Positions 1 through 64,000 are shown, counted from the stretch's first letter. The stretch: DNA of 64,000 bases from Methanocalculus natronophilus (GCF_038751955.1 NZ_JBCEXH010000002.1:186001-250000); one strand, 5' to 3'. Made by a program: numbers and translations. The notes: generated by a model not told the origin, from the sequence alone.

Positions 1-1068
1 GATGTCCTCTCCATCACTGAATCAATCCTTGCACGGGCACAGAACAATCTTATCACAACAGAAGAGACAGCGCTTGAGATCAGAAAAACACTTGGTCTTC
101 GGCCGGACAGTACAGTCGGCGTCCTCTTCCCGATCGCCAGCAGGAACCGGTTCTCCCTTATCCTTGAATCGATTGCAAAGGCAGTGCCAAACGGTACCGT
201 GATCGTGCAGTTCTCCTACCCTGACGACGAGGTCGGCAACCAGGTTCTCCCCCCGGAGATAGCAGAAGAGCTCGAAAAGCGGCACGGGAGCCTCTTCACG
301 CTTGATGAGATCGGAGGCGACTATACGCACCCGCTCACCGGCGTCAATTACCTGACATTATACAAGGAGATCATCGAACGCGAAGGGGCAGAGCCAAAAA
401 TCATCCTTTGCAATGATCCACGGCAGATAGCCGGGTTCAATCCTGACGGCGTGATCGTTGCCAATATCCATCCCCGCGAGAAGACGAGGAAGACACTCGA
501 AGGTATCGTGAGCAACTGCTGCACCCTCCAGGAGATCTGCAGCAGCGGCACCTGCCCGCCCACTTCAGAATGGGGGCTGCTTGGGAGCAACATGTCCTCC
601 AGCTGCCGCCTCAAGCTTGCACCATTTGAGGCTGAACCATTTGTCTGCCTACTCCAGGAACAGATCCAGAAACTGACAGGCAAAGAGATCGAGATCCTGG
701 TCTTTGGCGACGGCGCCTACAAGGATCCGACAAGCGGCATCTATGAACTTGCCGATCCAAAAGCAGCCTTTGGCGCAACACCCGGTATCAAGGAGGTGCT
801 GCGTGAAGGTGTCAAGATGAAGTACCTGATCGACAAGTACCATGAAGAGGGAAAGACCAGCCTTGAGATCATCGAACTGATCGATCAGGAGAGTGCAAAG
901 AAACGCGGGATCAACTGCATTGAATCTGAGGGAACCACTCCCCGGCGTATGGAGGATATCCTGGCCAGCCTCTCGGATCTCATCACGGGCTCCGCCGATG
1001 CGGGAACCCCGCTTGTCCTGATCAAAGGCGTATACCGCCCTCCGACAGTGCCGGGTGAAGCAGAGTAG
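1..1068 (+). CDS. Coenzyme F420-0:L-glutamate ligase-like protein, 5'-truncated by the window
   Basis: The reading frame is open from base 1 to the TAG at 1066-1068, so the start lies before the window. The first residues (DVLSITESILARAQN) resemble the early strand of CofE-type proteins, and the C-terminal half carries FGDGAYKDPTSGIYELADP, as in the larger archaeal F420 gamma-glutamyl ligase-like proteins. CofE adds glutamates to F420-0 with GTP in the cytoplasm. This protein is longer than CofE (over 355 residues visible) and has an extra Cys-rich stretch (SNCCTLQEICSSGTCPP), so it may be a paralogue with a different acceptor. It is convergent with the large kinase at 1115-4681. The family is fairly sure; the exact reaction is not. 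Confidence 0.7.
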   Translation, partial: DVLSITESILARAQNNLITTEETALEIRKTLGLRPDSTVGVLFPIASRNRFSLILESIAKAVPNGTVIVQFSYPDDEVGNQVLPPEIAEELEKRHGSLFTLDEIGGDYTHPLTGVNYLTLYKEIIEREGAEPKIILCNDPRQIAGFNPDGVIVANIHPREKTRKTLEGIVSNCCTLQEICSSGTCPPTSEWGLLGSNMSSSCRLKLAPFEAEPFVCLLQEQIQKLTGKEIEILVFGDGAYKDPTSGIYELADPKAAFGATPGIKEVLREGVKMKYLIDKYHEEGKTSLEIIELIDQESAKKRGINCIESEGTTPRRMEDILASLSDLITGSADAGTPLVLIKGVYRPPTVPGEAE

Positions 1069-1086
1069 CCGGGTGAAGAGATTTTA

Positions 1087-1115
1087 CGGTTCATCCCCAC
1101 AGGTGTGGGGAACTC
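1087..1115 (-). CRISPR. Solitary type I-E-like CRISPR repeat (one copy, no array)
   Basis: These 29 bases have the length and layout of a type I-E repeat. On the plus strand they read CGGTTCATCCCC, a short centre ACAGGTGT, then GGGGAACTC. The E. coli I-E repeat, read on the same strand, has CGGTTTATCCCC and GGGGAACTC at the same two ends. The centre forms a CCCCAC/GTGGGG stem. By I-E convention the crRNA strand would be minus, with handle ATGAACCG. No second copy lies at spacer distance on either side and no cas gene is in the window. The repeat ends on the last base of the kinase stop codon, so it may also act as a terminator hairpin between two convergent genes. Confidence 0.55.
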
Positions 1116-4100
1116 TACCCCCGGCGCCACCCGCCCTCCGGGACCCGGATCACAAACCGTGCACCATCGCCCGGCACACCGTCTTCGGTGATGGTGATGC
1201 CTGTGATCCCAAGGATCTCGCGGATAAAGAAGAGCCCAAGCCCGGTGTTCTTCCCATACCCACGCAGAAAGATCTGCTCCTTCTCTTCAGCCGGAATACC
1301 AGGGCCATCATCTTCCCAGAGAACCAGCAGGTCACCATTATCCCTCCTGCACCAGACCCGGACGCGTGTTGCCCCCGCTGCGTACCGTTCGGTATTCTCC
1401 ATCAGGTTTGCAAAGACCTTTGGCAGCAGGGGATCTGCAAAGATTGAGATGGCATCAGTCTCATCAACCACCGGGATTCTGGCAGTTCCATGCTCGCCAA
1501 TCACCCCGGAGAGACGCTGCCAGTCCGGTGCAGCCACCCCGAGATCCTGGTACTCGCGGGTAAACTCGATCTGACGGCGGATACGCTCTGTTGCCTCTTC
1601 CATCTTTGCCAGGTAGAGGGACAGTGTTTCAGTATCCTTCAAAGTATCCCCGGCAAGCGTCAGGTACCCGTTTAAGACCGTGAGCTGGTTTGCGATATCG
1701 TGCCGGGTGATCCCGGTCATCAGGTTCAGCTTCCGGTTGGCATCTGCAATGGCGGCTGCATTCCACGCCAGTTTCTCCTCATTCTTTTTTGCAGCGGTAA
1801 TATCGCGGGCAATCCCTTCAATCGCAACGAGATTTCCGTCTGCATCATATACCGGCACATTCTTCTGCTCAACCCAGATCACCTCGCCGTCCCGCCTGAC
1901 AAGACGGGTGACAATAAGCTCACCGAGTCTGTTCAAAAGCTCATTGCGTGAGAAATTGTCCTCAGGGTGGATGATTGCCTGGAGAAGTCCGGGGTCGGCA
2001 TAAAACTCCTCAGGACCATACCCGGTGATCACCTGGATCATGGGGTTGACATACGTAAAGCAGGGTGCTGGCAGGAGATCAATTCTGTAGATGATATCCC
2101 CGGCATTCTCTGAAAGCCGCCGGAACCGCTCCTCGCTCTCCTGCAGTGCATGTTCAGTCTTTTTCCGCTCAATAATCCCGGAGAGCATATTCCCAAGCGT
2201 CATCAGTGCATTGAGATCATCATCAGTATATGCCCCCTCTTTATTTGCAACCGCAAGCAGCGCCCGTATACGCGCTCCATCAGAGATCGGAACTGAGAGA
2301 AACCGTGAAATCGGGACATGCCCTTTGGGATACCCGTGGCTTGCGGGGTGGCCACTGCTATAGTCATTGACGAGGACAGGCTTTCCTGTCCTGACCGCCT
2401 CACCCAGAAGTCCGGATTCATGAACAGAAAATTCTACAGGCGATGCTGCAATCCGGCAGTCAGCAAGCACCTCCTCTGACCATGCATGGATAGAGAGCAG
2501 GGATGCATCAGGGCTCAGCAACGCCACAAATGAATACTCCGATTCAGTCATTCTCCGTGCACCATCAAGAGCATACGCCGTAAGCTCCCTGATGGTTGCA
2601 TCGCTCTTCTGGTAGAGGCCGAGAAGCACCTCGGTCCGGCCAAGGTGAAGCCGGATCTCGTCCTCCGCATTCCTGCGATCTGTAATATCTGCCAGGAGAC
2701 CGGCCACCCCGACCACCTCCCCATCCCTGATCAGTGGCTGCGCCGCTGTCCTCATCCAGGCAACCCGCCCGTCCACGCCGATGAGCCGGTACTCAGTCGT
2801 CTCCCCGGAACCGGAGAGCACCTTCCCAAACTGAGGCATTCTCTCGCTGACGTCATCAGGGTGGACAAAATCAGTAAATTGTCTGCCAAGGAGCGCTTCA
2901 GGCGGATATCCTCCAAGCGCCTCGACATTCGGTGAGATATAGGTGATCCGCCCATCAGTATCCAGTGTGTAGACGATCTCGGAGAGATTCTCGATCAGGC
3001 TTCGGTACATCTCTTCGCTCTCGCGGAGAGCTTCTTCAACCTGTTTCAGATCTGTGATATCAATAAGGATGCCATGAACACGGGTTACCGCCCCATCCTC
3101 AATTTCCGGCCGTGCAGTTGTCCTCATCCACCGTGTCCCGGCATCCATTCCGGTAGCAGGGAATTCAGCCACGATCTCCTCGCCGGCAAGCACCCTCTGG
3201 AATTGTTCATGCTGCCTCTCCCGGTCATCCAAAGCAACAAAATCAAAGATGGATCTCCCAATCAGCTCAGTGCCTCTCAGGCCGGTACGGTTTTTGACAT
3301 TCGGTGAGACATAGGTGATCCGTCCCTCAGTATCCAGTGTGTAGACGATCTCGGTCAGGTTCTCGACCAGGTTCTGGTACTTCTCCCTGTTTTCACGGAG
3401 TTTTGCCCGTTCTTCATGAATAACGGTGATATCCCGGATCGTCTCTATCGCACCGGCACATTTCCCGTGTCCATCAAGGAGAGGCACTGCCCGTGCCCAG
3501 AGGACCGTTCTTCCTCCGCGTGGAAGTGCCGTCTCGGTCTCAGCCTCAATGACACCCTTCTCCTGGCGGATGATCGAGTAGGTGCTTGTATCCCCGTCCT
3601 CTCCACGGGCAATATCGATCAGAACCGGTCTCCTCTTCCCATAGAAGGGGATCGCATAGGCATAATCGCCTTTCCCGATCATCTCGTCTGCAGACACACC
3701 GGTCATCTCCTCGATCGCCTGGTTCCATGCAGTCACCACCCCGCCTGCATCGACGACAAACGTCGGATCCGGCAGGGTATCGATGATCCGGGTAAGCCAT
3801 TCCCGGGTATCTGCTGCTTCCCTCTCCGCCGTCTTCCGATCACCCATATCCCTGATAAAAGCCAGGATATAGAACTCTCCATTCATCTCGGCCCTGGTCA
3901 GGAAAACCTCGACATCAAAGAGCGTATCGTCAAGAGGCCGCCTGGCAACCCAGGGAAAGAGCTGATCTTCCCCCGCAAGCACCGAGTTCCATAAAACCTG
4001 AATTTCATCGGTATCATAAGAGGAGCCTGAGTAATCTTCGATGGTAAACCGAAGCGCCTCCTCCCGGGTGATCCGGTACATTGTCAGCATCGTCTCGTTC

Positions 4101-4681
4101 ACGTCAAGGACACGCCCGGTTTGATCGTGGATAAAGATAGCGTCATACGAATGATCGATGAAGGTACGGAAGAGATCACGGGACTGGCGGAGATCGTTCT
4201 GTGTGGCGATCAGATCGTCAAGCTGTACTCTCAGCTCTTCTTCTGCTGCTGCAAGCTCCTCGTTCTTTCTCAGGAGTTCCTCTTCTGCACGCCGCCGTGC
4301 AATGGCATGCTCCACCTTCTTGGCGAGTTCGGCAAACTGGGATCCCGGATCTCCCCCTTTCTGCAGGTAGAAATCCGCACCACTGTTTAAGGCCTCGATC
4401 ACCACATCCTCCCGGCCCTTCCCGGTGAAGATGATGAAGGGGATCTTCGATCCCCTGCTCCGGATCTCTTTTAAAAGGGAGATGCCATCCAGCACCGGCA
4501 TCTGAAAGTCTGATATGACTGCATCGTATTCCCCGGAGAGAATGCGTTTCAGCCCTTTTTCCGGATCAACCTCGGTATCTACCGAGAAATGCCCGGATCG
4601 CTCAAGAAAGATCTTTCCAAGATCGAGGAGGGCCTGCTCATCGTCGATATAGATGAGGGGAGAGGGGGGTGAGCCAGTCAT
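1115..4681 (-). CDS. Hybrid sensor histidine kinase REC-PAS-PAS-PAS-PAS-GAF-PAS-kinase (1188 aa)
   Basis: Cytoplasmic multi-sensor kinase with no membrane segment. Residues 1-125 are a receiver domain (DDE acidic pair, phospho-acceptor D58 in SDFQMP, then FTGKG). A coiled linker runs to about 165. Four PAS domains follow at about 170-285, 290-415, 430-550 and 555-675, then a GAF domain (about 700-840) and a fifth PAS (about 855-975). The H-box ITRHDIANQL puts the phospho-acceptor at H994, and the ATPase domain shows DDGPGIP and KNTGLGLFFIREIL. An N-terminal REC suggests that another kinase acts on it. Ligands cannot be read from sequence. It stands alone, divergent from the thermosome gene at 4964. 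Start is the ATG at 4681. Confidence 0.9.
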   Translation of the reverse strand: MTGSPPSPLIYIDDEQALLDLGKIFLERSGHFSVDTEVDPEKGLKRILSGEYDAVISDFQMPVLDGISLLKEIRSRGSKIPFIIFTGKGREDVVIEALNSGADFYLQKGGDPGSQFAELAKKVEHAIARRRAEEELLRKNEELAAAEEELRVQLDDLIATQNDLRQSRDLFRTFIDHSYDAIFIHDQTGRVLDVNETMLTMYRITREEALRFTIEDYSGSSYDTDEIQVLWNSVLAGEDQLFPWVARRPLDDTLFDVEVFLTRAEMNGEFYILAFIRDMGDRKTAEREAADTREWLTRIIDTLPDPTFVVDAGGVVTAWNQAIEEMTGVSADEMIGKGDYAYAIPFYGKRRPVLIDIARGEDGDTSTYSIIRQEKGVIEAETETALPRGGRTVLWARAVPLLDGHGKCAGAIETIRDITVIHEERAKLRENREKYQNLVENLTEIVYTLDTEGRITYVSPNVKNRTGLRGTELIGRSIFDFVALDDRERQHEQFQRVLAGEEIVAEFPATGMDAGTRWMRTTARPEIEDGAVTRVHGILIDITDLKQVEEALRESEEMYRSLIENLSEIVYTLDTDGRITYISPNVEALGGYPPEALLGRQFTDFVHPDDVSERMPQFGKVLSGSGETTEYRLIGVDGRVAWMRTAAQPLIRDGEVVGVAGLLADITDRRNAEDEIRLHLGRTEVLLGLYQKSDATIRELTAYALDGARRMTESEYSFVALLSPDASLLSIHAWSEEVLADCRIAASPVEFSVHESGLLGEAVRTGKPVLVNDYSSGHPASHGYPKGHVPISRFLSVPISDGARIRALLAVANKEGAYTDDDLNALMTLGNMLSGIIERKKTEHALQESEERFRRLSENAGDIIYRIDLLPAPCFTYVNPMIQVITGYGPEEFYADPGLLQAIIHPEDNFSRNELLNRLGELIVTRLVRRDGEVIWVEQKNVPVYDADGNLVAIEGIARDITAAKKNEEKLAWNAAAIADANRKLNLMTGITRHDIANQLTVLNGYLTLAGDTLKDTETLSLYLAKMEEATERIRRQIEFTREYQDLGVAAPDWQRLSGVIGEHGTARIPVVDETDAISIFADPLLPKVFANLMENTERYAAGATRVRVWCRRDNGDLLVLWEDDGPGIPAEEKEQIFLRGYGKNTGLGLFFIREILGITGITITEDGVPGDGARFVIRVPEGGWRRG

Positions 4682-4917
4682 TGTCGGTACAAAGTAATTC
4701 TGCTCTCATGGAGTATCTAGCTTGTGGAAAAAGCAACATCTGCTGATCAACAAAAACCGAACCCGGTATGCGCCATCAGAGAACCAGGGTACGATATGAA
4801 AGGCATGCATATCCAAGGGGCGCTTACAAAACCGCAATAGCCAGGTGATCCGGGGCTTTATCGTGTTTTGCCAGGTGTGAAGGTTTTTCCCTGGTTGTTG
4901 TGGTTCTATCAATAAAA

Positions 4918-4927
4918 TTTATGTAGA
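4918..4927 (+). promoter_or_regulatory. Probable TATA box of the first thermosome gene
   Basis: TTTATGTAGA lies 46 bases before the preferred ATG at 4964. Nearly the same element, TTTATATAGA, lies 50 bases before the second thermosome gene at 45183. The match at a similar distance supports both as basal promoter elements. The rest of 4682-4963, the divergent spacer to the kinase gene, shows no further gene. Confidence 0.55.
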
Positions 4928-4963
4928 CTCGTAAACCACGCAAAACCAGAACTGGTGAGTATC

Positions 4964-6622
4964 ATGCAGTATGGACAAGGGCAGCCTGGTTTCCAGGCAG
5001 ATGGCAGTATCTATCGTGAAGGAACAGAACAAACCAAAGGAAACGATGCTTTGGGCCGGAATATCAGTGCAGCAAAAGCAGTTGCAGCCGCCATCAGGAC
5101 AACGCTTGGTCCGCATGGGATGGATAAGATGCTGGTCGACTCAATAGGAGACGTCGTCATAACAAATGACGGCATCACGATCCTCCAGGAGATGGAGATC
5201 GAACACCCGGCAGCCAGGATGATGGTTGAGATCGCAAAAGTCCAGGACAGCGAGGCGGGTGACGGCACAACGACTGCTGTTGTCATGGGCGGTGAACTGC
5301 TCAAAATGGCCGAGGACTTAATCGAGAAAGATGTCCATCCGACAGTTATTGCTGAAGGCTACCGGATGGCCCAGGAGAAGGCAGAAGAGCTCCTTCCGGG
5401 GATCTCGTTTGAGGTTCGCCCGGATGACACCCATCTTCTGACGGCGATTGCAAAGACGGCAATGACCGGCAAGGGTGCTGAAACGGTGAGGGATGAACTC
5501 TCCGAAATCATTGTCGAGGCGGTCAGAACACAGGAGAAGCAAAATGGAACCTGTGATCCAGCGGATATCAAAATTGAGAAGCGGATCGGAGGATCTGCAG
5601 AAGACTCCACGCTTATTGATGGATATCTCCTTGATAAGGAGCGCCTGAACCCCTCGATGCCCGAATCCGTATCTGATGCAAAGATCCTCCTGCTGAATGC
5701 TGCTCTTGAGTTGAGGCAGACCGAGACTGATGCCGGGATAGAGATCACAGATCCCAGCCAGATGCAGGAATTCCTCAGGAAAGAAGAGGAGATGGAGAGA
5801 ATACAGGTCGATCGTATCATCGCAACCGGAGCAGACGTGGTCTTCTGTCAGAAAGGAATTGATGAATTTTCAGAGAAGCAACTCGCAAAAGCAGGCATCT
5901 TTGCCCTTCGCCGGGTAAAAAAATCTGATATTGAGCGTCTCAGGGAAGCAACCGGTGCAACGATCGTCTCATCCCCGGAAGCGCTCTCAGCAGACGATCT
6001 CGGGTTTGCCGGGTTGGTTCAGGAGCAGAAGATCGCCGGTCAGTCGATGGTTATCGTCTCAAAATGCAAAAACCCCGGTGCGGTCTCAATTCTTGTCAGC
6101 GGAGGATCAGATCATGTCGTTGATGAACTGATCCGGGCTGTTGATGACGGCGTGCGTGTCGTCTGTTCGGCTCTTCTTGAGAAGACGGCCGTTCCTGGCG
6201 GAGGTGCGGCTGAAATTGAACTCTCCCACCAGCTCCGTGAGTTTGGGCTCACAGTCGGCGGACGGAGTCAGCTTGCCATTGAGGCATTTGCAGATGCGCT
6301 GCTCACCATTCCCCGGACACTGGCTGAGAATGCAGGTCTGGATCCAATTGATATGGTCATGGATCTCCGGACAGCCCATCAACAGGGAGGCAGCATGCAC
6401 GGCCTTGATCTGGAGACTGGAACACCCATGAATATGCAGGAGGCAGGCGTGTGTGAGCCGCTTCGTGTCAAGAGCCAGGCGATCTCCTCAGCAGCCGAGG
6501 CGGCTGGTATGATTCTCAGGGTAGACGAGATTATTGCCGCATCCAAAAACCAGATGCCGGGCGACGATGAGATGGCGCAGCTGGCACAGATGGGACAGAT
6601 GGGCGGCATGCCGATGATGTAG
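4964..6622 (+). CDS. Thermosome subunit (group II chaperonin), diverged paralogue
   Basis: ATP-dependent folding chaperonin that assembles into double rings in the cytoplasm. The family signatures are present: [14 protein letters not shown] near the N-terminus, the ATPase loop [15 protein letters not shown], and [15 protein letters not shown] at 4955 is in frame, but ATG 4964 is preferred because GGTGA at 4954-4958 then acts as ribosome binding site, as at the second thermosome gene. Compared with that paralogue (45183-46850) this one is clearly diverged and ends in a short tail ([11 protein letters not shown]) in place of a long GGM repeat. It may form mixed rings or serve a special condition. 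Family certain; subunit role unknown. Confidence 0.93.
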
Positions 6623-6649
6623 CCCCAAAACCGCATCTGATAAACAAAA

Positions 6650-6663
6650 ATCTCTCTTTTTTC
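6650..6663 (+). terminator. T-rich terminator after the first thermosome gene
   Basis: A pyrimidine run with six consecutive T (6657-6662) follows the thermosome stop by about 30 bases. Archaeal RNA polymerase terminates on such U-tracts without needing a hairpin. Confidence 0.4.
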
Positions 6664-6769
6664 CCAAACAATCATCTCTTCTCCTTCTCTCTTGTACCGT
6701 CTGCGTATCCGGAACTACCAGGCATCCTGGCGCTATGCTTATTACCCGGAAGAGCAGGAGAAGAATCAT

Positions 6770-7249
6770 ATGGACTTTGCCGCACAGCCACCAATGGTTC
6801 GTCCAGGCGTTTCTGCCCGTTCGTTCCAGCTCAAAGATCAGCATGACGCGACATGGAGTCTCCTTGAGCATCATCAGAAACGGGTGCTCCTCTCGTTCCA
6901 TCCGCTTGCCTGGACAGACAAGTGTGCTGCCCAGATGCTCTCACTTGAAGAGAACAGGAGAGCATTTGAGGACCTGAATACGGTCGCAGTCGGTATCAGT
7001 GTCGATTCAGTACCGTGCAAACGGGCATGGGCACAGAGCCTCGGCATCACACATACCCCGCTCCTCTGCGACTTTTTCCCGCAGGGTTTTGCCGCCCGGC
7101 TCTATGGCCTCTTCCGCGAATCAAACGGGTTCTGCGAACGTGCAAACGTTATTGTGGAGCAGGACCAGACCGTCTCCTTCAGCAAGGTCTATCCAATCCA
7201 CAGCGTCCCGGACATCCAGGAGATTCTGAAGCATCTGAAGAGCCTGTGA
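6770..7249 (+). CDS. Peroxiredoxin (AhpC/TSA family)
   Basis: Thiol peroxidase that reduces hydrogen peroxide and organic peroxides. The catalytic segment SFHPLAWTDKCAAQM puts the peroxidatic cysteine at C52. Further cysteines occur in SVPCKRAW, LLCDFF and GFCERA, any of which could be the resolving one. The frame is open back to 6692, but ATG 6770 gives a normal 159-residue peroxiredoxin and has GGAG at 6756-6759 as a ribosome binding site. It follows the thermosome gene by about 150 bases with a T-tract between, so it probably has its own promoter. A chaperonin next to a peroxidase suggests a stress locus; that is inference. Confidence 0.85.
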   Translation: MDFAAQPPMVRPGVSARSFQLKDQHDATWSLLEHHQKRVLLSFHPLAWTDKCAAQMLSLEENRRAFEDLNTVAVGISVDSVPCKRAWAQSLGITHTPLLCDFFPQGFAARLYGLFRESNGFCERANVIVEQDQTVSFSKVYPIHSVPDIQEILKHLKSL

Positions 7250-7324
7250 CACACAATTTCAGCAGGAAAGAGGGGGGCATCCACTATTTGGATTGCTTCA
7301 TCTCCATGCTCCATAAACCGGAGA

Positions 7325-7942
7325 TTATGATTCGGGATCAACATACATCTTTGAGAAGAGAACGACACTGACTCCGTCCGGCCAGGTGCCGGTGACGACG
7401 ATCCGGTTCTGGCGGCGTGGGTCTTCAAGCATATCGATCCCGGGAAAGATCGGGATTGTATAGCCGGGAGCAAACGGCCCCGGCAGCACCCCATCCTGGG
7501 GAAAGGCAATTGCATAGAGGCTTTCACCATTTTCCTGGAGATCCACAACCACCACGGGATTGCCTTTGTCATATTCATCCCGGACTGCATCGACGATCTC
7601 CTGGATAACATTGTCCGGATCTGTCACAGTTACAGTCTCCCTCTCAGGATACCTGGCTTTGAGATCGGGATCATCTGCATCCGCAAAGACATAAGCCCCG
7701 GCTCTCCCGTCGCCCGTCAGTGTAACCGACGAAAGGCTCCGGAGATCCCCCCCGCCCCGGAAATACAGGTAGGAATCATCCGTGAACTCAACAGTCACCG
7801 CGGCAATTTTTGGCGATTCAAGCACTCCGGTGGTCGAGAACGCAACGTGAGAGACAATGACTGCAACGAGTATGGCAACTGCAACAAGCACTATTGTACC
7901 GACAACAGGCGATACCGCATCATTCTCTCTGTTCCCGTTCAT
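7325..7942 (-). CDS. Archaeal type IV pilin-like membrane protein
   Basis: The N-terminus (MNGNRENDAVSPVVGTIV) followed by a hydrophobic run to about residue 35 is the archaeal pilin pattern: short charged leader, DAVSPVVG motif, transmembrane assembly helix. The outer part is about 165 residues, rich in beta-prone sequence and acidic residues. The frame is open to 8134, but ATG 7942 starts exactly at the pilin leader and is preceded on its strand by a GGGGGGAT ribosome binding site. Such proteins are processed by an EppA/PibD-type peptidase and built into adhesion pili or stay as membrane anchors. No pilus assembly genes are adjacent. It is convergent with the peroxiredoxin. Confidence 0.75.
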   Translation of the reverse strand: MNGNRENDAVSPVVGTIVLVAVAILVAVIVSHVAFSTTGVLESPKIAAVTVEFTDDSYLYFRGGGDLRSLSSVTLTGDGRAGAYVFADADDPDLKARYPERETVTVTDPDNVIQEIVDAVRDEYDKGNPVVVVDLQENGESLYAIAFPQDGVLPGPFAPGYTIPIFPGIDMLEDPRRQNRIVVTGTWPDGVSVVLFSKMYVDPES

Positions 7943-8175
7943 TGAGCAATCCCCCCGGCAAACACCAGTTCTGTCAGGTATTGCTTGCTTCAATCTCAAA
8001 TAAGGGTATGCATTCTCCGGGTACTGCTGGTCTGCACATGTGCATACCGTCTTCATTCCAGGTACAGCCCCCTGAATTGGATACCAGCCTGGGAGTCGGA
8101 AGAGAGCAGGTACCAATTGAAGAGTACCCTGCAATGGGAAACGCTTTCATCCCATAACACCTGATCCATTATACC

Positions 8176-9426
8176 ATGTTCTCCAAACTGCGTGCCCTCT
8201 TCCGCGGTCCAGAGGAACCAAAAGAACCCGAGGCTATAGCATTTGAGGATCTGAAAGCCTGGCTTGATGATCGTGAGGAAGCAATCCAATCCGGACTCTC
8301 TCTTGCCTTCACTGCACCAGAAGCCGATATCGGGAATGCGCTCGATCAGCTTGAGGTTCTTATTGAAGACCTGGAGAAAGATCCGGTTCATATGGATGAT
8401 GGAATTCTTCTTCATCCCAAGGTAAAATCCGTCCTGAAGACTGCAAAGCCACAGACGATCCGATCGCTCAACCAGGCCCTTGAAAAGCGGCCTTCAGGTG
8501 ATCCGGAGGCGTTCTATACAGCCTCTGCAGAGCTTCTGAAGAGCGTGATCACAACCGCAAAAGGACCGGGGAAGTACCTTCACCTCGTCTACAAAGAGGA
8601 GATGCCCCGGCTTCGCCAGATCATCAAGGATATCGGCCATGCAGTAAACGATATGGCAAAGGCCCTTGATGAAGCAAAAAAAGAGAGGGAGACGATCAGA
8701 TCGATCAGGGAACTCCATGACACCCTCAACCGGCTGACTGATTCAGTCTCTGCGGCAGAAGAGCGTATCCGCACCAGTGAAACACGGGCTGCAACCCTTC
8801 TGGAAGAGATACTGTCTGCAGAGGAGGAGCTTGGAACCCTCCCGACAGATCATCTGAAAGAGACGATCGCACGTGCCGAAAAAGAGGTGGAATCTGCTCT
8901 TCAGGGATATGCACAGGTCAGGGCTCCTGTGGCTGCTGTCGGTCGCCGCGCTGAGAAGCTGCTGAAACGGCACAAGGCCCCGACAGAGCCTCTCAAGCCG
9001 CTTCATGATCTCGCTGAAAGCCCGATCCCCCGGCCGGATCTGGCAGAAGAGATTGAACCGGCACTTGAGAGTATACAATCCCTTATCCGGTCAGGAGAGC
9101 TTCAGTTAAAGAACCGCGAAGAGCAGCAGCTCTTTGGTGACGGAAACCTTGCTGCTGCACTGGAGAAGGCAACCTCAGTATACACAAGTGCAGAAGCCGG
9201 GCTTCAGCAGGCAAAAGCCGTGGCCGAAGCCGATCCAACCTACCAGAGAGAGAGGGAGTTACAAGACCATCTTGCGAACCAGAAGAAAGAGCATGATCGT
9301 GCAGTCGCAGATGGTGCAGCCGCACTGGAAGAGAAGAAACGGCGCCTGGAAGAGTCAGCCCGGCGTGGAGAGGAGCTCCAGGCACTCCTTCGTGACTATG
9401 CAGGTATTGCATGTCACCTGAGGTAA
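8176..9426 (+). CDS. Coiled-coil protein of unknown function (416 aa)
   Basis: Not assigned to a family. It starts MFSKLRALFRGPEEP and is rich in Glu, Ala, Lys and Leu, with long predicted coiled-coil stretches at about 155-240 and 300-410. There is no signal peptide and no membrane segment, so it is probably cytoplasmic. No good Shine-Dalgarno precedes ATG 8176, which suggests a short leader or leaderless mRNA. Its 3' end meets the interrupted membrane gene on the other strand. If that gene were read through its TAG, the two would overlap by 13 bases at 9414-9426. A structural or scaffold role is possible but is inference. Confidence 0.7.
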   Translation: MFSKLRALFRGPEEPKEPEAIAFEDLKAWLDDREEAIQSGLSLAFTAPEADIGNALDQLEVLIEDLEKDPVHMDDGILLHPKVKSVLKTAKPQTIRSLNQALEKRPSGDPEAFYTASAELLKSVITTAKGPGKYLHLVYKEEMPRLRQIIKDIGHAVNDMAKALDEAKKERETIRSIRELHDTLNRLTDSVSAAEERIRTSETRAATLLEEILSAEEELGTLPTDHLKETIARAEKEVESALQGYAQVRAPVAAVGRRAEKLLKRHKAPTEPLKPLHDLAESPIPRPDLAEEIEPALESIQSLIRSGELQLKNREEQQLFGDGNLAAALEKATSVYTSAEAGLQQAKAVAEADPTYQRERELQDHLANQKKEHDRAVADGAAALEEKKRRLEESARRGEELQALLRDYAGIACHLR

Positions 9427-9479
9427 TAGCTGATTGCGTCCATCATCTCCTGGGGCCGTCCTGTTCCGAGGAGAACCTT
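9414..9479 (-). pseudogene. Orphan C-terminus of the 9480-9926 membrane gene, beyond an in-frame TAG
   Basis: After the TAG at 9482-9480 the same frame continues KVLLGTGRPQEMMDAI, then SYYLR, and stops at TGA 9416-9414. The piece fits directly onto the upstream part: VSGNQAVRCTKGTG, the TAG, then KVLLGTGRP. That matches the usual end of this kind of membrane protein (GNRGV...LIGSQRPEEL) without a gap. The TAG replaces one residue, often Lys or Arg. It is either a nonsense mutation, a sequencing error, or a read-through site. Confidence 0.6.
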
Positions 9480-9926
9480 CTACCCCGTTCCTTTGGTACA
9501 CCTGACAGCCTGGTTGCCGCTGACAATATAGGCAATCCCCTCACCCAGGCAGAACCGTATCCCCCATCCCCCGCAGTCGCGGATCGGCCGGATCGTTATG
9601 AGATCTGCTGATCTCAGGTCGTTCCAGCCCATTATACGCTTTCTTCTGACAATCGGCGGCATACGGTAGGTGATACCTGCTTCACTCACACTTGTTTCAA
9701 GGCGGAGCACCACGAAGAAGAGGGGGAGCAGCACCCCGAATGCAAGAATAAGGACAGCCTGGATCAGACCGACAGACGGCCCGGCAAAGAGGGCTGTATA
9801 CCAGGTTACAGCAGCAACTCCGGCAATGAAGGCTATGATCAGGGGGTGCCGGAAGTACTGGGTTTCGTGGTAACCGGGGCTTTGGGCGCTGGAACTGCTA
9901 TACTCCACACGACCAGTAAGACACAT
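9480..9926 (-). CDS. Two-helix membrane protein (DUF6141-like), ended early by TAG
   Basis: Residues about 27-45 and 53-72 are two hydrophobic helices. They are followed by a PH-like or beta-rich cytoplasmic part with YRMPPIVRRKR and GGWGIRFCLGEGIAYIVSGN, which is typical of small membrane proteins related to DUF6141. Function is not known. The stop at 9480-9482 is TAG, and the expected last 21 residues follow in the same frame, so the product is probably a truncated form of a 170-residue protein. TAG ends the genes at 1068, 1115 and 6622, so it works as a normal stop here. The start ATG 9926 is plausible but not proven. Confidence 0.6.
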   Translation of the reverse strand: MCLTGRVEYSSSSAQSPGYHETQYFRHPLIIAFIAGVAAVTWYTALFAGPSVGLIQAVLILAFGVLLPLFFVVLRLETSVSEAGITYRMPPIVRRKRIMGWNDLRSADLITIRPIRDCGGWGIRFCLGEGIAYIVSGNQAVRCTKGTG

Positions 9927-10029
9927 GCAGGATAGTAAGCCTGCTCATGAAGAGAGCGGGCACGAACTGTCCCGACACGTCTTCCCGGATCAGGTAAGAC
10001 CACAAATCACAATCCCCAGACGCAGTGAA

Positions 10030-10038
10030 CTATAAATA
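10030..10038 (+). promoter_or_regulatory. TATA box for the DUF883 gene
   Basis: CTATAAATA lies 60 bases before ATG 10090, leaving an untranslated leader of about 30 bases that includes a GAGAAGGG ribosome binding site. Confidence 0.55.
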
Positions 10039-10089
10039 CATCAGGACGCAACTGACATCTGTTTAAGACGAAAGAGAAGGGATGCTACC

Positions 10090-10488
10090 ATGACAACTGA
10101 GAAAGAGACTGAGGCAGGAGTACCTGATATCAAAGAGCTGAAAGCCGATGCGGCAGCGGCATTTGAAGAGGCTGCAAAGAAGCTGAAGAACACCCGGTCA
10201 AAGCTTGATGGCGAGGAACTTGAAGCCCTCGTGCTTGATCTTGAAGACAAACTCAGGAGCCTTGCACCAGAGGCAATCCCGACCCGGTCGGAGCTTGAGC
10301 AGACTGCGAGAAAAGTCGTGCAGGATGCAGAGCAGACCATACAAACCGTCGCCGAAAAAGAGGCCAAAGTCATGAAGGAGCGGGTTCAGACGGTCGAGAG
10401 TTTCGTCTCCGATCACCCGGTCGCATCCATTGCAATTGCTGCTGGAACCGGGTTTCTCGTCGGCCTGATCGCAGCAAAGCTCAGGTAA
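10090..10488 (+). CDS. DUF883 (ElaB/YqjD-like) membrane-anchored helical protein
   Basis: The layout is that of the DUF883 family: an amphipathic, charged helical region of about 105 residues (DIKELKADAAAAFEEAAKKL and following) and one C-terminal membrane anchor after DHPVASIAIAAGTGFLVG, ending AAKLR. Bacterial YqjD and ElaB tether ribosomes to the membrane in stationary phase; whether this holds in archaea is not known. It has its own TATA box and a GAGAAGGG ribosome binding site. The next gene starts 7 bases downstream and also encodes a small membrane protein, so the two are probably cotranscribed. Confidence 0.75.
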   Translation: MTTEKETEAGVPDIKELKADAAAAFEEAAKKLKNTRSKLDGEELEALVLDLEDKLRSLAPEAIPTRSELEQTARKVVQDAEQTIQTVAEKEAKVMKERVQTVESFVSDHPVASIAIAAGTGFLVGLIAAKLR

Positions 10489-10495
10489 TCCGGAT

Positions 10496-10762
10496 ATGAG
10501 AGAGAACGGCAGGAAGAGAGAGAAGAAGACAGGCATAACGTTGGATCCGATCTCCTGCATCAGGAGGCACCCGGTTCCTGCTCTCTTCGCTACATTCCTC
10601 TTCGGAGTTGGGATCGGCGCTCTTATAGCAGAAACAATCTGCCATATCAGAGAAGAGAGGGCAGAAGAGGAGAGAAAAAAAGGTGGCGGAGGAGTATCCC
10701 TGCTGCTGACACTTCTCACCCCGTACCTGCTCAGGCGCATCCTCCGAATACTCACCGGGTGA
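10496..10762 (+). CDS. Small membrane protein of unknown function (88 aa)
   Basis: A basic N-terminus (MRENGRKREKKTG) is followed by a hydrophobic segment at about 28-47 (VPALFATFLFGVGIGALIA), a charged stretch EERAEEERKKGGGG, and a second hydrophobic run near the C-terminus (VSLLLTLLTPYLL). It resembles the membrane anchor of its neighbour, the DUF883 protein, and starts 7 bases after it. Two membrane passes are likely. Nothing points to a biochemical role beyond a partnership with the DUF883 protein. Confidence 0.6.
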   Translation: MRENGRKREKKTGITLDPISCIRRHPVPALFATFLFGVGIGALIAETICHIREERAEEERKKGGGGVSLLLTLLTPYLLRRILRILTG

Positions 10763-10763
10763 G

Positions 10764-12428
10764 TCAGCTGTCAGGAGAACTCCCTACCCTCCTCCAGGCA
10801 CCCGGAGGCACCCTGATATGGAATGCAGCTCCCGCTCCGGCGGTTCCATTTTCTGTAATGGTGATTTTGGTTATTGAAAGAATCTCGGATACAAGATAGA
10901 GACCAAAGCCATGGCTTCTCCCAAATGCCGGTTTGAAGATTGATTTCTTCTTTGCATCCACAACACCGGGACCATTATCAGAAACAATGATCACGCAGTC
11001 ATCGCCATCCACCTCAGCAAAAAACCGGAGATAGGTTGCAGACGCAGCATGGAAGACAGCATTCTGGCAGAGATTATGAACCACCTTGCCAAGCATCGGA
11101 TCAGCATAAATCTCCAGTCCTTCAAGCTCGTTCTGAAGAGAAAGAGTCGAACCCTTCAGGATATTCGGGGCTATTGAATCGACATATGCACCAATATCCT
11201 GCCAGTTCGGGCGCTGTGCACCCATATCCTGGTAGTCACGGGTGAACTCAACCTTCCTCTGGATCGCAGTTATCTGCTCTTCCATCTTTTGGAAATAACT
11301 CTTTACCTCTTCAGGTACCGGGATATCCGAGGCGAGGTAGAGATATCCGGCTGCCACCATGACATCGTTGAGTATATCGTGGCGTGTGATCGCAGTCAGG
11401 ATGTTCAGCTTCTTATTCGCAAGAGAAAGAGCTTCCTGAGCCTCCTTTCTTGCAGCAATCTCTTTATCCTTCTCTACATTCGCATCCAGAAGCCGCTGGT
11501 AAACACGGGCATTCCTGATCGCAAGCCCAAGAACCGGGAGGAGGACTTCAGCAGTATTCCTGTACCTGTCAAGGAATTCGGGATGTGCGAAGTGATCGAG
11601 CCTGTACCAGAGAAGCACCTCATGACCATACGCAACCGGTAAAATAAGCCCGGAAGTCCCTTCTTCAAATGGAGTCTCCATATGATCAAGGGTATCTGGT
11701 GAGAAGAGAAGCCTGAAGAGACTGTCAATTTGCCTGACCACCTCCTTTTCCGTGGCTGCCGCCGCAATCTCCTTCAGGAGATCAAATGCCATTGTATAAT
11801 CTGCAACCTGCTCTTCGCAGTTCCTCAGCTGCTCTATCCCCTTTTTCCTGAGTGCATCCGTCTCAAGGGATCCAAGGGTTTCCCTGAGGCGGGCCTGGAA
11901 AAGGTCAGCGTCAACAGGCAATGTTTCAAGTGGTACAGAGAGGTGGGCCGCGAGCTCGCTGGCACCGGCATCAGCATTCCCATCATCACGGGTCCTGAGA
12001 TGAATGAGCCGCCTGATCCCGGTATCAGGACGCGTCGCCTCCTCCTGCTGCGGGGATATCTGGAAGGGAATTGATGAACAATGCCTCCCTGCATAGCCGG
12101 AGGAGATCATGTAGGCTCCCGGTACGGAGAGAGAGCGGAGCTCACTCCGTGTCAGGAAGACGTCTGGAGAGCGGAGATGGGCAGAATAGCCGATCTCAGG
12201 AACCGGGGATGAGCAGCCGCAGCTGAGGAGACAGACCGAATCAACAACTGCCGACAGCGCCTCATATGCCTCTTTAAATGCCATCTTCCACTCAGGAAGC
12301 GGCATACTGCAATGGGGATCAAAGAAGACGGTCCTGACATTCGCGTACCCTGAATTCCGAAGGGCAAGCTGTACCTCTTCCTCAAGATTGCTGCATGCAA
12401 GGATGCCAACCAGGTCTCTCTTCTTCAT
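10764..12428 (-). CDS. Histidine kinase with DUF1638-like sensory N-terminus, in a corrinoid protein operon
   Basis: Residues 1 to about 190 resemble DUF1638 (LVGILACSNLEEEVQLAL, DPHCSMPLPEWK, LLSCGCS), a domain found beside corrinoid methyltransferase genes and not normally part of kinases. A GAF-like region at about 195-325 and a short coil follow. The H-box AITRHDILND has H350. The ATPase domain has SDNGPGV and HGFGLYLVSEIL. There is no membrane segment. It overlaps the methyltransferase-like gene upstream by 4 bases and is the last of three coupled genes. The likely role, by inference, is to sense the state or ligand of the corrinoid protein or its methyl donor. The DUF1638 assignment is by eye. 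Confidence 0.75.
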   Translation of the reverse strand: MKKRDLVGILACSNLEEEVQLALRNSGYANVRTVFFDPHCSMPLPEWKMAFKEAYEALSAVVDSVCLLSCGCSSPVPEIGYSAHLRSPDVFLTRSELRSLSVPGAYMISSGYAGRHCSSIPFQISPQQEEATRPDTGIRRLIHLRTRDDGNADAGASELAAHLSVPLETLPVDADLFQARLRETLGSLETDALRKKGIEQLRNCEEQVADYTMAFDLLKEIAAAATEKEVVRQIDSLFRLLFSPDTLDHMETPFEEGTSGLILPVAYGHEVLLWYRLDHFAHPEFLDRYRNTAEVLLPVLGLAIRNARVYQRLLDANVEKDKEIAARKEAQEALSLANKKLNILTAITRHDILNDVMVAAGYLYLASDIPVPEEVKSYFQKMEEQITAIQRKVEFTRDYQDMGAQRPNWQDIGAYVDSIAPNILKGSTLSLQNELEGLEIYADPMLGKVVHNLCQNAVFHAASATYLRFFAEVDGDDCVIIVSDNGPGVVDAKKKSIFKPAFGRSHGFGLYLVSEILSITKITITENGTAGAGAAFHIRVPPGAWRRVGSSPDS

Positions 12429-13465
12429 GCGATCGGGTATCTCCCATAGGTTCTGGCAGCATCTGCGATCGCCCTGAGTACAGAATCACCGACCTGCCAG
12501 GGGATCTCGCCATGATTATCTGAGAGGATAAAACCACCTCCAGGCGCCGCCTGTGATACTGCCTCGCTGACCATGGCTTCTGCCTCCTGGTGCGACCATC
12601 TCCTCATTGAAATACCATCCAGATTTCCGATGAGTGCCATATCCCCGCCAAACGTCTTTTTCAGGAGACTGAGGTCCTCAAGTGCCGAGACACCGAGGGC
12701 AACCGCCCCGGAGGCTTTTAGTTCGTCTGCAATTGCAAGGCAGCGGCCTGAGGCAAGGTGGTATGCCACCCCGCTCCTGATTGTCGGAATGATCTCGCGG
12801 GCGATAATGCAACCGGTTCGCCTGGCAACTCCGGGAGGGATGATCGTCGGGGATGTGATTGGATCAAAGTAAACAACAGCGGTTGCCCCGGCTTCTACCT
12901 GGAGATTCGCCCACGTGGTACAGAACTCACCATTCACCTCCATCAGATCCCAAAAGAGCGGATCATCCGCAAGGAGGAGATCAAGATAGCGTGAGAAGCC
13001 AAGCTGCATCACAGGAAGAGAGAATGGAGAGATTGCAACACCAGCAACCGGAACAGAGTCACCATACCGGTCTGCCAGGACCCGTGTCGCCTTCAGCACC
13101 CGTTGTAGCGGGGGGCAGTCTGCCGGATCCGGCACCTCAAGAGAAGAGATCGCTTCAGGATCCCGGATAATCGGAGCTCCGGCATTCGGAGGACCGTTCT
13201 CATAGAACCTGACACTCCCCCCGAATGCCTCCACTTCAGCCGCCCCATAACAGAAACCGGTGAGGCAGTCGTTGCCGTACTTCTTCATCAGGAGCTCCTG
13301 GCCCCTAACCACATGGTCAACATTCCCAAAATATTCCCGGATCGATATGCCAAGCTCACGAGCACCGTGCATCGTAAGATTCAGGAAGAGCGGAACCCGA
13401 TCCGGCTCTTTGTGGGAGAGGGCAGCAAGCGTCCGTTCAAGTGATGTCATCTCTTCGCTGCTCAT
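12425..13465 (-). CDS. MtaA/MtbA-like protein of the uroporphyrinogen decarboxylase fold
   Basis: A 346-residue TIM-barrel protein with the family start SLERTLAALSHKEPDRVP. Relatives MtaA and MtbA move a methyl group from a corrinoid protein to coenzyme M through zinc held by His-x-Cys and a later Cys. Here the first site reads AYHLASGRCL, with His but no Cys two residues on. The later site reads ILSDNHGEIPWQ, with no Cys. The zinc site for thiol activation therefore looks lost or changed, and the protein may bind another methyl acceptor or act only as a partner. It overlaps the corrinoid gene and the kinase gene by 4 bases each. Confidence 0.8.
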   Translation of the reverse strand: MSSEEMTSLERTLAALSHKEPDRVPLFLNLTMHGARELGISIREYFGNVDHVVRGQELLMKKYGNDCLTGFCYGAAEVEAFGGSVRFYENGPPNAGAPIIRDPEAISSLEVPDPADCPPLQRVLKATRVLADRYGDSVPVAGVAISPFSLPVMQLGFSRYLDLLLADDPLFWDLMEVNGEFCTTWANLQVEAGATAVVYFDPITSPTIIPPGVARRTGCIIAREIIPTIRSGVAYHLASGRCLAIADELKASGAVALGVSALEDLSLLKKTFGGDMALIGNLDGISMRRWSHQEAEAMVSEAVSQAAPGGGFILSDNHGEIPWQVGDSVLRAIADAARTYGRYPIA

Positions 13466-14103
13466 TCTTCCCCTCCTCCCACAAGATCCACAGCTTCTGC
13501 CGCATCATGGGCAAAGGCATCTGCCCCAACCTCCTGCCAGAGCTGCTCATCAAAGAGGAAAGGCGCTCCTCCGACGATCAACCTGACCGGTATTCCCTCC
13601 TCATGGAGTGCATCTGCCAGGTGCCGCACCTCGAGAGCCGCCCGGAGCATCAGTGCCGATAGAAAGAGCACTTCGATGTTATCCCGCCTGATCAGTTCGA
13701 GAATTTCAGTTGCAGTCAGACCGGCACCATAGTCCTCCACGTGGTACCCGGAGCTTCGCAGTGCGGCAAGCACCGTCTCTTTTCCAAGGGTGTGGAAATC
13801 CTCAATTACTGCAATACCAATCCTTGGCTGTCCCTGCCGTATCCCGGATGCCTGAACATGAAGGCTCCTGATGTACTCCTCGCATATCTTCCCGCTCACG
13901 TAGATCTGAGAAAGAGCGGCATCACCCTCTGCCCATTGTTCTCCAATAGACCTGAGAGCAGGCTCAATCAGGGTGGATATGCAAGAATACGGATCATCGG
14001 GATTGCAGCTTCCCCTCAGGATCTCCCTGGCACGTGCGCGATCAGACCTGAGAAGGGCTGATTCAAGCGCCTCTACCGGAGAACCGTCGCCTCCGTTCTT
14101 CAT
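13462..14103 (-). CDS. Corrinoid (B12-binding) protein, MtaC/MtbC family
   Basis: A 213-residue protein with a helical cap (about 10-90) and a B12-binding Rossmann domain. The cobalt-ligand motif D-x-H-x-x-G is present as EDFHTLGKETV with H104, and the later VGGAPF fits the nucleotide-tail site. Such proteins carry a methyl group on cobalt between a substrate-specific MtxB and an MtxA enzyme. No MtxB gene is in the window. It is first in the operon, coupled by 4-base overlaps to the MtaA-like and kinase genes, so it may be the sensor subunit of a signalling unit and not part of energy metabolism. That last step is inference. Confidence 0.88.
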   Translation of the reverse strand: MKNGGDGSPVEALESALLRSDRARAREILRGSCNPDDPYSCISTLIEPALRSIGEQWAEGDAALSQIYVSGKICEEYIRSLHVQASGIRQGQPRIGIAVIEDFHTLGKETVLAALRSSGYHVEDYGAGLTATEILELIRRDNIEVLFLSALMLRAALEVRHLADALHEEGIPVRLIVGGAPFLFDEQLWQEVGADAFAHDAAEAVDLVGGGEE

Positions 14104-14231
14104 AGCCCTTCTAATTTCGTTATGTTAAGATAAAGGTTTGGAGTCAGACAGTCTCTTCCGGACGAATCCCTGCCGGATAGCTCGTTGCCCCCGACCCGGA
14201 AACAAAAGATGAAATGAAGAGAGAGGGTGAA

Positions 14232-14369
14232 TTAACCCTCTCGGTACTCACAGAATTTGCATTTCGGGCACGGATAGACCGCCTCACCATCTGCCAGTTC
14301 AATTGCTTTCCTGCACTTCTTGCAGACATATCGTCCTGCACCGGGAATGTCACCACACTTTACTGTCAT
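14232..14369 (-). CDS. 45-residue zinc ribbon protein
   Basis: A short gene with four paired cysteines: YVCKKCRKAIEL and YPCPKCKFCEY give two CxxC knuckles about 15 residues apart, plus an extra C near each end. The sequence in between (ELADGEAVYPCPKC) resembles the zinc-ribbon tail of small archaeal proteins. It starts at ATG 14369 after AGGATT and stops at TAA 14234-14232. The product is probably cytoplasmic and may bind nucleic acid or a protein partner. A longer frame on the same strand (14144-14356) is in another register and is not the gene. Function unknown. Confidence 0.7.
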   Translation of the reverse strand: MTVKCGDIPGAGRYVCKKCRKAIELADGEAVYPCPKCKFCEYREG

Positions 14370-14392
14370 AGAATCCTGTTCGGAACTATACG

Positions 14393-14404
14393 AATATATA
14401 GGTT
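14393..14404 (-). promoter_or_regulatory. Probable TATA box of the zinc ribbon gene
   Basis: On the minus strand, CCTATATATTCG lies 24-35 bases before ATG 14369, so the transcript would have a very short leader. Confidence 0.4.
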
Positions 14405-14536
14405 TCTAATAGGAAGGGCCATAACCTTCAGACACTTTCGCAAACGTGGGATGCAGATCATAGCAGGACCCGGGTATATCTGTCACGTGAAAGAAACGCA
14501 GATGAAGTAAATAGCTGCTGGACAGACCTGTCACCT

Positions 14537-14549
14537 AAATATATATAGT
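14537..14549 (+). promoter_or_regulatory. TATA box of the ATPase-TOPRIM pair
   Basis: AAATATATATAGT lies about 30 bases before ATG 14573. Transcription would start at or just before the start codon, so a leaderless or nearly leaderless mRNA is expected; no Shine-Dalgarno is visible. Confidence 0.5.
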
Positions 14550-14572
14550 TACGATCAAAACAGTGATAATTC

Positions 14573-15736
14573 ATGGGCAGAATCACGAGACTCCATATCG
14601 AGAATTTCAGGGCTATCGGAAACCTCGATTACAATCCCAGGCAGCTGAACATCATCTGCGGAAAGAACAATACAGGAAAGTCTGCCCTGCTGGATGCAAT
14701 ATTTCTCAATGGAACAGGAGAATACAGGACAGAGCGGTTTTTCCTCAATGATAATAAACAGAATCTCATAAACGTTAAAGAGGAAAAATCAATACTTTTC
14801 TCAAATTTAAATGATGTCACAATCTACCAGTCACTTGACGTGTGTAAGAGAGAAAACCAAAAAGTATATGATCGCATCAAAGATTTCATCATAGAATTTC
14901 ATAGCAATCAAATTGAAGAATATGTAAACGAGAGCGAAGAGAATGATGACCTCCGGGAAGCATATATAGAGATGATTTTTGAATCTCTTGACTATACTAT
15001 CATCATATCAAATATGAGTTACCAGATTTTGCCATACACTCTTGGCGACAGGAGAACAATACTCGAACAATTTCAACGCATTATAGGACAAACAACAGTT
15101 TCTAAGGACCAGAATCGAAGATTTACATTCAGACTCTCCAGAATTTTTTCACAGCCAACATTATACAAAACAAATCATTCATCAGAAACGGAGACTCAAC
15201 CCCCGATAATCAAAATATCCCACAGGGAGAAGTTATCTCTTGAAAAAATGGAGGATGAAGAGATTCATCTCCTTGAGCAGTTCATCAAAGAACACAACCT
15301 CATCAGAAACCTTGAGCGGCTTACCCAGAATAATGTCCTGTACAGAAGAGCGGAAGAAATTGAGACAATACCAATATCTGCCCACGGTGACGGATTTATC
15401 TCGCTCCTCTCAATACTCCATTATATGCGCAAATCACAGGATGGAATCCTCTTAATCGAAGAGCCGGAGAACCATCTCCACCCTGAGTATCTCGCTATTC
15501 TTGTTGAAACGCTCTTTACCTATGCCCCCGGACTCAAAGTTCAGGTCTTCATGACAACCCACAGTTATGACCTCATCCGGACAGCACTGGATTACCCTGA
15601 GGATGATGCTGAAAAAGAACTTCTCCTTATCTCCAAGATGACAAGCGACGGCGAAAATATTGAAAAATATGATTATACTGTCGACGAGGGGCGCAGAGTA
15701 ACCGAAGAACTGAAACTTGATCTTCGGGGCATCTGA
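14573..15736 (+). CDS. AAA15/AAA21-type (OLD-like) ATPase of a putative two-gene defence system
   Basis: An SMC-like ATPase of 387 residues. It opens ITRLHIENFRAIGNLDY, and the Walker A is GKNNTGKSALLDAIF at about 30. The ABC-type signature region is GDGFISLLSIL, Walker B is GILLIEEPENHLHP, and the switch His is in VFMTTHSYDL. The middle (about 70-270) has no recognised motif. This is the ATPase half of OLD nucleases without the TOPRIM half, which lies in the next gene 2 bases on. The arrangement matches split OLD, PARIS (AriA) and Abi-type systems. Base composition is much richer in A and T than the flanks, which suggests transfer. Activity against phage is inferred, not shown. Confidence 0.82.
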   Translation: MGRITRLHIENFRAIGNLDYNPRQLNIICGKNNTGKSALLDAIFLNGTGEYRTERFFLNDNKQNLINVKEEKSILFSNLNDVTIYQSLDVCKRENQKVYDRIKDFIIEFHSNQIEEYVNESEENDDLREAYIEMIFESLDYTIIISNMSYQILPYTLGDRRTILEQFQRIIGQTTVSKDQNRRFTFRLSRIFSQPTLYKTNHSSETETQPPIIKISHREKLSLEKMEDEEIHLLEQFIKEHNLIRNLERLTQNNVLYRRAEEIETIPISAHGDGFISLLSILHYMRKSQDGILLIEEPENHLHPEYLAILVETLFTYAPGLKVQVFMTTHSYDLIRTALDYPEDDAEKELLLISKMTSDGENIEKYDYTVDEGRRVTEELKLDLRGI

Positions 15737-15738
15737 TT

Positions 15739-16311
15739 ATGCAGGGAAAGACCGTGATCCTCTGCGAAGGAGTACATGACCTGATCTTCTTCTCCATCCT
15801 CTGTGAACAGAACGGGATTCAATATGATACGGTTTATCATAAAGAGCTCAGAGAATCGCGAGAGCGAACCCCGGAATCCAATAAAGTCCGTGATTTCCTC
15901 GGCAGACGGGGGAGAGGCATACAGGCTCTCATCAAAGACGAGGATGGCTGGCAGAACTGCATTGATAACTTTGTTATCCTCTATGAAGACATGAATCCGA
16001 GGTACAGGTTGTTTCTCTGCCTTGATGACGATCAGAAGACACGAACACGACTCAAAGATGCAACAAAGGCAAGGTTTCGAAAAGATATTCTCCTGAAGCA
16101 ATCGGCATGCTCATTTCTGACCAAGGATGCGAATCGGCATCAGATATTTTTTATCCCCGGCTCACTGGAAAAGCAGATAAAGCAGATTACCGGAAAAAAT
16201 CCAGATCTGAAAGGAGACGATGGAAGACGCCACATAACCGAATTCATCGACCAATGCCGGAGAGAGGAGAGTCCGTGGCTCCTTGAACTTGAGTCCCTCC
16301 TCTCCAGGTAG
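15739..16311 (+). CDS. TOPRIM-fold protein paired with the OLD-like ATPase
   Basis: A 190-residue protein. The strand-helix KTVILCEGVHDLIFFSIL carries the TOPRIM Glu (E10), and LFLCLDDDQ supplies the DxD acidic cluster at about 93-97. These are the metal ligands of TOPRIM nucleases and of AriB/DUF4435- or DUF3226-like partners of ATPases. It starts 2 bases after the ATPase stop, so the pair is cotranscribed. At 190 residues it is shorter than typical AriB, so PARIS proper is not certain. In PARIS the ATPase holds the nuclease until a phage trigger releases it, and the nuclease then attacks host tRNA. Which model fits here cannot be told from sequence. Confidence 0.72.
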   Translation: MQGKTVILCEGVHDLIFFSILCEQNGIQYDTVYHKELRESRERTPESNKVRDFLGRRGRGIQALIKDEDGWQNCIDNFVILYEDMNPRYRLFLCLDDDQKTRTRLKDATKARFRKDILLKQSACSFLTKDANRHQIFFIPGSLEKQIKQITGKNPDLKGDDGRRHITEFIDQCRREESPWLLELESLLSR

Positions 16312-16317
16312 CCCTTC

Positions 16318-17526
16318 TCACCCTCTCCCAAGCTCCTTATGCGCCCGGGCAAGATGCTGTGCTGCAAGAGCTCCAAGCAGCGAGAGTTCCCCGGCAAGCA
16401 CCCCGGCTGCCACGATCTCGGCAAACGCCTTTGCATGGCTCCCCGGTGGATCCCCTCCACCGGCGACTCCAAGCAGCGAAAGGCAGGCATTCTGGGTCGC
16501 AATCCCCGTCCCGCCACCGACAGTGCCAACCTGCACCGCCGGGAGCGTCACCGCCACATACACCCCGCCATCGACGGGATCAGCTGTTGTTATGCAGGAT
16601 GACCCTTCCACCACATGGGCCGGATCCTGGCCGCAGGCAATATAGAGAGCAGCGATGATATTTGCCGCATGGGCATTGAACCCAAGCGCTCCGGCACGGG
16701 CAGATCCAACCAGGTTCTTCCGGCAGTTCACCTCGGCAAGAGATGCAGAATCACATTTGAAGACATCGCGGCAGAGATCATCTGCAAGAAACACACCAGC
16801 AGTAACCGTCTTGCCCCGCCCCTCCACCAGGTTGATTGCAGCAGGCTTCTTGTCTGCACACATGTTCCCGGATAAGGCAACAAGCCTGGCACCTGTCTTC
16901 TCTGCGATGAACTCCGCCGCCTTCTGCGAGGCGATCGTCACCATGTTCATCCCCATCGCATCTTTTGTATCGAACTCAAACCTGAGGAAGACACTTGTTC
17001 CGACGATATAGGGGACAAGGCCGATCAGCTCGCCATGCGAGGTCGTTGATTCCGCAATCTCCTGGATTACAAGCAGGTTATCCTCTGCAAACCGGGCGAT
17101 ATCATGGGCATGCGCAACCGAATCTGCCGCAAAGACAGGTGCCCTGGTCATCCCGTCACGGAGGATCCGAACCTCCGCACCCCCTGCCTTTGTAACCGCA
17201 GAGCAGCCCCGGTTCACCGATGCAACCAGCGCACCTTCGGTTGTGGCAAGCGGAATCCAGAACGAGCCCTGGGCAGACTCTCCCTTCACCGCAACCGGGC
17301 CTGCAACCCCGACCGGCACCTGGAGACAGCCGATCATATTCTCGCAGTTCCGTACGACCACCGAATCGATAGGAATAGTAAATGCACCAAGCACCGAGAG
17401 ATCTGTTCCCGCCACCTCCTCGATATACTCCCGCCGTAGTTTCACGGCTTCTGCAGGAGGCAGCACCTTCTCAAGTGCATACAGCTTCAGCTTCCCTTCC
17501 CTGAGATCTGATCGGTAACTATCCAT
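16318..17526 (-). CDS. hmgA: 3-hydroxy-3-methylglutaryl-CoA reductase (class I, NADPH)
   Basis: Reduces HMG-CoA to mevalonate, the committed step to archaeal isoprenoid lipids. All class I signatures are present: ENMIGCLQVPVGVAGP, the catalytic Glu in TTEGALVAS, DAMGMNM with the catalytic Asp, SGNMCADKKP with the catalytic Lys, GTVGGGTGIAT for the nucleotide, and a C-terminal His in HLARAHKELG. Length 402 is normal for archaeal enzymes, which lack the eukaryotic membrane anchor. It lies 7 bases from the TOPRIM gene in convergent orientation and 5 kb from the HMG-CoA synthase operon on the same strand. Confidence 0.95.
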   Translation of the reverse strand: MDSYRSDLREGKLKLYALEKVLPPAEAVKLRREYIEEVAGTDLSVLGAFTIPIDSVVVRNCENMIGCLQVPVGVAGPVAVKGESAQGSFWIPLATTEGALVASVNRGCSAVTKAGGAEVRILRDGMTRAPVFAADSVAHAHDIARFAEDNLLVIQEIAESTTSHGELIGLVPYIVGTSVFLRFEFDTKDAMGMNMVTIASQKAAEFIAEKTGARLVALSGNMCADKKPAAINLVEGRGKTVTAGVFLADDLCRDVFKCDSASLAEVNCRKNLVGSARAGALGFNAHAANIIAALYIACGQDPAHVVEGSSCITTADPVDGGVYVAVTLPAVQVGTVGGGTGIATQNACLSLLGVAGGGDPPGSHAKAFAEIVAAGVLAGELSLLGALAAQHLARAHKELGRG

Positions 17527-17580
17527 GATCAGACCTTGTCCCCGGGGGGCAATGTATCTTTGGCAAAGAGAGAGCTCGTG

Positions 17581-17859
17581 TCACGACATCCGTTCATTGG
17601 CAACACGCTTGACCTCAAGCGTAATCTCCCCTCCGGTTTTCCGGCTATGGTACTTATAGATCCTCTCCCAGCGCATCCGATCTTTTCTCTTTAACATGCG
17701 GAGCCACATATTCAGCGACCGATCCTTCTTGCTCCGCTTGCAGTCATAACAGACAGGCAGTTTTCTCCCTCTCTGGGAACCTGCCATGGATGAGCCTTGT
17801 GGATCTGCACCAGCTGCGACAACTGTCCTCCCGCAATAGGCGCATGTTGCATATGCCAT
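17581..17859 (-). CDS. Small HNH-like zinc-finger protein
   Basis: 92 residues with CAYCG near the N-terminus and LPVCYDCKRSKKDRSL at about 35-50, so two CxxC pairs. The second pair with RSKKDRSL looks like the end of an HNH domain (C..CN..K). The rest is strongly basic (LRMLKRKDRMRWERIYKYHSRK). The central His-His of a catalytic HNH site is not visible, so it is more likely a nucleic-acid binding relic than an active nuclease. It sits between hmgA and cofH on the same strand. The specific function is unknown. Confidence 0.6.
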   Translation of the reverse strand: MAYATCAYCGRTVVAAGADPQGSSMAGSQRGRKLPVCYDCKRSKKDRSLNMWLRMLKRKDRMRWERIYKYHSRKTGGEITLEVKRVANERMS

Positions 17860-17895
17860 AATCGTATCTCTGATCCCCAGGAGAGAAAAGCTTTC

Positions 17896-18987
17896 TCAGA
17901 GCAGGTGATAGAGTGTGCTCCGCTCGGCAAGCGGCCTTCCGATATCCTCTGCTATCCGCTGCATCACACGTGGATCAAGAAAGTCGGTTTCAACTGCTCC
18001 CGCACTCTTTGAGATCGACTCCTCATAGACTGTTCCGCCGAGATCGTTTGCACCCGAGAGGAGAAGGAGCTGGGCCATCTTCTGGCCAAGCTTCACCCAG
18101 GAAACCTGGATATTTTTGATATTGTCCAGGAAGAGCCGGGAGACCGCATGCATCAGGATATCCTCCCTGCCGGTTGCCCCAGCCCTCGCAACCCCCCTCC
18201 GGTATAGTGGCGTCTGCTGGTGAATAAACGAGAGTGGCACAAACTCGGAAAATCCCCCGGTATCATCCTGGATATCCCGGATGATGCTGAGATGGCAGGC
18301 CCGATCCGCGTCAGATTCGATATGGCCATACATGATCGTTGCTGTTGTAGGAATACCCATCCTATGGCATTCGGAGACGATTCGCACCCATTCTTCAGTT
18401 GGAATCTTGCCAGGGCAGATCTGATCCCGCACACTGTCGACCAGTACCTCAGCAGCAGTCCCGCAGAGCGTGGCAAGACCCGCTTCTCTCAGGCGTACAA
18501 GCACCTCTTTTGTACTGATGCCGCTCTTCTCTGCGGCATAGGCAACCTCCATCGGGTTTCCGGCATGAATATGGACACCCGGAGCCCCACGCCTGATCGC
18601 CTCGATGATCCCGGCATACCTGTTGGCATCATACCCGGGATGGAGACCGGAGACCGAACAGATCTCGGTTATCTGGTGCATCTCCTTTGCCTCATGAGCC
18701 TTCTGCTCAACCATGGCAAGCGAAAGCTCAAATGCCAGGGGATCATCCGGCCTCTTCGAAAACCCACAGAACCCGCATGCATTCACACAGATATTGGTTA
18801 CATTGAGATTCTGGTTCCTGACAAAGGTGACGGTATCCCCGACAGCACGTTCACGCACCTCATCTGCCGCCTCTGCGATCCTGAGCACATCCCGTCCTGT
18901 TGCAGAAAGGAGAGTCACCGCATCCTGCCCGGTCATCCGTCCACCTTCAGTTACGTCACGGAGGATCACGGCTGCATCTTTTCCCAT
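17896..18987 (-). CDS. cofH: FO synthase subunit CofH (radical SAM)
   Basis: CofH joins tyrosine, activated by radical SAM chemistry, to the pyrimidine precursor on the way to FO, the deazaflavin core of F420. The 4Fe-4S motif CxxxCxxC is CVNACGFCGF, and the CofH-type segments SVSGLHPGYD and GNPMEVAYAAEKSG follow. The frame is open upstream to 19227, but ATG 18987 (MGKDAAVILRDVTEGGR) gives 363 residues, normal for CofH. The longer form would overlap the divergent gene at 19042. CofG is not in the window. A link with the CofE-like gene at the window start is functional only. Confidence 0.92.
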   Translation of the reverse strand: MGKDAAVILRDVTEGGRMTGQDAVTLLSATGRDVLRIAEAADEVRERAVGDTVTFVRNQNLNVTNICVNACGFCGFSKRPDDPLAFELSLAMVEQKAHEAKEMHQITEICSVSGLHPGYDANRYAGIIEAIRRGAPGVHIHAGNPMEVAYAAEKSGISTKEVLVRLREAGLATLCGTAAEVLVDSVRDQICPGKIPTEEWVRIVSECHRMGIPTTATIMYGHIESDADRACHLSIIRDIQDDTGGFSEFVPLSFIHQQTPLYRRGVARAGATGREDILMHAVSRLFLDNIKNIQVSWVKLGQKMAQLLLLSGANDLGGTVYEESISKSAGAVETDFLDPRVMQRIAEDIGRPLAERSTLYHLL

Positions 18988-19041
18988 ACACAGGTGTAGA
19001 CGAACAGCAATAAGAAGTATCCGCACCACCAGAGTACAGGC

Positions 19042-19953
19042 ATGATTGTGGCGTGGGCTGTCAGGGTCAGAAAACAGGATGGAGAAGCTGTACGGCAGGA
19101 GTGTAGTGCAGATGGAACCCTTGATCGCAGGCTCCGCCCGAGCATCGATGGAGACGACCTCCTCATCCCGGTCACCACCTCGCCTCCCGGAACCGAGCGC
19201 GCGCTCTTCCACGAGGTGCAGGCGCATTCACCGCTCCCACGGCACGAACAGGTTGGCGGTATTGCCATCATGCATGAGCAGGATCCAGCCGGTGCAGACG
19301 CGATCCTCGCCTCCCGTCCGAAAACCCATACCGTCCTCTTTTCAGATGGAGCAGTAGAAGGGGAGTTCCGGACAAAAACCTTCACGACACTTGCAGGCAC
19401 GCCAACCACAAAGACGACCATCTCCGAACATGGCCGCAGGTTCAGAATCGATCTCAGGAATGCCTACTTCTCTGCCAGGCTTGCCACTGAACGGCAGCAG
19501 ATACGATCAGCACTCTCTGCAGGAGAGATAATCTGCGATATGTTCTGCGGTGTCGGGCCGTTTCCAGTCACCCTTGCAGACCGGGCAGGATGGATTCTTG
19601 CATGCGACAAAAACCCGGGTGCAATACACCTCCTCAGGGAGAACCTCTCAGTCAACGGGATTCGAAACGTTCTCCCGATGCTTGGTGATGCAGCCCGTCT
19701 CGGAACACTCTTCCCGGCAGCATTTGACCGGGTGCTGATGAACCTCCCCTTCACCGCGGTAGAATTTCTGACCGTTGCCGATATGATATCAAAACCCCGC
19801 GGCACAATCCACCTCTACGCACTCCAGGAATGTGAAGGCGACTACCAGGAGAGAATTCAAGCAACAATACCAGGATGCCGCATAACCGAGCGGTTCCTCA
19901 GATCATACTCGGCCACCAGGTGGCATGCGGTCTATGATATCAGAAAAGGTTAG
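19042..19953 (+). CDS. Class I tRNA methyltransferase of the Trm5/Taw2 family
   Basis: The core DMFCGVGPFPVTLAD is the SAM-binding motif of archaeal Trm5, preceded by the family hallmark AYFSARLATERQ and followed by MNLPF at the catalytic NLP/NPP site and RGTIHLYALQ. Trm5 methylates N1 of G37 in tRNA to keep the reading frame, and Taw2 is a related wyosine enzyme. At 303 residues it is somewhat short; the N-terminal domain is present but without the full D1 length. The start ATG 19042 follows the cofH promoter region, with which it is divergent. Its 3' end overlaps the DUF35 gene by 4 bases in convergent orientation. Confidence 0.82.
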   Translation: MIVAWAVRVRKQDGEAVRQECSADGTLDRRLRPSIDGDDLLIPVTTSPPGTERALFHEVQAHSPLPRHEQVGGIAIMHEQDPAGADAILASRPKTHTVLFSDGAVEGEFRTKTFTTLAGTPTTKTTISEHGRRFRIDLRNAYFSARLATERQQIRSALSAGEIICDMFCGVGPFPVTLADRAGWILACDKNPGAIHLLRENLSVNGIRNVLPMLGDAARLGTLFPAAFDRVLMNLPFTAVEFLTVADMISKPRGTIHLYALQECEGDYQERIQATIPGCRITERFLRSYSATRWHAVYDIRKG

Positions 19954-20339
19954 AGCGGGACGAACTTCGTCCCGTAATGAATAATACCGGATGGCCCGTC
20001 TTCCGCAATCACCCGGAAGACCGATCTGACCGGCATCCCGACATAGACCTCATCGGGATCACAGATCACCTGTGAGGTGAGGTGGCACCCCTCCTCCAGC
20101 TCGATGATGGCAAGCACATACGGTGTCATATTCGAGAACTGATCGCTTGCACTCCGGATAATGGAGAAGGTGAGCACCTTCCCCCTGCCGCAGCAGTGGT
20201 GATCACGAATCCTGCCGTCCCTGCGGCAGTCCGGGCAGAGGGAACGGGGCGGGAAGAAGACCCGGCTGCAGGTGTCGCATTTAGTCCCGATCAGGTTATA
20301 CCGCTGGGGAATCTTCCTCCAGAATCGCGCTACAGTCAT
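19950..20339 (-). CDS. DUF35 zinc-ribbon/OB-fold protein of the thiolase-HMG-CoA synthase complex
   Basis: The N-terminal zinc ribbon has GTKCDTCSRVFFPPRSLCPDCRR, four Cys in two CxxC pairs, followed by an OB-fold with GKVLTFSII and YVLAIIELEEG. In methanogens this small protein bridges acetoacetyl-CoA thiolase and HMG-CoA synthase, shares their CoA site and lets the intermediate pass directly. The gene follows the thiolase gene by 3 bases, exactly the partner context. 129 residues is normal. It is last in the operon regulator-HMGS-thiolase-DUF35. Confidence 0.9.
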   Translation of the reverse strand: MTVARFWRKIPQRYNLIGTKCDTCSRVFFPPRSLCPDCRRDGRIRDHHCCGRGKVLTFSIIRSASDQFSNMTPYVLAIIELEEGCHLTSQVICDPDEVYVGMPVRSVFRVIAEDGPSGIIHYGTKFVPL

Positions 20340-20342
20340 CCT

Positions 20343-21506
20343 TCAGACCCTCCCAAAGAGATGGCAGACCACGGTCGCACCGGATCCGCCGACATTCTGT
20401 GTCATCGCAATCTCCGCACCGTCAACCTGCCGCTTCCCGGCATCCCCACGGAGCTGGGTAACCGCTTCCCAGACCTGTTTGATACCGGTTGCACCAACCG
20501 GATGGCCGCAGGCTTTGAGACCGCCGGAGGTATTCACAGGCAGATCGCCCCCGATGGTGGTCTGTCCCTCCTCATAGAGTCGGCCTGCAGAACCCTTCTC
20601 CACAAACCCGAGATCCTCAATCGCACAGATCTCGGCAATGGTGAAACAGTCATGCACCTCAAGGAGATCAACATCCTTCCGTGCAATTCCGGCACGTTCG
20701 AATGCCCTGTTTCCTGCCGCAACACTTGCATCAAGGGTTGAGATATCCCGGCGATCATGAAGCGCAATCGTATCGCTTGCCTGCGAGCTTGCCAGCACCC
20801 GGATCGGAGTATCAGTAAACTCACGTGCACGCTCAAGCGGGGCGACAACCACCGCCGCACTCCCATCTGATACCGGAGAACAGTCAAAGAGACGGAGTGG
20901 ATCTGCAACGGAAGTCGACCGGAGAACCGTATCCACTGTTATCTCGTTCTGGAACTGCGCAATAGGATTCATGGACCCATGGTGATGGTTCTTCACAGAC
21001 ACCATCGCAAGCTGCTCCCGGGTGAGCTTATAGCGGTGCATGTAATCTGTTGCAATCATCGCGTAGAGGCCGGGGAAGGTTGCACCTGCAAACCCTTCCC
21101 ACTCCCGATCGGCAGCTGCTGCCAGGACATCGGTTGAGTCGCCTGCATCAGTCATCTTCTCAACCCCTGCTGCAACAACGATATCCTCCATACCGGATGC
21201 AACAGCCAGAACCGCCTGCCTGAAGGCGAGGCCGCCGGACGCACAGGCAGCCTCCACCCTTGTTGCCGGGATATTGCCTGCATGGGTGAGACCGGCATAA
21301 TCTGCAATCAGTGCGCCGATATGCTCCTGCTCGACAAACCTGCCAGCACTCATATTACCAACATACAATGCATCAATTGATTCGCCTGCAACACCTGCAT
21401 CCTCAAGTGCGAGTGTTCCTGCTTCGACGAAGAGATGGCGAAACGACGTGTCCCAGCGCTCTCCAAACTGTGTACATCCAACTCCGATTACTGCCACATC
21501 TCTCAT
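20343..21506 (-). CDS. Acetyl-CoA C-acetyltransferase (archaeal thiolase)
   Basis: Condenses two acetyl-CoA to acetoacetyl-CoA, the first step of the mevalonate pathway. The nucleophilic Cys is in [12 protein letters not shown], the catalytic His in [10 protein letters not shown], and the C-terminal signature is [12 protein letters not shown]. It belongs to the non-decarboxylative SCP-thiolase-like archaeal group. 387 residues is typical. It overlaps the HMG-CoA synthase gene by 4 bases and is followed by the DUF35 gene, so the three should form one channelling complex. Confidence 0.93.
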
Positions 21507-22552
21507 TGTTGCACCACGATCTTGTTTTTGTGTCTGGCATACAGTGCATAATCCAGGTACCGGGGATTCTGCATCAGGTCCTGGACAGACGGTGCCTTCG
21601 AGCGATCCATTGCCGTTCTGATAGCATCAGTCACCCTGATCTCAAATGCATCGGATCCCGATCCTGAGCCATAACTGCAGACAAAAATCCGGTCACCCGG
21701 TTCTGCGATATCAAGCGTTGCCGCAAGGCCGACTGGTGAGGATCCCGAGTAAGTATTGCCAATCTCAGGCACCACAAGGCCTGGCTTAATCTGTTCACTG
21801 GTAAAGCCGAGCACCTGTGCGGCACGTCTTGGAAACTTTGCATTCGGCTGGTGGAATATCGCGTATGCATAGTCCGAGGCTTTTGTCCCCTCTTTTTCAA
21901 AGAAGAGACGGCTTGCGCCGAGGACATGCTTGAAATATCCCGGATCACCAGAGAACCGCCCGCCATGCCTTGGATAATCCTGGCCCTCACGCCGCCAGAA
22001 ATCCGGTGTATCACTTGAGAATGAGTGCGTGGCGGTGATCTCGGCAATCGGATCATCGTCTCCGATCAGAAACGCTGCACCCCCTGCAGCAGCAGTATAC
22101 TCAAGTGCGTCTCCAGGCGCTCCCTGGGCAATATCTGCCCCGATAGCCAGGGCGTAGGTGACCATCTTCGACCCAACAAGACCCATGCAGGTCTGGATGG
22201 CGGCGGTACCTGCCTTGCAGGCAAACTCGTAGTCTGCCGCCGTCATAACCGGGGTTGCCCCTATCGCCTCGCCGACGGTGACTGCAGTCGGCTTCACCGC
22301 ATAGGGATGCGACTCGGAGCCGACATAGACAGCACCGATATCATCGGGATTGATCTTCCTCCGTGCCAGTGCATACCGCGCAGCCTCGACTGCAATAGTT
22401 GCGGTATTCTCATCAAGATCCGGCACTGACTTCTCAAAAACGCCAAGGCCGCCTGAGATCTCAGCCGGGTTGGCACCCCAGACCCGGGCAATCTCCTCGA
22501 CTTTGACCCGGAACCGGGGAATGTATGCCCCGTAGGTGATTATTCCTACCAT
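21503..22552 (-). CDS. Hydroxymethylglutaryl-CoA synthase
   Basis: Condenses acetoacetyl-CoA with acetyl-CoA to HMG-CoA. The start [17 protein letters not shown] is the archaeal HMGS signature. The catalytic Cys lies in [13 protein letters not shown], and [13 protein letters not shown] and [13 protein letters not shown] match the active-site His and the C-terminal glycine segment. 349 residues is usual. It overlaps the upstream regulator gene by 7 bases and the thiolase by 4, which points to one transcript and tight stoichiometry. Confidence 0.95.
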
Positions 22553-23256
22553 TCCTGTTTCCTCAGTGTTTCTATTATGTCCTGAACAGGCTCTTCTGTT
22601 GAGAAGACGCTGATCCGATCACGTTCGGCGAGCTTTTTCACCAGGGGATGAACCAGCTCATGGTTAATTCCCTGGAGGATGACGCAGGGTGGCTTGAACG
22701 GCGTGACACGGATCGCAACCATCGGGGACTTCCCGCTTGAGACATCCGTAAAGATCAGTACCCGCTCAGTACTCCACCCATAAATCCGGTTAAACTCGTT
22801 TGGAGAGAGTGTCAGGATAGCGTTGACACTGTTTACAATCGTATACCCGACAACACTGTGATCCCCGTTGCCGCAGATGAGATGGCAGTTCAGCTGGTCT
22901 GCCAGGTCACTGACCGGTACAGCATCAGAAAAGTCATGAAGATCATAAATGACGTCATCGTCAAGATTGGTGAAGAGCATCTTTGCATACTTGTCAATGA
23001 ACACTCCTCCGTTTGCTTCGTCAATCGAAAACAGGCTGTCCACAATCTTCCCGACAACTGCCGTTCCAGGGCTCTTACGCCTCCCGCTCTCGTAGTCGCT
23101 GATCACAGACGGTGAAAAGCCCAAATGGTCGGCTAACGTGCCCGGTGAGATCTTAAAACTCGTCCGCCACTTCTTCAGCGCCTTGCCGGGCATATCAGAG
23201 AGGGTGATCTCTCCGGCAATCTTTTCGGCAAGCTGCTGACGATGTCCAGGTTTCAC
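22546..23256 (-). CDS. XRE-family HTH regulator leading the HMG-CoA synthase operon
   Basis: 236 residues. The helix-turn-helix lies at about 30-70 ([29 protein letters not shown]), the classical XRE layout. The C-terminal part (about 75-236) contains [22 protein letters not shown] and has no recognised enzyme motif, so it may bind an effector. The gene overlaps HMG-CoA synthase by 7 bases and is first in the operon. Feedback control of isoprenoid synthesis is therefore likely but is inference. The start ATG 23256 is followed by a Lys- and Arg-rich N-terminus ([16 protein letters not shown]). Confidence 0.88.
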
Positions 23257-23462
23257 CTGTACTGCTATGGTTCCGTGACTGATATAACTAACGAAACAAC
23301 CTTCGACATTTCACGAAGTCTGCACAGCACCACAACAGCCAGTCAACCTTCATTTATTTGTTGAATTCATATTATAAACAACCCCCGGCCCTCTATTACT
23401 GGCAAACGATGGTTGCAAACAGCCGTGGCAGGAGACAAAACCCAAAACAGTTATCTTATCAC

Positions 23463-24452
23463 ATGCCCGATACCTCACATAATCTGCTTATGACAGAACT
23501 CCTCCGCTTCTCTGCCCATGGGAAGAAGTATGCCATCCCCCTGCACCTGATCAGATCCACTATCAGAATGGTTTCAGTTACAAAAGAGCCAGGAAACGGT
23601 GATACGGGCAGAGGAACAGTTATTTTCCACGGAGAGACGATCCCTGTAGCCTCGATCACCGATGATCAGGGCAGGACATCCCCGGTCAAGACAACAGATT
23701 ACCTCATCATCACCCCGGGAGGCGATGATGCACTCGCCCTGCGTGTCGAGCAGATCGAGGGTGTCATTGAAGATACCGGGACGATGCCTCCTTTCCTGAA
23801 CGGAAACAGCCTGTCAGAAGATGGACGGATCATCATTGATGATCCCTCTACACTCCCCCTTTCATGGGAGAATCCACAACCAGCAGATGAAGAGACTGTA
23901 TCCGTTCTTTTCCGGAGGGCAGAGGAGATCGCATCACCCGAAGAACCAAGGGATCCCGGCATCTATCCAGGAATCCTCAGGTTTTCACTTGGGTATGAGG
24001 AGTATGCAGTTGAGATGCAGTATGTCCGGGAGGTGATCCTGACCGGGGAGATCACACCTGTTCCCGGCATTCCGGAATTTATCGTCGGGATATCTGTTGT
24101 GAGGGGAAGAATCGTCTCACTGGTTGATCTGAGAAGATTCTTCCAGCTGCCCGAGGTCGGGCTGACTGATCTGAACCGGGTCATCATCCTCTCTGACCAG
24201 AAGATGACCTTCGGCCTGCTGGCTGATCGAATCCTTGGAACAACCGATCTCAAAAAAGAACCAGGGGAAGCAAAAAGATCAACCAGCATCCCTGAAAAGT
24301 ATCTCGTTGGCATCAAAGGAGATCTCATCGTCCTGAATGGAAAAGCCCTCCTCACCGATGAGGCGATGCTGGTAAACGAGCAGGAGCAGAGAGCAGACAT
24401 GAAACAGGATAGTAAGCCGGAGGAGTATCCTCCGGGAGGCACACCATGGTAA
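23463..24452 (+). CDS. Double CheW adaptor
   Basis: Two CheW folds in one chain: the first at about 10-130 ([20 protein letters not shown]) and the second at about 165-310 ([20 protein letters not shown], then [23 protein letters not shown]). CheW couples receptors to CheA, and a tandem form could bridge two neighbours in an array. The frame is open from 23358, but a TATA-like CATATTATAAACAA at about 23368-23381 argues against that start. ATG 23463 or 23490 is possible; 23463 is used here with moderate certainty. The stop overlaps the receptor start (ATGGTAA at 24446-24452), so the genes are coupled. Confidence 0.85.
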
Positions 24453-26827
24453 AGAACTTCTCAGACATGAAGGTAGGAACAAAGATTCTCGTCATATGCC
24501 TTCTCCTTGCAATCATACCGACATCACTTGTCGGTTACGTCTCCTATTCAAGTTCAACAGGAGTCATCACCCAGCAGATCGAGACACTCCTCCAGACCCA
24601 GGGGACTGACATGAAGGGGTGGACAAACGATGTCTATACCCTGACCCGAACAAAAGTGGACAGCGACTTAAACGTCCTCAGGCAGCAGTTTTACCAGCAT
24701 GGAAGCCCCGAGATCATCGGGGGGCAGATGACCCTGGTCGGGCCTGATGGCGAGCGGTACGTCGTCAATGACAACTTTGAGATCGTCGATCAGGTGCAGG
24801 AGCTTGTCGGGGGTGCTGCAACGATCTTCCAGGTCTATGACGACCATGCCATACGCATTGCGACAAATGTCATCAGCGAGGATGGAGAACGGGCAGTTGG
24901 AACACGGCTGACGCAGGATGTCTATGAATACTCGGTTGTCGGAGGCAGAACCTATTATGGATCCCGGGATCTCTTCGGCATCCAGTATGTGACTGCATAT
25001 GAGCCTATCAAAAACCAGGCGGGAGACGTGATAGGGATCCTCTTTGTTGGAACTGAAGAGGCACAGACACTGGATGTTGTCAAGAACAGTATCAGGCAGA
25101 CTGTCATCGGCGATAATGGATTCATGTTTGTGGTCGACAGTACAGGCGAGTATATCGTCCACCCGACACTCGAAGGGGGCAATATTGCCGATGATGAGAT
25201 CTTCTCAGTTGTGAAAGAAGAGCGGCAGGGGGTTCTCTATCACCGGGAAGATGGTATCGACCTTGTTGATGTCTATACCTACTTTGAGCCTCTTGACTGG
25301 TACATCATATCAAGAGCCCATCTTGCCGACTTCACCGGGCCAATCAACACCATCAGAGATACGATCGTCGTCGTCATCTTAGCTGCAATTCTGGTCGGTG
25401 CAACCGTGTCCATCCTCTTTGGGAGATCAATTGCCGATCCGCTCCAGCAGGTCGTGCAGATGATCCGCGAACTCAGAAACGGCCACCTCTCTGTCAGGCT
25501 GAATATCAGGCGGAAAGACGAGATCGGGGTGATGGCACAGACCATGGACGAATTTGCCGAGGATCTCCAGACAAATATCGTCGGCAACATCAAGCGTATC
25601 GCAAATGGAGAGTATGTCGAGGAGCTCACCATCCAGGATGAGAGAGACGAGATCCGGCCTGCAATCCAGATGATGATGGAGTCGCTTGATCACCTCCACA
25701 AAGAGACCCTGAAAATGACTGATGCCGCATGGGCAGGTGATCTGAAGATTCGTGGCGATGAGAAGGCATTCAGGGGAAGTTACCGGAGAATTATTGCCGG
25801 ATTCAATAAGACACTGGAGCGGATCACCGAACCGGTGAACGAGGCGATGCGCCTTGCCGGGTACTATGCTGCAGGAGACTTCACTGCCCGCTTTGATCCG
25901 GATATTCCTGTTGCAGGCGAGTTCATCGCATACCGTGACGCACTCAACACCATCGGTATCGAACTCTCAAGGCTGATGAAGCTGATCACCGAGGAACTGT
26001 ATGAAGGAATCTCGGTTCTCTCATCCGCATCAAGCGAGATCATCGCCGTCACCTCCTACCTCTCATCTGAAAGTTCACAGACAGTCAGGATCGTCGATGA
26101 GACAACCGATTCTGTCGAAGGGGTGCGTATCCAGACAGAACGTGCGAACCAGAAGACACGGGCAGTCACTGAGAAGGCGATGAAAGCAAGTTTCGTCAGC
26201 AAGGACGGGCAGCGATCGATCCAGGACATCCTGGATGCCATGAACCAGATACGGCGCCAGATGGATGTTATCGGGACAAACGTCGTCAAGCTCTCTGAGC
26301 AGAGCAATGCAGTCGGTGAGATCATCGCAACAGTTACCGACATCTCCGAGCAGTCAAACCTCCTTGCCGTCAATGCCTCGATTGAAGCTGCAAAAGCCGG
26401 AGAGTTTGGGAAAGGGTTTGCTGTTGTCGCCCATGAAATCCATGACCTCGCCGAGCAGTCGAAACAGGCGACCGCACATATCAGGACTATTCTGACAGAC
26501 ATCCAGCGGGACGTCTCAGGAACAGTCATATCAGTAGACCGGGGATCGGCGTCGGTCGAATCCACTGTCGGGCTCACGGCACAGGCACAGGAGGCAATTG
26601 AGGTCCTGGCAACAGCAATTGCAGATTCATCAAAAGAAGCATACGAGATTGCAGACTCAATCTCTGAACAGGCATCCGGGATGGACCGGATCTCCCATGC
26701 GATGGAGAAGATCCAGGAAGCTGCCAGAAAGAACCTGGAGAACACCCAGAAGGCAGAGAAGACTGCAGAAGCGCTGCATGAGCTTGGTATACGCCTGAAG
26801 AAGATCACCGAACAGTATCACGTCTGA
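24446..26827 (+). CDS. Transmembrane methyl-accepting chemotaxis protein with Cache sensor
   Basis: 793 residues. TM1 at about 14-34 is followed by an extracellular Cache-type sensor to about 300 ([36 protein letters not shown]). TM2 at about 305-325 and several HAMP-like modules (about 326-510) come next. The signalling hairpin is at about 560-790 with the tip [20 protein letters not shown]. The tip motif is standard, so CheA and CheW binding is expected. It is coupled to the double CheW upstream, and the cheA start is 1 base downstream. No CheR or CheB is in the operon, so adaptation by methylation would need enzymes coded elsewhere. The ligand is unknown. Confidence 0.92.
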
Positions 26828-26828
26828 T

Positions 26829-29033
26829 ATGCCGGGAAAAGAGGAAGATATACAGGATCCTCTCCTCGCCACCTTTCAGGATGAGGCAGAAGAGCTCCTT
26901 GCTGCGATATCAGGGGACCTGCATGCCCTTGAAGCAGGAGGCGGGGATATTGATCCGGATATTTCTGAGTCCATCTACCGGAGGACACACAGCCTGAAAG
27001 GTGCGGCAAGGGCGATCTCGCTCCGTGAGATCGAATCGATCTGCCAGCATCTCGAGACCGCACTTGCCGGTGTCAGGAACAGAACCGTGATCCCGGATCA
27101 GGAGACATATAAGATCTTTCACACGGCAGTCGATATCATCAGAACCCTCGTCTCGGGGGAGAAGGCATCACTATCAGGTATCATCCGTGAACTTCGATCA
27201 ATTGGGCGCGGGAGAGCCGAGAGCGCCAAAAAGCCGGATGATACATACCAGCAGCGAAACGGCGTTCCACGGGTTCGGGAGAGCGACACCATCAGGATCG
27301 CCACAAAAAGCCTTGAGCGGCTCATCGGAGGATCAGACGAACTCCTGACTGCACGCCTCTCACTTGCCCACCGGATGCGGGAGCTGGATATGATGACCAT
27401 CCGGTTTTCGAAATGGCAATGGGCACTTGTACAGATCACAACTGACCAGCGCCAGCTCGAGGACCTTCTGGCATCCGAGCGGGATATGACCGATCGTGAC
27501 CTGTTTGCACTGGACAGCATCCTGAATTTTTTAAAGAAAAACAGGGAATTCGTCGAGACGTTCCGCTTCGAACTCGCAAACCAGATGCAGTCGAATGCCC
27601 GTGATCGGACAGTCCTTGATTCAAGCACAAAAGCACTCACCGACACCATTCATGACGCCGTCCTCATCCCCTTCTCCCATATTCTCGCCCCATTCCAGAT
27701 GTTCATCCGTGACGTCTCCGGATCCTCAGGCAAACAGGTGGAGTTTGTCGTTGAGGGAGGCGAGATTGAGATAGACAGGAGGGTTCTGGAGGTCGTAAAA
27801 GATCCACTCCTGCATATGATCCGAAACGCAATCGATCATGGGATTGAACTTCCGGCGGTCCGGCTACGCCGGGGAAAGAATCCACGGGGCAGGATCCATG
27901 TCAGGGTGGTGCCGCTTGCCGGAAGCAGGCTTGGCATTGACGTGACAGATGACGGGAACGGAATTAATCCGGATGCAATACGGGATGTGGCAGTCTCAAA
28001 AGAGTTTATTTCCCCGGAGGAGGCTCGGAAACTCTCAGAGAACGAACTTGTACAACTCAGCCTCAGATCCGGACTCTCGACCACAGGAAGTGTAACAAAG
28101 CTTTCAGGGCGGGGTCTTGGACTTGCGATTGTTGAGGATGCAGCAACCAGCCTTGGAGGGACAGTCTCCGTCACCTCGATTTCGGGAGAGAAGACCTGTG
28201 TCCGGATGTCTGTTCCGGTCCGTCTCTCAAACTTCCGGGGTGTTGTCGTCCGGTCGGGAAGACAGACCTATGCGATCCCGATGCAGCAGGTCAGATCCGT
28301 CATCAGGACAGAGGCAGGGGCAGACGAGATTATGGCTGGCGAGGAGATGATCAGGCTTATCCCGCTTGACCATGCGCTTGGAAGCGGGGGTTCAGCTCAT
28401 GTACCTGATGATAAGAGGCTTGTTCCGGTTGTCATTCTGGCATCAGGTGCAGGAAGGCTTGGGGTTATTGTCGACGAGATCATCTCTGTCCAGGAGATTG
28501 TTGTCCGGCCCCTTGGAAGCCAGCTCAGGTATGTCAGGCGGATCGCCGGTGCCGGGATCCTTGATGACGGAACTGTTGCCCTCGTCATCGATCCGCTTGA
28601 TCTGATCTCTTCCTCCCGCCACCAGGTCATCTCTGATGAGATCAGATCTCTTCCGATGTCGGGCAGTATTCTTGTTGTTGAAGACTCAGTCACAACCCGC
28701 CAGTATCTCAGAGGCTTACTTGAAGAGGAGGGCTATACCGTCACAACTGCAATTGATGGTGCTGAAGCTCTCCAAAAGCTTAAACAGAAGGAGATTGATA
28801 TTGTCATATCCGATGTTGATATGCCACGAATCAATGGCTTCGCACTCACAGAAGCAATTAAAAAAGACGATATGCTCAGGCACCTCCCGGTGGTGCTCTT
28901 GACCTCGCTTGATGCCCCGGGCGACCAGGAGTACGGCATCCACCTCGGTGCTGCTGCATATATTATCAAGAGTTCATTTGACAGGGATGCGTTCCTCAGG
29001 GTTATCCGGGAGGTGGGAGAGGTTGGCACCTGA
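26829..29033 (+). CDS. cheA: CheA-type histidine kinase with C-terminal receiver
   Basis: Hybrid CheA of 734 residues. The HPt domain (about 10-120) has H54 in RRTHSLKGAARA. The dimer region follows at about 155-290. The ATPase domain (about 315-460) shows HMIRNAIDHG, DDGNGINP and SGRGLGLAIVE. A CheW-like P5 domain (about 465-600) and a receiver domain (about 612-734) with SDVDMP and IIKSSFD complete it. There is no obvious P2 CheY-docking domain, which fits the fused receiver as the immediate phosphate acceptor. This architecture is typical of alternative chemosensory pathways and not of flagellar ones. The next gene overlaps it by 11 bases. Confidence 0.93.
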   Translation: MPGKEEDIQDPLLATFQDEAEELLAAISGDLHALEAGGGDIDPDISESIYRRTHSLKGAARAISLREIESICQHLETALAGVRNRTVIPDQETYKIFHTAVDIIRTLVSGEKASLSGIIRELRSIGRGRAESAKKPDDTYQQRNGVPRVRESDTIRIATKSLERLIGGSDELLTARLSLAHRMRELDMMTIRFSKWQWALVQITTDQRQLEDLLASERDMTDRDLFALDSILNFLKKNREFVETFRFELANQMQSNARDRTVLDSSTKALTDTIHDAVLIPFSHILAPFQMFIRDVSGSSGKQVEFVVEGGEIEIDRRVLEVVKDPLLHMIRNAIDHGIELPAVRLRRGKNPRGRIHVRVVPLAGSRLGIDVTDDGNGINPDAIRDVAVSKEFISPEEARKLSENELVQLSLRSGLSTTGSVTKLSGRGLGLAIVEDAATSLGGTVSVTSISGEKTCVRMSVPVRLSNFRGVVVRSGRQTYAIPMQQVRSVIRTEAGADEIMAGEEMIRLIPLDHALGSGGSAHVPDDKRLVPVVILASGAGRLGVIVDEIISVQEIVVRPLGSQLRYVRRIAGAGILDDGTVALVIDPLDLISSSRHQVISDEIRSLPMSGSILVVEDSVTTRQYLRGLLEEEGYTVTTAIDGAEALQKLKQKEIDIVISDVDMPRINGFALTEAIKKDDMLRHLPVVLLTSLDAPGDQEYGIHLGAAAYIIKSSFDRDAFLRVIREVGEVGT

Positions 29034-30309
29034 TGAAACGCCGCCCCACCTTCTTGTTGTCGAGGACAGCCCGACACAGGCAGAATATATCAGGAGAATC
29101 CTGAGTAACGAAGGTTTTTCTGTCTCTGTTGCATCTGAAGGGAGAGCGGCTCTCAGGCAGATGACAGAACAGCACTTCGATCTCGTGATCAGCGATATCA
29201 TCATGCCCGGACTGGACGGGTATGAACTCTGCAGGATGATCAGGGAGAAGAGCACAATTCCTGTCATTCTTGTGACACAGCTCTATGATCCCGAGGATAT
29301 CCTCCGCGGCCTGGCAAGCGGGGCAGACGGTTTCATCATCAAGCCCTTTGATCCGCTCTCGCTCATTGATACCGTCTGTGATATGCTTGACTGGTTTGAG
29401 GAGAAGCGGGTCATACAGGAGGGAGACCGGCTCATCGCACATGTCGGGGGCTACTCCTATACGATTGCCGCAGAAAAAGAGACGATCCTCTCAATACTCC
29501 TCTCAACCTATGCAACTGCCGTCAACAAAAATATCGAGCTCCAGGAGACACAGGACGAACTCTATGCCGTCAATGAGCAGCTCCAGGAGTATGTCGAGGA
29601 GCTCCGCCAGACAAATGACGAACTCCAGAGCGAGATGCTTGAGCGGAGGCGGATGGAGAAGGCAGTCGGTGATGCGCACAGAAAACTCCACCTGATGACA
29701 GATATTACAAGAAACGATATCAGAAACCAGCTCTCTGTTATCGAGGGATATCTCCAGCTGGCGACACCGGAATCCGGTACGGTAACAATTGATGAGGCAA
29801 TGGGGAAAATTCGTGAGTCCGGGAGGCGAATCGGGCGAATCATTGAGTTCACCCGTGACTTCCAGAATATCGGATCGGTTGATCCCTCATGGCAGGAACT
29901 GCGATCTGTTGTTGATGCTGCCCGGATGCTGCTTGACAGAAAAGGGGTTGACATTGAGATCGATCTCCCCGAGATTGAGATCAGATCAGATCCCCTCCTC
30001 GAACGGGTATTTGGAGTGGTTTTTGACAATGCTGTTCTGCACGGGGAGACAATCACAAAAATTATGGTCTCAGCCAGGCCGGATGGAACAAACCTCGTCA
30101 TATCCATAGCAGATGATGGAATAGGAATACCACAACAGGTGAAAGGACAGGTATTTGAGCAGGGGTATGGGAAAAATACCGGGCTCGGACTCTTTCTGGC
30201 ATCAGAAATACTTGCCACATCGGGCTTCTCCATTCACGAGTGCGGGATGCCAGGTCAGGGAGCACTTTTTGAGATACAGGTACCTGAAGGGCATTTCAGG
30301 TTTCTGTAA
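29023..30309 (+). CDS. Receiver-kinase protein with Asn in place of the phospho-acceptor His
   Basis: The receiver domain (about 8-125) has VVEDSPTQAEY, SDIIMPGLDG and IIKPFDP, all intact. A coiled linker of about 75 residues follows, then a kinase core. The H-box, ITRHDI in related kinases of this window, reads ITRNDIRNQL: codon AAC at 29713, N231. The ATPase domain is complete (DDGIGIP, KNTGLGLFLASEIL). The protein can probably bind ATP but not phosphorylate itself on His. The frame is open from 28909; TTG 29023 is preferred because GGTGGGAGAGG precedes it and the receiver domain begins at once. It overlaps cheA by 11 bases. A paralogue follows at 30330. Confidence 0.82.
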   Translation: MAPDETPPHLLVVEDSPTQAEYIRRILSNEGFSVSVASEGRAALRQMTEQHFDLVISDIIMPGLDGYELCRMIREKSTIPVILVTQLYDPEDILRGLASGADGFIIKPFDPLSLIDTVCDMLDWFEEKRVIQEGDRLIAHVGGYSYTIAAEKETILSILLSTYATAVNKNIELQETQDELYAVNEQLQEYVEELRQTNDELQSEMLERRRMEKAVGDAHRKLHLMTDITRNDIRNQLSVIEGYLQLATPESGTVTIDEAMGKIRESGRRIGRIIEFTRDFQNIGSVDPSWQELRSVVDAARMLLDRKGVDIEIDLPEIEIRSDPLLERVFGVVFDNAVLHGETITKIMVSARPDGTNLVISIADDGIGIPQQVKGQVFEQGYGKNTGLGLFLASEILATSGFSIHECGMPGQGALFEIQVPEGHFRFL

Positions 30310-30329
30310 GGCAGAAGAGTGAGGGATTC

Positions 30330-31574
30330 ATGAAGACGTCGAAGCTTATCCTTGTCGTTGAAGACAGCACCACCCAGGCAGAATATCTCCGCAGGATTCT
30401 GGAGGGTGAAGGGTACCGGGTGGATACCGTTTCTGATGGAGATTCCGCACTTGCCCGCATCAGTCTGGAGACGCCGGATCTGGTACTGAGCGACATTGTG
30501 ATGCCGGGAATGAGCGGATTTGAACTCTGTGAGAAGATAAAAGCTACATTTGATATCCCTGTCTTCCTCGTCACCCAGCTCTATGATCCCGAGGACGTCG
30601 TTCACGGTGTTGCATCGGGTGCAGATAACTTCATTATCAAACCTTTTGATCCGGACTTTATCCTCGATCGTATCCGGGAATTTTTTCAGACTGCAGGCAC
30701 GCCAGAGGAGACAGGCGACCTCTCGATTACAATCTCAGAGAGGAGATACAAAATTGATGCTGATCGCGAGACGATCCTCCAAATCCTCCTCTCAACCTAT
30801 GCGCTTGCCGTCCGGAAGAATACAGACCTTCAGGAGGCCCGGGACGAACTCTTTGCCTTAAATGAACAGCTCCAGCAGAAGAATGACGATCTCAAAACCG
30901 AGATTCATGAGCGTGAGAGGGTTGAGAGGGCGCTCTCAGAAGCTCATAAAAAACTCTCGCTTGTGACCAGCATCACCAGGCATGGACTGCTCAACCAGCT
31001 TGAGTCGATAGATGAGTCACTTGAGTATGCTGAAAGGGTGCTCAGGGACGATGCCAAAAACGCCCGTGAGATCCTGCATACCTCACGAACGAGCCTTAAA
31101 CGGGCAATCCAGACGACCCGTTTCACCCAGGAGTACCAGAAGATCGGCGAGAGCGCACCCGTATGGGAAAACCTGGCTGGGTGCGTTCCGGGAGCAGGCG
31201 ACTACCCGCTCCAAAGAGAGGTGGATGTACCAGGTGATGTCAGGATCTATCTCGATCCCTCGGGCAGGGATGCGATCAGGGCAGTCTTTGCCGATGCTGT
31301 CCGCAGGAACGCAGAAGAGGTGACAGTCAGGTTTGTTGAGATGAAAGGTGGAGCGACCATTATCATTGAGGATGATGGGATCGGGATTCCCAAACCTTCA
31401 AAAGAGGCGCTCTTCTCCTATGAACAGAGTCCTGCACGTGGATTTTCACTCTTCCTCGCCCGAGAGGCACTCGCAATTACCGGAATTGGGCTGAACGAAA
31501 CCGGTGATCCACGCCAGGGAGCGCGGTTTGAGATACAGTGTCCTGATGAGGTGATTCGGAGGAGCACCAGGTGA
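30330..31574 (+). CDS. Receiver-kinase paralogue with degenerate ATP-binding motif
   Basis: Receiver domain (about 5-120: VVEDSTTQAEY, SDIVMPGMSG, IIKPFDPD), coiled linker, kinase core. It is a tandem paralogue of the gene before it: the segments VTQLYDPED, ASGAD, QILLSTYA and LQEARDEL match almost exactly. The H-box is ITRHGLLNQL, so the His is kept (H218) but the following acidic residue, used for catalysis, is Gly. The first glycine box is present (DDGIGIP) but the second reads ARGFSLFLAREAL in place of GLGL. It may accept phosphate from another kinase but hardly make it alone. It lies in the same operon, 20 bases after the preceding gene. Confidence 0.82.
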   Translation: MKTSKLILVVEDSTTQAEYLRRILEGEGYRVDTVSDGDSALARISLETPDLVLSDIVMPGMSGFELCEKIKATFDIPVFLVTQLYDPEDVVHGVASGADNFIIKPFDPDFILDRIREFFQTAGTPEETGDLSITISERRYKIDADRETILQILLSTYALAVRKNTDLQEARDELFALNEQLQQKNDDLKTEIHERERVERALSEAHKKLSLVTSITRHGLLNQLESIDESLEYAERVLRDDAKNAREILHTSRTSLKRAIQTTRFTQEYQKIGESAPVWENLAGCVPGAGDYPLQREVDVPGDVRIYLDPSGRDAIRAVFADAVRRNAEEVTVRFVEMKGGATIIIEDDGIGIPKPSKEALFSYEQSPARGFSLFLAREALAITGIGLNETGDPRQGARFEIQCPDEVIRRSTR

Positions 31575-31577
31575 TCC

Positions 31578-32981
31578 ATGTCAGGGATGCCAGCACCCAG
31601 CCACCCGCTCCTCGCAGATCCAGTCCAGCAGCGCAGGATCAGCATCGTCCTTGCCTCAACACTGCTGGCTCTTGGGATCAATATCACGGGGTTATGGTAT
31701 GGGATCACCACAGTACTCCCCCATCTCCTCTATTTCCCAATCCTCATCGCAGGATACTGGTATCCACGCCGTGGCCCGGCATGTGCCCTCTTCATCGCCG
31801 CTGTCTACTGTAGCTCTGCCCTGCTGATCATACCCCAGGATCTCATGATGACAGCCTCGATCATTGTTCGGGGAACAGTTCTTGTCATTATCGGGGTAAT
31901 CGTCTCACTTTTAGCAGTCCGGCTCAGACGATCTGAGAGGCAGCTCCACGATCTCATCGAGTTTTTGCCGGACGCAACCTTTGCAATTGACCGGGATGGA
32001 ACTGTCATCGCCTGGAACCGTGCAATCGAGGAACTGACAGGAATTCCAAAGAAGAAGATGATTGGGAGAGCCGAGTACTCATATGCCGTGCCCCTGTATG
32101 GTGAGGCTGTACCGATCCTGACCGACTTTATCCTGCAGGAGACTGACGAACTCGATGAACGCTACCACTCCATTACAAGAACCGGCACGGTGATTGAGGC
32201 CGAGGTCATTGCACCCTGCCTGAGAGGGGGGAAGGGAGCTCACCTGAAGATTGCCGCAACACCGCTCTTTGATTCCGGAAAAGAGATCATCGGGGCTGTG
32301 GAATCTATCAGGGACATCACAGCCGAGGTGATTACACGATCAGCTCTTGAGAACTCAAACCGGCAGCTGAATGCACTGAGTGGTATCATCCGCCACGGCC
32401 TTGCAGAACGGCTTGATGAACTCTACCACCATCTCACCATCGGGAGCATGCAGTTCGATGATCCCGCTGTCCTTGCCTTCGTTGAGAAGATCGAAACAGC
32501 AGCAGACAGCATCCGGCGGCAACTCGCAATCTCAAGGGACTTCCGGGAGATTGGATCAAAACCGCCGCTCTGGCTGCCGGTTCAGGATAGAATCACCGGT
32601 GCGGCAGACCGCCTCGATACGGGGGGGATGAACGTCTGTTCCTGGACCGAACGTCTCGTTGTCTTTGCTGATCCGCATTTTTCAACTGCAGTTTCACATC
32701 TTATTGAAAATGCCCATGCTGCCGGGGCAGCAGCCCTCCTCGTCACCTACCGTGTACGGGATGACGGATGCGAGATCATCTTCGAGGATAACGGACCTGG
32801 AATACCTGGTGAAGAGAAAGAGAAGCTCTTTTCCGAGGGTATAGAACGTCCAGGACATGGCCTCTTCCTGGCGCGGGAGATCCTGGCAATAACAGGGATC
32901 ACTATCCATGAAGAGGGAATATCTGGCCTTGGAGCACGGTTTGTGCTGCATGTACCGCCTGAAGGCTATACCATTACCTGA
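31578..32981 (+). CDS. Membrane-bound PAS kinase with degenerate H-box
   Basis: Four hydrophobic segments at about 22-115 form a membrane sensor with short loops. A PAS domain follows at about 125-245 (FLPDATFAIDRDGTVIAWNRA). The kinase core has the His in IIRHGLAERL (H273) followed by Gly in place of Asp. The ATPase domain has EDNGPGIPGEEKE and PGHGLFLAREIL. The C-terminal part is related to the two receiver-kinases before it. Start ATG 31578 lies 3 bases after the stop of the previous gene. It may report a membrane signal to the chemosensory operon. Whether it autophosphorylates is doubtful given the altered H-box. Confidence 0.82.
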   Translation: MSGMPAPSHPLLADPVQQRRISIVLASTLLALGINITGLWYGITTVLPHLLYFPILIAGYWYPRRGPACALFIAAVYCSSALLIIPQDLMMTASIIVRGTVLVIIGVIVSLLAVRLRRSERQLHDLIEFLPDATFAIDRDGTVIAWNRAIEELTGIPKKKMIGRAEYSYAVPLYGEAVPILTDFILQETDELDERYHSITRTGTVIEAEVIAPCLRGGKGAHLKIAATPLFDSGKEIIGAVESIRDITAEVITRSALENSNRQLNALSGIIRHGLAERLDELYHHLTIGSMQFDDPAVLAFVEKIETAADSIRRQLAISRDFREIGSKPPLWLPVQDRITGAADRLDTGGMNVCSWTERLVVFADPHFSTAVSHLIENAHAAGAAALLVTYRVRDDGCEIIFEDNGPGIPGEEKEKLFSEGIERPGHGLFLAREILAITGITIHEEGISGLGARFVLHVPPEGYTIT

Positions 32982-33003
32982 AAAAAAGGGGGGAGAGAGA
33001 AAA

Positions 33004-34056
33004 GTGGATCCACGACGAATACTCCTGAAAACTGACCCCGGCAATCCATATATCGGGAGCCTTATCAGGCATATTCCCGGTGCACGGGAGGTACTGGTAT
33101 CAGGAGACAGCATCCCTGATCTCCCGGGTATCCGGATCACCCGGCTTGATGAGACCAAAACCGATGCGTCCAAAACGCTCCAACGGGCAACACTCGTCAT
33201 TGCAGAGCGCGATCCAGGGCTTCCGCTCGATCTCCTGCTTGTACCAGATACTGTGCGGGATGACAAGAGAACGCTTACCGATCAGATCCTCATCCTCGTC
33301 GGGCAGGATCAGGCATCCCATGCAGAGATCACCATGTTTCTTGATCGCGTCGATGCAACTGAACTGATCCTGGTCACCGAAGGAGACATGGGAACAGATA
33401 TCCCGCTCCATATCCCACACACGATACACTCATACGGGGAAGGGAGAGAGAGCGCACATGAGGCAGTGTTTGGAGTACTATCCGGGACAAAGCCAACCCT
33501 CGTCATGCTCCCCTCGCGGAGTTTTGGGATTGATCCCATGACTATCCTTGAGTGCGGCGTTCCGGTCTTTCTCCCGTATAGGAGGAGTGGGCAGACTGCG
33601 ATCCGTGAACTCCGGGCTGAAGATTTTCAGGACGCCAATTCCGTCTGGGTCGACTACCATGAGACGACCGGCAATCCCCGTACAGACCGTATTTTTGCTG
33701 CATCTGAAGGGGAAGAGATCGTCTCGCTTGCCCGGTGCAGGCGCCATCCAGACGGCTTCGAGGTGGATGCGGTCTTCACCCCGGAACAACACCGGGGCCG
33801 CGGCCTCTCCCGGCAGGTGATGACGGCACTTGTCGAGGCCTGCTATAATGAGGAGCTGACGATGTATGCGGTCACGCATCTCGAAAAATTCTATGCTGAG
33901 TATGGGTTTGTACCGATCCCGGAGAAGGAACTCCCGGCTTCTGTCCGGAAACGGTACCTCTGGGCAACAGGAAACCTTGAAGGCGCCGGTGTTCTCCCGA
34001 TGAGGCGGGCTCCCGCCAGACCGGCACTGCTCAGGCGGGACGACAGCCATAAATAA
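33004..34056 (+). CDS. GNAT-family acetyltransferase with an unassigned N-terminal domain
   Basis: The C-terminal 130 residues are a GNAT fold: VDAVFTPEQHRGRGLSRQV contains the acetyl-CoA loop RGRG, and FYAEYGFVPI is the usual end strand. The N-terminal about 210 residues (LLKTDPGNPYIGSLIRHIPG, ILVGQDQASHAEITMFLDRV) are not recognised. The acceptor is unknown. The frame is open from 32908, inside the preceding kinase gene, but GTG 33004 with the purine run GGGGGGAGAGAGAAAA before it is the likely start, 22 bases after the kinase stop. The gene is followed by ribK after 23 bases. Confidence 0.7.
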   Translation: MDPRRILLKTDPGNPYIGSLIRHIPGAREVLVSGDSIPDLPGIRITRLDETKTDASKTLQRATLVIAERDPGLPLDLLLVPDTVRDDKRTLTDQILILVGQDQASHAEITMFLDRVDATELILVTEGDMGTDIPLHIPHTIHSYGEGRESAHEAVFGVLSGTKPTLVMLPSRSFGIDPMTILECGVPVFLPYRRSGQTAIRELRAEDFQDANSVWVDYHETTGNPRTDRIFAASEGEEIVSLARCRRHPDGFEVDAVFTPEQHRGRGLSRQVMTALVEACYNEELTMYAVTHLEKFYAEYGFVPIPEKELPASVRKRYLWATGNLEGAGVLPMRRAPARPALLRRDDSHK

Positions 34057-34079
34057 TAAGCCTCCCATAATTGGTAACC

Positions 34080-34751
34080 ATGCAGATGCCAGATGCGGGT
34101 GACCTTCAGGTATTGAAGGCAGTCGCCCTCCTTGGTGGGTGCCGGGGTCCGGTTCGTCTCTCCACGCAGAGTCTTGGTACTACCATCGGTACGAGTCCCC
34201 AGACCATTTCCCGCCGCTTAAAGGCGCTCGAATCGGCACATCTCATCACCCGTACCGCGGATCCTGCAGGCCAGTCGGTGACGATCACAAAAGCCGGGGA
34301 AGAGCTCCTGAGAAGAGAGCATGCGGATTACTGCCGGATCTTTTCCCGTACAGGCAGCCATTACATCCTCCAGGGGACCATCATCTCCGGGCTTGGGGAA
34401 GGCCGCTACTACATGTCTCTTGACCACTACCGGGACCAGATACGGACACACTTTGGGTTTGAACCGTTTCCCGGCACACTGAACCTCAGGCTGAACCAGC
34501 AGAGCGTTGCAATCCGAAAGAAGCTGGAGGCTCTTGAGTGGACAATCATACCTGGCTTTTCTGATGATCACAGGACATTTGGCGAGGCACGATGCCTGCC
34601 GTGCCGGATCCAGGGTGTTCCCTGTGCACTGATTGTCCCCGGGAGAACCCATTACCCGGAGGATATCATCGAGGTTATCGCTGGTGTTCCCCTCAGGGAA
34701 GAGCTCGGCTTTGAGGATAACGATACTATCAACGTGGAGATCGGATTATGA
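34080..34751 (+). CDS. ribK: CTP-dependent riboflavin kinase with N-terminal HTH
   Basis: Archaeal RibK makes FMN from riboflavin with CTP. The catalytic half (about 90-220) shows SGLGEGRYYMSLDHYRDQI, FEPFPGTLNLRL and PGRTHYPEDIIEVIA, the archaeal RibK pattern. The first about 80 residues are a winged helix (TSPQTISRRLKALESAHLI), as in the family members that carry a regulatory domain, so the protein may also bind DNA. The frame allows TTG 34071, but ATG 34080 is preferred. It overlaps ribB by 4 bases, so two steps around riboflavin are coupled. Confidence 0.92.
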   Translation: MQMPDAGDLQVLKAVALLGGCRGPVRLSTQSLGTTIGTSPQTISRRLKALESAHLITRTADPAGQSVTITKAGEELLRREHADYCRIFSRTGSHYILQGTIISGLGEGRYYMSLDHYRDQIRTHFGFEPFPGTLNLRLNQQSVAIRKKLEALEWTIIPGFSDDHRTFGEARCLPCRIQGVPCALIVPGRTHYPEDIIEVIAGVPLREELGFEDNDTINVEIGL

Positions 34752-35437
34752 TTAACAAAGCAATTACCGCACTGAGAGAAGGGAGATTTGTCCTTATCTA
34801 TGACTTTGACAACCGCGAGCGTGAAACCGACTTTGCCATCCGATCCGATGCAGTGAAGCCGGAGGATATCCTGAGGATGCGAAAGGACGGGGGCGGGCTG
34901 ATATGTACTGCAGTTCATCCGGATGCAGCAAAAAAGATCGGGCTTCCGTTCGCAACCGATCTCGTCACCCGGTGTGGCGAGCTGCGTGAGAAGGAAGGAG
35001 ATGTCCCCTATGACAGGAAAAATCACTCTTCCTTCTCCCTCTGGGTCAACCACCGGGATACATTCACCGGTATCACCGACCATGACAGGACCCTCACCAT
35101 CAACAAGATCGCAACCCATGTGCATGCCGCACTCAATGGAGGAGGGATGGCCCCGTTTGGAGCAGAGTTCAGGACACCGGGGCATTCAGCCATTCTCCGT
35201 GCAGCAGACAGTCTCCTTGACCAGCGGCAGGGCCAGACTGAACTCTCGGTTGCACTTGCCCTGATGGCCGGTGTCACCCCTGCTGTTACCGTCTGCGAGA
35301 TGCTCGATGACGAGACCGGCAACGCACTTTCAAAAGAGAAGGCACAGGCCTATGGAGATGCACATAACTTCCCCTTTGTCACTGGGGATGAGATCATCGA
35401 GGCCTGGAAGAGCTGGAAAAAAGAGATTACGATCTGA
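34748..35437 (+). CDS. ribB: 3,4-dihydroxy-2-butanone 4-phosphate synthase
   Basis: Converts ribulose 5-phosphate to the four-carbon unit of riboflavin plus formate. The acidic loop YDFDNRERETDF holds the metal ligands and the catalytic Glu, and FRTPGHSAILRA is the second signature, both close to RibB of bacteria and archaea. 229 residues is normal for a stand-alone enzyme without the GTP cyclohydrolase II domain. It overlaps ribK by 4 bases. Its last 11 bases overlap the convergent RPA-associated gene. Confidence 0.94.
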   Translation: MINKAITALREGRFVLIYDFDNRERETDFAIRSDAVKPEDILRMRKDGGGLICTAVHPDAAKKIGLPFATDLVTRCGELREKEGDVPYDRKNHSSFSLWVNHRDTFTGITDHDRTLTINKIATHVHAALNGGGMAPFGAEFRTPGHSAILRAADSLLDQRQGQTELSVALALMAGVTPAVTVCEMLDDETGNALSKEKAQAYGDAHNFPFVTGDEIIEAWKSWKKEITI

Positions 35438-36002
35438 TAGCCACAAGGGCATCATAGACCATTTTTTTATAGGATTCAAGGTTTGGGTTGTACTCCCTCC
35501 GGGCCATTTCAGCATCCGGTGCAGTCTCAAACGAATCGATCCTCCCAAGCGTTGCCTCAGCAGCGTCAAGCACCCAGATGTCACGGACATCCCGGTCCAC
35601 AACCGTTACCGTCTCAGCCCGGACAGATATGAGCACCTTTCCATCCGGTGTCTCGTAGGCATTGGGTTTTCCGACAACCGCAACAAAGGCAGGAGGTTCT
35701 ACTTTTGCAACCTGCTGCATTGCTTCAGGCTGGTACGACCCTGCCGAGACAAAGAAGGTACCGGTTGGATCAGCAATCCGTGCGAGATACATGCTGTGCT
35801 GTTCACCCTTCTTCTCCTTCTGGGTGAGAGATCCGATCACAAAAATCCGGTTCGCCCGCTCACCGGTGGGGAGGAGGATATAGGTCGGGCTCTTCTCATC
35901 CTCTCCTTCACGAAACGAATACCGGGCATCCCGGAGTTCGGCTGCAAAGACACGTTTTGCAGGTTCACGGACATAGCCTGCGTACCGGCCGGGATTGTTC
36001 AT
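35427..36002 (-). CDS. RPA-associated protein (COG3390, RPA3-type OB fold)
   Basis: 191 residues with one OB-fold region (about 45-135: ANRIFVIGSLTQKEKKG, MYLARIADPTGTFFV, VAVVGKPNAYETPDGK). The start MNNPGRYAGYVREPAKRVFA fits archaeal RPA-associated proteins, which form a complex with RPA and help single-stranded DNA binding in replication and repair. The gene overlaps the RPA gene by 4 bases, which is the standard operon. The far C-terminus (DAEMARREYNPNLESYKKM) is a helical extension that may contact RPA. Confidence 0.88.
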   Translation of the reverse strand: MNNPGRYAGYVREPAKRVFAAELRDARYSFREGEDEKSPTYILLPTGERANRIFVIGSLTQKEKKGEQHSMYLARIADPTGTFFVSAGSYQPEAMQQVAKVEPPAFVAVVGKPNAYETPDGKVLISVRAETVTVVDRDVRDIWVLDAAEATLGRIDSFETAPDAEMARREYNPNLESYKKMVYDALVAIRS

Positions 36003-37810
36003 GCGGATTCACCCCCGGCACGGTTGAGAAGATCAGTCTGCTTTGCGTGATCAACGGTGATCCATGCTGCCTCGTTTGCAATATAGAGATCCTCAAAACT
36101 GCGGCCGGTAACCGAGAGGTACCGCCCGAGCGCACGATCAGCGAGCTGCCGGATCACTTCATCCGCACCAAGCGGCTGGTTCTCGGCGATATCCTGCGCT
36201 TCTGCGAGGGTCATCGAGAAGAGGGACTCGACAACCTCCCGTGGAAGCAGTATATTGCGGGCCGATTGCCCATCATCAAGTGTCCCCCTGATCCTGAGAT
36301 CATACCGGAAGTCGGGTTTGAACTCGTGAATCGGGCAGAAGTTCTGCCGTGAGAGGACGCGGTTGCAACCTTCCTCAGGACAGCGTTTCACAATGCCTGA
36401 TCCCGATGCGATATGGACAAGTGCTCCGGAGATGACAGACCCGCCACGGCTGACTTCCATCTCCGCCTCCTCTTCAGGAAGTGCGGTTGCCTGTGTCAGG
36501 TTCACCGAAAGACGCCCATTGTATTCCTCAATAACCGAGTAGAAGAACGTATAGACAGTATTCTCAGCCAGCTTCTCACTACCCTCACCGTTCCAGATAA
36601 CAAATTTCACAATCCCGCTCTCGTCACCGACAAGTCCCGTCTGGAGCATCCGGTCACTTCTGCTCTCCCATTCCTGGACGAGCTTCACCCGGATCGAGGC
36701 GATGCCGGGTGCAAGTTCTGCAACAGGAGTAATTCCAGGAGGCGGAAGGGGTCGATCCTCAACCGGTGAAACAACTGCTCCCTCACCAAGTGAGATCCGT
36801 TGCGCTCCACGGAAGATACCCTTCGTTACCCCTTCAAACGCATACCATCCACCCTGTTCAAGCGGAGGAATACCTGCATTTGCCCATACGGTAAACGCAT
36901 ACGCACCCTCAGGTGTCGCGACAACACCGGATTCAGTAATTGCATCAGAGAGAGACGGCTCAAGGGAGATGATCTTTCCTTCAAAACGATCACAGACCTC
37001 CTCCTCTGCTCCCTGCCTGGACACAACCTCGATATCTGCTTCATCCTGGCGTGTGCATGACGCGGGATCGACCGTTATGGTGAGGCGGCCGTTATACTCA
37101 TCAACTGCACCATACCGGATGGTATAGACCTGATCCTGCTCAAGCAGTGTGTCGCTCTCGCCTTTCCAGACAATGAACTTCACCACCCCGCTCTCGTCTC
37201 CGAGAAGACCGGTCTGCTGCATCCGTTCATGGCGTACATCCCAGTTCTGGACGACCTTCGCCTGGACTGAGGCGATACCGGGTGAGAGATCCGCTATCCT
37301 GGTTATCACGGGCTCGAGGGTCCGATCCTCATCAATTGGAGTGATAGTTGTACCTGAATGGACTTTCAGGTTCACCTGGCCGCGGAACTCGTCGACAACT
37401 GCGGACTCAAGACGATACCACGCGCCCTTCCTGAGGAGGGCAGGCGCATTTTTTGCAAAGATAACAAACCTGACCGCACCGGAAGAGTCGGCGATCACCC
37501 CGGTCTGGGCAACCGCAGGGGATGGCGGATCTGCAACAGATACAACCTTTCCCTCAATCGCCACCCACTCACCAGGCACGAGATCGGCTATCGGTGCCGA
37601 ATCCCCGGAAGAGGGGGGGGCAGGCTTTGGCATCTGCTTGCCGTGCTCTTTTAGGATATCCTGCAGAATCGTCCGTTCGGCTTCTGTAGGGGGAACTCCG
37701 AACTCGTTGACAAGCCGGTTGATCATTGCTTCAATACGGTCTGAATCGGGCTCAACACCCTGGGATTTCAGTTTTTGGGAGATTCTTGTTTTCAGTTCAT
37801 TGGATTCCAT
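35999..37810 (-). CDS. Replication factor A (RPA) with four OB folds and a zinc finger
   Basis: Single-stranded DNA-binding protein for replication, repair and recombination. Repeated OB units start at ADLVPGEWVAIEGKVV, ADLSPGIASVQAKVVQNW, FEGKIISLEPSLSD and AELAPGIASIRVKLVQEW; units 2 and 4 are close copies (MQQTGLLGDESGVVKFIVW and MLQTGLVGDESGIVKFVIW). The zinc finger near residue 510 is RCPEEGCNRVLSRQNFCPIHEF. The frame is open to 37909, but ATG 37810 (MESNELKTRISQKL) gives 603 residues and a normal RPA N-terminus. It forms an operon with the RPA-associated gene. Confidence 0.92.
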   Translation of the reverse strand: MESNELKTRISQKLKSQGVEPDSDRIEAMINRLVNEFGVPPTEAERTILQDILKEHGKQMPKPAPPSSGDSAPIADLVPGEWVAIEGKVVSVADPPSPAVAQTGVIADSSGAVRFVIFAKNAPALLRKGAWYRLESAVVDEFRGQVNLKVHSGTTITPIDEDRTLEPVITRIADLSPGIASVQAKVVQNWDVRHERMQQTGLLGDESGVVKFIVWKGESDTLLEQDQVYTIRYGAVDEYNGRLTITVDPASCTRQDEADIEVVSRQGAEEEVCDRFEGKIISLEPSLSDAITESGVVATPEGAYAFTVWANAGIPPLEQGGWYAFEGVTKGIFRGAQRISLGEGAVVSPVEDRPLPPPGITPVAELAPGIASIRVKLVQEWESRSDRMLQTGLVGDESGIVKFVIWNGEGSEKLAENTVYTFFYSVIEEYNGRLSVNLTQATALPEEEAEMEVSRGGSVISGALVHIASGSGIVKRCPEEGCNRVLSRQNFCPIHEFKPDFRYDLRIRGTLDDGQSARNILLPREVVESLFSMTLAEAQDIAENQPLGADEVIRQLADRALGRYLSVTGRSFEDLYIANEAAWITVDHAKQTDLLNRAGGESA

Positions 37811-37920
37811 AATGATCTCCAGAAGTTCATCTGTACCATGAGGATATAAGATCTGGGGGCGGGGGGTGAAAGTGCCCTGGAGAGAGATGCTAAATAGGTG
37901 ATAGATCAACCATTTTCTGT

Positions 37921-38115
37921 ATGTCGATTACCGTCGATTCAACAATAATGGATGTCATCCGGGAAAAGCCGGAAGCAGCCGATATCCTTCAGAGCTTTGG
38001 AATGGGGTGCCTTGGATGCGCCATCGCACATAATGAGACAATCCGCGAGGCCGCAGTGGTTCATGGGATACCACTCGAAGAACTCGCAGGCGCACTCGGT
38101 ATTGCTGTAGAGTAA
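37921..38115 (+). CDS. DUF1858 small protein
   Basis: 64 residues: ITVDSTIMDVIREKPEAADI followed by LQSFGMGCLGCAIAHNETI is the DUF1858 pattern, with the CxxC pair in the turn between helices. Members occur next to iron-sulfur or hybrid-cluster and iron-sulfur repair proteins; a role in metal or redox handling is assumed, not proven. ATG 37921 is 110 bases from the divergent RPA gene. It ends 7 bases before the convergent cbiZ gene. Confidence 0.85.
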   Translation: MSITVDSTIMDVIREKPEAADILQSFGMGCLGCAIAHNETIREAAVVHGIPLEELAGALGIAVE

Positions 38116-38122
38116 TCCGGGT

Positions 38123-38998
38123 TTAGTTTTTTTTCGAGACAGCCTTCAGTTCATTGAGCGAAGCCTCGGGATTTCGCTTCAGGTGCCGGACAACCGCTGC
38201 CTGATGATTGAGTGTGCAGTTTGTGCAGGCCCAGACCCTGCCGCCCGATGAACTTGCAACCCATTCTCCAAGCGTCTCATCACCGCACGGGTACAGGGGG
38301 CAGTAACAGAGATCACACCGCTGCCCTTCAAAATGGCAGGGGTAATACGGGCAGTCCACAGGCGACCACGCAACCCAGGCTCCGCCATTAAACCGGCTGT
38401 AGATGATGAATGCAGGCGTATCTGATGGGACCCTCCCTTCATAGCGGTCAAGTGCCACTGCCACCCCGTGCCGGACAGCACTCATGATCCTGGCTCCTGC
38501 TTCAGAGACCGGCCCGGCATACCGGTGTTTCACCTCCCCTGATGACGCAACGATGATCGCATCTGTTGTTGTTCCGGTATAGGAGCGATCCCTGTCCCGG
38601 AGCGCCTGCACCTTCGCCTCGGTTGCCGTGATGAAAGCTCCGGCAAGGGCTGCGGGAGAGAATCCTTCAGAACTGGTAATGATGATATTAATTGTGCCTG
38701 GACCATCCGGTGTCGGGTGGGTGGTTCCGGCGGTGATAAAGAAGGTCAGGAAATCATAGCGCAGGACTACCAGGTGCTGCATCGGGACAGCGGTCATTAG
38801 CCCGAAATACGAATCCCCAAAACCAAGCGATGAGGCCACCTGGTGAAGCGTACGCTCCGGTTCAGGAGCATCATATCCATAGGGAACCGTGTGGTTCAGG
38901 AGCGTCGTCACCTCTCCATAACCACCACCCACTCCGGAACTGAGTGCCTGGAAGTTCCCCCGGATGATCAGGGTCAAATCTCGGATATAATATCTCAT
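38123..38998 (-). CDS. cbiZ: Adenosylcobinamide amidohydrolase CbiZ with C-terminal Cys-rich domain
   Basis: CbiZ cleaves the nucleotide-loop precursor side chain of imported corrinoids so that they can be rebuilt into the cell's own cobamide. The family core is visible: SSGVGGGYGEVTTLLNHTVP, FLTFFITAGTTHP, and TGTTTDAIIVASSG. The last about 75 residues are a separate Cys-rich unit (VDCPYYPCHFEGQRCDLCYC, then VWACTNCTLNH) resembling the small PF04071-type metal-binding domain. The fusion implies metal binding linked to corrinoid salvage. It overlaps the upstream NrdD-like gene by 4 bases and is convergent with the DUF1858 gene. Confidence 0.87.
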   Translation of the reverse strand: MRYYIRDLTLIIRGNFQALSSGVGGGYGEVTTLLNHTVPYGYDAPEPERTLHQVASSLGFGDSYFGLMTAVPMQHLVVLRYDFLTFFITAGTTHPTPDGPGTINIIITSSEGFSPAALAGAFITATEAKVQALRDRDRSYTGTTTDAIIVASSGEVKHRYAGPVSEAGARIMSAVRHGVAVALDRYEGRVPSDTPAFIIYSRFNGGAWVAWSPVDCPYYPCHFEGQRCDLCYCPLYPCGDETLGEWVASSSGGRVWACTNCTLNHQAAVVRHLKRNPEASLNELKAVSKKN

Positions 38999-39357
38999 CC
39001 AATATCGTAATGGGCGCGATCTTTAAGTTCCTGCTGTTTTGCAGCATTCCAGCCAGCGACATCAGAGAGGTATCCCGTTATCCGTGAGATCTGGGAGACA
39101 TCATGCGATGCACATTCCGGGCAGGCGGGGGCTCCGCAGAGGGGACAATAGGCAAGCGACTCAACAATATCATGGGGGCAGTGGCAGTGATCAACAGGGC
39201 ACATCTGCTGGAGGGTTATCTCGCCGCATGCCGGGCAGGGTGCCTCATCAACAATATGGTGACAGGTATGGCACTTATACCTCCGCTCGTCTGCGGGTAT
39301 ATCATCGAGGCTGGAAAAACGCTTCATCGCCTTCTTCTGTTCGTCAGTCAGGTGCAT
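38995..39357 (-). CDS. Stand-alone NrdD C-terminus-like zinc-binding protein
   Basis: 120 residues with five CxxC or Cys-His pairs (YKCHTCHH, APCPACGE, LAYCPLCGAPACPECASH). They are followed by SRITGYLSDVAGWNAAKQQE, which matches the very end of class III ribonucleotide reductase NrdD, including the RxxGY stretch at the glycyl radical site. The catalytic barrel is absent, so this cannot be a reductase by itself. It may be a zinc-ribbon protein using the same fold, or a spare glycyl-radical domain. It overlaps cbiZ by 4 bases, which ties it to corrinoid salvage. Confidence 0.72.
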   Translation of the reverse strand: MHLTDEQKKAMKRFSSLDDIPADERRYKCHTCHHIVDEAPCPACGEITLQQMCPVDHCHCPHDIVESLAYCPLCGAPACPECASHDVSQISRITGYLSDVAGWNAAKQQELKDRAHYDIG

Positions 39358-39410
39358 GCGGAGATATAGGCAGATAGGGAATAAAAGAGTGTAGGTTCAT
39401 GCAGTTCAGA

Positions 39411-39671
39411 TCACCACCTGGGAAGAAGCATCCAGATGAAGAGAATGAGAATCAGAAGCGCCAGAATCCGAAACCAGAACGGCACACCCGACAACTTAGC
39501 GGAATTGGGATCCCGGTCCGTTTCAGGGTGCGGCATCTCCTCCTCTGACTCGACCACAAACGCTCCCTGGTATCCGCACCGCTTGCACCGCCACTCCGAA
39601 CCAAGATAGCCTCCGACGCTCTGAAAGAGATCACTGCTTCCGCATTGTGGGCACCGCCGCATACATGCCAT
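39411..39671 (-). CDS. Zinc ribbon protein with C-terminal membrane anchor
   Basis: The N-terminal zinc ribbon has RRCPQCGSSDLF and WRCKRCGYQG, four Cys. An acidic linker and one C-terminal transmembrane helix (FRILALLILILFIWMLLP) follow. The frame is open to 39710, but ATG 39671 is preferred because GGGTG lies 5 bases before it and the ribbon begins at once. 86 residues. Such tail-anchored ribbons are common in methanogens and have no known function. Confidence 0.7.
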   Translation of the reverse strand: MACMRRCPQCGSSDLFQSVGGYLGSEWRCKRCGYQGAFVVESEEEMPHPETDRDPNSAKLSGVPFWFRILALLILILFIWMLLPRW

Positions 39672-39814
39672 GTTGCACCCGGAGAGGCTATCAATATTTT
39701 CCCGGGACAAAAGAGACGGAGGGGTGATATATCACCATGATCCGGGTTCTGCCTCAGAGTGACTCATAGGGCTCATCACCCACCGGCAATTCCGGTGTCA
39801 GCACGAATCTCTCA

Positions 39815-40450
39815 TCATCGGCAGCGGCGTGCATACGCTGCTGCAGCAGATCCCGGATCGGCTGCGCCATAGATGGCACGGCCAACAATCACGCCGTCCA
39901 CGAGATCCCGCACATCTTCCGGGGATGCACCCTGGGCACCCACACCCGGAGAATAGATCTTCTTTCTTCCTACGAGCTCCCGGAGTGCTGCCACGCGATC
40001 GGGGCGGGTTGCCGGTGCGATGATCCCATCAGCCCCCGCAGCAACCGCCATACTGCAGAAGGCCTCTGCCACCCCGCCTGAGAACCATGCTGCCCCTCCC
40101 GGATGGCTCATCTCACAGACGACAAAACATTCTCCGCCATGTGCATGGGCTGAGGCAACTGATGCCTCTAGCGAGTCCCGCCCCGGAAACGCATGGCAGA
40201 TAACAGCAGAGCAGCCTGCCGCAAATACCTGGTCACAGATGAGGGTGTTGGTATTTGGGATATCCGCCACCTTGAAATCCGCGATGACGGGGACGCCGAG
40301 TGCCGCGATTTCACTGGCAATCGAGAGACCGGCGGCCAGAACAAGGGGGTAGCCGATCTTAACCGCATCAAGATGTCGTGCAGTCGATTCAGCAATTGCC
40401 AGTGCCTCGTCACGGGAGGTGGCATCAAGGGCAAGTATCAGATCAGTCAT
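39815..40450 (-). CDS. pyrF: Orotidine 5'-phosphate decarboxylase
   Basis: Last step of UMP synthesis. The start LILALDATSRDEALAIA gives the first conserved Asp, VIADFKVADIPNTN is the catalytic D-x-K-x-x-D, and IYSPGVGAQG and GVIVGRAIYGAADP bind phosphate. 211 residues is the archaeal length. It overlaps the deoxyhypusine synthase gene by 4 bases, so the two are cotranscribed although metabolically unrelated. Confidence 0.95.
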   Translation of the reverse strand: MTDLILALDATSRDEALAIAESTARHLDAVKIGYPLVLAAGLSIASEIAALGVPVIADFKVADIPNTNTLICDQVFAAGCSAVICHAFPGRDSLEASVASAHAHGGECFVVCEMSHPGGAAWFSGGVAEAFCSMAVAAGADGIIAPATRPDRVAALRELVGRKKIYSPGVGAQGASPEDVRDLVDGVIVGRAIYGAADPGSAAAAYARRCR

Positions 40451-41385
40451 TTCATCAGCCTCTCAAGGGTTGCGGCAACAATGAGCGGGAGCGTGATGGT
40501 CGCATCCCCATACACGGTAACCGCACGTGCATCTGCGTCAACCTTCCCCCAGGAGCGGGCCTCATCAAGGGTTGCGCCGGAGAGCCCGCCGAGATCAGGG
40601 CGATCCCCGGTGAGCTGCACGGCATAGGAGAACCCCATTTCGGTCATCAGCATGCTCTGGAAGATGAAGTTCTTTGGAACACCGCCGCCGACAATGAAGG
40701 CAGCCGCCCGTTCGCTTGCAAAACAGCGGTTCAACAGCGGTTTCATATCGGCAAATGCATCGACAACAACAGTGTTTGTCTGGGAGAAGAGCCAGAGCTG
40801 CAATCCAATCATCGAATCCTGAATTGCCGGGCAGTATACAGGTATCCCCTTTCTGGCTGCTGTTGCGAGAATCCCTCGGGGAAGGCGCGCACCGATATGC
40901 TGCAGAAGATCAGCAATCGGGATGATGCAGCCATCATCCAGTTCCGAGAGCGTCTCCTGCATGAATCCTTCAAATTCTTCAAAAGCCTCTGTCGGGAGAT
41001 AGATATCATAGATCCGGTTGATCTCATCCCGATGGAGATCCACATCTGAACAATCTTTGGTGCCATGGTAATGGTGACACCCGATCGCCTCTATGATGTC
41101 ATGGGTCAGGTTCGCACCAGTCGAGACGAGGACATCAATAAACCCGCGTTCAAGGAGATCAGAGACGACCCCTCCCATACCTGCCGGTACCATCGCACCG
41201 GCAAGACCAAAGAACCGTGTCGCGCCAGTATCCGTAAACATGGCTTCTGTCACCGAAACCGCCTCGGCAAGCGATCCCCCGTTATATGCTCCTGCTCCAT
41301 CCATCAGTGCCACAAGTTCCCCAACCGTCATACCGGGCTGCAGGTGCATCTGGAGGACAGGATCAGAACAATCCTCTCTCATCAT
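40447..41385 (-). CDS. dys: Deoxyhypusine synthase
   Basis: Transfers the butylamine group of spermidine to a lysine of aIF5A with NAD. Signatures are FFGLAGAMVPAGMGGVV, DVLVSTGANLTHDIIEAIG, the NAD segment GGGVPKNFIFQ, and the active lysine in EARSWGKVDADA. The frame is open to 41454, but ATG 41385 has GAGGT 9 bases before it and gives 312 residues, the normal size. It overlaps pyrF by 4 bases. The upstream 200 bases contain several hairpins (41469-41547). Confidence 0.93.
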   Translation of the reverse strand: MMREDCSDPVLQMHLQPGMTVGELVALMDGAGAYNGGSLAEAVSVTEAMFTDTGATRFFGLAGAMVPAGMGGVVSDLLERGFIDVLVSTGANLTHDIIEAIGCHHYHGTKDCSDVDLHRDEINRIYDIYLPTEAFEEFEGFMQETLSELDDGCIIPIADLLQHIGARLPRGILATAARKGIPVYCPAIQDSMIGLQLWLFSQTNTVVVDAFADMKPLLNRCFASERAAAFIVGGGVPKNFIFQSMLMTEMGFSYAVQLTGDRPDLGGLSGATLDEARSWGKVDADARAVTVYGDATITLPLIVAATLERLMK

Positions 41386-41468
41386 GAAACCCAAACCTCT
41401 ACCGTAAGCATTTGCTCTCTTTGAGAATAAGTCCTTAGTCTTCTGCAGGATCACGGGGTTTCCGGAGA

Positions 41469-41547
41469 CTGCAGGAAAAAGCAGATCCTGGATCTGCCAG
41501 GAAACGATCCTGCAGGCAACCCCCCCGGATCAGGTCTAGATCCGGGG
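41469..41547. other. Cluster of inverted repeats upstream of dys
   Basis: Three stems lie in the gap 41386-41587. CTGCAGGA (41469-41476) pairs with TCCTGCAG (41508-41515). Inside it GCAGATCC (41481-41488) pairs with GGATCTGC (41490-41497). Next to it CCCCGGATC (41523-41531) pairs with GATCCGGGG (41539-41547). On the minus strand these would fold in the dys leader or end the upstream mRNA. The gap has no other feature. Confidence 0.5.
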
Positions 41548-41587
41548 CGGGTATGGATTCATCATGATCGGCCAGGAAACGGCGAGT

Positions 41588-41800
41588 TTACTCTTCCACC
41601 TCAAACCAGCGAAGGGCACCCGGTGCATGATCCTTCAGCTGCTCAAGGAAATATTTTCCAAGATCCGGGCCTGATTCATTAATTGCCGCCTGAATGGTCC
41701 TGACAAGCCATGGAGAAAGATCCGGGCCTTTCTCAAGGGAATTCATCACAACGACGACTGCTTCATCGACTTCAAGTCTGTTTTTCCATCTGTATGCCAT
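41588..41800 (-). CDS. Small protein of unknown function (70 aa)
   Basis: A short acidic protein, MAYRWKNRLEVDEAVVVVMN at the start and APGALRWFEVEE at the end, with no membrane segment, Cys or known motif. Codon use looks like that of its neighbours and the frame lies between same-strand genes, which supports a real gene. It is separated from dys by a 200-base hairpin-rich spacer, so it is probably its own unit with the gene upstream. Confidence 0.55.
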   Translation of the reverse strand: MAYRWKNRLEVDEAVVVVMNSLEKGPDLSPWLVRTIQAAINESGPDLGKYFLEQLKDHAPGALRWFEVEE

Positions 41801-41846
41801 ACTCTCTCACCAGACCGGAAATTAGGGCAGGATCTAATAAAAGTTT

Positions 41847-42734
41847 CTATCGGATCCTCAGCCTTCCGTCTTTCCCGCTTATTCGTCCAGAGGAGCGGAG
41901 TATATCAACCATCTGCTCAATCATCAGGGGGGCGACATCAAAGCGGATGGGATAGGCATCTGCATCCAGTGAGACGGGGGCAGCAGGCAGCTCACGCACG
42001 AGATCTGCAACAGCCAGACAGCCATTTTGGATCAGCCGTGCCAGCTCATCTGCCAGGGTCAGAAGCAGGAAAAACTGTTCCAGAAATGTCACAAAGCTCT
42101 CCTCTTCAGGCCTGCATTCCTGGATAGCATCGATCAGATCAGTTGGATCATGACAGAAGATCACATCTGATCCGGCCTGGACTGAGTAGACTGTCTCAGA
42201 CGATACAACCCTTTCTCCCGTGAGGTGGGCTGCCTTTAGCGCTTCAGGATCCGGAAAGAGGAGAAGGGGTGAGGGGATGCTGATACTGTGATCTCCGGGA
42301 TCAAGCTCACGTATACGCCGGAGTGTGCCATCGCTCTCCTCAATGAGACCCTCTTTTTCATAGACAATGACCCTGTATGCATCCTCTGTGAGAGATGCCA
42401 GCTCCTCTTCAGATAGAGTCTCTCTCTCTTCATATGCCCGGGCGAGATAGCTCCCGCCATCCTCTTCAATCGCGTTCATGATCCGGGAGAAGGCACCTTC
42501 TTCAAGTGCAATGATCTCACGGGCCAGTTCGAGAGCTTCTGCCTCATCATCATCCCCTGCCTGAAGTTCTGCATGAAACGCACGAAGATCCCTGATCCGT
42601 CCCTGCACCATCTCCTGGGAGTGGAGGGTTGTATCAACCGAGAGTTTCGCAGACGATCCGGCTTTCTTCAGGACGCGAAGACACTGCTGGGCATCATCCC
42701 GTGTCTCAAAGTGAAGACTGAGTCCCTGTATCAT
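41847..42734 (-). CDS. Acidic helical protein of unknown function (295 aa)
   Basis: No family recognised. It is rich in Glu, Leu and Arg, with helical segments (RDLRAFHAELQAGDDDEAEA, AYEERETLSEEELASLTED) and no membrane helix. A TTG at 42749 is in frame, but ATG 42734 has GGAG 9 bases before it and begins MIQGLSLHFETRDDAQQC, where the first about 30 residues look like a small alpha-beta unit. It lies 82 bases downstream of tiaS on the same strand. A cytoplasmic regulatory or structural role is possible but cannot be specified. Confidence 0.65.
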   Translation of the reverse strand: MIQGLSLHFETRDDAQQCLRVLKKAGSSAKLSVDTTLHSQEMVQGRIRDLRAFHAELQAGDDDEAEALELAREIIALEEGAFSRIMNAIEEDGGSYLARAYEERETLSEEELASLTEDAYRVIVYEKEGLIEESDGTLRRIRELDPGDHSISIPSPLLLFPDPEALKAAHLTGERVVSSETVYSVQAGSDVIFCHDPTDLIDAIQECRPEEESFVTFLEQFFLLLTLADELARLIQNGCLAVADLVRELPAAPVSLDADAYPIRFDVAPLMIEQMVDILRSSGRISGKDGRLRIR

Positions 42735-42815
42735 GCAGAAGATCTCCAACCCATGAAGAGATGAAACCTCGCCCCCCGGAGAAGCTGACTGATTGGCGCT
42801 CTCATGATGAAAGGG

Positions 42816-44045
42816 TCATGGGCCGGGATCAGTTCCCCTGATCAGCGGCCGGGAGAGGTGCCTCCGCGCAGAGGGGGGAACCTCATACCAGCCGGGCTGG
42901 ATGGTCCGTTCAATGGTTACAATCTCCGGTTCAGCAGACCTCATGCTGCAGGAGCGGCATTTGAATCCTTTCCCAAAACCTGCCGAAGTCATCTTCTTCC
43001 CGCATGAGGGACAGGCTGGTGCTTTCCGGATAATCCGGGGAGGAGCAGAGAGAACCCGGATCTTCTCCAGGTTCAATGAACCCTGTTTCCAGCTCCCGCA
43101 GACAATCACCCGGTCTCCCGGAAGAAGAGATCGGATCAGATCCCGAAACTCCTTCGTCGGCTCATATGCCATACAGGGAAGCACCAGATCCTGATCCTGC
43201 AGTCTGCAGGATACGTGTCCGCCTTCACCGGTTGTTGGTACAGCAGCAACTGTTCCCTCAAGACGGTAGGATCTCCCCTCCTCCAGCGATCCAATCAAAC
43301 CGGAAACCAGGTGGGCATCGGTACCCTGGTTTGTTTCAAAGACCGCCTCCAGTACCGCCGGGGGGGAGACGACCAGGTGCCTGGCAAGCGAGACCCAGAC
43401 CGGGTTCTCTCCACGGATCCCAAACAGCACGGGATCAGGTGTGTGGGGAACACAGACAACGACCCTGTTCCTTCGATCCACGGTATCCCAGGTATGGGGG
43501 GCGGTCATCTCATCTGCGATATCGAGACTCTCCGGATCAACAAACCGCTCTCGTTGTGTATCTGCCGGATCACGGTAGACAAGTATTTCTGAGGTTGCGT
43601 CTGTGAAAACTGCAGCAACCGCAGCGGTCGCCCCGATGAGGCCGCGCCGGTTCTTCCAGCCATAATACCGTGCTCCTGCTGCCTCACAGGCCAGAACAGC
43701 CTCGTCCAGGGTGCAGAAATCCGTGATCGCCTGCTCTGCAAAAGAGTGCGGAGGACGCGTGCCGGAACAGACAACAAGCCCCGGATGTGTATCATCGCAG
43801 GCGAGATCAGCTGACTCTTCGATGACTGCCTCTGCCAGCAGAAAGGCAGTATCCGGGTCACCGTCTGCCTCTATTGCAACAGCTGCATTCCCCCGTGTCT
43901 TCCAGATGACATTGGGATTTAAGCGGACCAGGCGAAGTGATCGGACAACAAAACCGTGTTCTTCAAGCCTGCGAACAAGTACTGCGGCAAGATACGTGGT
44001 GCACATCCCACGGGGCGAATCCGTATCATCGATCCCAATCCACAT
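42816..44045 (-). CDS. tiaS: tRNA(Ile2) 2-agmatinylcytidine synthetase
   Basis: TiaS attaches agmatine to C34 of tRNA-Ile2 so that it reads AUA. The N-terminus MWIGIDDTDSPRGMCTTYLA is the TiaS signature with its Asp-rich ATP and metal site. RYYGWKNRRGLIGATAAVAA follows, then an OB-fold region (about 270-340: RSYRLEGTVAAVPTTGEGGH) and a C-terminal zinc ribbon (PACPSCGKKM, FKCRSCSMR). 409 residues is the family length. It is divergent from the HTH gene at 44207. Confidence 0.93.
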   Translation of the reverse strand: MWIGIDDTDSPRGMCTTYLAAVLVRRLEEHGFVVRSLRLVRLNPNVIWKTRGNAAVAIEADGDPDTAFLLAEAVIEESADLACDDTHPGLVVCSGTRPPHSFAEQAITDFCTLDEAVLACEAAGARYYGWKNRRGLIGATAAVAAVFTDATSEILVYRDPADTQRERFVDPESLDIADEMTAPHTWDTVDRRNRVVVCVPHTPDPVLFGIRGENPVWVSLARHLVVSPPAVLEAVFETNQGTDAHLVSGLIGSLEEGRSYRLEGTVAAVPTTGEGGHVSCRLQDQDLVLPCMAYEPTKEFRDLIRSLLPGDRVIVCGSWKQGSLNLEKIRVLSAPPRIIRKAPACPSCGKKMTSAGFGKGFKCRSCSMRSAEPEIVTIERTIQPGWYEVPPSARRHLSRPLIRGTDPGP

Positions 44046-44206
44046 CCGGAGTTATGATCTGCTGTACAGGAGCAATAATGTTACAGGCATCTTCACTCAT
44101 CAGCAGGCAGGATGCCACCCCTTCAGGGGCGGGTGGGTGAGATGACATACCGGCTACCTGCCAGAATCATTTATTATCTGTCTTCACCATGTAGGATGTA
44201 ATTGAA

Positions 44207-45130
44207 ATGGTGCATGAACGGTTAATCAAGACAGTGATCAGTATCCTCATTAGCGCCGGGTATGATGTCTCGGAGCGGTGCCTGCTCAGGCCACGGAGCT
44301 TCGACCTCCTTGCATCCGACAACACCAGGCTCGTCATCATCAAGATCGTCTCCCAGATCGATTCAGTCTCTGAAGAGATCGCATCTGATCTTGAGGCGAT
44401 GGCGCACCACCTGAGGGCAGTGCCGATCATCATCGGAGAACGGGCACGTGATGCCCCGCTTGAGCGGAGCTGTGTGTACCTCCGGTACGGTCTCTTTGCT
44501 GTCGCACCATCGACACTGTACGACTTCCTGGTGGAGAGGGTGCCACCGCTCGTCTACGCCTCACCCGGAGGCCATTACGTCAATATCGACGGGGTACGGC
44601 TCAGGGAGATCCGGGAGCTGCATAACCTCTCCCTGGGTGATCTCGCCCATATCCTCGGCGTATCCAGGAGGACGATCAGTAAATATGAGAGCGGCATGGG
44701 CACAACCCTTGAGATGGCACTCAAGCTCGAAGAGCTCTTTGATGAGGCGATAGTCGAACCAATTGATCTCTTCATGGACAGACCACACGATATCATCAAT
44801 ATGATGGATCTCGATGATATCCAGCCGGTTTCACCTGCTGCCCACCTTCAGGAGATCGGCCTTGAACTCCATCCATTCCGGCGTGCCCCCTTCCAGGCAG
44901 TTGCCCTCTATGAGAAAACAACCATTTTCGCCTGTTTTGGCCCAGCCCAGAAGACAGTAAAACGCGCGGCACTCGTTGGAAACCTCTCCCAGATTGCGCA
45001 TGCCCGATCACTCTGTATTCTTACCGACTACCATAAAGAGAAGAAGATTGGAAAAACGCTCGTTATCGGTGAAGAACAACTCTATTCACTTGATCAGGGA
45101 TCGGACCTCGTTGACCTCATCCCCGAATAA
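44207..45130 (+). CDS. HTH-type transcriptional regulator (archaeal UPF/MF_00584-like family)
   Basis: 307 residues with three parts. The first is an N-terminal nuclease-like fold (about 1-110, RSFDLLASDNTRLVIIKIV). The second is an XRE helix-turn-helix at about 135-175 (LSLGDLAHILGVSRRTISKY). The third is a C-terminal region with TVKRAALVGNLSQIAHARS. It matches the conserved archaeal family of putative HTH regulators that has this order of parts. It lies 52 bases before the second thermosome gene, which has its own TATA box. Targets are unknown; the neighbour makes chaperonin control possible. Confidence 0.85.
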   Translation: MVHERLIKTVISILISAGYDVSERCLLRPRSFDLLASDNTRLVIIKIVSQIDSVSEEIASDLEAMAHHLRAVPIIIGERARDAPLERSCVYLRYGLFAVAPSTLYDFLVERVPPLVYASPGGHYVNIDGVRLREIRELHNLSLGDLAHILGVSRRTISKYESGMGTTLEMALKLEELFDEAIVEPIDLFMDRPHDIINMMDLDDIQPVSPAAHLQEIGLELHPFRRAPFQAVALYEKTTIFACFGPAQKTVKRAALVGNLSQIAHARSLCILTDYHKEKKIGKTLVIGEEQLYSLDQGSDLVDLIPE

Positions 45131-45132
45131 TA

Positions 45133-45142
45133 TTTATATAGA
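45133..45142 (+). promoter_or_regulatory. TATA box of the main thermosome gene
   Basis: TTTATATAGA, 50 bases before ATG 45183, repeats the element at 4918-4927 before the other thermosome gene with one base changed. GGTGA at 45173-45177 is the ribosome binding site. Confidence 0.65.
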
Positions 45143-45182
45143 ACCACAAAGCAACGTTATCATCAGACACTGGTGATACTAC

Positions 45183-46850
<1,668 letters not shown>

Positions 46851-46889
46851 GAACATCATCTCCCCCTCTTTACCACAACACAATAGATT

Positions 46890-46917
46890 CCCCTTTGTTC
46901 CAAAGGGGTACTTTTTT
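46890..46917 (+). terminator. Hairpin plus T-tract terminator after the main thermosome gene
   Basis: CCCCTTT (46890-46896), a 5-base loop, and AAAGGGG (46902-46908) form a perfect 7-bp stem. It is followed by TAC and six T (46912-46917). This is a bacterial-style intrinsic terminator; in archaea the T-tract alone would suffice. Confidence 0.7.
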
Positions 46918-46943
46918 CTTCTTGGGCGTCTTCAGACTCTGTC

Positions 46944-47330
46944 ATGAAGACCGGATTCATATATACAAAATATCGGACTGATTGCTATCACTGCCACACC
47001 CATGCAGACCAGATGATCAAAATCGTGCCGCAGCAGGCACAGGTTATCTGTTCCAACTGCGGTGCCACCCGGATCTTCATCCCCCGTATTCACGATGTCG
47101 GAACACAGGGATCATTCACCCCAATCTCCTGTTATGATGTCTGGAAACTGACACCAGCAGCAGAATGCAGAAACTGCAAAACAACAGGACCTCATGATCT
47201 CTTTATCGGATGCAACCACTGCACAGTCAGGTGTGAAAACTGCGGGTTCACCCAGTTCTTTAAATTCAATCTCCAGTATATCGGCAAATGTGATATTGAA
47301 AAGGATGTCTGCGATCCGGTGGTCAGGTAA
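46944..47330 (+). CDS. Multi-zinc-ribbon protein (128 aa)
   Basis: Five CxxC pairs: TDCYHCHTH, VICSNCGAT, AECRNCKTT, IGCNHCTVR and RCENCGFTQ, plus CDIEKDVC near the C-terminus. These suggest at least two zinc ribbons, or a zinc and an iron-sulfur site. There is no membrane segment. It follows the thermosome terminator by about 25 bases and starts MKTGFIYTKYRTDC. It may be a nucleic-acid-binding or redox protein; no family name can be given. Confidence 0.7.
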   Translation: MKTGFIYTKYRTDCYHCHTHADQMIKIVPQQAQVICSNCGATRIFIPRIHDVGTQGSFTPISCYDVWKLTPAAECRNCKTTGPHDLFIGCNHCTVRCENCGFTQFFKFNLQYIGKCDIEKDVCDPVVR

Positions 47331-47457
47331 TAATCCAACATTATTGTTGATACACACCAGCCGGGCCCCGGGTTCGCTCCGTATATCCCCAATAGATTTC
47401 AGTGGGTGCGCCCTCTCCTTCGTCTGAAAAGGGAAAAAATGAAACCGGGTGGTTCTA

Positions 47458-47664
47458 TCAGAAACCAGTCAGTCTGAGAACCACACCGAGCGTTATTCCT
47501 GTGAGTGAGAAGGTGGCAGAGAGAAGAGCCAATACAAAGAGGTTCATTACTGCTTCTGATCTGACCGGATAATCTGTCTGGTTCATCATAAGCCTGCGCA
47601 CCCTCCGTGATGGCCGTATCTCTGGAGAGATAACGGGTTTACATGGCTTAATTCGGATGGTCAT
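47458..47664 (-). CDS. Small single-pass membrane protein (68 aa)
   Basis: MTIRIKPCKPVISPEIRPSR is followed by a basic stretch and one hydrophobic helix near the C-terminus (AVMNLFVLALLSATFSLTG). The frame is open to 47736, but ATG 47664 has GAGGTG 5 bases before it and a TATA-like CATATATATT on the minus strand at 47705-47714. The product is too short for a family call. The gap 47331-47457 to the convergent zinc ribbon gene holds nothing else. Confidence 0.5.
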   Translation of the reverse strand: MTIRIKPCKPVISPEIRPSRRVRRLMMNQTDYPVRSEAVMNLFVLALLSATFSLTGITLGVVLRLTGF

Positions 47665-47704
47665 ACTTACACCTCGGAGTGAATATATGACTATACTGGT
47701 CATC

Positions 47705-47714
47705 AATATATATG
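47705..47714 (-). promoter_or_regulatory. TATA-like element upstream of the small membrane protein gene
   Basis: CATATATATT on the minus strand, about 42 bases before ATG 47664. The rest of the divergent spacer 47665-47931 is A+T-rich. It ends in AGGAGGA at 47926-47932 as the strong ribosome binding site for the plus-strand receptor; no gene was seen in it. Confidence 0.4.
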
Positions 47715-47931
47715 AAAATATCGACGAAAAGATCAATTTTAAGCTTCAACAATTAAAAGATAAATTAGAGATAAAACGCCGGCCGGAACAGGTGATGAGT
47801 GGCTGGAGGCGGGAGGGTGAAGAAAGCAGATATAGATACATTTATTGCATCAGAAAGTAGATTTTCAACATTATTGACATTTGATTTCTTACAATCAGAT
47901 CACACCAGTTTCAATTAGGAGGACACATTCC

Positions 47932-49845
47932 ATGGCAGCATCTGAAAAAAACGACTTATACCTCCAGATCCTTGAAACATCCCATGACTGGGAGTTTCTT
48001 CTCGGCACAAACGGATCGTTTTTATATGTATCACCTTCCTGTGAGCGGATCAGCGGGTATTCTCCTGAGGATCTTCTCAAAGACGCAGCACTCTTCCACC
48101 GTATTGTTCACGCAGAGGATCTCAGCAGGGTAAAGGATGCCCTGGCGGTCAGGGACAGGGAAGAGAAAGAGGTAAAATGCAGGATCAAACACAAAAGCGG
48201 GCGTGAGCGCTGGATTGGACTTCTCTGTACTGTTGCAAAAGACACTGACGGCCAGTCAGTCGGCATCCGGGGCAGCATCCGGGATATAACAGCAGAAACA
48301 ACCAGGAAGATGAAACAGGATGCCTTCGTGGTCACAGAAGTGATGCGGATGGTTGGAAACCTCAAAAAGGCTGCAGAAGGCGATACATCATTTAATCTCG
48401 ATCCCGCCTTTTCAGATGAGGATACAGAGAGCTTCGCCGGGCTTATCAGTAAGATGGATACCAGCCTCGCAACCCTGAAGAAATCACTTGATCATCTGAT
48501 GATCGATGCAAAAACGATGATGAACGGCTTAACAGATGGCGATTTCAAAGTCAGGGTCGACACCGGCAATCACAAGGGAGAGTTTGCAGCATGCATGGAC
48601 GGGTTAAACGGCATGCTGGATGCAGTGACAGTTCCGGTGCATGAAGCAATGCGTGTCTGCGGCTCATTCGCACAGGCTGACTTCTCTGCAGCATTTGACA
48701 GTTCAATCCGGGTCAACGGAGAATGGGAGGAGTTCAAAAAATCTCTTGACCGGATGGGGAAGGTCTTCAATAACACCGTAAAAGAGATCACCCGTGTGGC
48801 CGGCGCCTTTGCCGAAGGCGACTTCTCCGCCCATATCGACGAGAGTCTGAATGTCAGGGGGGATCTCGTCGCTGTCAAAACTGCACTCAATACGGTATCA
48901 AAAGATGTCTCCCATATGATCCGTGAATCAAACAGGATGATGGAGACTCTCGTCCAGGCTGCAGCAGAAGCTGACGCAAGCATTGATGAGGTTTCATCAG
49001 GGACACAGCAGATTGCCCGGACAACCGGCAATGTCAGCGAACATACAGAGAAAGCCACGAACTCCGCACAGCAGGTACTGCAGGCGATGGAGGATCTCTC
49101 TGCTGCCGTTGAGGAAGTGACGTCAAGTGCAGAGTCAGTTGCCACACTCTCACGAAATGCCGATGAGAAGTCGCAGGACGGGGTCAGGGTTGCGAAACGT
49201 GCCGAGGAAGGCATGAGTGAGATCAACACTGCTACAGCAGAGATCGATGGGATTATCAGGGATATCAACACCCAGATGGTTGAGATTGGAAAGATCGTCG
49301 GTGTCATCTCGGATCTTGCCCATCAGACAAACCTGCTGGCTTTGAATGCCGCAATCGAGGCTGCACGCGCAGGAGATGCGGGACGCGGATTTGCCGTTGT
49401 GGCAGCAGAAGTAAAAGCGCTTGCCACAGAATCAAGGAACTCAGCAGAGCATATCACCGGGATGATCCAGAACCTGCGATCAGGTGCAGAAAAGGCTTCA
49501 TCTGCAATGGATACAGCCAACCAGGTGGTTCGGGACGGATCAGATCAGATGCAGCAGACGATCGTATCCTTCAACGAGATTGTCGATTCGGTCAGCAGGA
49601 TTTCACGGAGCATCGAAGAGGTGGCAAGTGCCACAGAAGAGCAGGCAGCAACTGTTGAGGAGATAACAGCAAGCATCCATGAAGTGACAGCACTGATGGA
49701 GAGGACAACTCATGAGGCTGGCGATACTGCTGCTGCAACTGAAGAGGTTTCAGCCAGTGTTGATGAGGTAGCCCGGATGGTCACGCACGTCACCGGGATA
49801 TCCCAGGAGACGCTTGAGGCCAATAAAAAGTTCAGGATTGCCTGA
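47932..49845 (+). CDS. Cytoplasmic PAS chemoreceptor (methyl-accepting chemotaxis protein)
   Basis: 637 residues, no membrane segment. A PAS domain lies at about 5-120 ([20 protein letters not shown], ending IRDITAET). Three HAMP-like repeats follow at about 135-320 ([43 protein letters not shown]). The signalling hairpin is at about 325-630 with tip [21 protein letters not shown]. It is a soluble receptor for an internal signal, perhaps redox or a metabolite. ATG 47932 is chosen because of the AGGAGGA just upstream; the open frame from 47881 is not used. It stands alone, 14 kb from the CheA operon. Confidence 0.92.
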
Positions 49846-49863
49846 AATTCCCTTTTTTACACA
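49846..49863. terminator. Bidirectional T-tract between convergent genes
   Basis: AATTCCCTTTTTTACAC follows the receptor stop with six T on the plus strand. On the minus strand the TAA of the small gene runs into AAAAAAGGG. It is a simple U-tract terminator for the plus-strand mRNA. Confidence 0.35.
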
Positions 49864-50048
49864 TCAAGCCCAATCTCATCCATCATCTCCTGCATCAGGA
49901 GCATCCGGCAGACAGGATCCGTCAGCCCCAACCGACAGAGGATAACCTTCTCCTGCAGCTCGTGGCAGCTGCCTTGCCCCTCCAGCTCCTGATTGAAGAT
50001 GGGAAGCGGATCAGAGAAGCAGGCTCCCCCCTCTGAAAGCAACAACAT
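49857..50048 (-). CDS. Short open frame downstream of the fwdA fragment (63 aa)
   Basis: A frame starting MLLLSEGGACFSDPLPIFNQ and ending LLMQEMMDEIGLDV, in the same register as the fwdA/fmdA fragment and separated from it by one TGA and two codons. Its product is Cys-containing, acidic and of no recognised family. It may be a small real gene, or a further remnant joined by deletion. A ribosome binding site GAGGTGAATTGAG overlaps the fragment's end, so translation is possible. Confidence 0.4.
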   Translation of the reverse strand: MLLLSEGGACFSDPLPIFNQELEGQGSCHELQEKVILCRLGLTDPVCRMLLMQEMMDEIGLDV

Positions 50049-50054
50049 CTCAAT

Positions 50055-50204
50055 TCACCTCACTCTGTCGCAATCGATCTTCTTTGTACCTGACCAGGCC
50101 TTCTCGACATTTTTACCATCTTTGATTGAGATGTCCGTTATATCTCTCTCAATGCCCTGGAACGGGCCGGAGACAAAGCCGTTTTGAATAACGTATTCTG
50201 CCAT
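50055..50204 (-). pseudogene. N-terminal fragment of formylmethanofuran dehydrogenase subunit A
   Basis: MAEYVIQNGFVSGPFQGIER followed by DITDISIKDGKNVEKAW matches the first about 48 residues of FwdA/FmdA, an amidohydrolase-like subunit that binds formylmethanofuran. The expected continuation VIDASGKTVMAGG and the metal-binding HxH do not follow; the frame runs KKIDCDRVR and stops. It keeps a ribosome binding site (GCGAGGAAGAAAA) and an A+T-rich upstream region. It looks like the 5' end of a gene copy cut by deletion or recombination near the IS element. A small domain protein in its own right is the alternative. Confidence 0.55.
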
Positions 50205-50373
50205 TTTTTCTTCCTCGCTTATCTCCTGGTCGCGCCCCTGGGAAGACGAGGGTTTTGGGCCCGGGTATTCCCTGATGTTCTCCCGGGGCGCCACCCGGAG
50301 TCTTGTTCGCTATATGACGAACTATACTGATATAGACGAACTAATACTATTAATAGCTTCCCTCATTCCAGCA

Positions 50374-50407
50374 GGAAACGAGGAGAAGAAGGAAACGAGG
50401 AGAAGAA
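50374..50407. repeat. Tandem repeat, two copies of 17 bases
   Basis: GGAAACGAGGAGAAGAA occurs at 50374-50390 and again at 50391-50407, followed by GGAAAAAAGG. Two perfect copies only; probably slippage in non-coding DNA. Confidence 0.8.
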
Positions 50408-50539
50408 GGAAAAAAGGACTCTTCTCCAAAATTCTGATCGCTCGTGTTTTTCCTGAATTCTTCTGAACGTGGAAAAAGATCCCGGGTAGAGATCCCAATG
50501 CAGCAACCAAAATAATCAGGAGTGACTAAAAGCAGGTGC

Positions 50540-50760
50540 GGCGCGGGTGTCGGGGGGCGGGGTCAGGCGAAAGAGGCAGGCTGGCAGAGGTGATAAGCCC
50601 TTGCTCATCAGAGCAACCTGAAAGGCGATTCCGAAGGAATCGGGGCATATCTCCTCTGAAAGCCAAAAGGAGCTTTCCCGCCCCCTCCCGCGCCAGCATC
50701 TGCGGCAACCCGGCTCAACCTCCCTTGCGAAGCATGTGCGGACGGGGAAGTGGGCGGTTG
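50540..50760. ncRNA. GC-rich structured region, candidate RNA or dispersed repeat
   Basis: Strand is undetermined. GGCGCGGG (50540-50547) pairs with CCCGCGCC (50687-50694), and GGGGGCGGG (50553-50561) with CCCGCCCCC (50677-50685), a 17-bp near-perfect closing stem. Inside lie hairpins TTGCTC/GAGCAA (50601-50616), CGATTCC/GGAATCG (50626-50642, loop GAA) and CTCCT/AGGAG (50651-50672). A further arm CAACC/GGTTG may follow to 50760. No convincing gene overlaps; open frames here are Arg- and Pro-rich. The rest of the gene-free stretch 50205-50779 holds only an AT-rich promoter-like part and a small tandem repeat. No known RNA family was recognised (no RNase P or SRP motifs). Confidence 0.45.
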
Positions 50761-50773
50761 GGGGCTTCTGACA

Positions 50774-50779
50774 CGCGAG
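50774..50779. repeat. Left target-site duplication of the IS21-family element
   Basis: CGCGAG stands directly before the element and again at 53183-53188 directly after it. A 6-base duplication is in the range made by IS21-type transposition. Confidence 0.75.
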
Positions 50780-50786
50780 TGTTTTC

Positions 50787-50831
50787 GCTCATTTAATTTT
50801 GATCCACTTGGCTCATCTAAAAGTGATCCAC
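50787..50831. repeat. Left-end pair of 21-bp transposase-binding repeats
   Basis: Copies at 50787-50807 and 50811-50831 share GCTCAT at one side and TGATCCAC at the other. Two inverted copies stand at the right end. Such multiple terminal repeats are usual for IS21 and bind IstA. Confidence 0.8.
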
Positions 50832-50874
50832 CTTACTACCAATCTTGTCTTCTCACACATTAATTCTGTGGTGG

Positions 50875-51588
50875 CTATCGCTGCCGAAAACTTGTGCCAG
50901 TCATGTTCAGCACAAGTGCTCGATGGGTGATCCGATCAAGCAGAGCCGCTGTAAGTGACTTGTCATGGAATACCTTCACCCACTCAGAGAACATCAGGTT
51001 CGATGTCACCAATGTACTGGCCGTCTCATACCGTGATGCAAGCAGCTGAAACAACAGTTCTGCTCCCGCAAGATCAAACGTGATATATCCTAACTCATCA
51101 AGAATCAGGAGATCTACACGTTTTAACTGCCGGAGAAGATAGGTTAACCTACGTTCTTGTTTTGCCTCGACCAGCTCATTCACCAGACCGGCTGTTGTCT
51201 TGAAAATCACCCGGTAATTCTGTTCACATGCCAGGACACCAATAGCAATCGCAAGATGAGTCTTTCCAGTTCCGGAATTCCCGATCATGAGCACGTTCTG
51301 ATGTTCTTTGAGAAACTGTAATTCTTTCAGCAGGGAAAGATAGGAACGAGCATCTTCGGGCAACAGATCAACAACAAGATCATCAAACCGTTTCATTGTC
51401 GGAAAACCAGCGGTACGAATGGCGCTCACCCGTTTCCGCTCTAACCTCAGATCATATTCATTCTCCAGAGCCTGAAGCAGAAACCCGGTAATCTCTTCTG
51501 AGCAGGGACCCGGGTCAAGGTCACGTACAGATGCTGCAAGCCCTGAGAGACGCAGTGTACGGCAGAGCTCCTCAATCCTTGCAGACAT
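50875..51588 (-). CDS. istB: IS21-family helper ATPase IstB
   Basis: 237 residues, AAA+ helper that directs IstA to its target. Walker A is GNSGTGKTHLAIAIG at about 100, Walker B is DLLILDELGYI, and sensor TLVTSNLMFSEW and the end ITHRALVLNM follow, all as in IstB. It starts in the TGATG overlap with istA, so translation is coupled. No frameshift or stop. Confidence 0.95.
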   Translation of the reverse strand: MSARIEELCRTLRLSGLAASVRDLDPGPCSEEITGFLLQALENEYDLRLERKRVSAIRTAGFPTMKRFDDLVVDLLPEDARSYLSLLKELQFLKEHQNVLMIGNSGTGKTHLAIAIGVLACEQNYRVIFKTTAGLVNELVEAKQERRLTYLLRQLKRVDLLILDELGYITFDLAGAELLFQLLASRYETASTLVTSNLMFSEWVKVFHDKSLTAALLDRITHRALVLNMTGTSFRQR

Positions 51589-53075
51589 CAGCGGCCTCCA
51601 AGCAAGTGGTGGTCGTAGAGAGACAGATTGGGATCATCCATTTTGATCAGGTCTGGAGGGAGGGACATATCTGGCACCTGGCCTGCCTGATGCATGATCA
51701 CACATCGTAACGTCTCATAGGTTGGAACCATGCCATGCTCTTCCAACAGATGGATCGCAGATATCAACTCCTCTTCAGATGCTTCTTTGAAAAGCGAGAG
51801 AATCGGGAGGAAATCTTTGTTCCTCCCTGAATAATGTCTATGAAGGATTCGTTGAATCGCCTCGTCGAGTTGTCGGAATAACCGGGAGTTTGGGAGTGCA
51901 CCAGGTTTTCGTGACAGTGTCTTGAGAAAGTGGGTGAGGTCATAGGAAAGCTCTCCTTTTCCAAACCGCCGTGTATGGCATGCAAGCACCTGATCGCCTC
52001 CGACCAGCTCGACGATGTCTGGAGAGTATTTGAGTGTTAGATGGTGACCGGGATAGGTATCCGGAACCGAGTAATAGTTCGTTTCAAAGGCAACATGCGA
52101 GTATTTTGAGATCCGGGCTGAGCGAGATTGATAATTGGAAAATTCAAGGGTGGGAAGAGGGGCAAACGTTTCCTGTTCTGCGAGAAGGCCAACACAGGGA
52201 GGAGATGAACGGCGATAGACGTTACCTGCATTGATCTCGGCGATTGTTTCTGCCAGGCACACATTTGCCTCATCCAGTGACGGAAACGTATTCCTTTCAC
52301 TGAATGCCCAGCGTCTCATGTACCCGACTGACTGTTCATCGGTTCCTTTCTCATGGGGTGACCGTGGGTTGCAGACATGAGGTTCGAATCCATGAAAGAG
52401 AGAAAACTCAAGAAACCGTGGATTCCAATCTTTTGTTCTTGGATTGAGGATTGCAGCCATATTATCATAGAAGATGGTGGCAGGAACTCCACCAATCTCG
52501 TTAAAGAACCGGATATGGGCATCAAAAATCTCGAGGAGTGTCTCACGATGATAGACCCGGCCGAACCGATAGAGTGAGTTATTGAGGACCATGGATGCCA
52601 TTGGATATTTACCCCATCGCGTGCAGATGCAGAGATCGGTCTTGCCAAAATCGAATTCTGCGCGACATCCAGGATCGGTTTCCTGGGCAATATAGACGTC
52701 ACGATGGCCATGCTTCTGTTTCCATGATGCGATCTCTCGCTTGACTGTTGCGTAACTGATGCCATGCCCGTGCTTGTTCAGGTAGTGACAAATCTTCAGT
52801 CCGTTCCACCGTTGTTTCTTTGGGCGATCAGCATTCTCTTCCAGAATTGAATGAATACATCCTCGAATCTCTGGAGTCATGATTGTGCAGGGACGTTGTA
52901 TCTGGCGATTCTTAGGAAGTATTTCATCTTCAACTCCATCCTTGACATCCTGTACCCGTTGGAGATACCGTGCCACAGTATTCCGGGACATTCCAAGTTC
53001 TTTGGCGACTCTTCTCTTTGATCCATAGAGGTTATAGAGTTCTACAATGCGCTGTATGTCGCTCATCGATTTCAC
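51588..53075 (-). CDS. istA: IS21-family transposase IstA
   Basis: 495 residues. The N-terminal helix-turn-helix (GSKRRVAKELGMSRNTVARY, about 15-35) binds the terminal repeats. The integrase catalytic core of DDE type begins with CRAEFDFGKTDLCICTRW (first Asp). It continues with TIFYDNMAAIL (second Asp) and NPRSPHEKGTDEQSVGY (Glu), all three in place. The C-terminal beta region includes YYSVPDTYPGHHLTLKYSPD. The gene is complete and shares one base with istB. Confidence 0.95.
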   Translation of the reverse strand: MKSMSDIQRIVELYNLYGSKRRVAKELGMSRNTVARYLQRVQDVKDGVEDEILPKNRQIQRPCTIMTPEIRGCIHSILEENADRPKKQRWNGLKICHYLNKHGHGISYATVKREIASWKQKHGHRDVYIAQETDPGCRAEFDFGKTDLCICTRWGKYPMASMVLNNSLYRFGRVYHRETLLEIFDAHIRFFNEIGGVPATIFYDNMAAILNPRTKDWNPRFLEFSLFHGFEPHVCNPRSPHEKGTDEQSVGYMRRWAFSERNTFPSLDEANVCLAETIAEINAGNVYRRSSPPCVGLLAEQETFAPLPTLEFSNYQSRSARISKYSHVAFETNYYSVPDTYPGHHLTLKYSPDIVELVGGDQVLACHTRRFGKGELSYDLTHFLKTLSRKPGALPNSRLFRQLDEAIQRILHRHYSGRNKDFLPILSLFKEASEEELISAIHLLEEHGMVPTYETLRCVIMHQAGQVPDMSLPPDLIKMDDPNLSLYDHHLLGGR

Positions 53076-53120
53076 CTACAGTTCCCTCCCGATCCAATAA
53101 TGGACAGAGGGGTTGATAGG

Positions 53121-53175
53121 GTGGATCAATTTATGATGAGCGTTTTCATGAAAAGTGGATCAGTTTTTGATGAGC
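53121..53175. repeat. Right-end pair of 21-bp transposase-binding repeats
   Basis: Inverted copies at 53121-53141 and 53155-53175 (GTGGATCA at one side, ATGAGC at the other). They match the two repeats at the left end. Confidence 0.8.
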
Positions 53176-53182
53176 GAATACA

Positions 53183-53188
53183 CGCGAG
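53183..53188. repeat. Right target-site duplication of the IS21-family element
   Basis: CGCGAG, identical to 50774-50779. Without the element the flanks would read TTCTGACACGCGAGTACCAG. Confidence 0.75.
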
Positions 53189-53423
53189 TACCAGAGTCCC
53201 AATCCAACGTAACTTTATGCCTGTCTCAGACTCTTCTACTACCAATAAACTTAAAGACAGAAGATGAGTGAAGTATATGAATCTAAAAATATATTATGGC
53301 ATTTTACTATCTACTTTGGTCAGACAATAGCGAATTGAGATTATTCATGTATTATTATGATATTTGGATAATAATTACCTTCATAAATATAGAGAATAGC
53401 CAAAAAAAGTTGGGTGGAGGCAG

Positions 53424-53669
53424 TTACTGCTCTTCACGATCCATCCGGATCGCTTTTTTTGGGCATTCCTGGGCACAGATGCCACAGCCTTTACAATAGT
53501 CGAGATCGATCTCAAAATCGTCATCAATACAGCCGTCCGGGCAGTACATCGCACAGAGGCCGCATGCATTGCATGCCTCTCGATCCACCACCGGACAGAA
53601 CGTCCGCCATGCACCGGTTTTTCCGGCAGCACCGGGACCTGGCCTGCTCATTGCAACAGGATCACTCAT
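53424..53669 (-). CDS. porD: 2-oxoacid:ferredoxin oxidoreductase delta subunit (2x[4Fe-4S])
   Basis: 81 residues with two ferredoxin motifs: CNACGLCAMYCPDGCI and CKGCGICAQECPKKAI. It carries electrons between the TPP site and ferredoxin. It overlaps the gamma subunit gene by 4 bases and is last of four subunits in order beta-alpha-gamma-delta. The N-terminal GAWRTFCPVVDREAC is typical of PorD. Confidence 0.9.
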   Translation of the reverse strand: MSDPVAMSRPGPGAAGKTGAWRTFCPVVDREACNACGLCAMYCPDGCIDDDFEIDLDYCKGCGICAQECPKKAIRMDREEQ

Positions 53670-54193
53670 ACAACCAGCTCCGCATAGGCAGCCTCTGCTG
53701 CCCTGATATTCCGCTCATCAGTAAACATGCCGCGTATTGCAGCTTCAGCAGAATCCTTTGTTATTACATCCATCTTCGCAAGCGCTCCAAGAACCGGGGT
53801 GTTCAGGATCGGGCTGCCGGAAACAACAAGATCAACAGCAAGTGCAACTCCGGTGAGATCGATCGTCAAAACCCTGAAGCCTTCAATATCCACCGGGTGA
53901 GAGCTGTTGATCAGGAGTGTCCCTCCGGGCCGCATCCCCTGGAGGACATCAACGGTATCCATGATGCTGGCATCAAGGACGATAACAAGATCCGGCGATC
54001 TGATCTGCGAGTAGATCCTGATCGGCTCGGCATCTATCCTGACAAACGAGGTTACCGGCGCACCCCGGCGTTCAGCACCATAGAATGGTGCGGCAGTCGC
54101 ATGTTTTTTGTCAAGGAAAGCAGCCGTTGCAATCAGCGTGGCAGCAGTGACCCCGCCCTGGCCGCCACGGGAATGGATTCTGATCTCAAACAT
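53666..54193 (-). CDS. porC: 2-oxoacid:ferredoxin oxidoreductase gamma subunit
   Basis: 175 residues with the gamma signature HSRGGQGGVTAATLIATAAF, followed by PFYGAERRGAPVTSFVRI. This subunit helps bind CoA. The gene shares a base with the alpha gene and overlaps the delta gene by 4 bases, so the complex is translated from one mRNA. Confidence 0.9.
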   Translation of the reverse strand: MFEIRIHSRGGQGGVTAATLIATAAFLDKKHATAAPFYGAERRGAPVTSFVRIDAEPIRIYSQIRSPDLVIVLDASIMDTVDVLQGMRPGGTLLINSSHPVDIEGFRVLTIDLTGVALAVDLVVSGSPILNTPVLGALAKMDVITKDSAEAAIRGMFTDERNIRAAEAAYAELVV

Positions 54194-55302
54194 CAGGCAT
54201 CCACCCCGAACCAGAACTCTTCTCCCATCTTTCGATCACGGACAAAGCCCGCGATATCATCATAGGTAACCTCCTGGCCGCCCAGCCCGGCTATGACAGA
54301 ATAGATCGATGCATCATGGTAGCGGGAGCGGATGGAGTCGGCAAGCACACCGCCAAACCCAAACGAGTAGCCGCGATCGATGACAACAAGTTCCCGGTCA
54401 CCGAAGTTGAGTTCCGGGAACGGCCTGAACCAGCGGACACGCATGGAACCGGCTTTGATACCTTCTTTTCTGAGAATATCAACAGAAACCTCGGCTTCCC
54501 TGCCGAGTGTGCCAAGCGAGAGTATGAGAACATCTGCATCTTCACAGAGGTACTCATCGGTCGGGCCGTACTTTCTCCCAAACCGTTTGAAGAATTCATC
54601 TTCTGCCTCACGGATGACAGCCGGAGCGTTGCGCATCGCCCGTTCGATCTCCCACCTGAACCTGAAGTGATCCTGGGGACCTGTCAGTGTGCCATATCCG
54701 GCGGGATTGGCAGTATCGATTGCATGGGGAAGCTCCATCGGGGGGAGATAGTCACCAGGATCAACTGTATCCAGGGACTGTATGATGTGGGAGAGGAGGA
54801 ACCCGTCAAGATTAACCATGACTGGCAGAAGAATACCTGTATTTTCCGCTATCCGGAACGCCATCAGGGTCGTGTCATAGGCTTCCTGGACATCAGCAAC
54901 AAAGAACTGAAGCCACCCGGAATCCCGCTGTGAATAGGCATCGGTATGCTCTGCCCAGACATTCCACCCCGGTCCAAGCGACCGGTTGATGTTTGCCATC
55001 ACAATCGGGAGGCGGGCACCAGCTGCCCAGTGAAGCATCTCGTGCATATAGAGAAGCCCGTGCGAACTGGTTGCGGTAAAGGTCCTGACCCCGGTAACTG
55101 AAGCACCGATACAGGCCGTCATTGCTGAGTGTTCACTCTCGACAGGAATATAGCGTGCCTGCATCTCACCGCTTACGACATATTCCGCAATCTTTTCGAC
55201 AACCTCGGACTGGGGAGTGATCGGGTATGCTGCAACAACCGAGGGTTTTGCATCCTTCACAGCAGCTGCAACCGCCTTGTTCCCTGTTGCCACCATCAGC
55301 AT
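54193..55302 (-). CDS. porA: 2-oxoacid:ferredoxin oxidoreductase alpha subunit (probably pyruvate)
   Basis: 369 residues with VVAAYPITPQSEVVEKIAEY and IPVESEHSAMTACIGASVTG, the alpha signatures, and GWNVWAEHTDAYSQRDSGWL near the substrate site. With the other subunits it makes acetyl-CoA from pyruvate, or runs in reverse as pyruvate synthase for carbon assimilation. A 2-oxoisovalerate enzyme cannot be excluded. The start ATG 55302 has GGAGG 7 bases before it and overlaps the beta gene by 7. Confidence 0.88.
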   Translation of the reverse strand: MLMVATGNKAVAAAVKDAKPSVVAAYPITPQSEVVEKIAEYVVSGEMQARYIPVESEHSAMTACIGASVTGVRTFTATSSHGLLYMHEMLHWAAGARLPIVMANINRSLGPGWNVWAEHTDAYSQRDSGWLQFFVADVQEAYDTTLMAFRIAENTGILLPVMVNLDGFLLSHIIQSLDTVDPGDYLPPMELPHAIDTANPAGYGTLTGPQDHFRFRWEIERAMRNAPAVIREAEDEFFKRFGRKYGPTDEYLCEDADVLILSLGTLGREAEVSVDILRKEGIKAGSMRVRWFRPFPELNFGDRELVVIDRGYSFGFGGVLADSIRSRYHDASIYSVIAGLGGQEVTYDDIAGFVRDRKMGEEFWFGVDA

Positions 55303-56177
55303 TCTCCGGCCTCCTCTTTTGTAAGTTGTGTAATATTCTTCTCGATTGCCTGTTCCAGTTCATTCACGGCCTTGTCAGAGATGCCTTTAAACCTGCCCTG
55401 AACCGAGAGGTAGTCCCTGAGAGGCGCTCTCCTCTTCATGGCAGTTTTTGAGGGGGAGCTGATCGTGAGTTCTCCATATTTCCGCTCCCAGAGTACAAAC
55501 GAACCGGTCTTCACTGCCATCTTCCCAACAGTAACCGACATGTCAGAGGATATTCTCCATCCCGGGGGACAGGGGATCAGGATATGCAGAAATGATGGTC
55601 CGGGAGTCGCAAGCGCAGTCTTCACCTTCTCATAGAGATCTTTTGGATATGCAGGTGTTGCTGTTGCCTGGTAGGGGATGTTGTGGGCGGCAATGATCCG
55701 GTCAAGATCCTTCTTGGCATCGGTCTTGCCACCGGGTGTTGTCGTTGTCCGGGCGCCTGCCGGGGTGGCACCTGAACGCTGCATCCCGGTGTTTCCATAT
55801 GCCTCGTTATCATAGCAGATATAGAGGAAGTCTGTTCCCCGTTCAAGCGCACCTGAGAGCGCCTGGATACCAATATCAACTGTTCCGCCGTCACCTGCAT
55901 AGACAATGACGTTCGTCTTCTTCCCCATACTTAAAAACGCCTCGCTCATGCCTGATGCACAGGCAGCAGCTGCTGCAAAGGCGATATTATAGACCGGCAC
56001 TGAGAACGCGGTTTTCGGATATGCCCCCTGCAGAATACTTGTACAGCATGCAGGAACAACGAGAACCGTGTCAGGGCCTGCAGCTTTCAGCACATACCGG
56101 AGTGCAAGCGAGGATGTACAGCCGGCACAGGCCGTTGTGCATTTTTCTATATACTCTTCTTTTGGTATCTCAGACAT
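55296..56177 (-). CDS. porB: 2-oxoacid:ferredoxin oxidoreductase beta subunit (TPP-binding)
   Basis: The TPP motif is GDGGTVDIGIQALSGALERG ending YDNEAYGNTG. Cluster-type cysteines are CTTACAGCTSSLALR near the N-terminus and VVPACCTSI. The frame is open to 56237, but ATG 56177 (MSEIPKEEYIEKC) gives 293 residues, normal for PorB. The usual methanogen order is C-D-A-B; here it is B-A-C-D. It lies 57 bases after an archaellin gene on the same strand. Confidence 0.9.
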   Translation of the reverse strand: MSEIPKEEYIEKCTTACAGCTSSLALRYVLKAAGPDTVLVVPACCTSILQGAYPKTAFSVPVYNIAFAAAAACASGMSEAFLSMGKKTNVIVYAGDGGTVDIGIQALSGALERGTDFLYICYDNEAYGNTGMQRSGATPAGARTTTTPGGKTDAKKDLDRIIAAHNIPYQATATPAYPKDLYEKVKTALATPGPSFLHILIPCPPGWRISSDMSVTVGKMAVKTGSFVLWERKYGELTISSPSKTAMKRRAPLRDYLSVQGRFKGISDKAVNELEQAIEKNITQLTKEEAGEC

Positions 56178-56233
56178 GCAATCCCGATTAAGTCTGTCAT
56201 TCATGAATATTGATACTTCGGATTTGGGACTAC

Positions 56234-56803
56234 TCACCCGACAGCCATGATCGGTTGGAGATCAGCAGGGAACGAGAGTTGAACCCGGAGCGGGTGGATA
56301 CCAGGTGCAATGATCTCAATGGTCGGATTGTCACCTGCCTGCAGGTTACCAACCACTGTTGGACGGACCGCGATGGTAACCATCTCACCAGGTTTTAGGA
56401 TTGGATTTTGATCAGCCCGGTGCGGGTGCCTGATCGAGTAGCGTCCACTAGCAGGTGTTTGTGCAAAGAGCAGATCATTCGCAGGTATCAACCCATAATG
56501 ATCGGTTCCTATAATATGAATCGTCAACGTCGAAAGATCAATTGGATCTGAATTTGGAAGGAGCCTGATTGGAATACGCACCTCCTGGGCATAGCGCTGC
56601 TCTGACATCAGATCTGTTGCATAGACAGTCCCTGCCACCATAAGACCGGATCCTGCAACCGAGAGCCCCTGGTACAGCTCTGCGTTCACTCCACCTGAAA
56701 TCGAGACCCCGGCAGCAATAACCATATGGGAGAAGACGGCAGCCACAACAACAAATGCAATCAGGACAACTGCTGCCTCAAGTCCAGTGAGTCCGTCATC
56801 CAT
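56234..56803 (-). CDS. Archaellin (flagellin-type filament protein), copy 1
   Basis: The N-terminus MDDGLTGLEAAVVLIAFVVV is the archaellin pattern: a very short leader ending in Gly, then the hydrophobic polymerisation helix (TGLEAAVVLIAFVVVAAVFS). The leader peptidase FlaK/PibD cuts before it. The remaining about 150 residues are a beta-rich outer domain. No archaellum motor genes (flaC-J) are nearby, so the motor must be coded elsewhere. It follows copy 2 by 1 base. Confidence 0.9.
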   Translation of the reverse strand: MDDGLTGLEAAVVLIAFVVVAAVFSHMVIAAGVSISGGVNAELYQGLSVAGSGLMVAGTVYATDLMSEQRYAQEVRIPIRLLPNSDPIDLSTLTIHIIGTDHYGLIPANDLLFAQTPASGRYSIRHPHRADQNPILKPGEMVTIAVRPTVVGNLQAGDNPTIEIIAPGIHPLRVQLSFPADLQPIMAVG

Positions 56804-56804
56804 C

Positions 56805-57338
56805 TCAGCCCACCATATAATATTTATTCGGAGTCAGACTTCCCGGCACCTGGCACCTGACAGAAACGGGGATACCCTCTGGCGGATGGAGAGTAAGGGT
56901 AAATGGTGTTCCAGGTACAAGCTCTGCATCAGTGACAGTCAGTTCTATAGAGAGTATCTCTCCCCTGGAGAGAATTCCATCAGCTTCCAACTCATAATTC
57001 CAGCTGAGTTTTACGTTTTGCGAAGATAATTCAACTATGCTGTCAGTGGTTATGAGGGAGTAGCGGATACCTGATGCAGGCACGGATTCCCCGATAACCT
57101 CACTGGAGAAGCTCAGGTGCTTCAGTTTGTTCCCCCGCTCATCTGCCTGTCCAACAACAGATCCAGTCACTACCAGAGCTGACGTGGTTTTGCCTGCCTC
57201 ACCAGTCACCAAACGTGTCTTCTCTGACGCAGAGAAGCCGGCTCCGAGGACTACATACGAAAAGGCTGTGGCAACCACGATGAAGGCAATCAGGATTATT
57301 GCTGCCTCCAGTCCGGAAAAGCCATCCTCATCTGCCAT
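56805..57338 (-). CDS. Archaellin (flagellin-type filament protein), copy 2
   Basis: MADEDGFSGLEAAIILIAFI continues into the polymerisation helix, with the cleavage site after DEDG. A TTG at 57350 and an ATG at 57347 are in frame, but ATG 57338 gives the right leader length. The outer domain shares with copy 1 the layout GQADERGNKLKHLSFSSEV against ATDLMSEQRYAQEV. Two archaellins with a sugar-nucleotide gene just upstream suggest glycosylated filaments, by inference. The start overlaps the end of the guanylyltransferase gene by 11 bases. Confidence 0.9.
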   Translation of the reverse strand: MADEDGFSGLEAAIILIAFIVVATAFSYVVLGAGFSASEKTRLVTGEAGKTTSALVVTGSVVGQADERGNKLKHLSFSSEVIGESVPASGIRYSLITTDSIVELSSQNVKLSWNYELEADGILSRGEILSIELTVTDAELVPGTPFTLTLHPPEGIPVSVRCQVPGSLTPNKYYMVG

Positions 57339-58692
57339 AGCGATCATCAAATCTGACGATATCGTCCTCTGCGAGATATTCGCCGATCTGAACCTCGATC
57401 ATCTCGAGGGGTATCTGCCCCCGGTTCTCAAGCCTGTGAACCGCACCCGCACGGACAAAGGTCGATTCTCCCTGAGGAAGAAGACGCGTCTCCCCGTCAA
57501 TCCAGACATTGGCACAGCCTGAGACGACAACCCAGTGCTCGCTCCTGTGATGGTGCTGCTGAAGTGAGAGCGATGCCCCCGGCTTGACAGTAATCCGTTT
57601 GATCTTGAAGAAGCGTGATTCTTCGAGGACGAGATAGGAACCCCAGGGACGATAGACAAGCCGGTGCTCAAGAACCGTGGGATCATGGAGGGCGTCAAGT
57701 TCCTCCACCACCTCCCTGACACGCTCAGTTGCACCGCTTGAACAGACCAGAAGCGCATCATCGGTATCAATGACCACCAGATCTGAGACTCCCACCGCTG
57801 CAACCCGCTTGCCCTCGGGATGGATGAATGTGCAGCCTGATGTGTCGAAGAGATGGGCATCACCGACATTGTTGAACTGATCCTGTCTGGATGCATCATG
57901 AAGTGCGGCAAATGTTCCAAGATCACTCCATGGAACAGTGAGGGGAACCACCGCAACACGCCCGGATCGTTCAAGGAGACCATAGTCCACAGAGATGGAT
58001 GGAAGAAGAGAATACTCCCCGGGAAGAGAGGCTTCTGCTATTTCCGGAGCATATTTTTGGCATTCTTCAAAGAAGAGCCGTGGAGTCATCAGGAAAATGC
58101 CGGCATTCCAGAGAGCGCCGTCCCTGATATGCTGCTCTGCAGATGCTGAATCTGGTTTTTCGTGAAATGCTGCCACCCTGTATCCATTTTGGAGTGCATC
58201 ACCTGGTTTGATATAGCCATACCCCGTATGGGGGCGATCCGGAACAACCCCGAAGGTGACCAGGCACTCTTCTGCGAGGGGAACTGACTGCAGCACCACC
58301 GGAGCCATGCCATCCCCGATGAGATGATCGGTTGGATAAACCACGACCGGATGATCCGGATCATCTGCAAACCTCCGCATCCCCCAGGCGATTGCTGGGA
58401 GTGTGTTTCTGCCACAGGGTTCGAGAAGGACCTGATCATGGAGAACCTCCTCGCCAAGTTCCTCAATCTGGTTCTTCACAAGGAATTCGTATGCGGATCC
58501 GGTCACTATAACAATCTCATCAGGAGATGAGTGGAGGCGGGCCCTCCGGTAGGCCTGCTGGAAGAGGGTTTCATCAAGGAGTCTGATAAACTGCTTCGGG
58601 CAATGCCGCCTGGAAAGTGGCCATAGCCGGGTTCCGCTTCCACCTGCAAGGAGAACTGTCCTGATACGATCACCTGCCTTCAATATACTCAA
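57328..58692 (-). CDS. Mannose-1-phosphate guanylyltransferase / mannose-6-phosphate isomerase
   Basis: 454 residues, the bifunctional type II form. The nucleotidyltransferase half has VLLAGGSGTRLWPLSRRHCP and GYGYIKPGD. The C-terminal cupin half (about 335-450) has YRPWGSYLVLEE and QQHHHRSEHWVVVSG with the metal-binding His. It makes GDP-mannose for glycans. It overlaps archaellin copy 2 and is first of that same-strand group. Confidence 0.92.
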   Translation of the reverse strand: MSILKAGDRIRTVLLAGGSGTRLWPLSRRHCPKQFIRLLDETLFQQAYRRARLHSSPDEIVIVTGSAYEFLVKNQIEELGEEVLHDQVLLEPCGRNTLPAIAWGMRRFADDPDHPVVVYPTDHLIGDGMAPVVLQSVPLAEECLVTFGVVPDRPHTGYGYIKPGDALQNGYRVAAFHEKPDSASAEQHIRDGALWNAGIFLMTPRLFFEECQKYAPEIAEASLPGEYSLLPSISVDYGLLERSGRVAVVPLTVPWSDLGTFAALHDASRQDQFNNVGDAHLFDTSGCTFIHPEGKRVAAVGVSDLVVIDTDDALLVCSSGATERVREVVEELDALHDPTVLEHRLVYRPWGSYLVLEESRFFKIKRITVKPGASLSLQQHHHRSEHWVVVSGCANVWIDGETRLLPQGESTFVRAGAVHRLENRGQIPLEMIEVQIGEYLAEDDIVRFDDRYGR

Positions 58693-58748
58693 AAAGAACG
58701 TATAACCCTTTTGTATTTATTTGAGAGAGAAAAGGGTTGTTATTGTGT

Positions 58749-59927
58749 TCATTCGTGCCTGAGTGCCTCAATCGGGTTGGCTTCCGACGCCTTCCAGGCG
58801 GGGTAGAGCCCCGAGAGAACTGAGGTTCCAATCCCAAAGATCATTCCGATCGGGATATAGATGAGGCTTGTTGGTGCGAGGAGATAACTTGTATCTTCAA
58901 GCATGACAAGAAGGGCAAGGTAGCCACCTGCAACCGAGAGAGTCCCGCCGATTGCTGATCCGGCGATCCCGAGGAGGAGGGACTCATAGAAGAACATACG
59001 CCGGATCTCACGTCTGAGGCACCCGATTGAACGGAGAATTCCAATCTCCCGGTACCGCTCCATCACCGACATCATCATGACATTGAATATTGAGACTCCG
59101 GCAACGATGAGGGAGATCCCCCCGATTGCAATGGTAAAGGTCGATATTCTCCCAAAGGTCTCAAGAATGGTCGTGAGTATCGCCCGGGTATCAAATACAT
59201 CGACCTCAGTGTCCCGGCGGTTCAGGGCAGAATCAATTGACTCCTTCACCTGCTCGATCTCTTCCAGGGTTCTGACCTTGACGATGACACGATCATAGCC
59301 CATTGGATCATAGGCATTCTCATACCAACGGTCAGATACGATGATGGCATTGTCAGTATTGATATCAAAGCCCATACCCCGTTCCTCAAGGATACCAACC
59401 ACCCGGACGGATTGCCCCTCTGTTCCAACAATGATTCTGCTGCCTGTCCTGAGTGAATATGTCTCAGCAAGCCGGTATCCGACCATTGCACCGGAAGCCC
59501 CCCGCAGATACTGCCCCTCCTCCAGCTCAAGAAGAACCGGGATATCAGCTGTCCGAAGCCCATAGATAGAAGCAAATCCGGTTTCTCCCCCAATACGAAT
59601 ACGCGTACCCCCCGAATAGACCGGGATGACAGTATGCGGAACAGATGCACGTGTTATCCGTTCAAGCTGCCTGGAGGTGATGACATCATCTGAAGATATA
59701 CCTCCTCCCGGCCCCATCTGAGCCCCTCCGGCATGGGGGATGACAACGATTGTATCGCCCACTGTTGTCAGATCTTCTGAGATGGAGAGGACAAGCGACG
59801 ATCCAAGTATTCCCATCGAGGTGATGGCAACAACACCGATAATGATCCCGATCATCGCAAGGAGCGAACGGAGCCAGTGGAGCCTGAGATTTCGAAGGGC
59901 GAACTGAAAGAAGATCGGCCGGTTCAT
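58749..59927 (-). CDS. ABC transporter permease, MacB/FtsX family
   Basis: 392 residues with an N-terminal helix (LRSLLAMIGIIIGVVAITSM), a large outer domain (about 50-265), and three C-terminal helices after TFTIAIGGISLIVAGVSIFN, with RYREIGILRSIGC as the FtsX-type loop. These proteins couple ATP use to work on outer-surface substrates. It overlaps the ATPase gene by 4 bases and is the last gene of a four-gene operon. Confidence 0.9.
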   Translation of the reverse strand: MNRPIFFQFALRNLRLHWLRSLLAMIGIIIGVVAITSMGILGSSLVLSISEDLTTVGDTIVVIPHAGGAQMGPGGGISSDDVITSRQLERITRASVPHTVIPVYSGGTRIRIGGETGFASIYGLRTADIPVLLELEEGQYLRGASGAMVGYRLAETYSLRTGSRIIVGTEGQSVRVVGILEERGMGFDINTDNAIIVSDRWYENAYDPMGYDRVIVKVRTLEEIEQVKESIDSALNRRDTEVDVFDTRAILTTILETFGRISTFTIAIGGISLIVAGVSIFNVMMMSVMERYREIGILRSIGCLRREIRRMFFYESLLLGIAGSAIGGTLSVAGGYLALLVMLEDTSYLLAPTSLIYIPIGMIFGIGTSVLSGLYPAWKASEANPIEALRHE

Positions 59928-60595
59928 TCGAGCCTCCCGTCGACTATCCGTATCACGCGATCGGCATAGCGGGAAAGGGTTGGATCATGTGTGACCATGA
60001 TGATCGTCTTCCCCTCCTCTTTCTGCAGTCGTGACAGGAGATCCATGATCTGGGCCCCGGTCTTTGTATCCAGGTTCCCTGTCGGTTCATCCGCAAGCAG
60101 GATCTCAGGATCATTGATTAATGCCCGTGCAATCGCAACCCGCTGCTGCTGGCCACCGGAAAGTTCAGACGGCGTATGTTCGAGCCGTTCCTCACTGATA
60201 CCAACAGCCGAGAGGATGTTTTTGCAGTTGAGTGTACATTCGTTATTGCCTCCATTGAGGATGAGTGGAAGCCGTACATTCTCGATTGCCGAGAGGAGCG
60301 GGATTAAGTTGAACTGCTGGAAGATAAAGCCAAGATGGTGTCGCCTGAGCATTGTCAGTTCGTCATCTGTCATCTCGCCGATGTTCTGATTGTTGATAAA
60401 GACCTCGCCATGTGTGGGGGTGTCAAGGCACCCCATCATATTCAAAAGAGTGGATTTACCAGAGCCCGACGGGCCCATGATCGCAATAAACTCTCCGGCT
60501 TCAATAGAGAGATTAATCCCGTCAAGAGCAATGACATCACCGCTCTTCAGGGAGTATATTTTCGAGACATTCTGGAATCGGATCGCTGTTTTCAT
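59924..60595 (-). CDS. ABC transporter ATPase, LolD/MacB type
   Basis: 223 residues with Walker A GPSGSGKSTLLNMMG, Q-loop FIFQQFNLIPLLSA, signature LSGGQQQRVAIARAL, Walker B EILLADEPTGNLD and switch IMVTHDPTLSRY. It energises the MacB-like permease it overlaps by 4 bases, and overlaps the surface-protein gene upstream by 4 bases. Confidence 0.95.
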   Translation of the reverse strand: MKTAIRFQNVSKIYSLKSGDVIALDGINLSIEAGEFIAIMGPSGSGKSTLLNMMGCLDTPTHGEVFINNQNIGEMTDDELTMLRRHHLGFIFQQFNLIPLLSAIENVRLPLILNGGNNECTLNCKNILSAVGISEERLEHTPSELSGGQQQRVAIARALINDPEILLADEPTGNLDTKTGAQIMDLLSRLQKEEGKTIIMVTHDPTLSRYADRVIRIVDGRLE

Positions 60596-61728
60596 CGCTT
60601 TTTTCGTGAATAGAGGAGTGCTCCTGCAACAAAAAGCAGAGATACAACACCAATTCCGATGATCACAGGCGGGATGCCCTCATCCTGATCTGCTGTCGAG
60701 GGAAGAAGAGATGGCCTGATTGCGACCATGACCGTCTCTTCATACAGGTTTCCGTCATCATCACGATACCTGATCACAAGCGGAACGTTATCCACATCTT
60801 TTGCCGAGAATGTCACCTCAAACGAGGAGAAGTCATCGGCATCCAGTGCCCCGACGACGTACAGCCGGAACGGGTCAATCGGCACTGCCGGCTCACTCGT
60901 TGTCATCACAACCGAACGTGCAGTTTCAAGCCCTGCATTTGAGACATCGCCGGTGATCCGGTAGCCTCCGGCAACTGAACCCACCTCGATATTTGAGACG
61001 ATCGGCTCTGCCACCCGCTTGGCTGTCCCTGGCACGACCGAAAGCGTAAGCGGGATGGTATGCCGGTTCTGGCCATTTCTGTATTCGACATTGAAGGTGA
61101 GATCGCCCTCGCCAGCCGGTGTCACTGAGAAACTTGCACTCTCATTCTCCCCCGGATTGAGCGTGCCGATAAAGGCGGATGTCGGGACGACCTCTGCTAC
61201 ACCGGTTGCCGGGGTGATCCTCACTCCTGAGAGAGAATTATCACGCGGGTTTCCAACAGAGATCTCAACAGTATCTTTTCTTCCCTCCATGAAAGTATCA
61301 GGCCGGGACGTTATGCTGGCTTCAAGCGGGGTCCTGTCAACTTTCACAGTAACCGGATAGTTAAAATTCCCGGTTGGAATAAAATTCATGGAGAACCTGG
61401 GGTAGAAGATACCTTCCTCACTCCCTGCCCTGATGGTGAAACTGGTCGTCATGGAGTCCCCGGCACCAAGTATCCCGACACCCGAATAGTGCGGGCTTTC
61501 TACTACACCGATATTTCGTACCCCTGCAAGATTTATCCTGGATATCTCAACAGGGTTGCTGCCGGTATTTTTGATGACGACCGTGATGGTTCCGGTGTCT
61601 GAGGGGAAGAAGACAGGAGGATCAAGGGAGACATCAATGACACCAACCTGCGAGGCGGAAGCAGCACCTATACCCGAGCATACGAGTAGGGCTCCGATTA
61701 CCAGTATAAAGAGACTCTTTCTCATCAC
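60592..61728 (-). CDS. COG1361-like surface protein with signal peptide and C-terminal anchor
   Basis: The signal peptide is MRKSLFILVIGALLVCSGIG ending at ASAS. Then come three or four beta-sandwich repeats of CARDB/NEW3 type (GTITVVIKNTGSNPVEISRI, DTVEISVGNPRDNSLSGVRI, GGYRITGDVSNAGLETARSV). A C-terminal helix with Lys and Arg (GVVSLLFVAGALLYSRKKR) follows. It is the outer component of the ABC operon, as found with MacB-type permeases in methanogens. The transported or handled substrate is unknown. Confidence 0.8.
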   Translation of the reverse strand: MMRKSLFILVIGALLVCSGIGAASASQVGVIDVSLDPPVFFPSDTGTITVVIKNTGSNPVEISRINLAGVRNIGVVESPHYSGVGILGAGDSMTTSFTIRAGSEEGIFYPRFSMNFIPTGNFNYPVTVKVDRTPLEASITSRPDTFMEGRKDTVEISVGNPRDNSLSGVRITPATGVAEVVPTSAFIGTLNPGENESASFSVTPAGEGDLTFNVEYRNGQNRHTIPLTLSVVPGTAKRVAEPIVSNIEVGSVAGGYRITGDVSNAGLETARSVVMTTSEPAVPIDPFRLYVVGALDADDFSSFEVTFSAKDVDNVPLVIRYRDDDGNLYEETVMVAIRPSLLPSTADQDEGIPPVIIGIGVVSLLFVAGALLYSRKKR

Positions 61729-62387
61729 AGCACCCCAATAGACATAATTGTTACAAGGAGATAGATTGCAACCGGGACAAGCACCACAATCCCGGCATCA
61801 CGCCCGGTCAGGTTCCGTGCATAGCGGATACCATAGTACCAGATGTTTGCAGCCCAGATCATGAAGACAAGTGAGAGAACACCCTGGAGAAGCATTACAT
61901 CAGCCATCACCGGCTGGGCAAGAAACGCTTCGACTGCCGCATCTATTGCAGCCGGATCCATAAAATCGCGAATAACTGGTATTGTCACCTGATCGGCTAC
62001 TGTTGCAAGATAGGCAATACCAATCCCAACTGACGCAATAAACGGTGCCATACCATACCCGGCTGCTTCTGCCACCTTCTTCAGAGAACCTTCGCCTTTG
62101 AAGAGCATGCTCACAAGATAGAAGACCACAGCTGCGAGTATCCAGAACATAATTCCGGCAATAAAACCACCGACTGCTCCAAAGATTCCAATGACCGCAC
62201 CATAGCCTTCCATTCCACCCTCAAACATCGGGGTCATCAGTGAAGACATCTGGTAACCGCCCAGTGCAGAGAGGAGAGCATACACAAAGACGATACCAAG
62301 GGGCATACCAAGTGCCGCTTCCTCTTGTGCATGCTCCCTGAAGTACTCATCGGGCCTGAAGAGGATAGTGAGAAGATCTGATCCCAT
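61725..62387 (-). CDS. Yip1-domain membrane protein
   Basis: 220 residues with about five membrane helices (GIVFVYALLSALGG, VGGFIAGIMFWILAAVVFY, AAGYGMAPFIASVGIGIAYL, LLQGVLSLVFMIWAANIWY, GIVVLVPVAIYLLVTIMSIG). The Yip1-type motif is GYGMAPFI. It overlaps the surface protein gene by 4 bases and is the first gene of the ABC operon. Its role there is unknown; a membrane organising part is possible. Confidence 0.85.
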   Translation of the reverse strand: MGSDLLTILFRPDEYFREHAQEEAALGMPLGIVFVYALLSALGGYQMSSLMTPMFEGGMEGYGAVIGIFGAVGGFIAGIMFWILAAVVFYLVSMLFKGEGSLKKVAEAAGYGMAPFIASVGIGIAYLATVADQVTIPVIRDFMDPAAIDAAVEAFLAQPVMADVMLLQGVLSLVFMIWAANIWYYGIRYARNLTGRDAGIVVLVPVAIYLLVTIMSIGVL

Positions 62388-62487
62388 AACTACGTATTCA
62401 CCACCAGCGCCGGAGGCCGGCTACCTGATATTATTTAGTATTGATTCGTTTTATTTGCTGATAAAAATATGGTGCAGCAGACGATAC

Positions 62488-62498
62488 AAAAAAAAAAA
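62488..62498 (-). terminator. T-tract terminator of the acetolactate decarboxylase gene
   Basis: Eleven A on the plus strand, read as T on the minus strand, 75 bases after the stop of the decarboxylase gene. No clear stem precedes it. The spacer 62388-62572 has no other feature. Confidence 0.5.
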
Positions 62499-62572
62499 GT
62501 GTTGCTTCTGGCTTCATGTGGGCTTCTGGATTCACGGTGGCAACGAAGCGGCTTTCATGCTTTTCTGAGAGA

Positions 62573-63397
62573 TCACCCAACATCCGGCCGCTCCACAACC
62601 GCACGTTCATCCGAGAGATCCTGGGTGAGATCTGCAGAAATAAATCCTCCCTCCTCCGGGAGCCGTATCAGGAGGGCGGTTTTTTCATCAAGACCCACGT
62701 TTGCGGATTCAAGTGAGAAATCAACGATATGGCCTCCGGTATGCCGGTCATCACTGACAAAGTGGAGGTGGTAATCCGGGACATTCAGCCCTCCCATATA
62801 CTCAGGAAGGAGGAACCCGACTGCTGTACCACTGATATCTGTATGTGTTGCCACATACTGATCTGCCAGGGCATCGATGAGACGCGGATACGGCTTCTCC
62901 TGGCGGTGGGGTGCACGAAGTGTCACCGACGAGAAGACACCGTCGATACGGATGGCATACATCAGGTTTTCTGACCTGATCACCTCGTTGATATGATCCT
63001 CAAAATCCTGGTATCCTGCGGTTGAAAGATCCGGGACGATGATATCTGCGTCAAAGAAGGTCACCGCAGCAAGCGGTGTTGTGAGATCATCTGGGGCAGT
63101 CACAAGTGATCCATCTGCCCTGGCCTGGTAGACAGTTCCATCCACAAGGATAAGTTCGCCATCCAGGGAATCAAACGTCCCGATCCCGAGATCGCCATAC
63201 CAGATCAGGTCCGAGACCGGCAGAACACCATCATAGACACTCTCAAGGAGTGCGTCGATTGTTGAGACCTGGAAGATGAGATCACCTTCCTCAATACCGG
63301 TATCACTGGAGACTGCTGCAAAAAGTGCAACCCCCCCTGCTCCAATGACAATCCCGATGATGAGGGAGATGATGATGATTTGGATCTTTGTCTGCAT
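62573..63397 (-). CDS. Alpha-acetolactate decarboxylase, membrane-anchored
   Basis: Turns acetolactate into acetoin and CO2. The zinc site YHLHFVSDDRHTGGHI and the preceding GFLLPEYMGGLNVPD match AlsD/BudA. Residues 1-30 (IQIIIISLIIGIVIGAGGVAL) form a signal anchor that the cytoplasmic bacterial enzyme lacks, so the enzyme should face outside. 274 residues including the anchor. The gene is alone with its own terminator. Such secreted forms exist in some methanogens; the physiological substrate outside the cell is unclear. Confidence 0.87.
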   Translation of the reverse strand: MQTKIQIIIISLIIGIVIGAGGVALFAAVSSDTGIEEGDLIFQVSTIDALLESVYDGVLPVSDLIWYGDLGIGTFDSLDGELILVDGTVYQARADGSLVTAPDDLTTPLAAVTFFDADIIVPDLSTAGYQDFEDHINEVIRSENLMYAIRIDGVFSSVTLRAPHRQEKPYPRLIDALADQYVATHTDISGTAVGFLLPEYMGGLNVPDYHLHFVSDDRHTGGHIVDFSLESANVGLDEKTALLIRLPEEGGFISADLTQDLSDERAVVERPDVG

Positions 63398-63515
63398 AGC
63401 AGTCTATTTTCTGGTCCGACTATTTTAGCAGATCGCTACCCGGAATAAACATCAGAGAAATTATGATATCATCGAACAAGTACAATTGGATCAGTTTTCG
63501 TGGGGGCAGATGCAG

Positions 63516-63932
63516 ATGTATACAGCCAGGAATTTTCCGGCAGGTATTGAGAATCTTCCTGATGTCATGGGGTTTCTCGACTCAGTGCTTGAGGAGGCAG
63601 ACATTGATGGTGCTCCGGCATTCAATCTCCAGCTGGCAGTTGATGAGGCATTCACCAATATCGCCTCATATGCATATGAGGATGAAGTGGGGAACGTTCA
63701 AATCCGGATTTCTGTCAATGGTGAAGCTGTCGTCGTTTCGCTCATCGATTCCGGAAAACCCTTTGATCCACTGAAGATTGAGCCTCCTGATATCACGCTC
63801 GGTATTGATGAGCGGAAGGTTGGGGGTCTTGGAATCTATCTCATTCGGAAGATGACTGATTCGGTCACCTATGAGCGGAAAGATGGACAGAATATCCTCA
63901 CCATGACAAAAAATCGTGAAGAGAGCATATAA
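63516..63932 (+). CDS. RsbW/SpoIIAB-like serine kinase or anti-sigma-type ATPase
   Basis: About 138 residues with the GHKL ATPase fold: LAVDEAFTNIASYAY (N-box), SLIDSGKPFDPLKI (G1), KVGGLGIYLIRKMTDSV (G2). Such small ATPases phosphorylate anti-sigma-antagonist-like partners. In archaea, which lack sigma factors, they belong to PP2C/STAS partner-switching systems. The frame opens at TTG 63486; ATG 63516 with GGGGG 9 bases before it is preferred. No STAS or PP2C gene is in view. Confidence 0.78.
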   Translation: MYTARNFPAGIENLPDVMGFLDSVLEEADIDGAPAFNLQLAVDEAFTNIASYAYEDEVGNVQIRISVNGEAVVVSLIDSGKPFDPLKIEPPDITLGIDERKVGGLGIYLIRKMTDSVTYERKDGQNILTMTKNREESI

Positions 63933-63935
63933 TCC

Positions 63936-64000
63936 TCACTCATTCCTTTCGGGACAGATATAAACCCCGCAATCCTCGCATATCTCGTGGCAGGGTTCCA
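63936..64000 (-). CDS. 3' tip of a Cys-rich gene running off the window
   Basis: On the minus strand the frame reads EPCHEICEDCGVYICPERNE and stops at TGA 63938-63936. Four Cys in CxxxCxxC plus one more within 20 residues look like the end of a zinc or iron-sulfur protein. It ends 3 bases after the convergent RsbW-like gene. Only 20 residues are visible, so this is tentative. Confidence 0.35.
   Translation of the reverse strand, partial: EPCHEICEDCGVYICPERNE

Follow-up and report, generated by a model that had tools for sequence, protein, structure and literature searches.

Within the 64,000-nucleotide stretch of the Methanocalculus natronophilus genome that we analysed (hereafter, the window), three overlapping genes encode a corrinoid protein, a UroD/MtaA-like protein and a histidine kinase. 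The locus raises the question of why components known from methyl transfer are encoded together with a kinase. The original prediction was that these methyltransferase parts have become a sensor acting by phosphorylation, with a DUF1638-like domain at the N-terminus of the kinase. DUF1638 has been examined genetically: B12-dependent methionine synthesis in Phaeobacter requires DUF1638 as well as a RamA-like protein (PMC5764234), and in Ruegeria, methylated osmolytes increase DUF1638 along with RamA (PMC12478193). Neither report describes a sensor. Here we compared the locus with its relatives in other genomes and characterized the three proteins by profile searches and structure prediction. 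Comparative genomics lends good support to a sensory role, and we regard the trio as a sensory cassette with a probability of about 0.85.

Organization of the locus

The three genes lie on the minus strand in the order corrinoid protein, UroD/MtaA-like protein and histidine kinase (Table 1), and both junctions consist of exactly 4 overlapping bases (13462–13465 and 12425–12428, respectively), as had been predicted. The loci closest to this trio are those of Methanocalculus taiwanensis (L033) and a metagenome-assembled genome labelled Methanocorpusculaceae (L036).

Table 1. Genes, domains and motifs of the M. natronophilus locus (window coordinates)
Feature	Position	Strand	Basis
Corrinoid (B12-binding) protein, MtbC/MtgC-like, 213 aa, cap and Rossmann domain	13462..14103	-	PF02607 and PF02310 above cut-off
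DFHTLG (DxHxxG) cobamide-binding motif, residues 102–107 of corrinoid protein	13783..13800	-	
UroD/MtaA-fold protein of distinct family, 346 aa	12425..13465	-	PF01208, 1.6e-45
H236-L-A238 at MtaA zinc H-x-C position (Cys to Ala)	12752..12760	-	Alignment to true MtaA
D316-NHGEIP-W323 signature; H318 at position of third MtaA zinc ligand (Cys)	12497..12520	-	
Soluble sensor histidine kinase, DUF1638-like + GAF + HisKA + HATPase, 554 aa	10764..12428	-	
DUF1638-type domain, kinase residues 1–172	11913..12428	-	Family matches to PF07796; AF2 domain
GAF domain, kinase residues about 205–320	11469..11816	-	VIA-align
HisKA dimerization/phospho-acceptor region, residues 344–402, candidate H350	11223..11399	-	Weak PF00512; RHD motif
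HATPase_c, kinase residues 446–542	10803..11093	-	PF02518, 8e-13

Corrinoid and UroD/MtaA-like proteins

With its cap and B12-binding domains (PF02607, 28.4 bits; PF02310, 60.4 bits) and a complete DxHxxG motif, as the original prediction had stated, the first protein has the features of a methyltransferase corrinoid protein. Asp102, His104, Gly107, Ser149, Gly178 and Gly179 are invariant or nearly so among 72 corrinoid sequences. The protein does not reach the cut-off of TIGR02370, the model of the characterized methylamine-type subfamily (74.1 vs 215.3 bits).

The AF2 model of the second protein (pLDDT 95.5) is a UroD TIM-barrel of the MtaA type, whose best structural matches are MtaA 4ay7 and 4ay8 (TM 0.86–0.88; E 9.2e-20 for 4ay7). 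Alignment to true MtaA bore out the claim that the usual zinc Cys residues are missing from its motifs AYHLAS (residues 234–239) and SDNHGEIP (residues 315–322): the MtaA zinc set His-x-Cys ... Cys is replaced by His236-x-Ala238 ... His318 in the window protein and nearly all relatives, Ala238 being present in 72 and His236 in 71 of 76 sequences. The positions come from the alignment itself, and the corresponding residues of M. mazei MtaA are presumably His237-x-Cys239 ... Cys316. In the same 76 sequences the motif DNHGEIPW is near-invariant, where true MtaA has PGCGIAP. The protein scores well under the cut-offs of the MtaA/CmuA models TIGR01463 (85.1 vs 235.4 bits) and NF040654 (63.3 vs 400 bits) and far under that of the MtbA family. 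We rejected an identity as true MtaA, given the altered zinc set and the lack of MtaB and MtaC alongside, and also as uroporphyrinogen decarboxylase HemE (TIGR01464, 30 bits vs a cut-off of 303).

The UroD-like protein is nevertheless the best conserved of the three, with a mean identity to distant (non-Methanocalculus) relatives of 52%, whereas the corrinoid protein averages 40% and the sensor 21%; its gene has thus not decayed. We read this family as one that probably keeps one specific ligand with altered metal/thiol chemistry. With the MtaA zinc/thiol site altered in this way, the UroD-like protein may have lost methyl transfer.

Domain structure of the sensor kinase

The kinase has no membrane-spanning hydrophobic stretch and carries a complete catalytic set, with His350 in an RHD motif, the N-box NLCQNA, DNGPG and GFGLYLV. 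Its match to PF00512 falls below the cut-off, and His350 is likely to be the phospho-acceptor, judging from the motif. When AF2 was applied to the sensor family alignment (pLDDT 92.3), the model placed an α/β domain before a long helix, the GAF domain and a second long helix that leads into the kinase. The GAF domain aligned with those of PDE6 (Z 12.8) and KdpD (Z 10.5).

Searched alone, the N-terminus of the window kinase has no match to PF07796 (DUF1638) at E <= 1 and none in NCBIfam, and the PF07796 model finds no DUF1638 in the Methanocalculus genome. The predicted resemblance therefore lies below detection in the single sequence, but it emerged at the family level: across the aligned region, PF07796 finds a match in 57 of the 68 sensor proteins (best 4.9e-15), and in four split relatives (L081, L082, L092 and L051) this region is a stand-alone gene that exceeds the DUF1638 cut-off in each case. 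These matches support the assignment of the kinase N-terminus as a probable DUF1638 relative. Against solved structures, the domain gave no Foldseek match at E <= 0.001, and VIA-align returned common Rossmann-like folds (Z 7–9.5); we know of no solved DUF1638 structure for comparison.

Three Cys residues are conserved among 66 sequences of the DUF1638-type domain (Cys12 in 66, Cys40 in 63 and Cys72 in 62), and a fourth is present in 52 of the 66. The set may bind a metal. Methanocalculus sensors are divergent in that they lack one of these four residues, Ser87 occupying its place in the window protein, as well as two Trp residues.

Conservation of the three-gene unit

Relatives were recruited by similarity to the UroD-like protein only (80 loci, 50–85% identity), and hence their neighbours were not selected for. 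The hosts come from both bacteria and archaea, in about a dozen phyla in all: the archaea include Methanomicrobiales, Methanomassiliicoccales and Methanomethylophilaceae, and the bacteria include Desulfobacterota, α-, β- and γ-proteobacteria, Nitrospirota, Nitrospinota, Chloroflexota, Riflebacteria, Kiritimatiellia and SAR324. A corrinoid gene is located near the UroD-like gene in all 80 loci, the start/stop overlap of this pair is kept in 65 of 78 pairs, and a DUF1638-type module follows downstream in 77 loci, starting at most 120 nt away in 73. Retention of the overlap and of all three parts at this frequency goes beyond chance. The three exceptions differ in kind: L052 ends at a contig edge, restriction-modification genes occupy the place of the module in L061, and only the GAF-kinase part remains in L104. 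Loci of genuine MtaA from methylotrophic methanogens served as a negative control: in the 12 inspected, both the corrinoid family and the sensor were absent within 1.5 kb.

The distribution is patchy: 18 of 150 Methanomicrobiales genomes have the UroD-like gene, and for the phylum to which Geomonas belongs the count is 3 out of 297. Among the Methanomicrobiales that have it and whose surroundings were compared, a linked sensor kinase was found in all except G106, in which the genes of the cassette fall on different contigs; the association also reaches many other phyla. A sensor-profile search of 39 genomes gave one strong match in nearly all of them, at the known locus, and every full-length sensor match examined adjoins a corrinoid gene, so that none of these matches is a sensor unlinked from the corrinoid genes. 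The second matches retrieved include L147, another complete trio, and L146, which consists of a corrinoid gene and a sensor with no UroD-like gene adjoining.

The three proteins co-vary in patristic distance (Mantel r 0.74–0.84 over 66 loci; maximum of 0.25 in 500 label shuffles), partly because they descended together with their hosts. Phyla are intermixed at several supported positions of the UroD tree, a pattern consistent with, though not proof of, transfer of the whole unit.

Conserved neighbours that might betray the signal were also sought. Apart from the trio, no gene family recurs in more than 6 of the 80 neighbourhoods, a pattern that would be anticipated for a sensor working on its own but not for a metabolic operon. 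A profile search of the Methanocalculus genome found no MtaB, MttB or MtaA above threshold, indicating that the trio does not belong to methylotrophic methanogenesis, and no cognate response regulator was recognized beside the cassette.

Exchange of the output domain

The DUF1638-type module is joined via GAF to different outputs: of the 68 sensor proteins, 53 have a kinase ATPase domain (HATPase) and 11 have GGDEF (diguanylate cyclase). The GGDEF forms occur in several clades, namely Nitrospirota, Methylococcaceae, Desulfobacterota, Coprothermobacterota and Bacillota. The catalytic core of the window kinase is similar to those of other Methanomicrobiales kinases (to 1e-50) but scarcely to bacterial ones, whereas the sensor part is common to both. 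A host-like core, a shared sensor part and differing outputs imply that the input module is passed on while its output is exchanged, the behaviour of sensory modules and not of metabolic enzymes. The proposal that methyltransferase parts have turned into a sensor is supported in this respect, but its restriction to phosphorylation proved too narrow because the output can be a diguanylate cyclase.

Two related but distinct clusters link the components in other ways and encode DUF1638 as a gene of its own, L150 in the arrangement RamA-corrinoid-UroD-DUF1638-kinase-GGDEF regulator and L148 as corrinoid-UroD-DUF1638-GAF/PAS kinase, with domain names beyond the three profiles read by eye from the sequence. 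Both arrangements support the view that DUF1638 connects the corrinoid protein to the kinase.

Proposed mechanism and alternatives

We propose that the cassette is self-contained and horizontally mobile, and that sensing falls to the corrinoid and UroD-like proteins. The UroD-like protein would bind a single specific compound of low molecular weight, which is probably a methyl donor, and transfer the methyl group from it to the Co(I) of the corrinoid protein. Since no acceptor methyltransferase is encoded nearby, the methylated (or unmethylated/oxidized) corrinoid protein might persist as the signal. The DUF1638 domain would dock to the corrinoid protein or read its state, and the GAF domain and helix would relay this state to the exchangeable output, which is a cytoplasmic histidine kinase here and a diguanylate cyclase elsewhere; kinase activity would then change towards a response regulator encoded at another site. 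The involvement of DUF1638 in B12 methyl transfer (PMC5764234) provides independent genetic support and counts for this explanation. We lean slightly towards sensing of a methyl donor through a corrinoid methyl relay. This version is weakened by the changed zinc/thiol site, the divergence of the Methanocalculus sensors, the missing UroD-like gene at L146 and the distribution of the reductive activase: of 39 relatives' genomes, 27 have RACo_C_ter and 12 gave no match, which would fit poorly with a need to regenerate Co(I), although several of these 12 genomes are incomplete. The sole RamA-like activase (RACo_C_ter) gene of the Methanocalculus genome sits in the CODH/ACS cluster and not with the corrinoid protein.

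The main rival is a redox/oxygen or cobamide-status sensor in which the signal would be the cobalt oxidation state or cobamide occupancy, perhaps together with the DUF1638 Cys residues, and the UroD-like protein would tune or cap the cofactor with no methyl transfer. We consider this rival unlikely, about half as probable as the methyl-donor reading, yet the strongest of the alternatives. Conservation of the three Cys residues, the altered MtaA zinc ligands and the lack of a UroD-like gene at L146 agree with it, as do the host range, which extends from anaerobes to micro-aerophiles (methanogens, Desulfobulbaceae, kin of Beggiatoa and methanotrophs), and the association of DUF1638 with the reductive activase RamA, which it tracks in P. 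inhibens (PMC5764234) and which is present in one related operon (L150). However, the near-invariant pocket motif of the UroD-like protein, the most conserved of the three, suggests a specific ligand. A working methyltransferase operon with its own local regulator kinase, in which the corrinoid and UroD-like proteins would be metabolic enzymes, appears less probable still. Corrinoid methyltransferase operons with a linked kinase do exist, as in the mec cassette with its PocR histidine kinase (PMC9768040), but the neighbourhoods compared here share no second methyltransferase, transporter or other gene, MtaB and MttB are absent from the genome, and DUF1638 is built into the kinase or cyclase itself. 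We give very little weight to light sensing by photolysis of an alkyl-cobalamin on the corrinoid protein: although corrinoid-binding light sensors such as CarH are established (PMC11796333), the corrinoid protein is closer to methyltransferase corrinoid proteins (TIGR02370, 9e-21) than to CarH (8e-10), CarH has no role for a UroD-like partner, and many hosts are sediment or digester organisms, going by record titles. The identity as a CarH-type photoreceptor was therefore set aside.

Relation to known systems

No description of the cassette was found in the searchable literature, to which most subscription papers do not belong, and the view that the signalling system is an undescribed one stands within that range. 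The output parts are ordinary; it is the multi-protein input to a kinase or cyclase that is undescribed as far as we have seen. We put at a little under even the chance that this is the first signalling system to use a corrinoid methyl-transfer relay as its receptor, in which a UroD-like enzyme would detect a specific molecule chemically and record the outcome on the corrinoid protein, with this methyl or redox mark read by DUF1638 on behalf of kinases and diguanylate cyclases in both archaea and bacteria. If so, reading the state of a corrinoid protein would be the first molecular role of DUF1638, for which the data so far are genetic and not mechanistic and which now gains a testable role, and B12 biology, which covers catalysis and light sensing, would come to include chemical sensing via two-component and c-di-GMP pathways. 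That the cassette occurs patchily in about a dozen phyla, and with exchanged outputs, suggests a general, seemingly overlooked signal in anoxic and micro-oxic habitats.

CarH resembles the cassette in that a cobamide-binding protein serves as a sensor, but it is a DNA-binding single-protein light sensor and repressor with neither a methyltransferase nor a kinase. In the MsmS/Mts regulation of Methanosarcina, likewise a methanogen, a sensor kinase is tied to corrinoid methyltransferase physiology; MsmS is, however, a haem PAS/GAF kinase, and we know of no corrinoid or DUF1638 module in it. MtaA/MtbA (TIGR01463, NF040654, 4ay7/4ay8) share the UroD/MtaA fold and one zinc-ligand His with the UroD-like protein, which is only 20% identical, has Ala for Cys239 and His for Cys316, and is linked to a DUF1638 sensor instead of MtaB/MtaC. 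In the mec cassette (PMC9768040), the histidine kinase MecA also adjoins corrinoid and UroD-family genes, but it has a PocR sensor domain, its response regulator is separate and the cassette is a complete catabolic one; no DUF1638 fusion is reported in the accessible part of that report. The DUF1638 proteins of B12-dependent methionine synthase and glycine betaine systems (PMC5764234, PMC12478193) belong to the same Pfam family as those of the cassette relatives and likewise occur with a corrinoid protein alongside; they are separate small proteins tied to RamA and metabolism, whereas the cassette form is fused to a GAF-kinase or GGDEF. Stand-alone DUF1638 forms share part of the Cys positions of the cassette sensors.

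Related loci and other genes of the same genome

The Methylococcaceae operon, which runs in the order RamA, corrinoid protein, UroD, DUF1638, GAF kinase and receiver/GGDEF protein, is a related subtype that includes the reductive activase and in which DUF1638 is a separate gene of its own. The Parabeggiatoa locus combines a corrinoid protein, a DUF1638-GAF sensor and a receiver gene without a UroD-like gene. Among four cable-bacteria and Desulfobulbaceae loci, the UroD-like gene is duplicated in L040 and L052, and the order is UroD-corrinoid-sensor in L057 and L062. In the Riflebacteria sensor, DUF1638-GAF is followed by a short terminal Cys-rich tail (ICSYCKKIR...CPHCYE) in place of a kinase or GGDEF domain.

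The genome that carries the cassette encodes another B12-type protein, with DEYHQLG instead of a clean DxHxxG. Its gene directly follows that of a 1657-aa response-regulator/PAS kinase and precedes that of a 423-aa kinase, and the three may constitute a further corrinoid-linked signalling set.

Adjoining the cassette, a gene for a RecF/OLD-like ATPase (387 aa) is followed 3 bases on by one for a 190-aa protein, possibly a two-gene defence system. The core of a further histidine kinase, within a 1204-aa open frame, is 44% identical to the cassette kinase.

Coordinates of the loci and genes described
Feature	Location	Strand
Methylococcaceae operon	L150:2674-10722	
Parabeggiatoa locus	L146:3757-7111	
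Riflebacteria sensor	L073:7017-8279	
Second B12-type protein	L128:5249-5896 (G000:C2, about 71.2-71.9 kb)	+
ATPase and 190-aa protein	window 14573-16311	+
Further histidine kinase	window about 1106-1756	-
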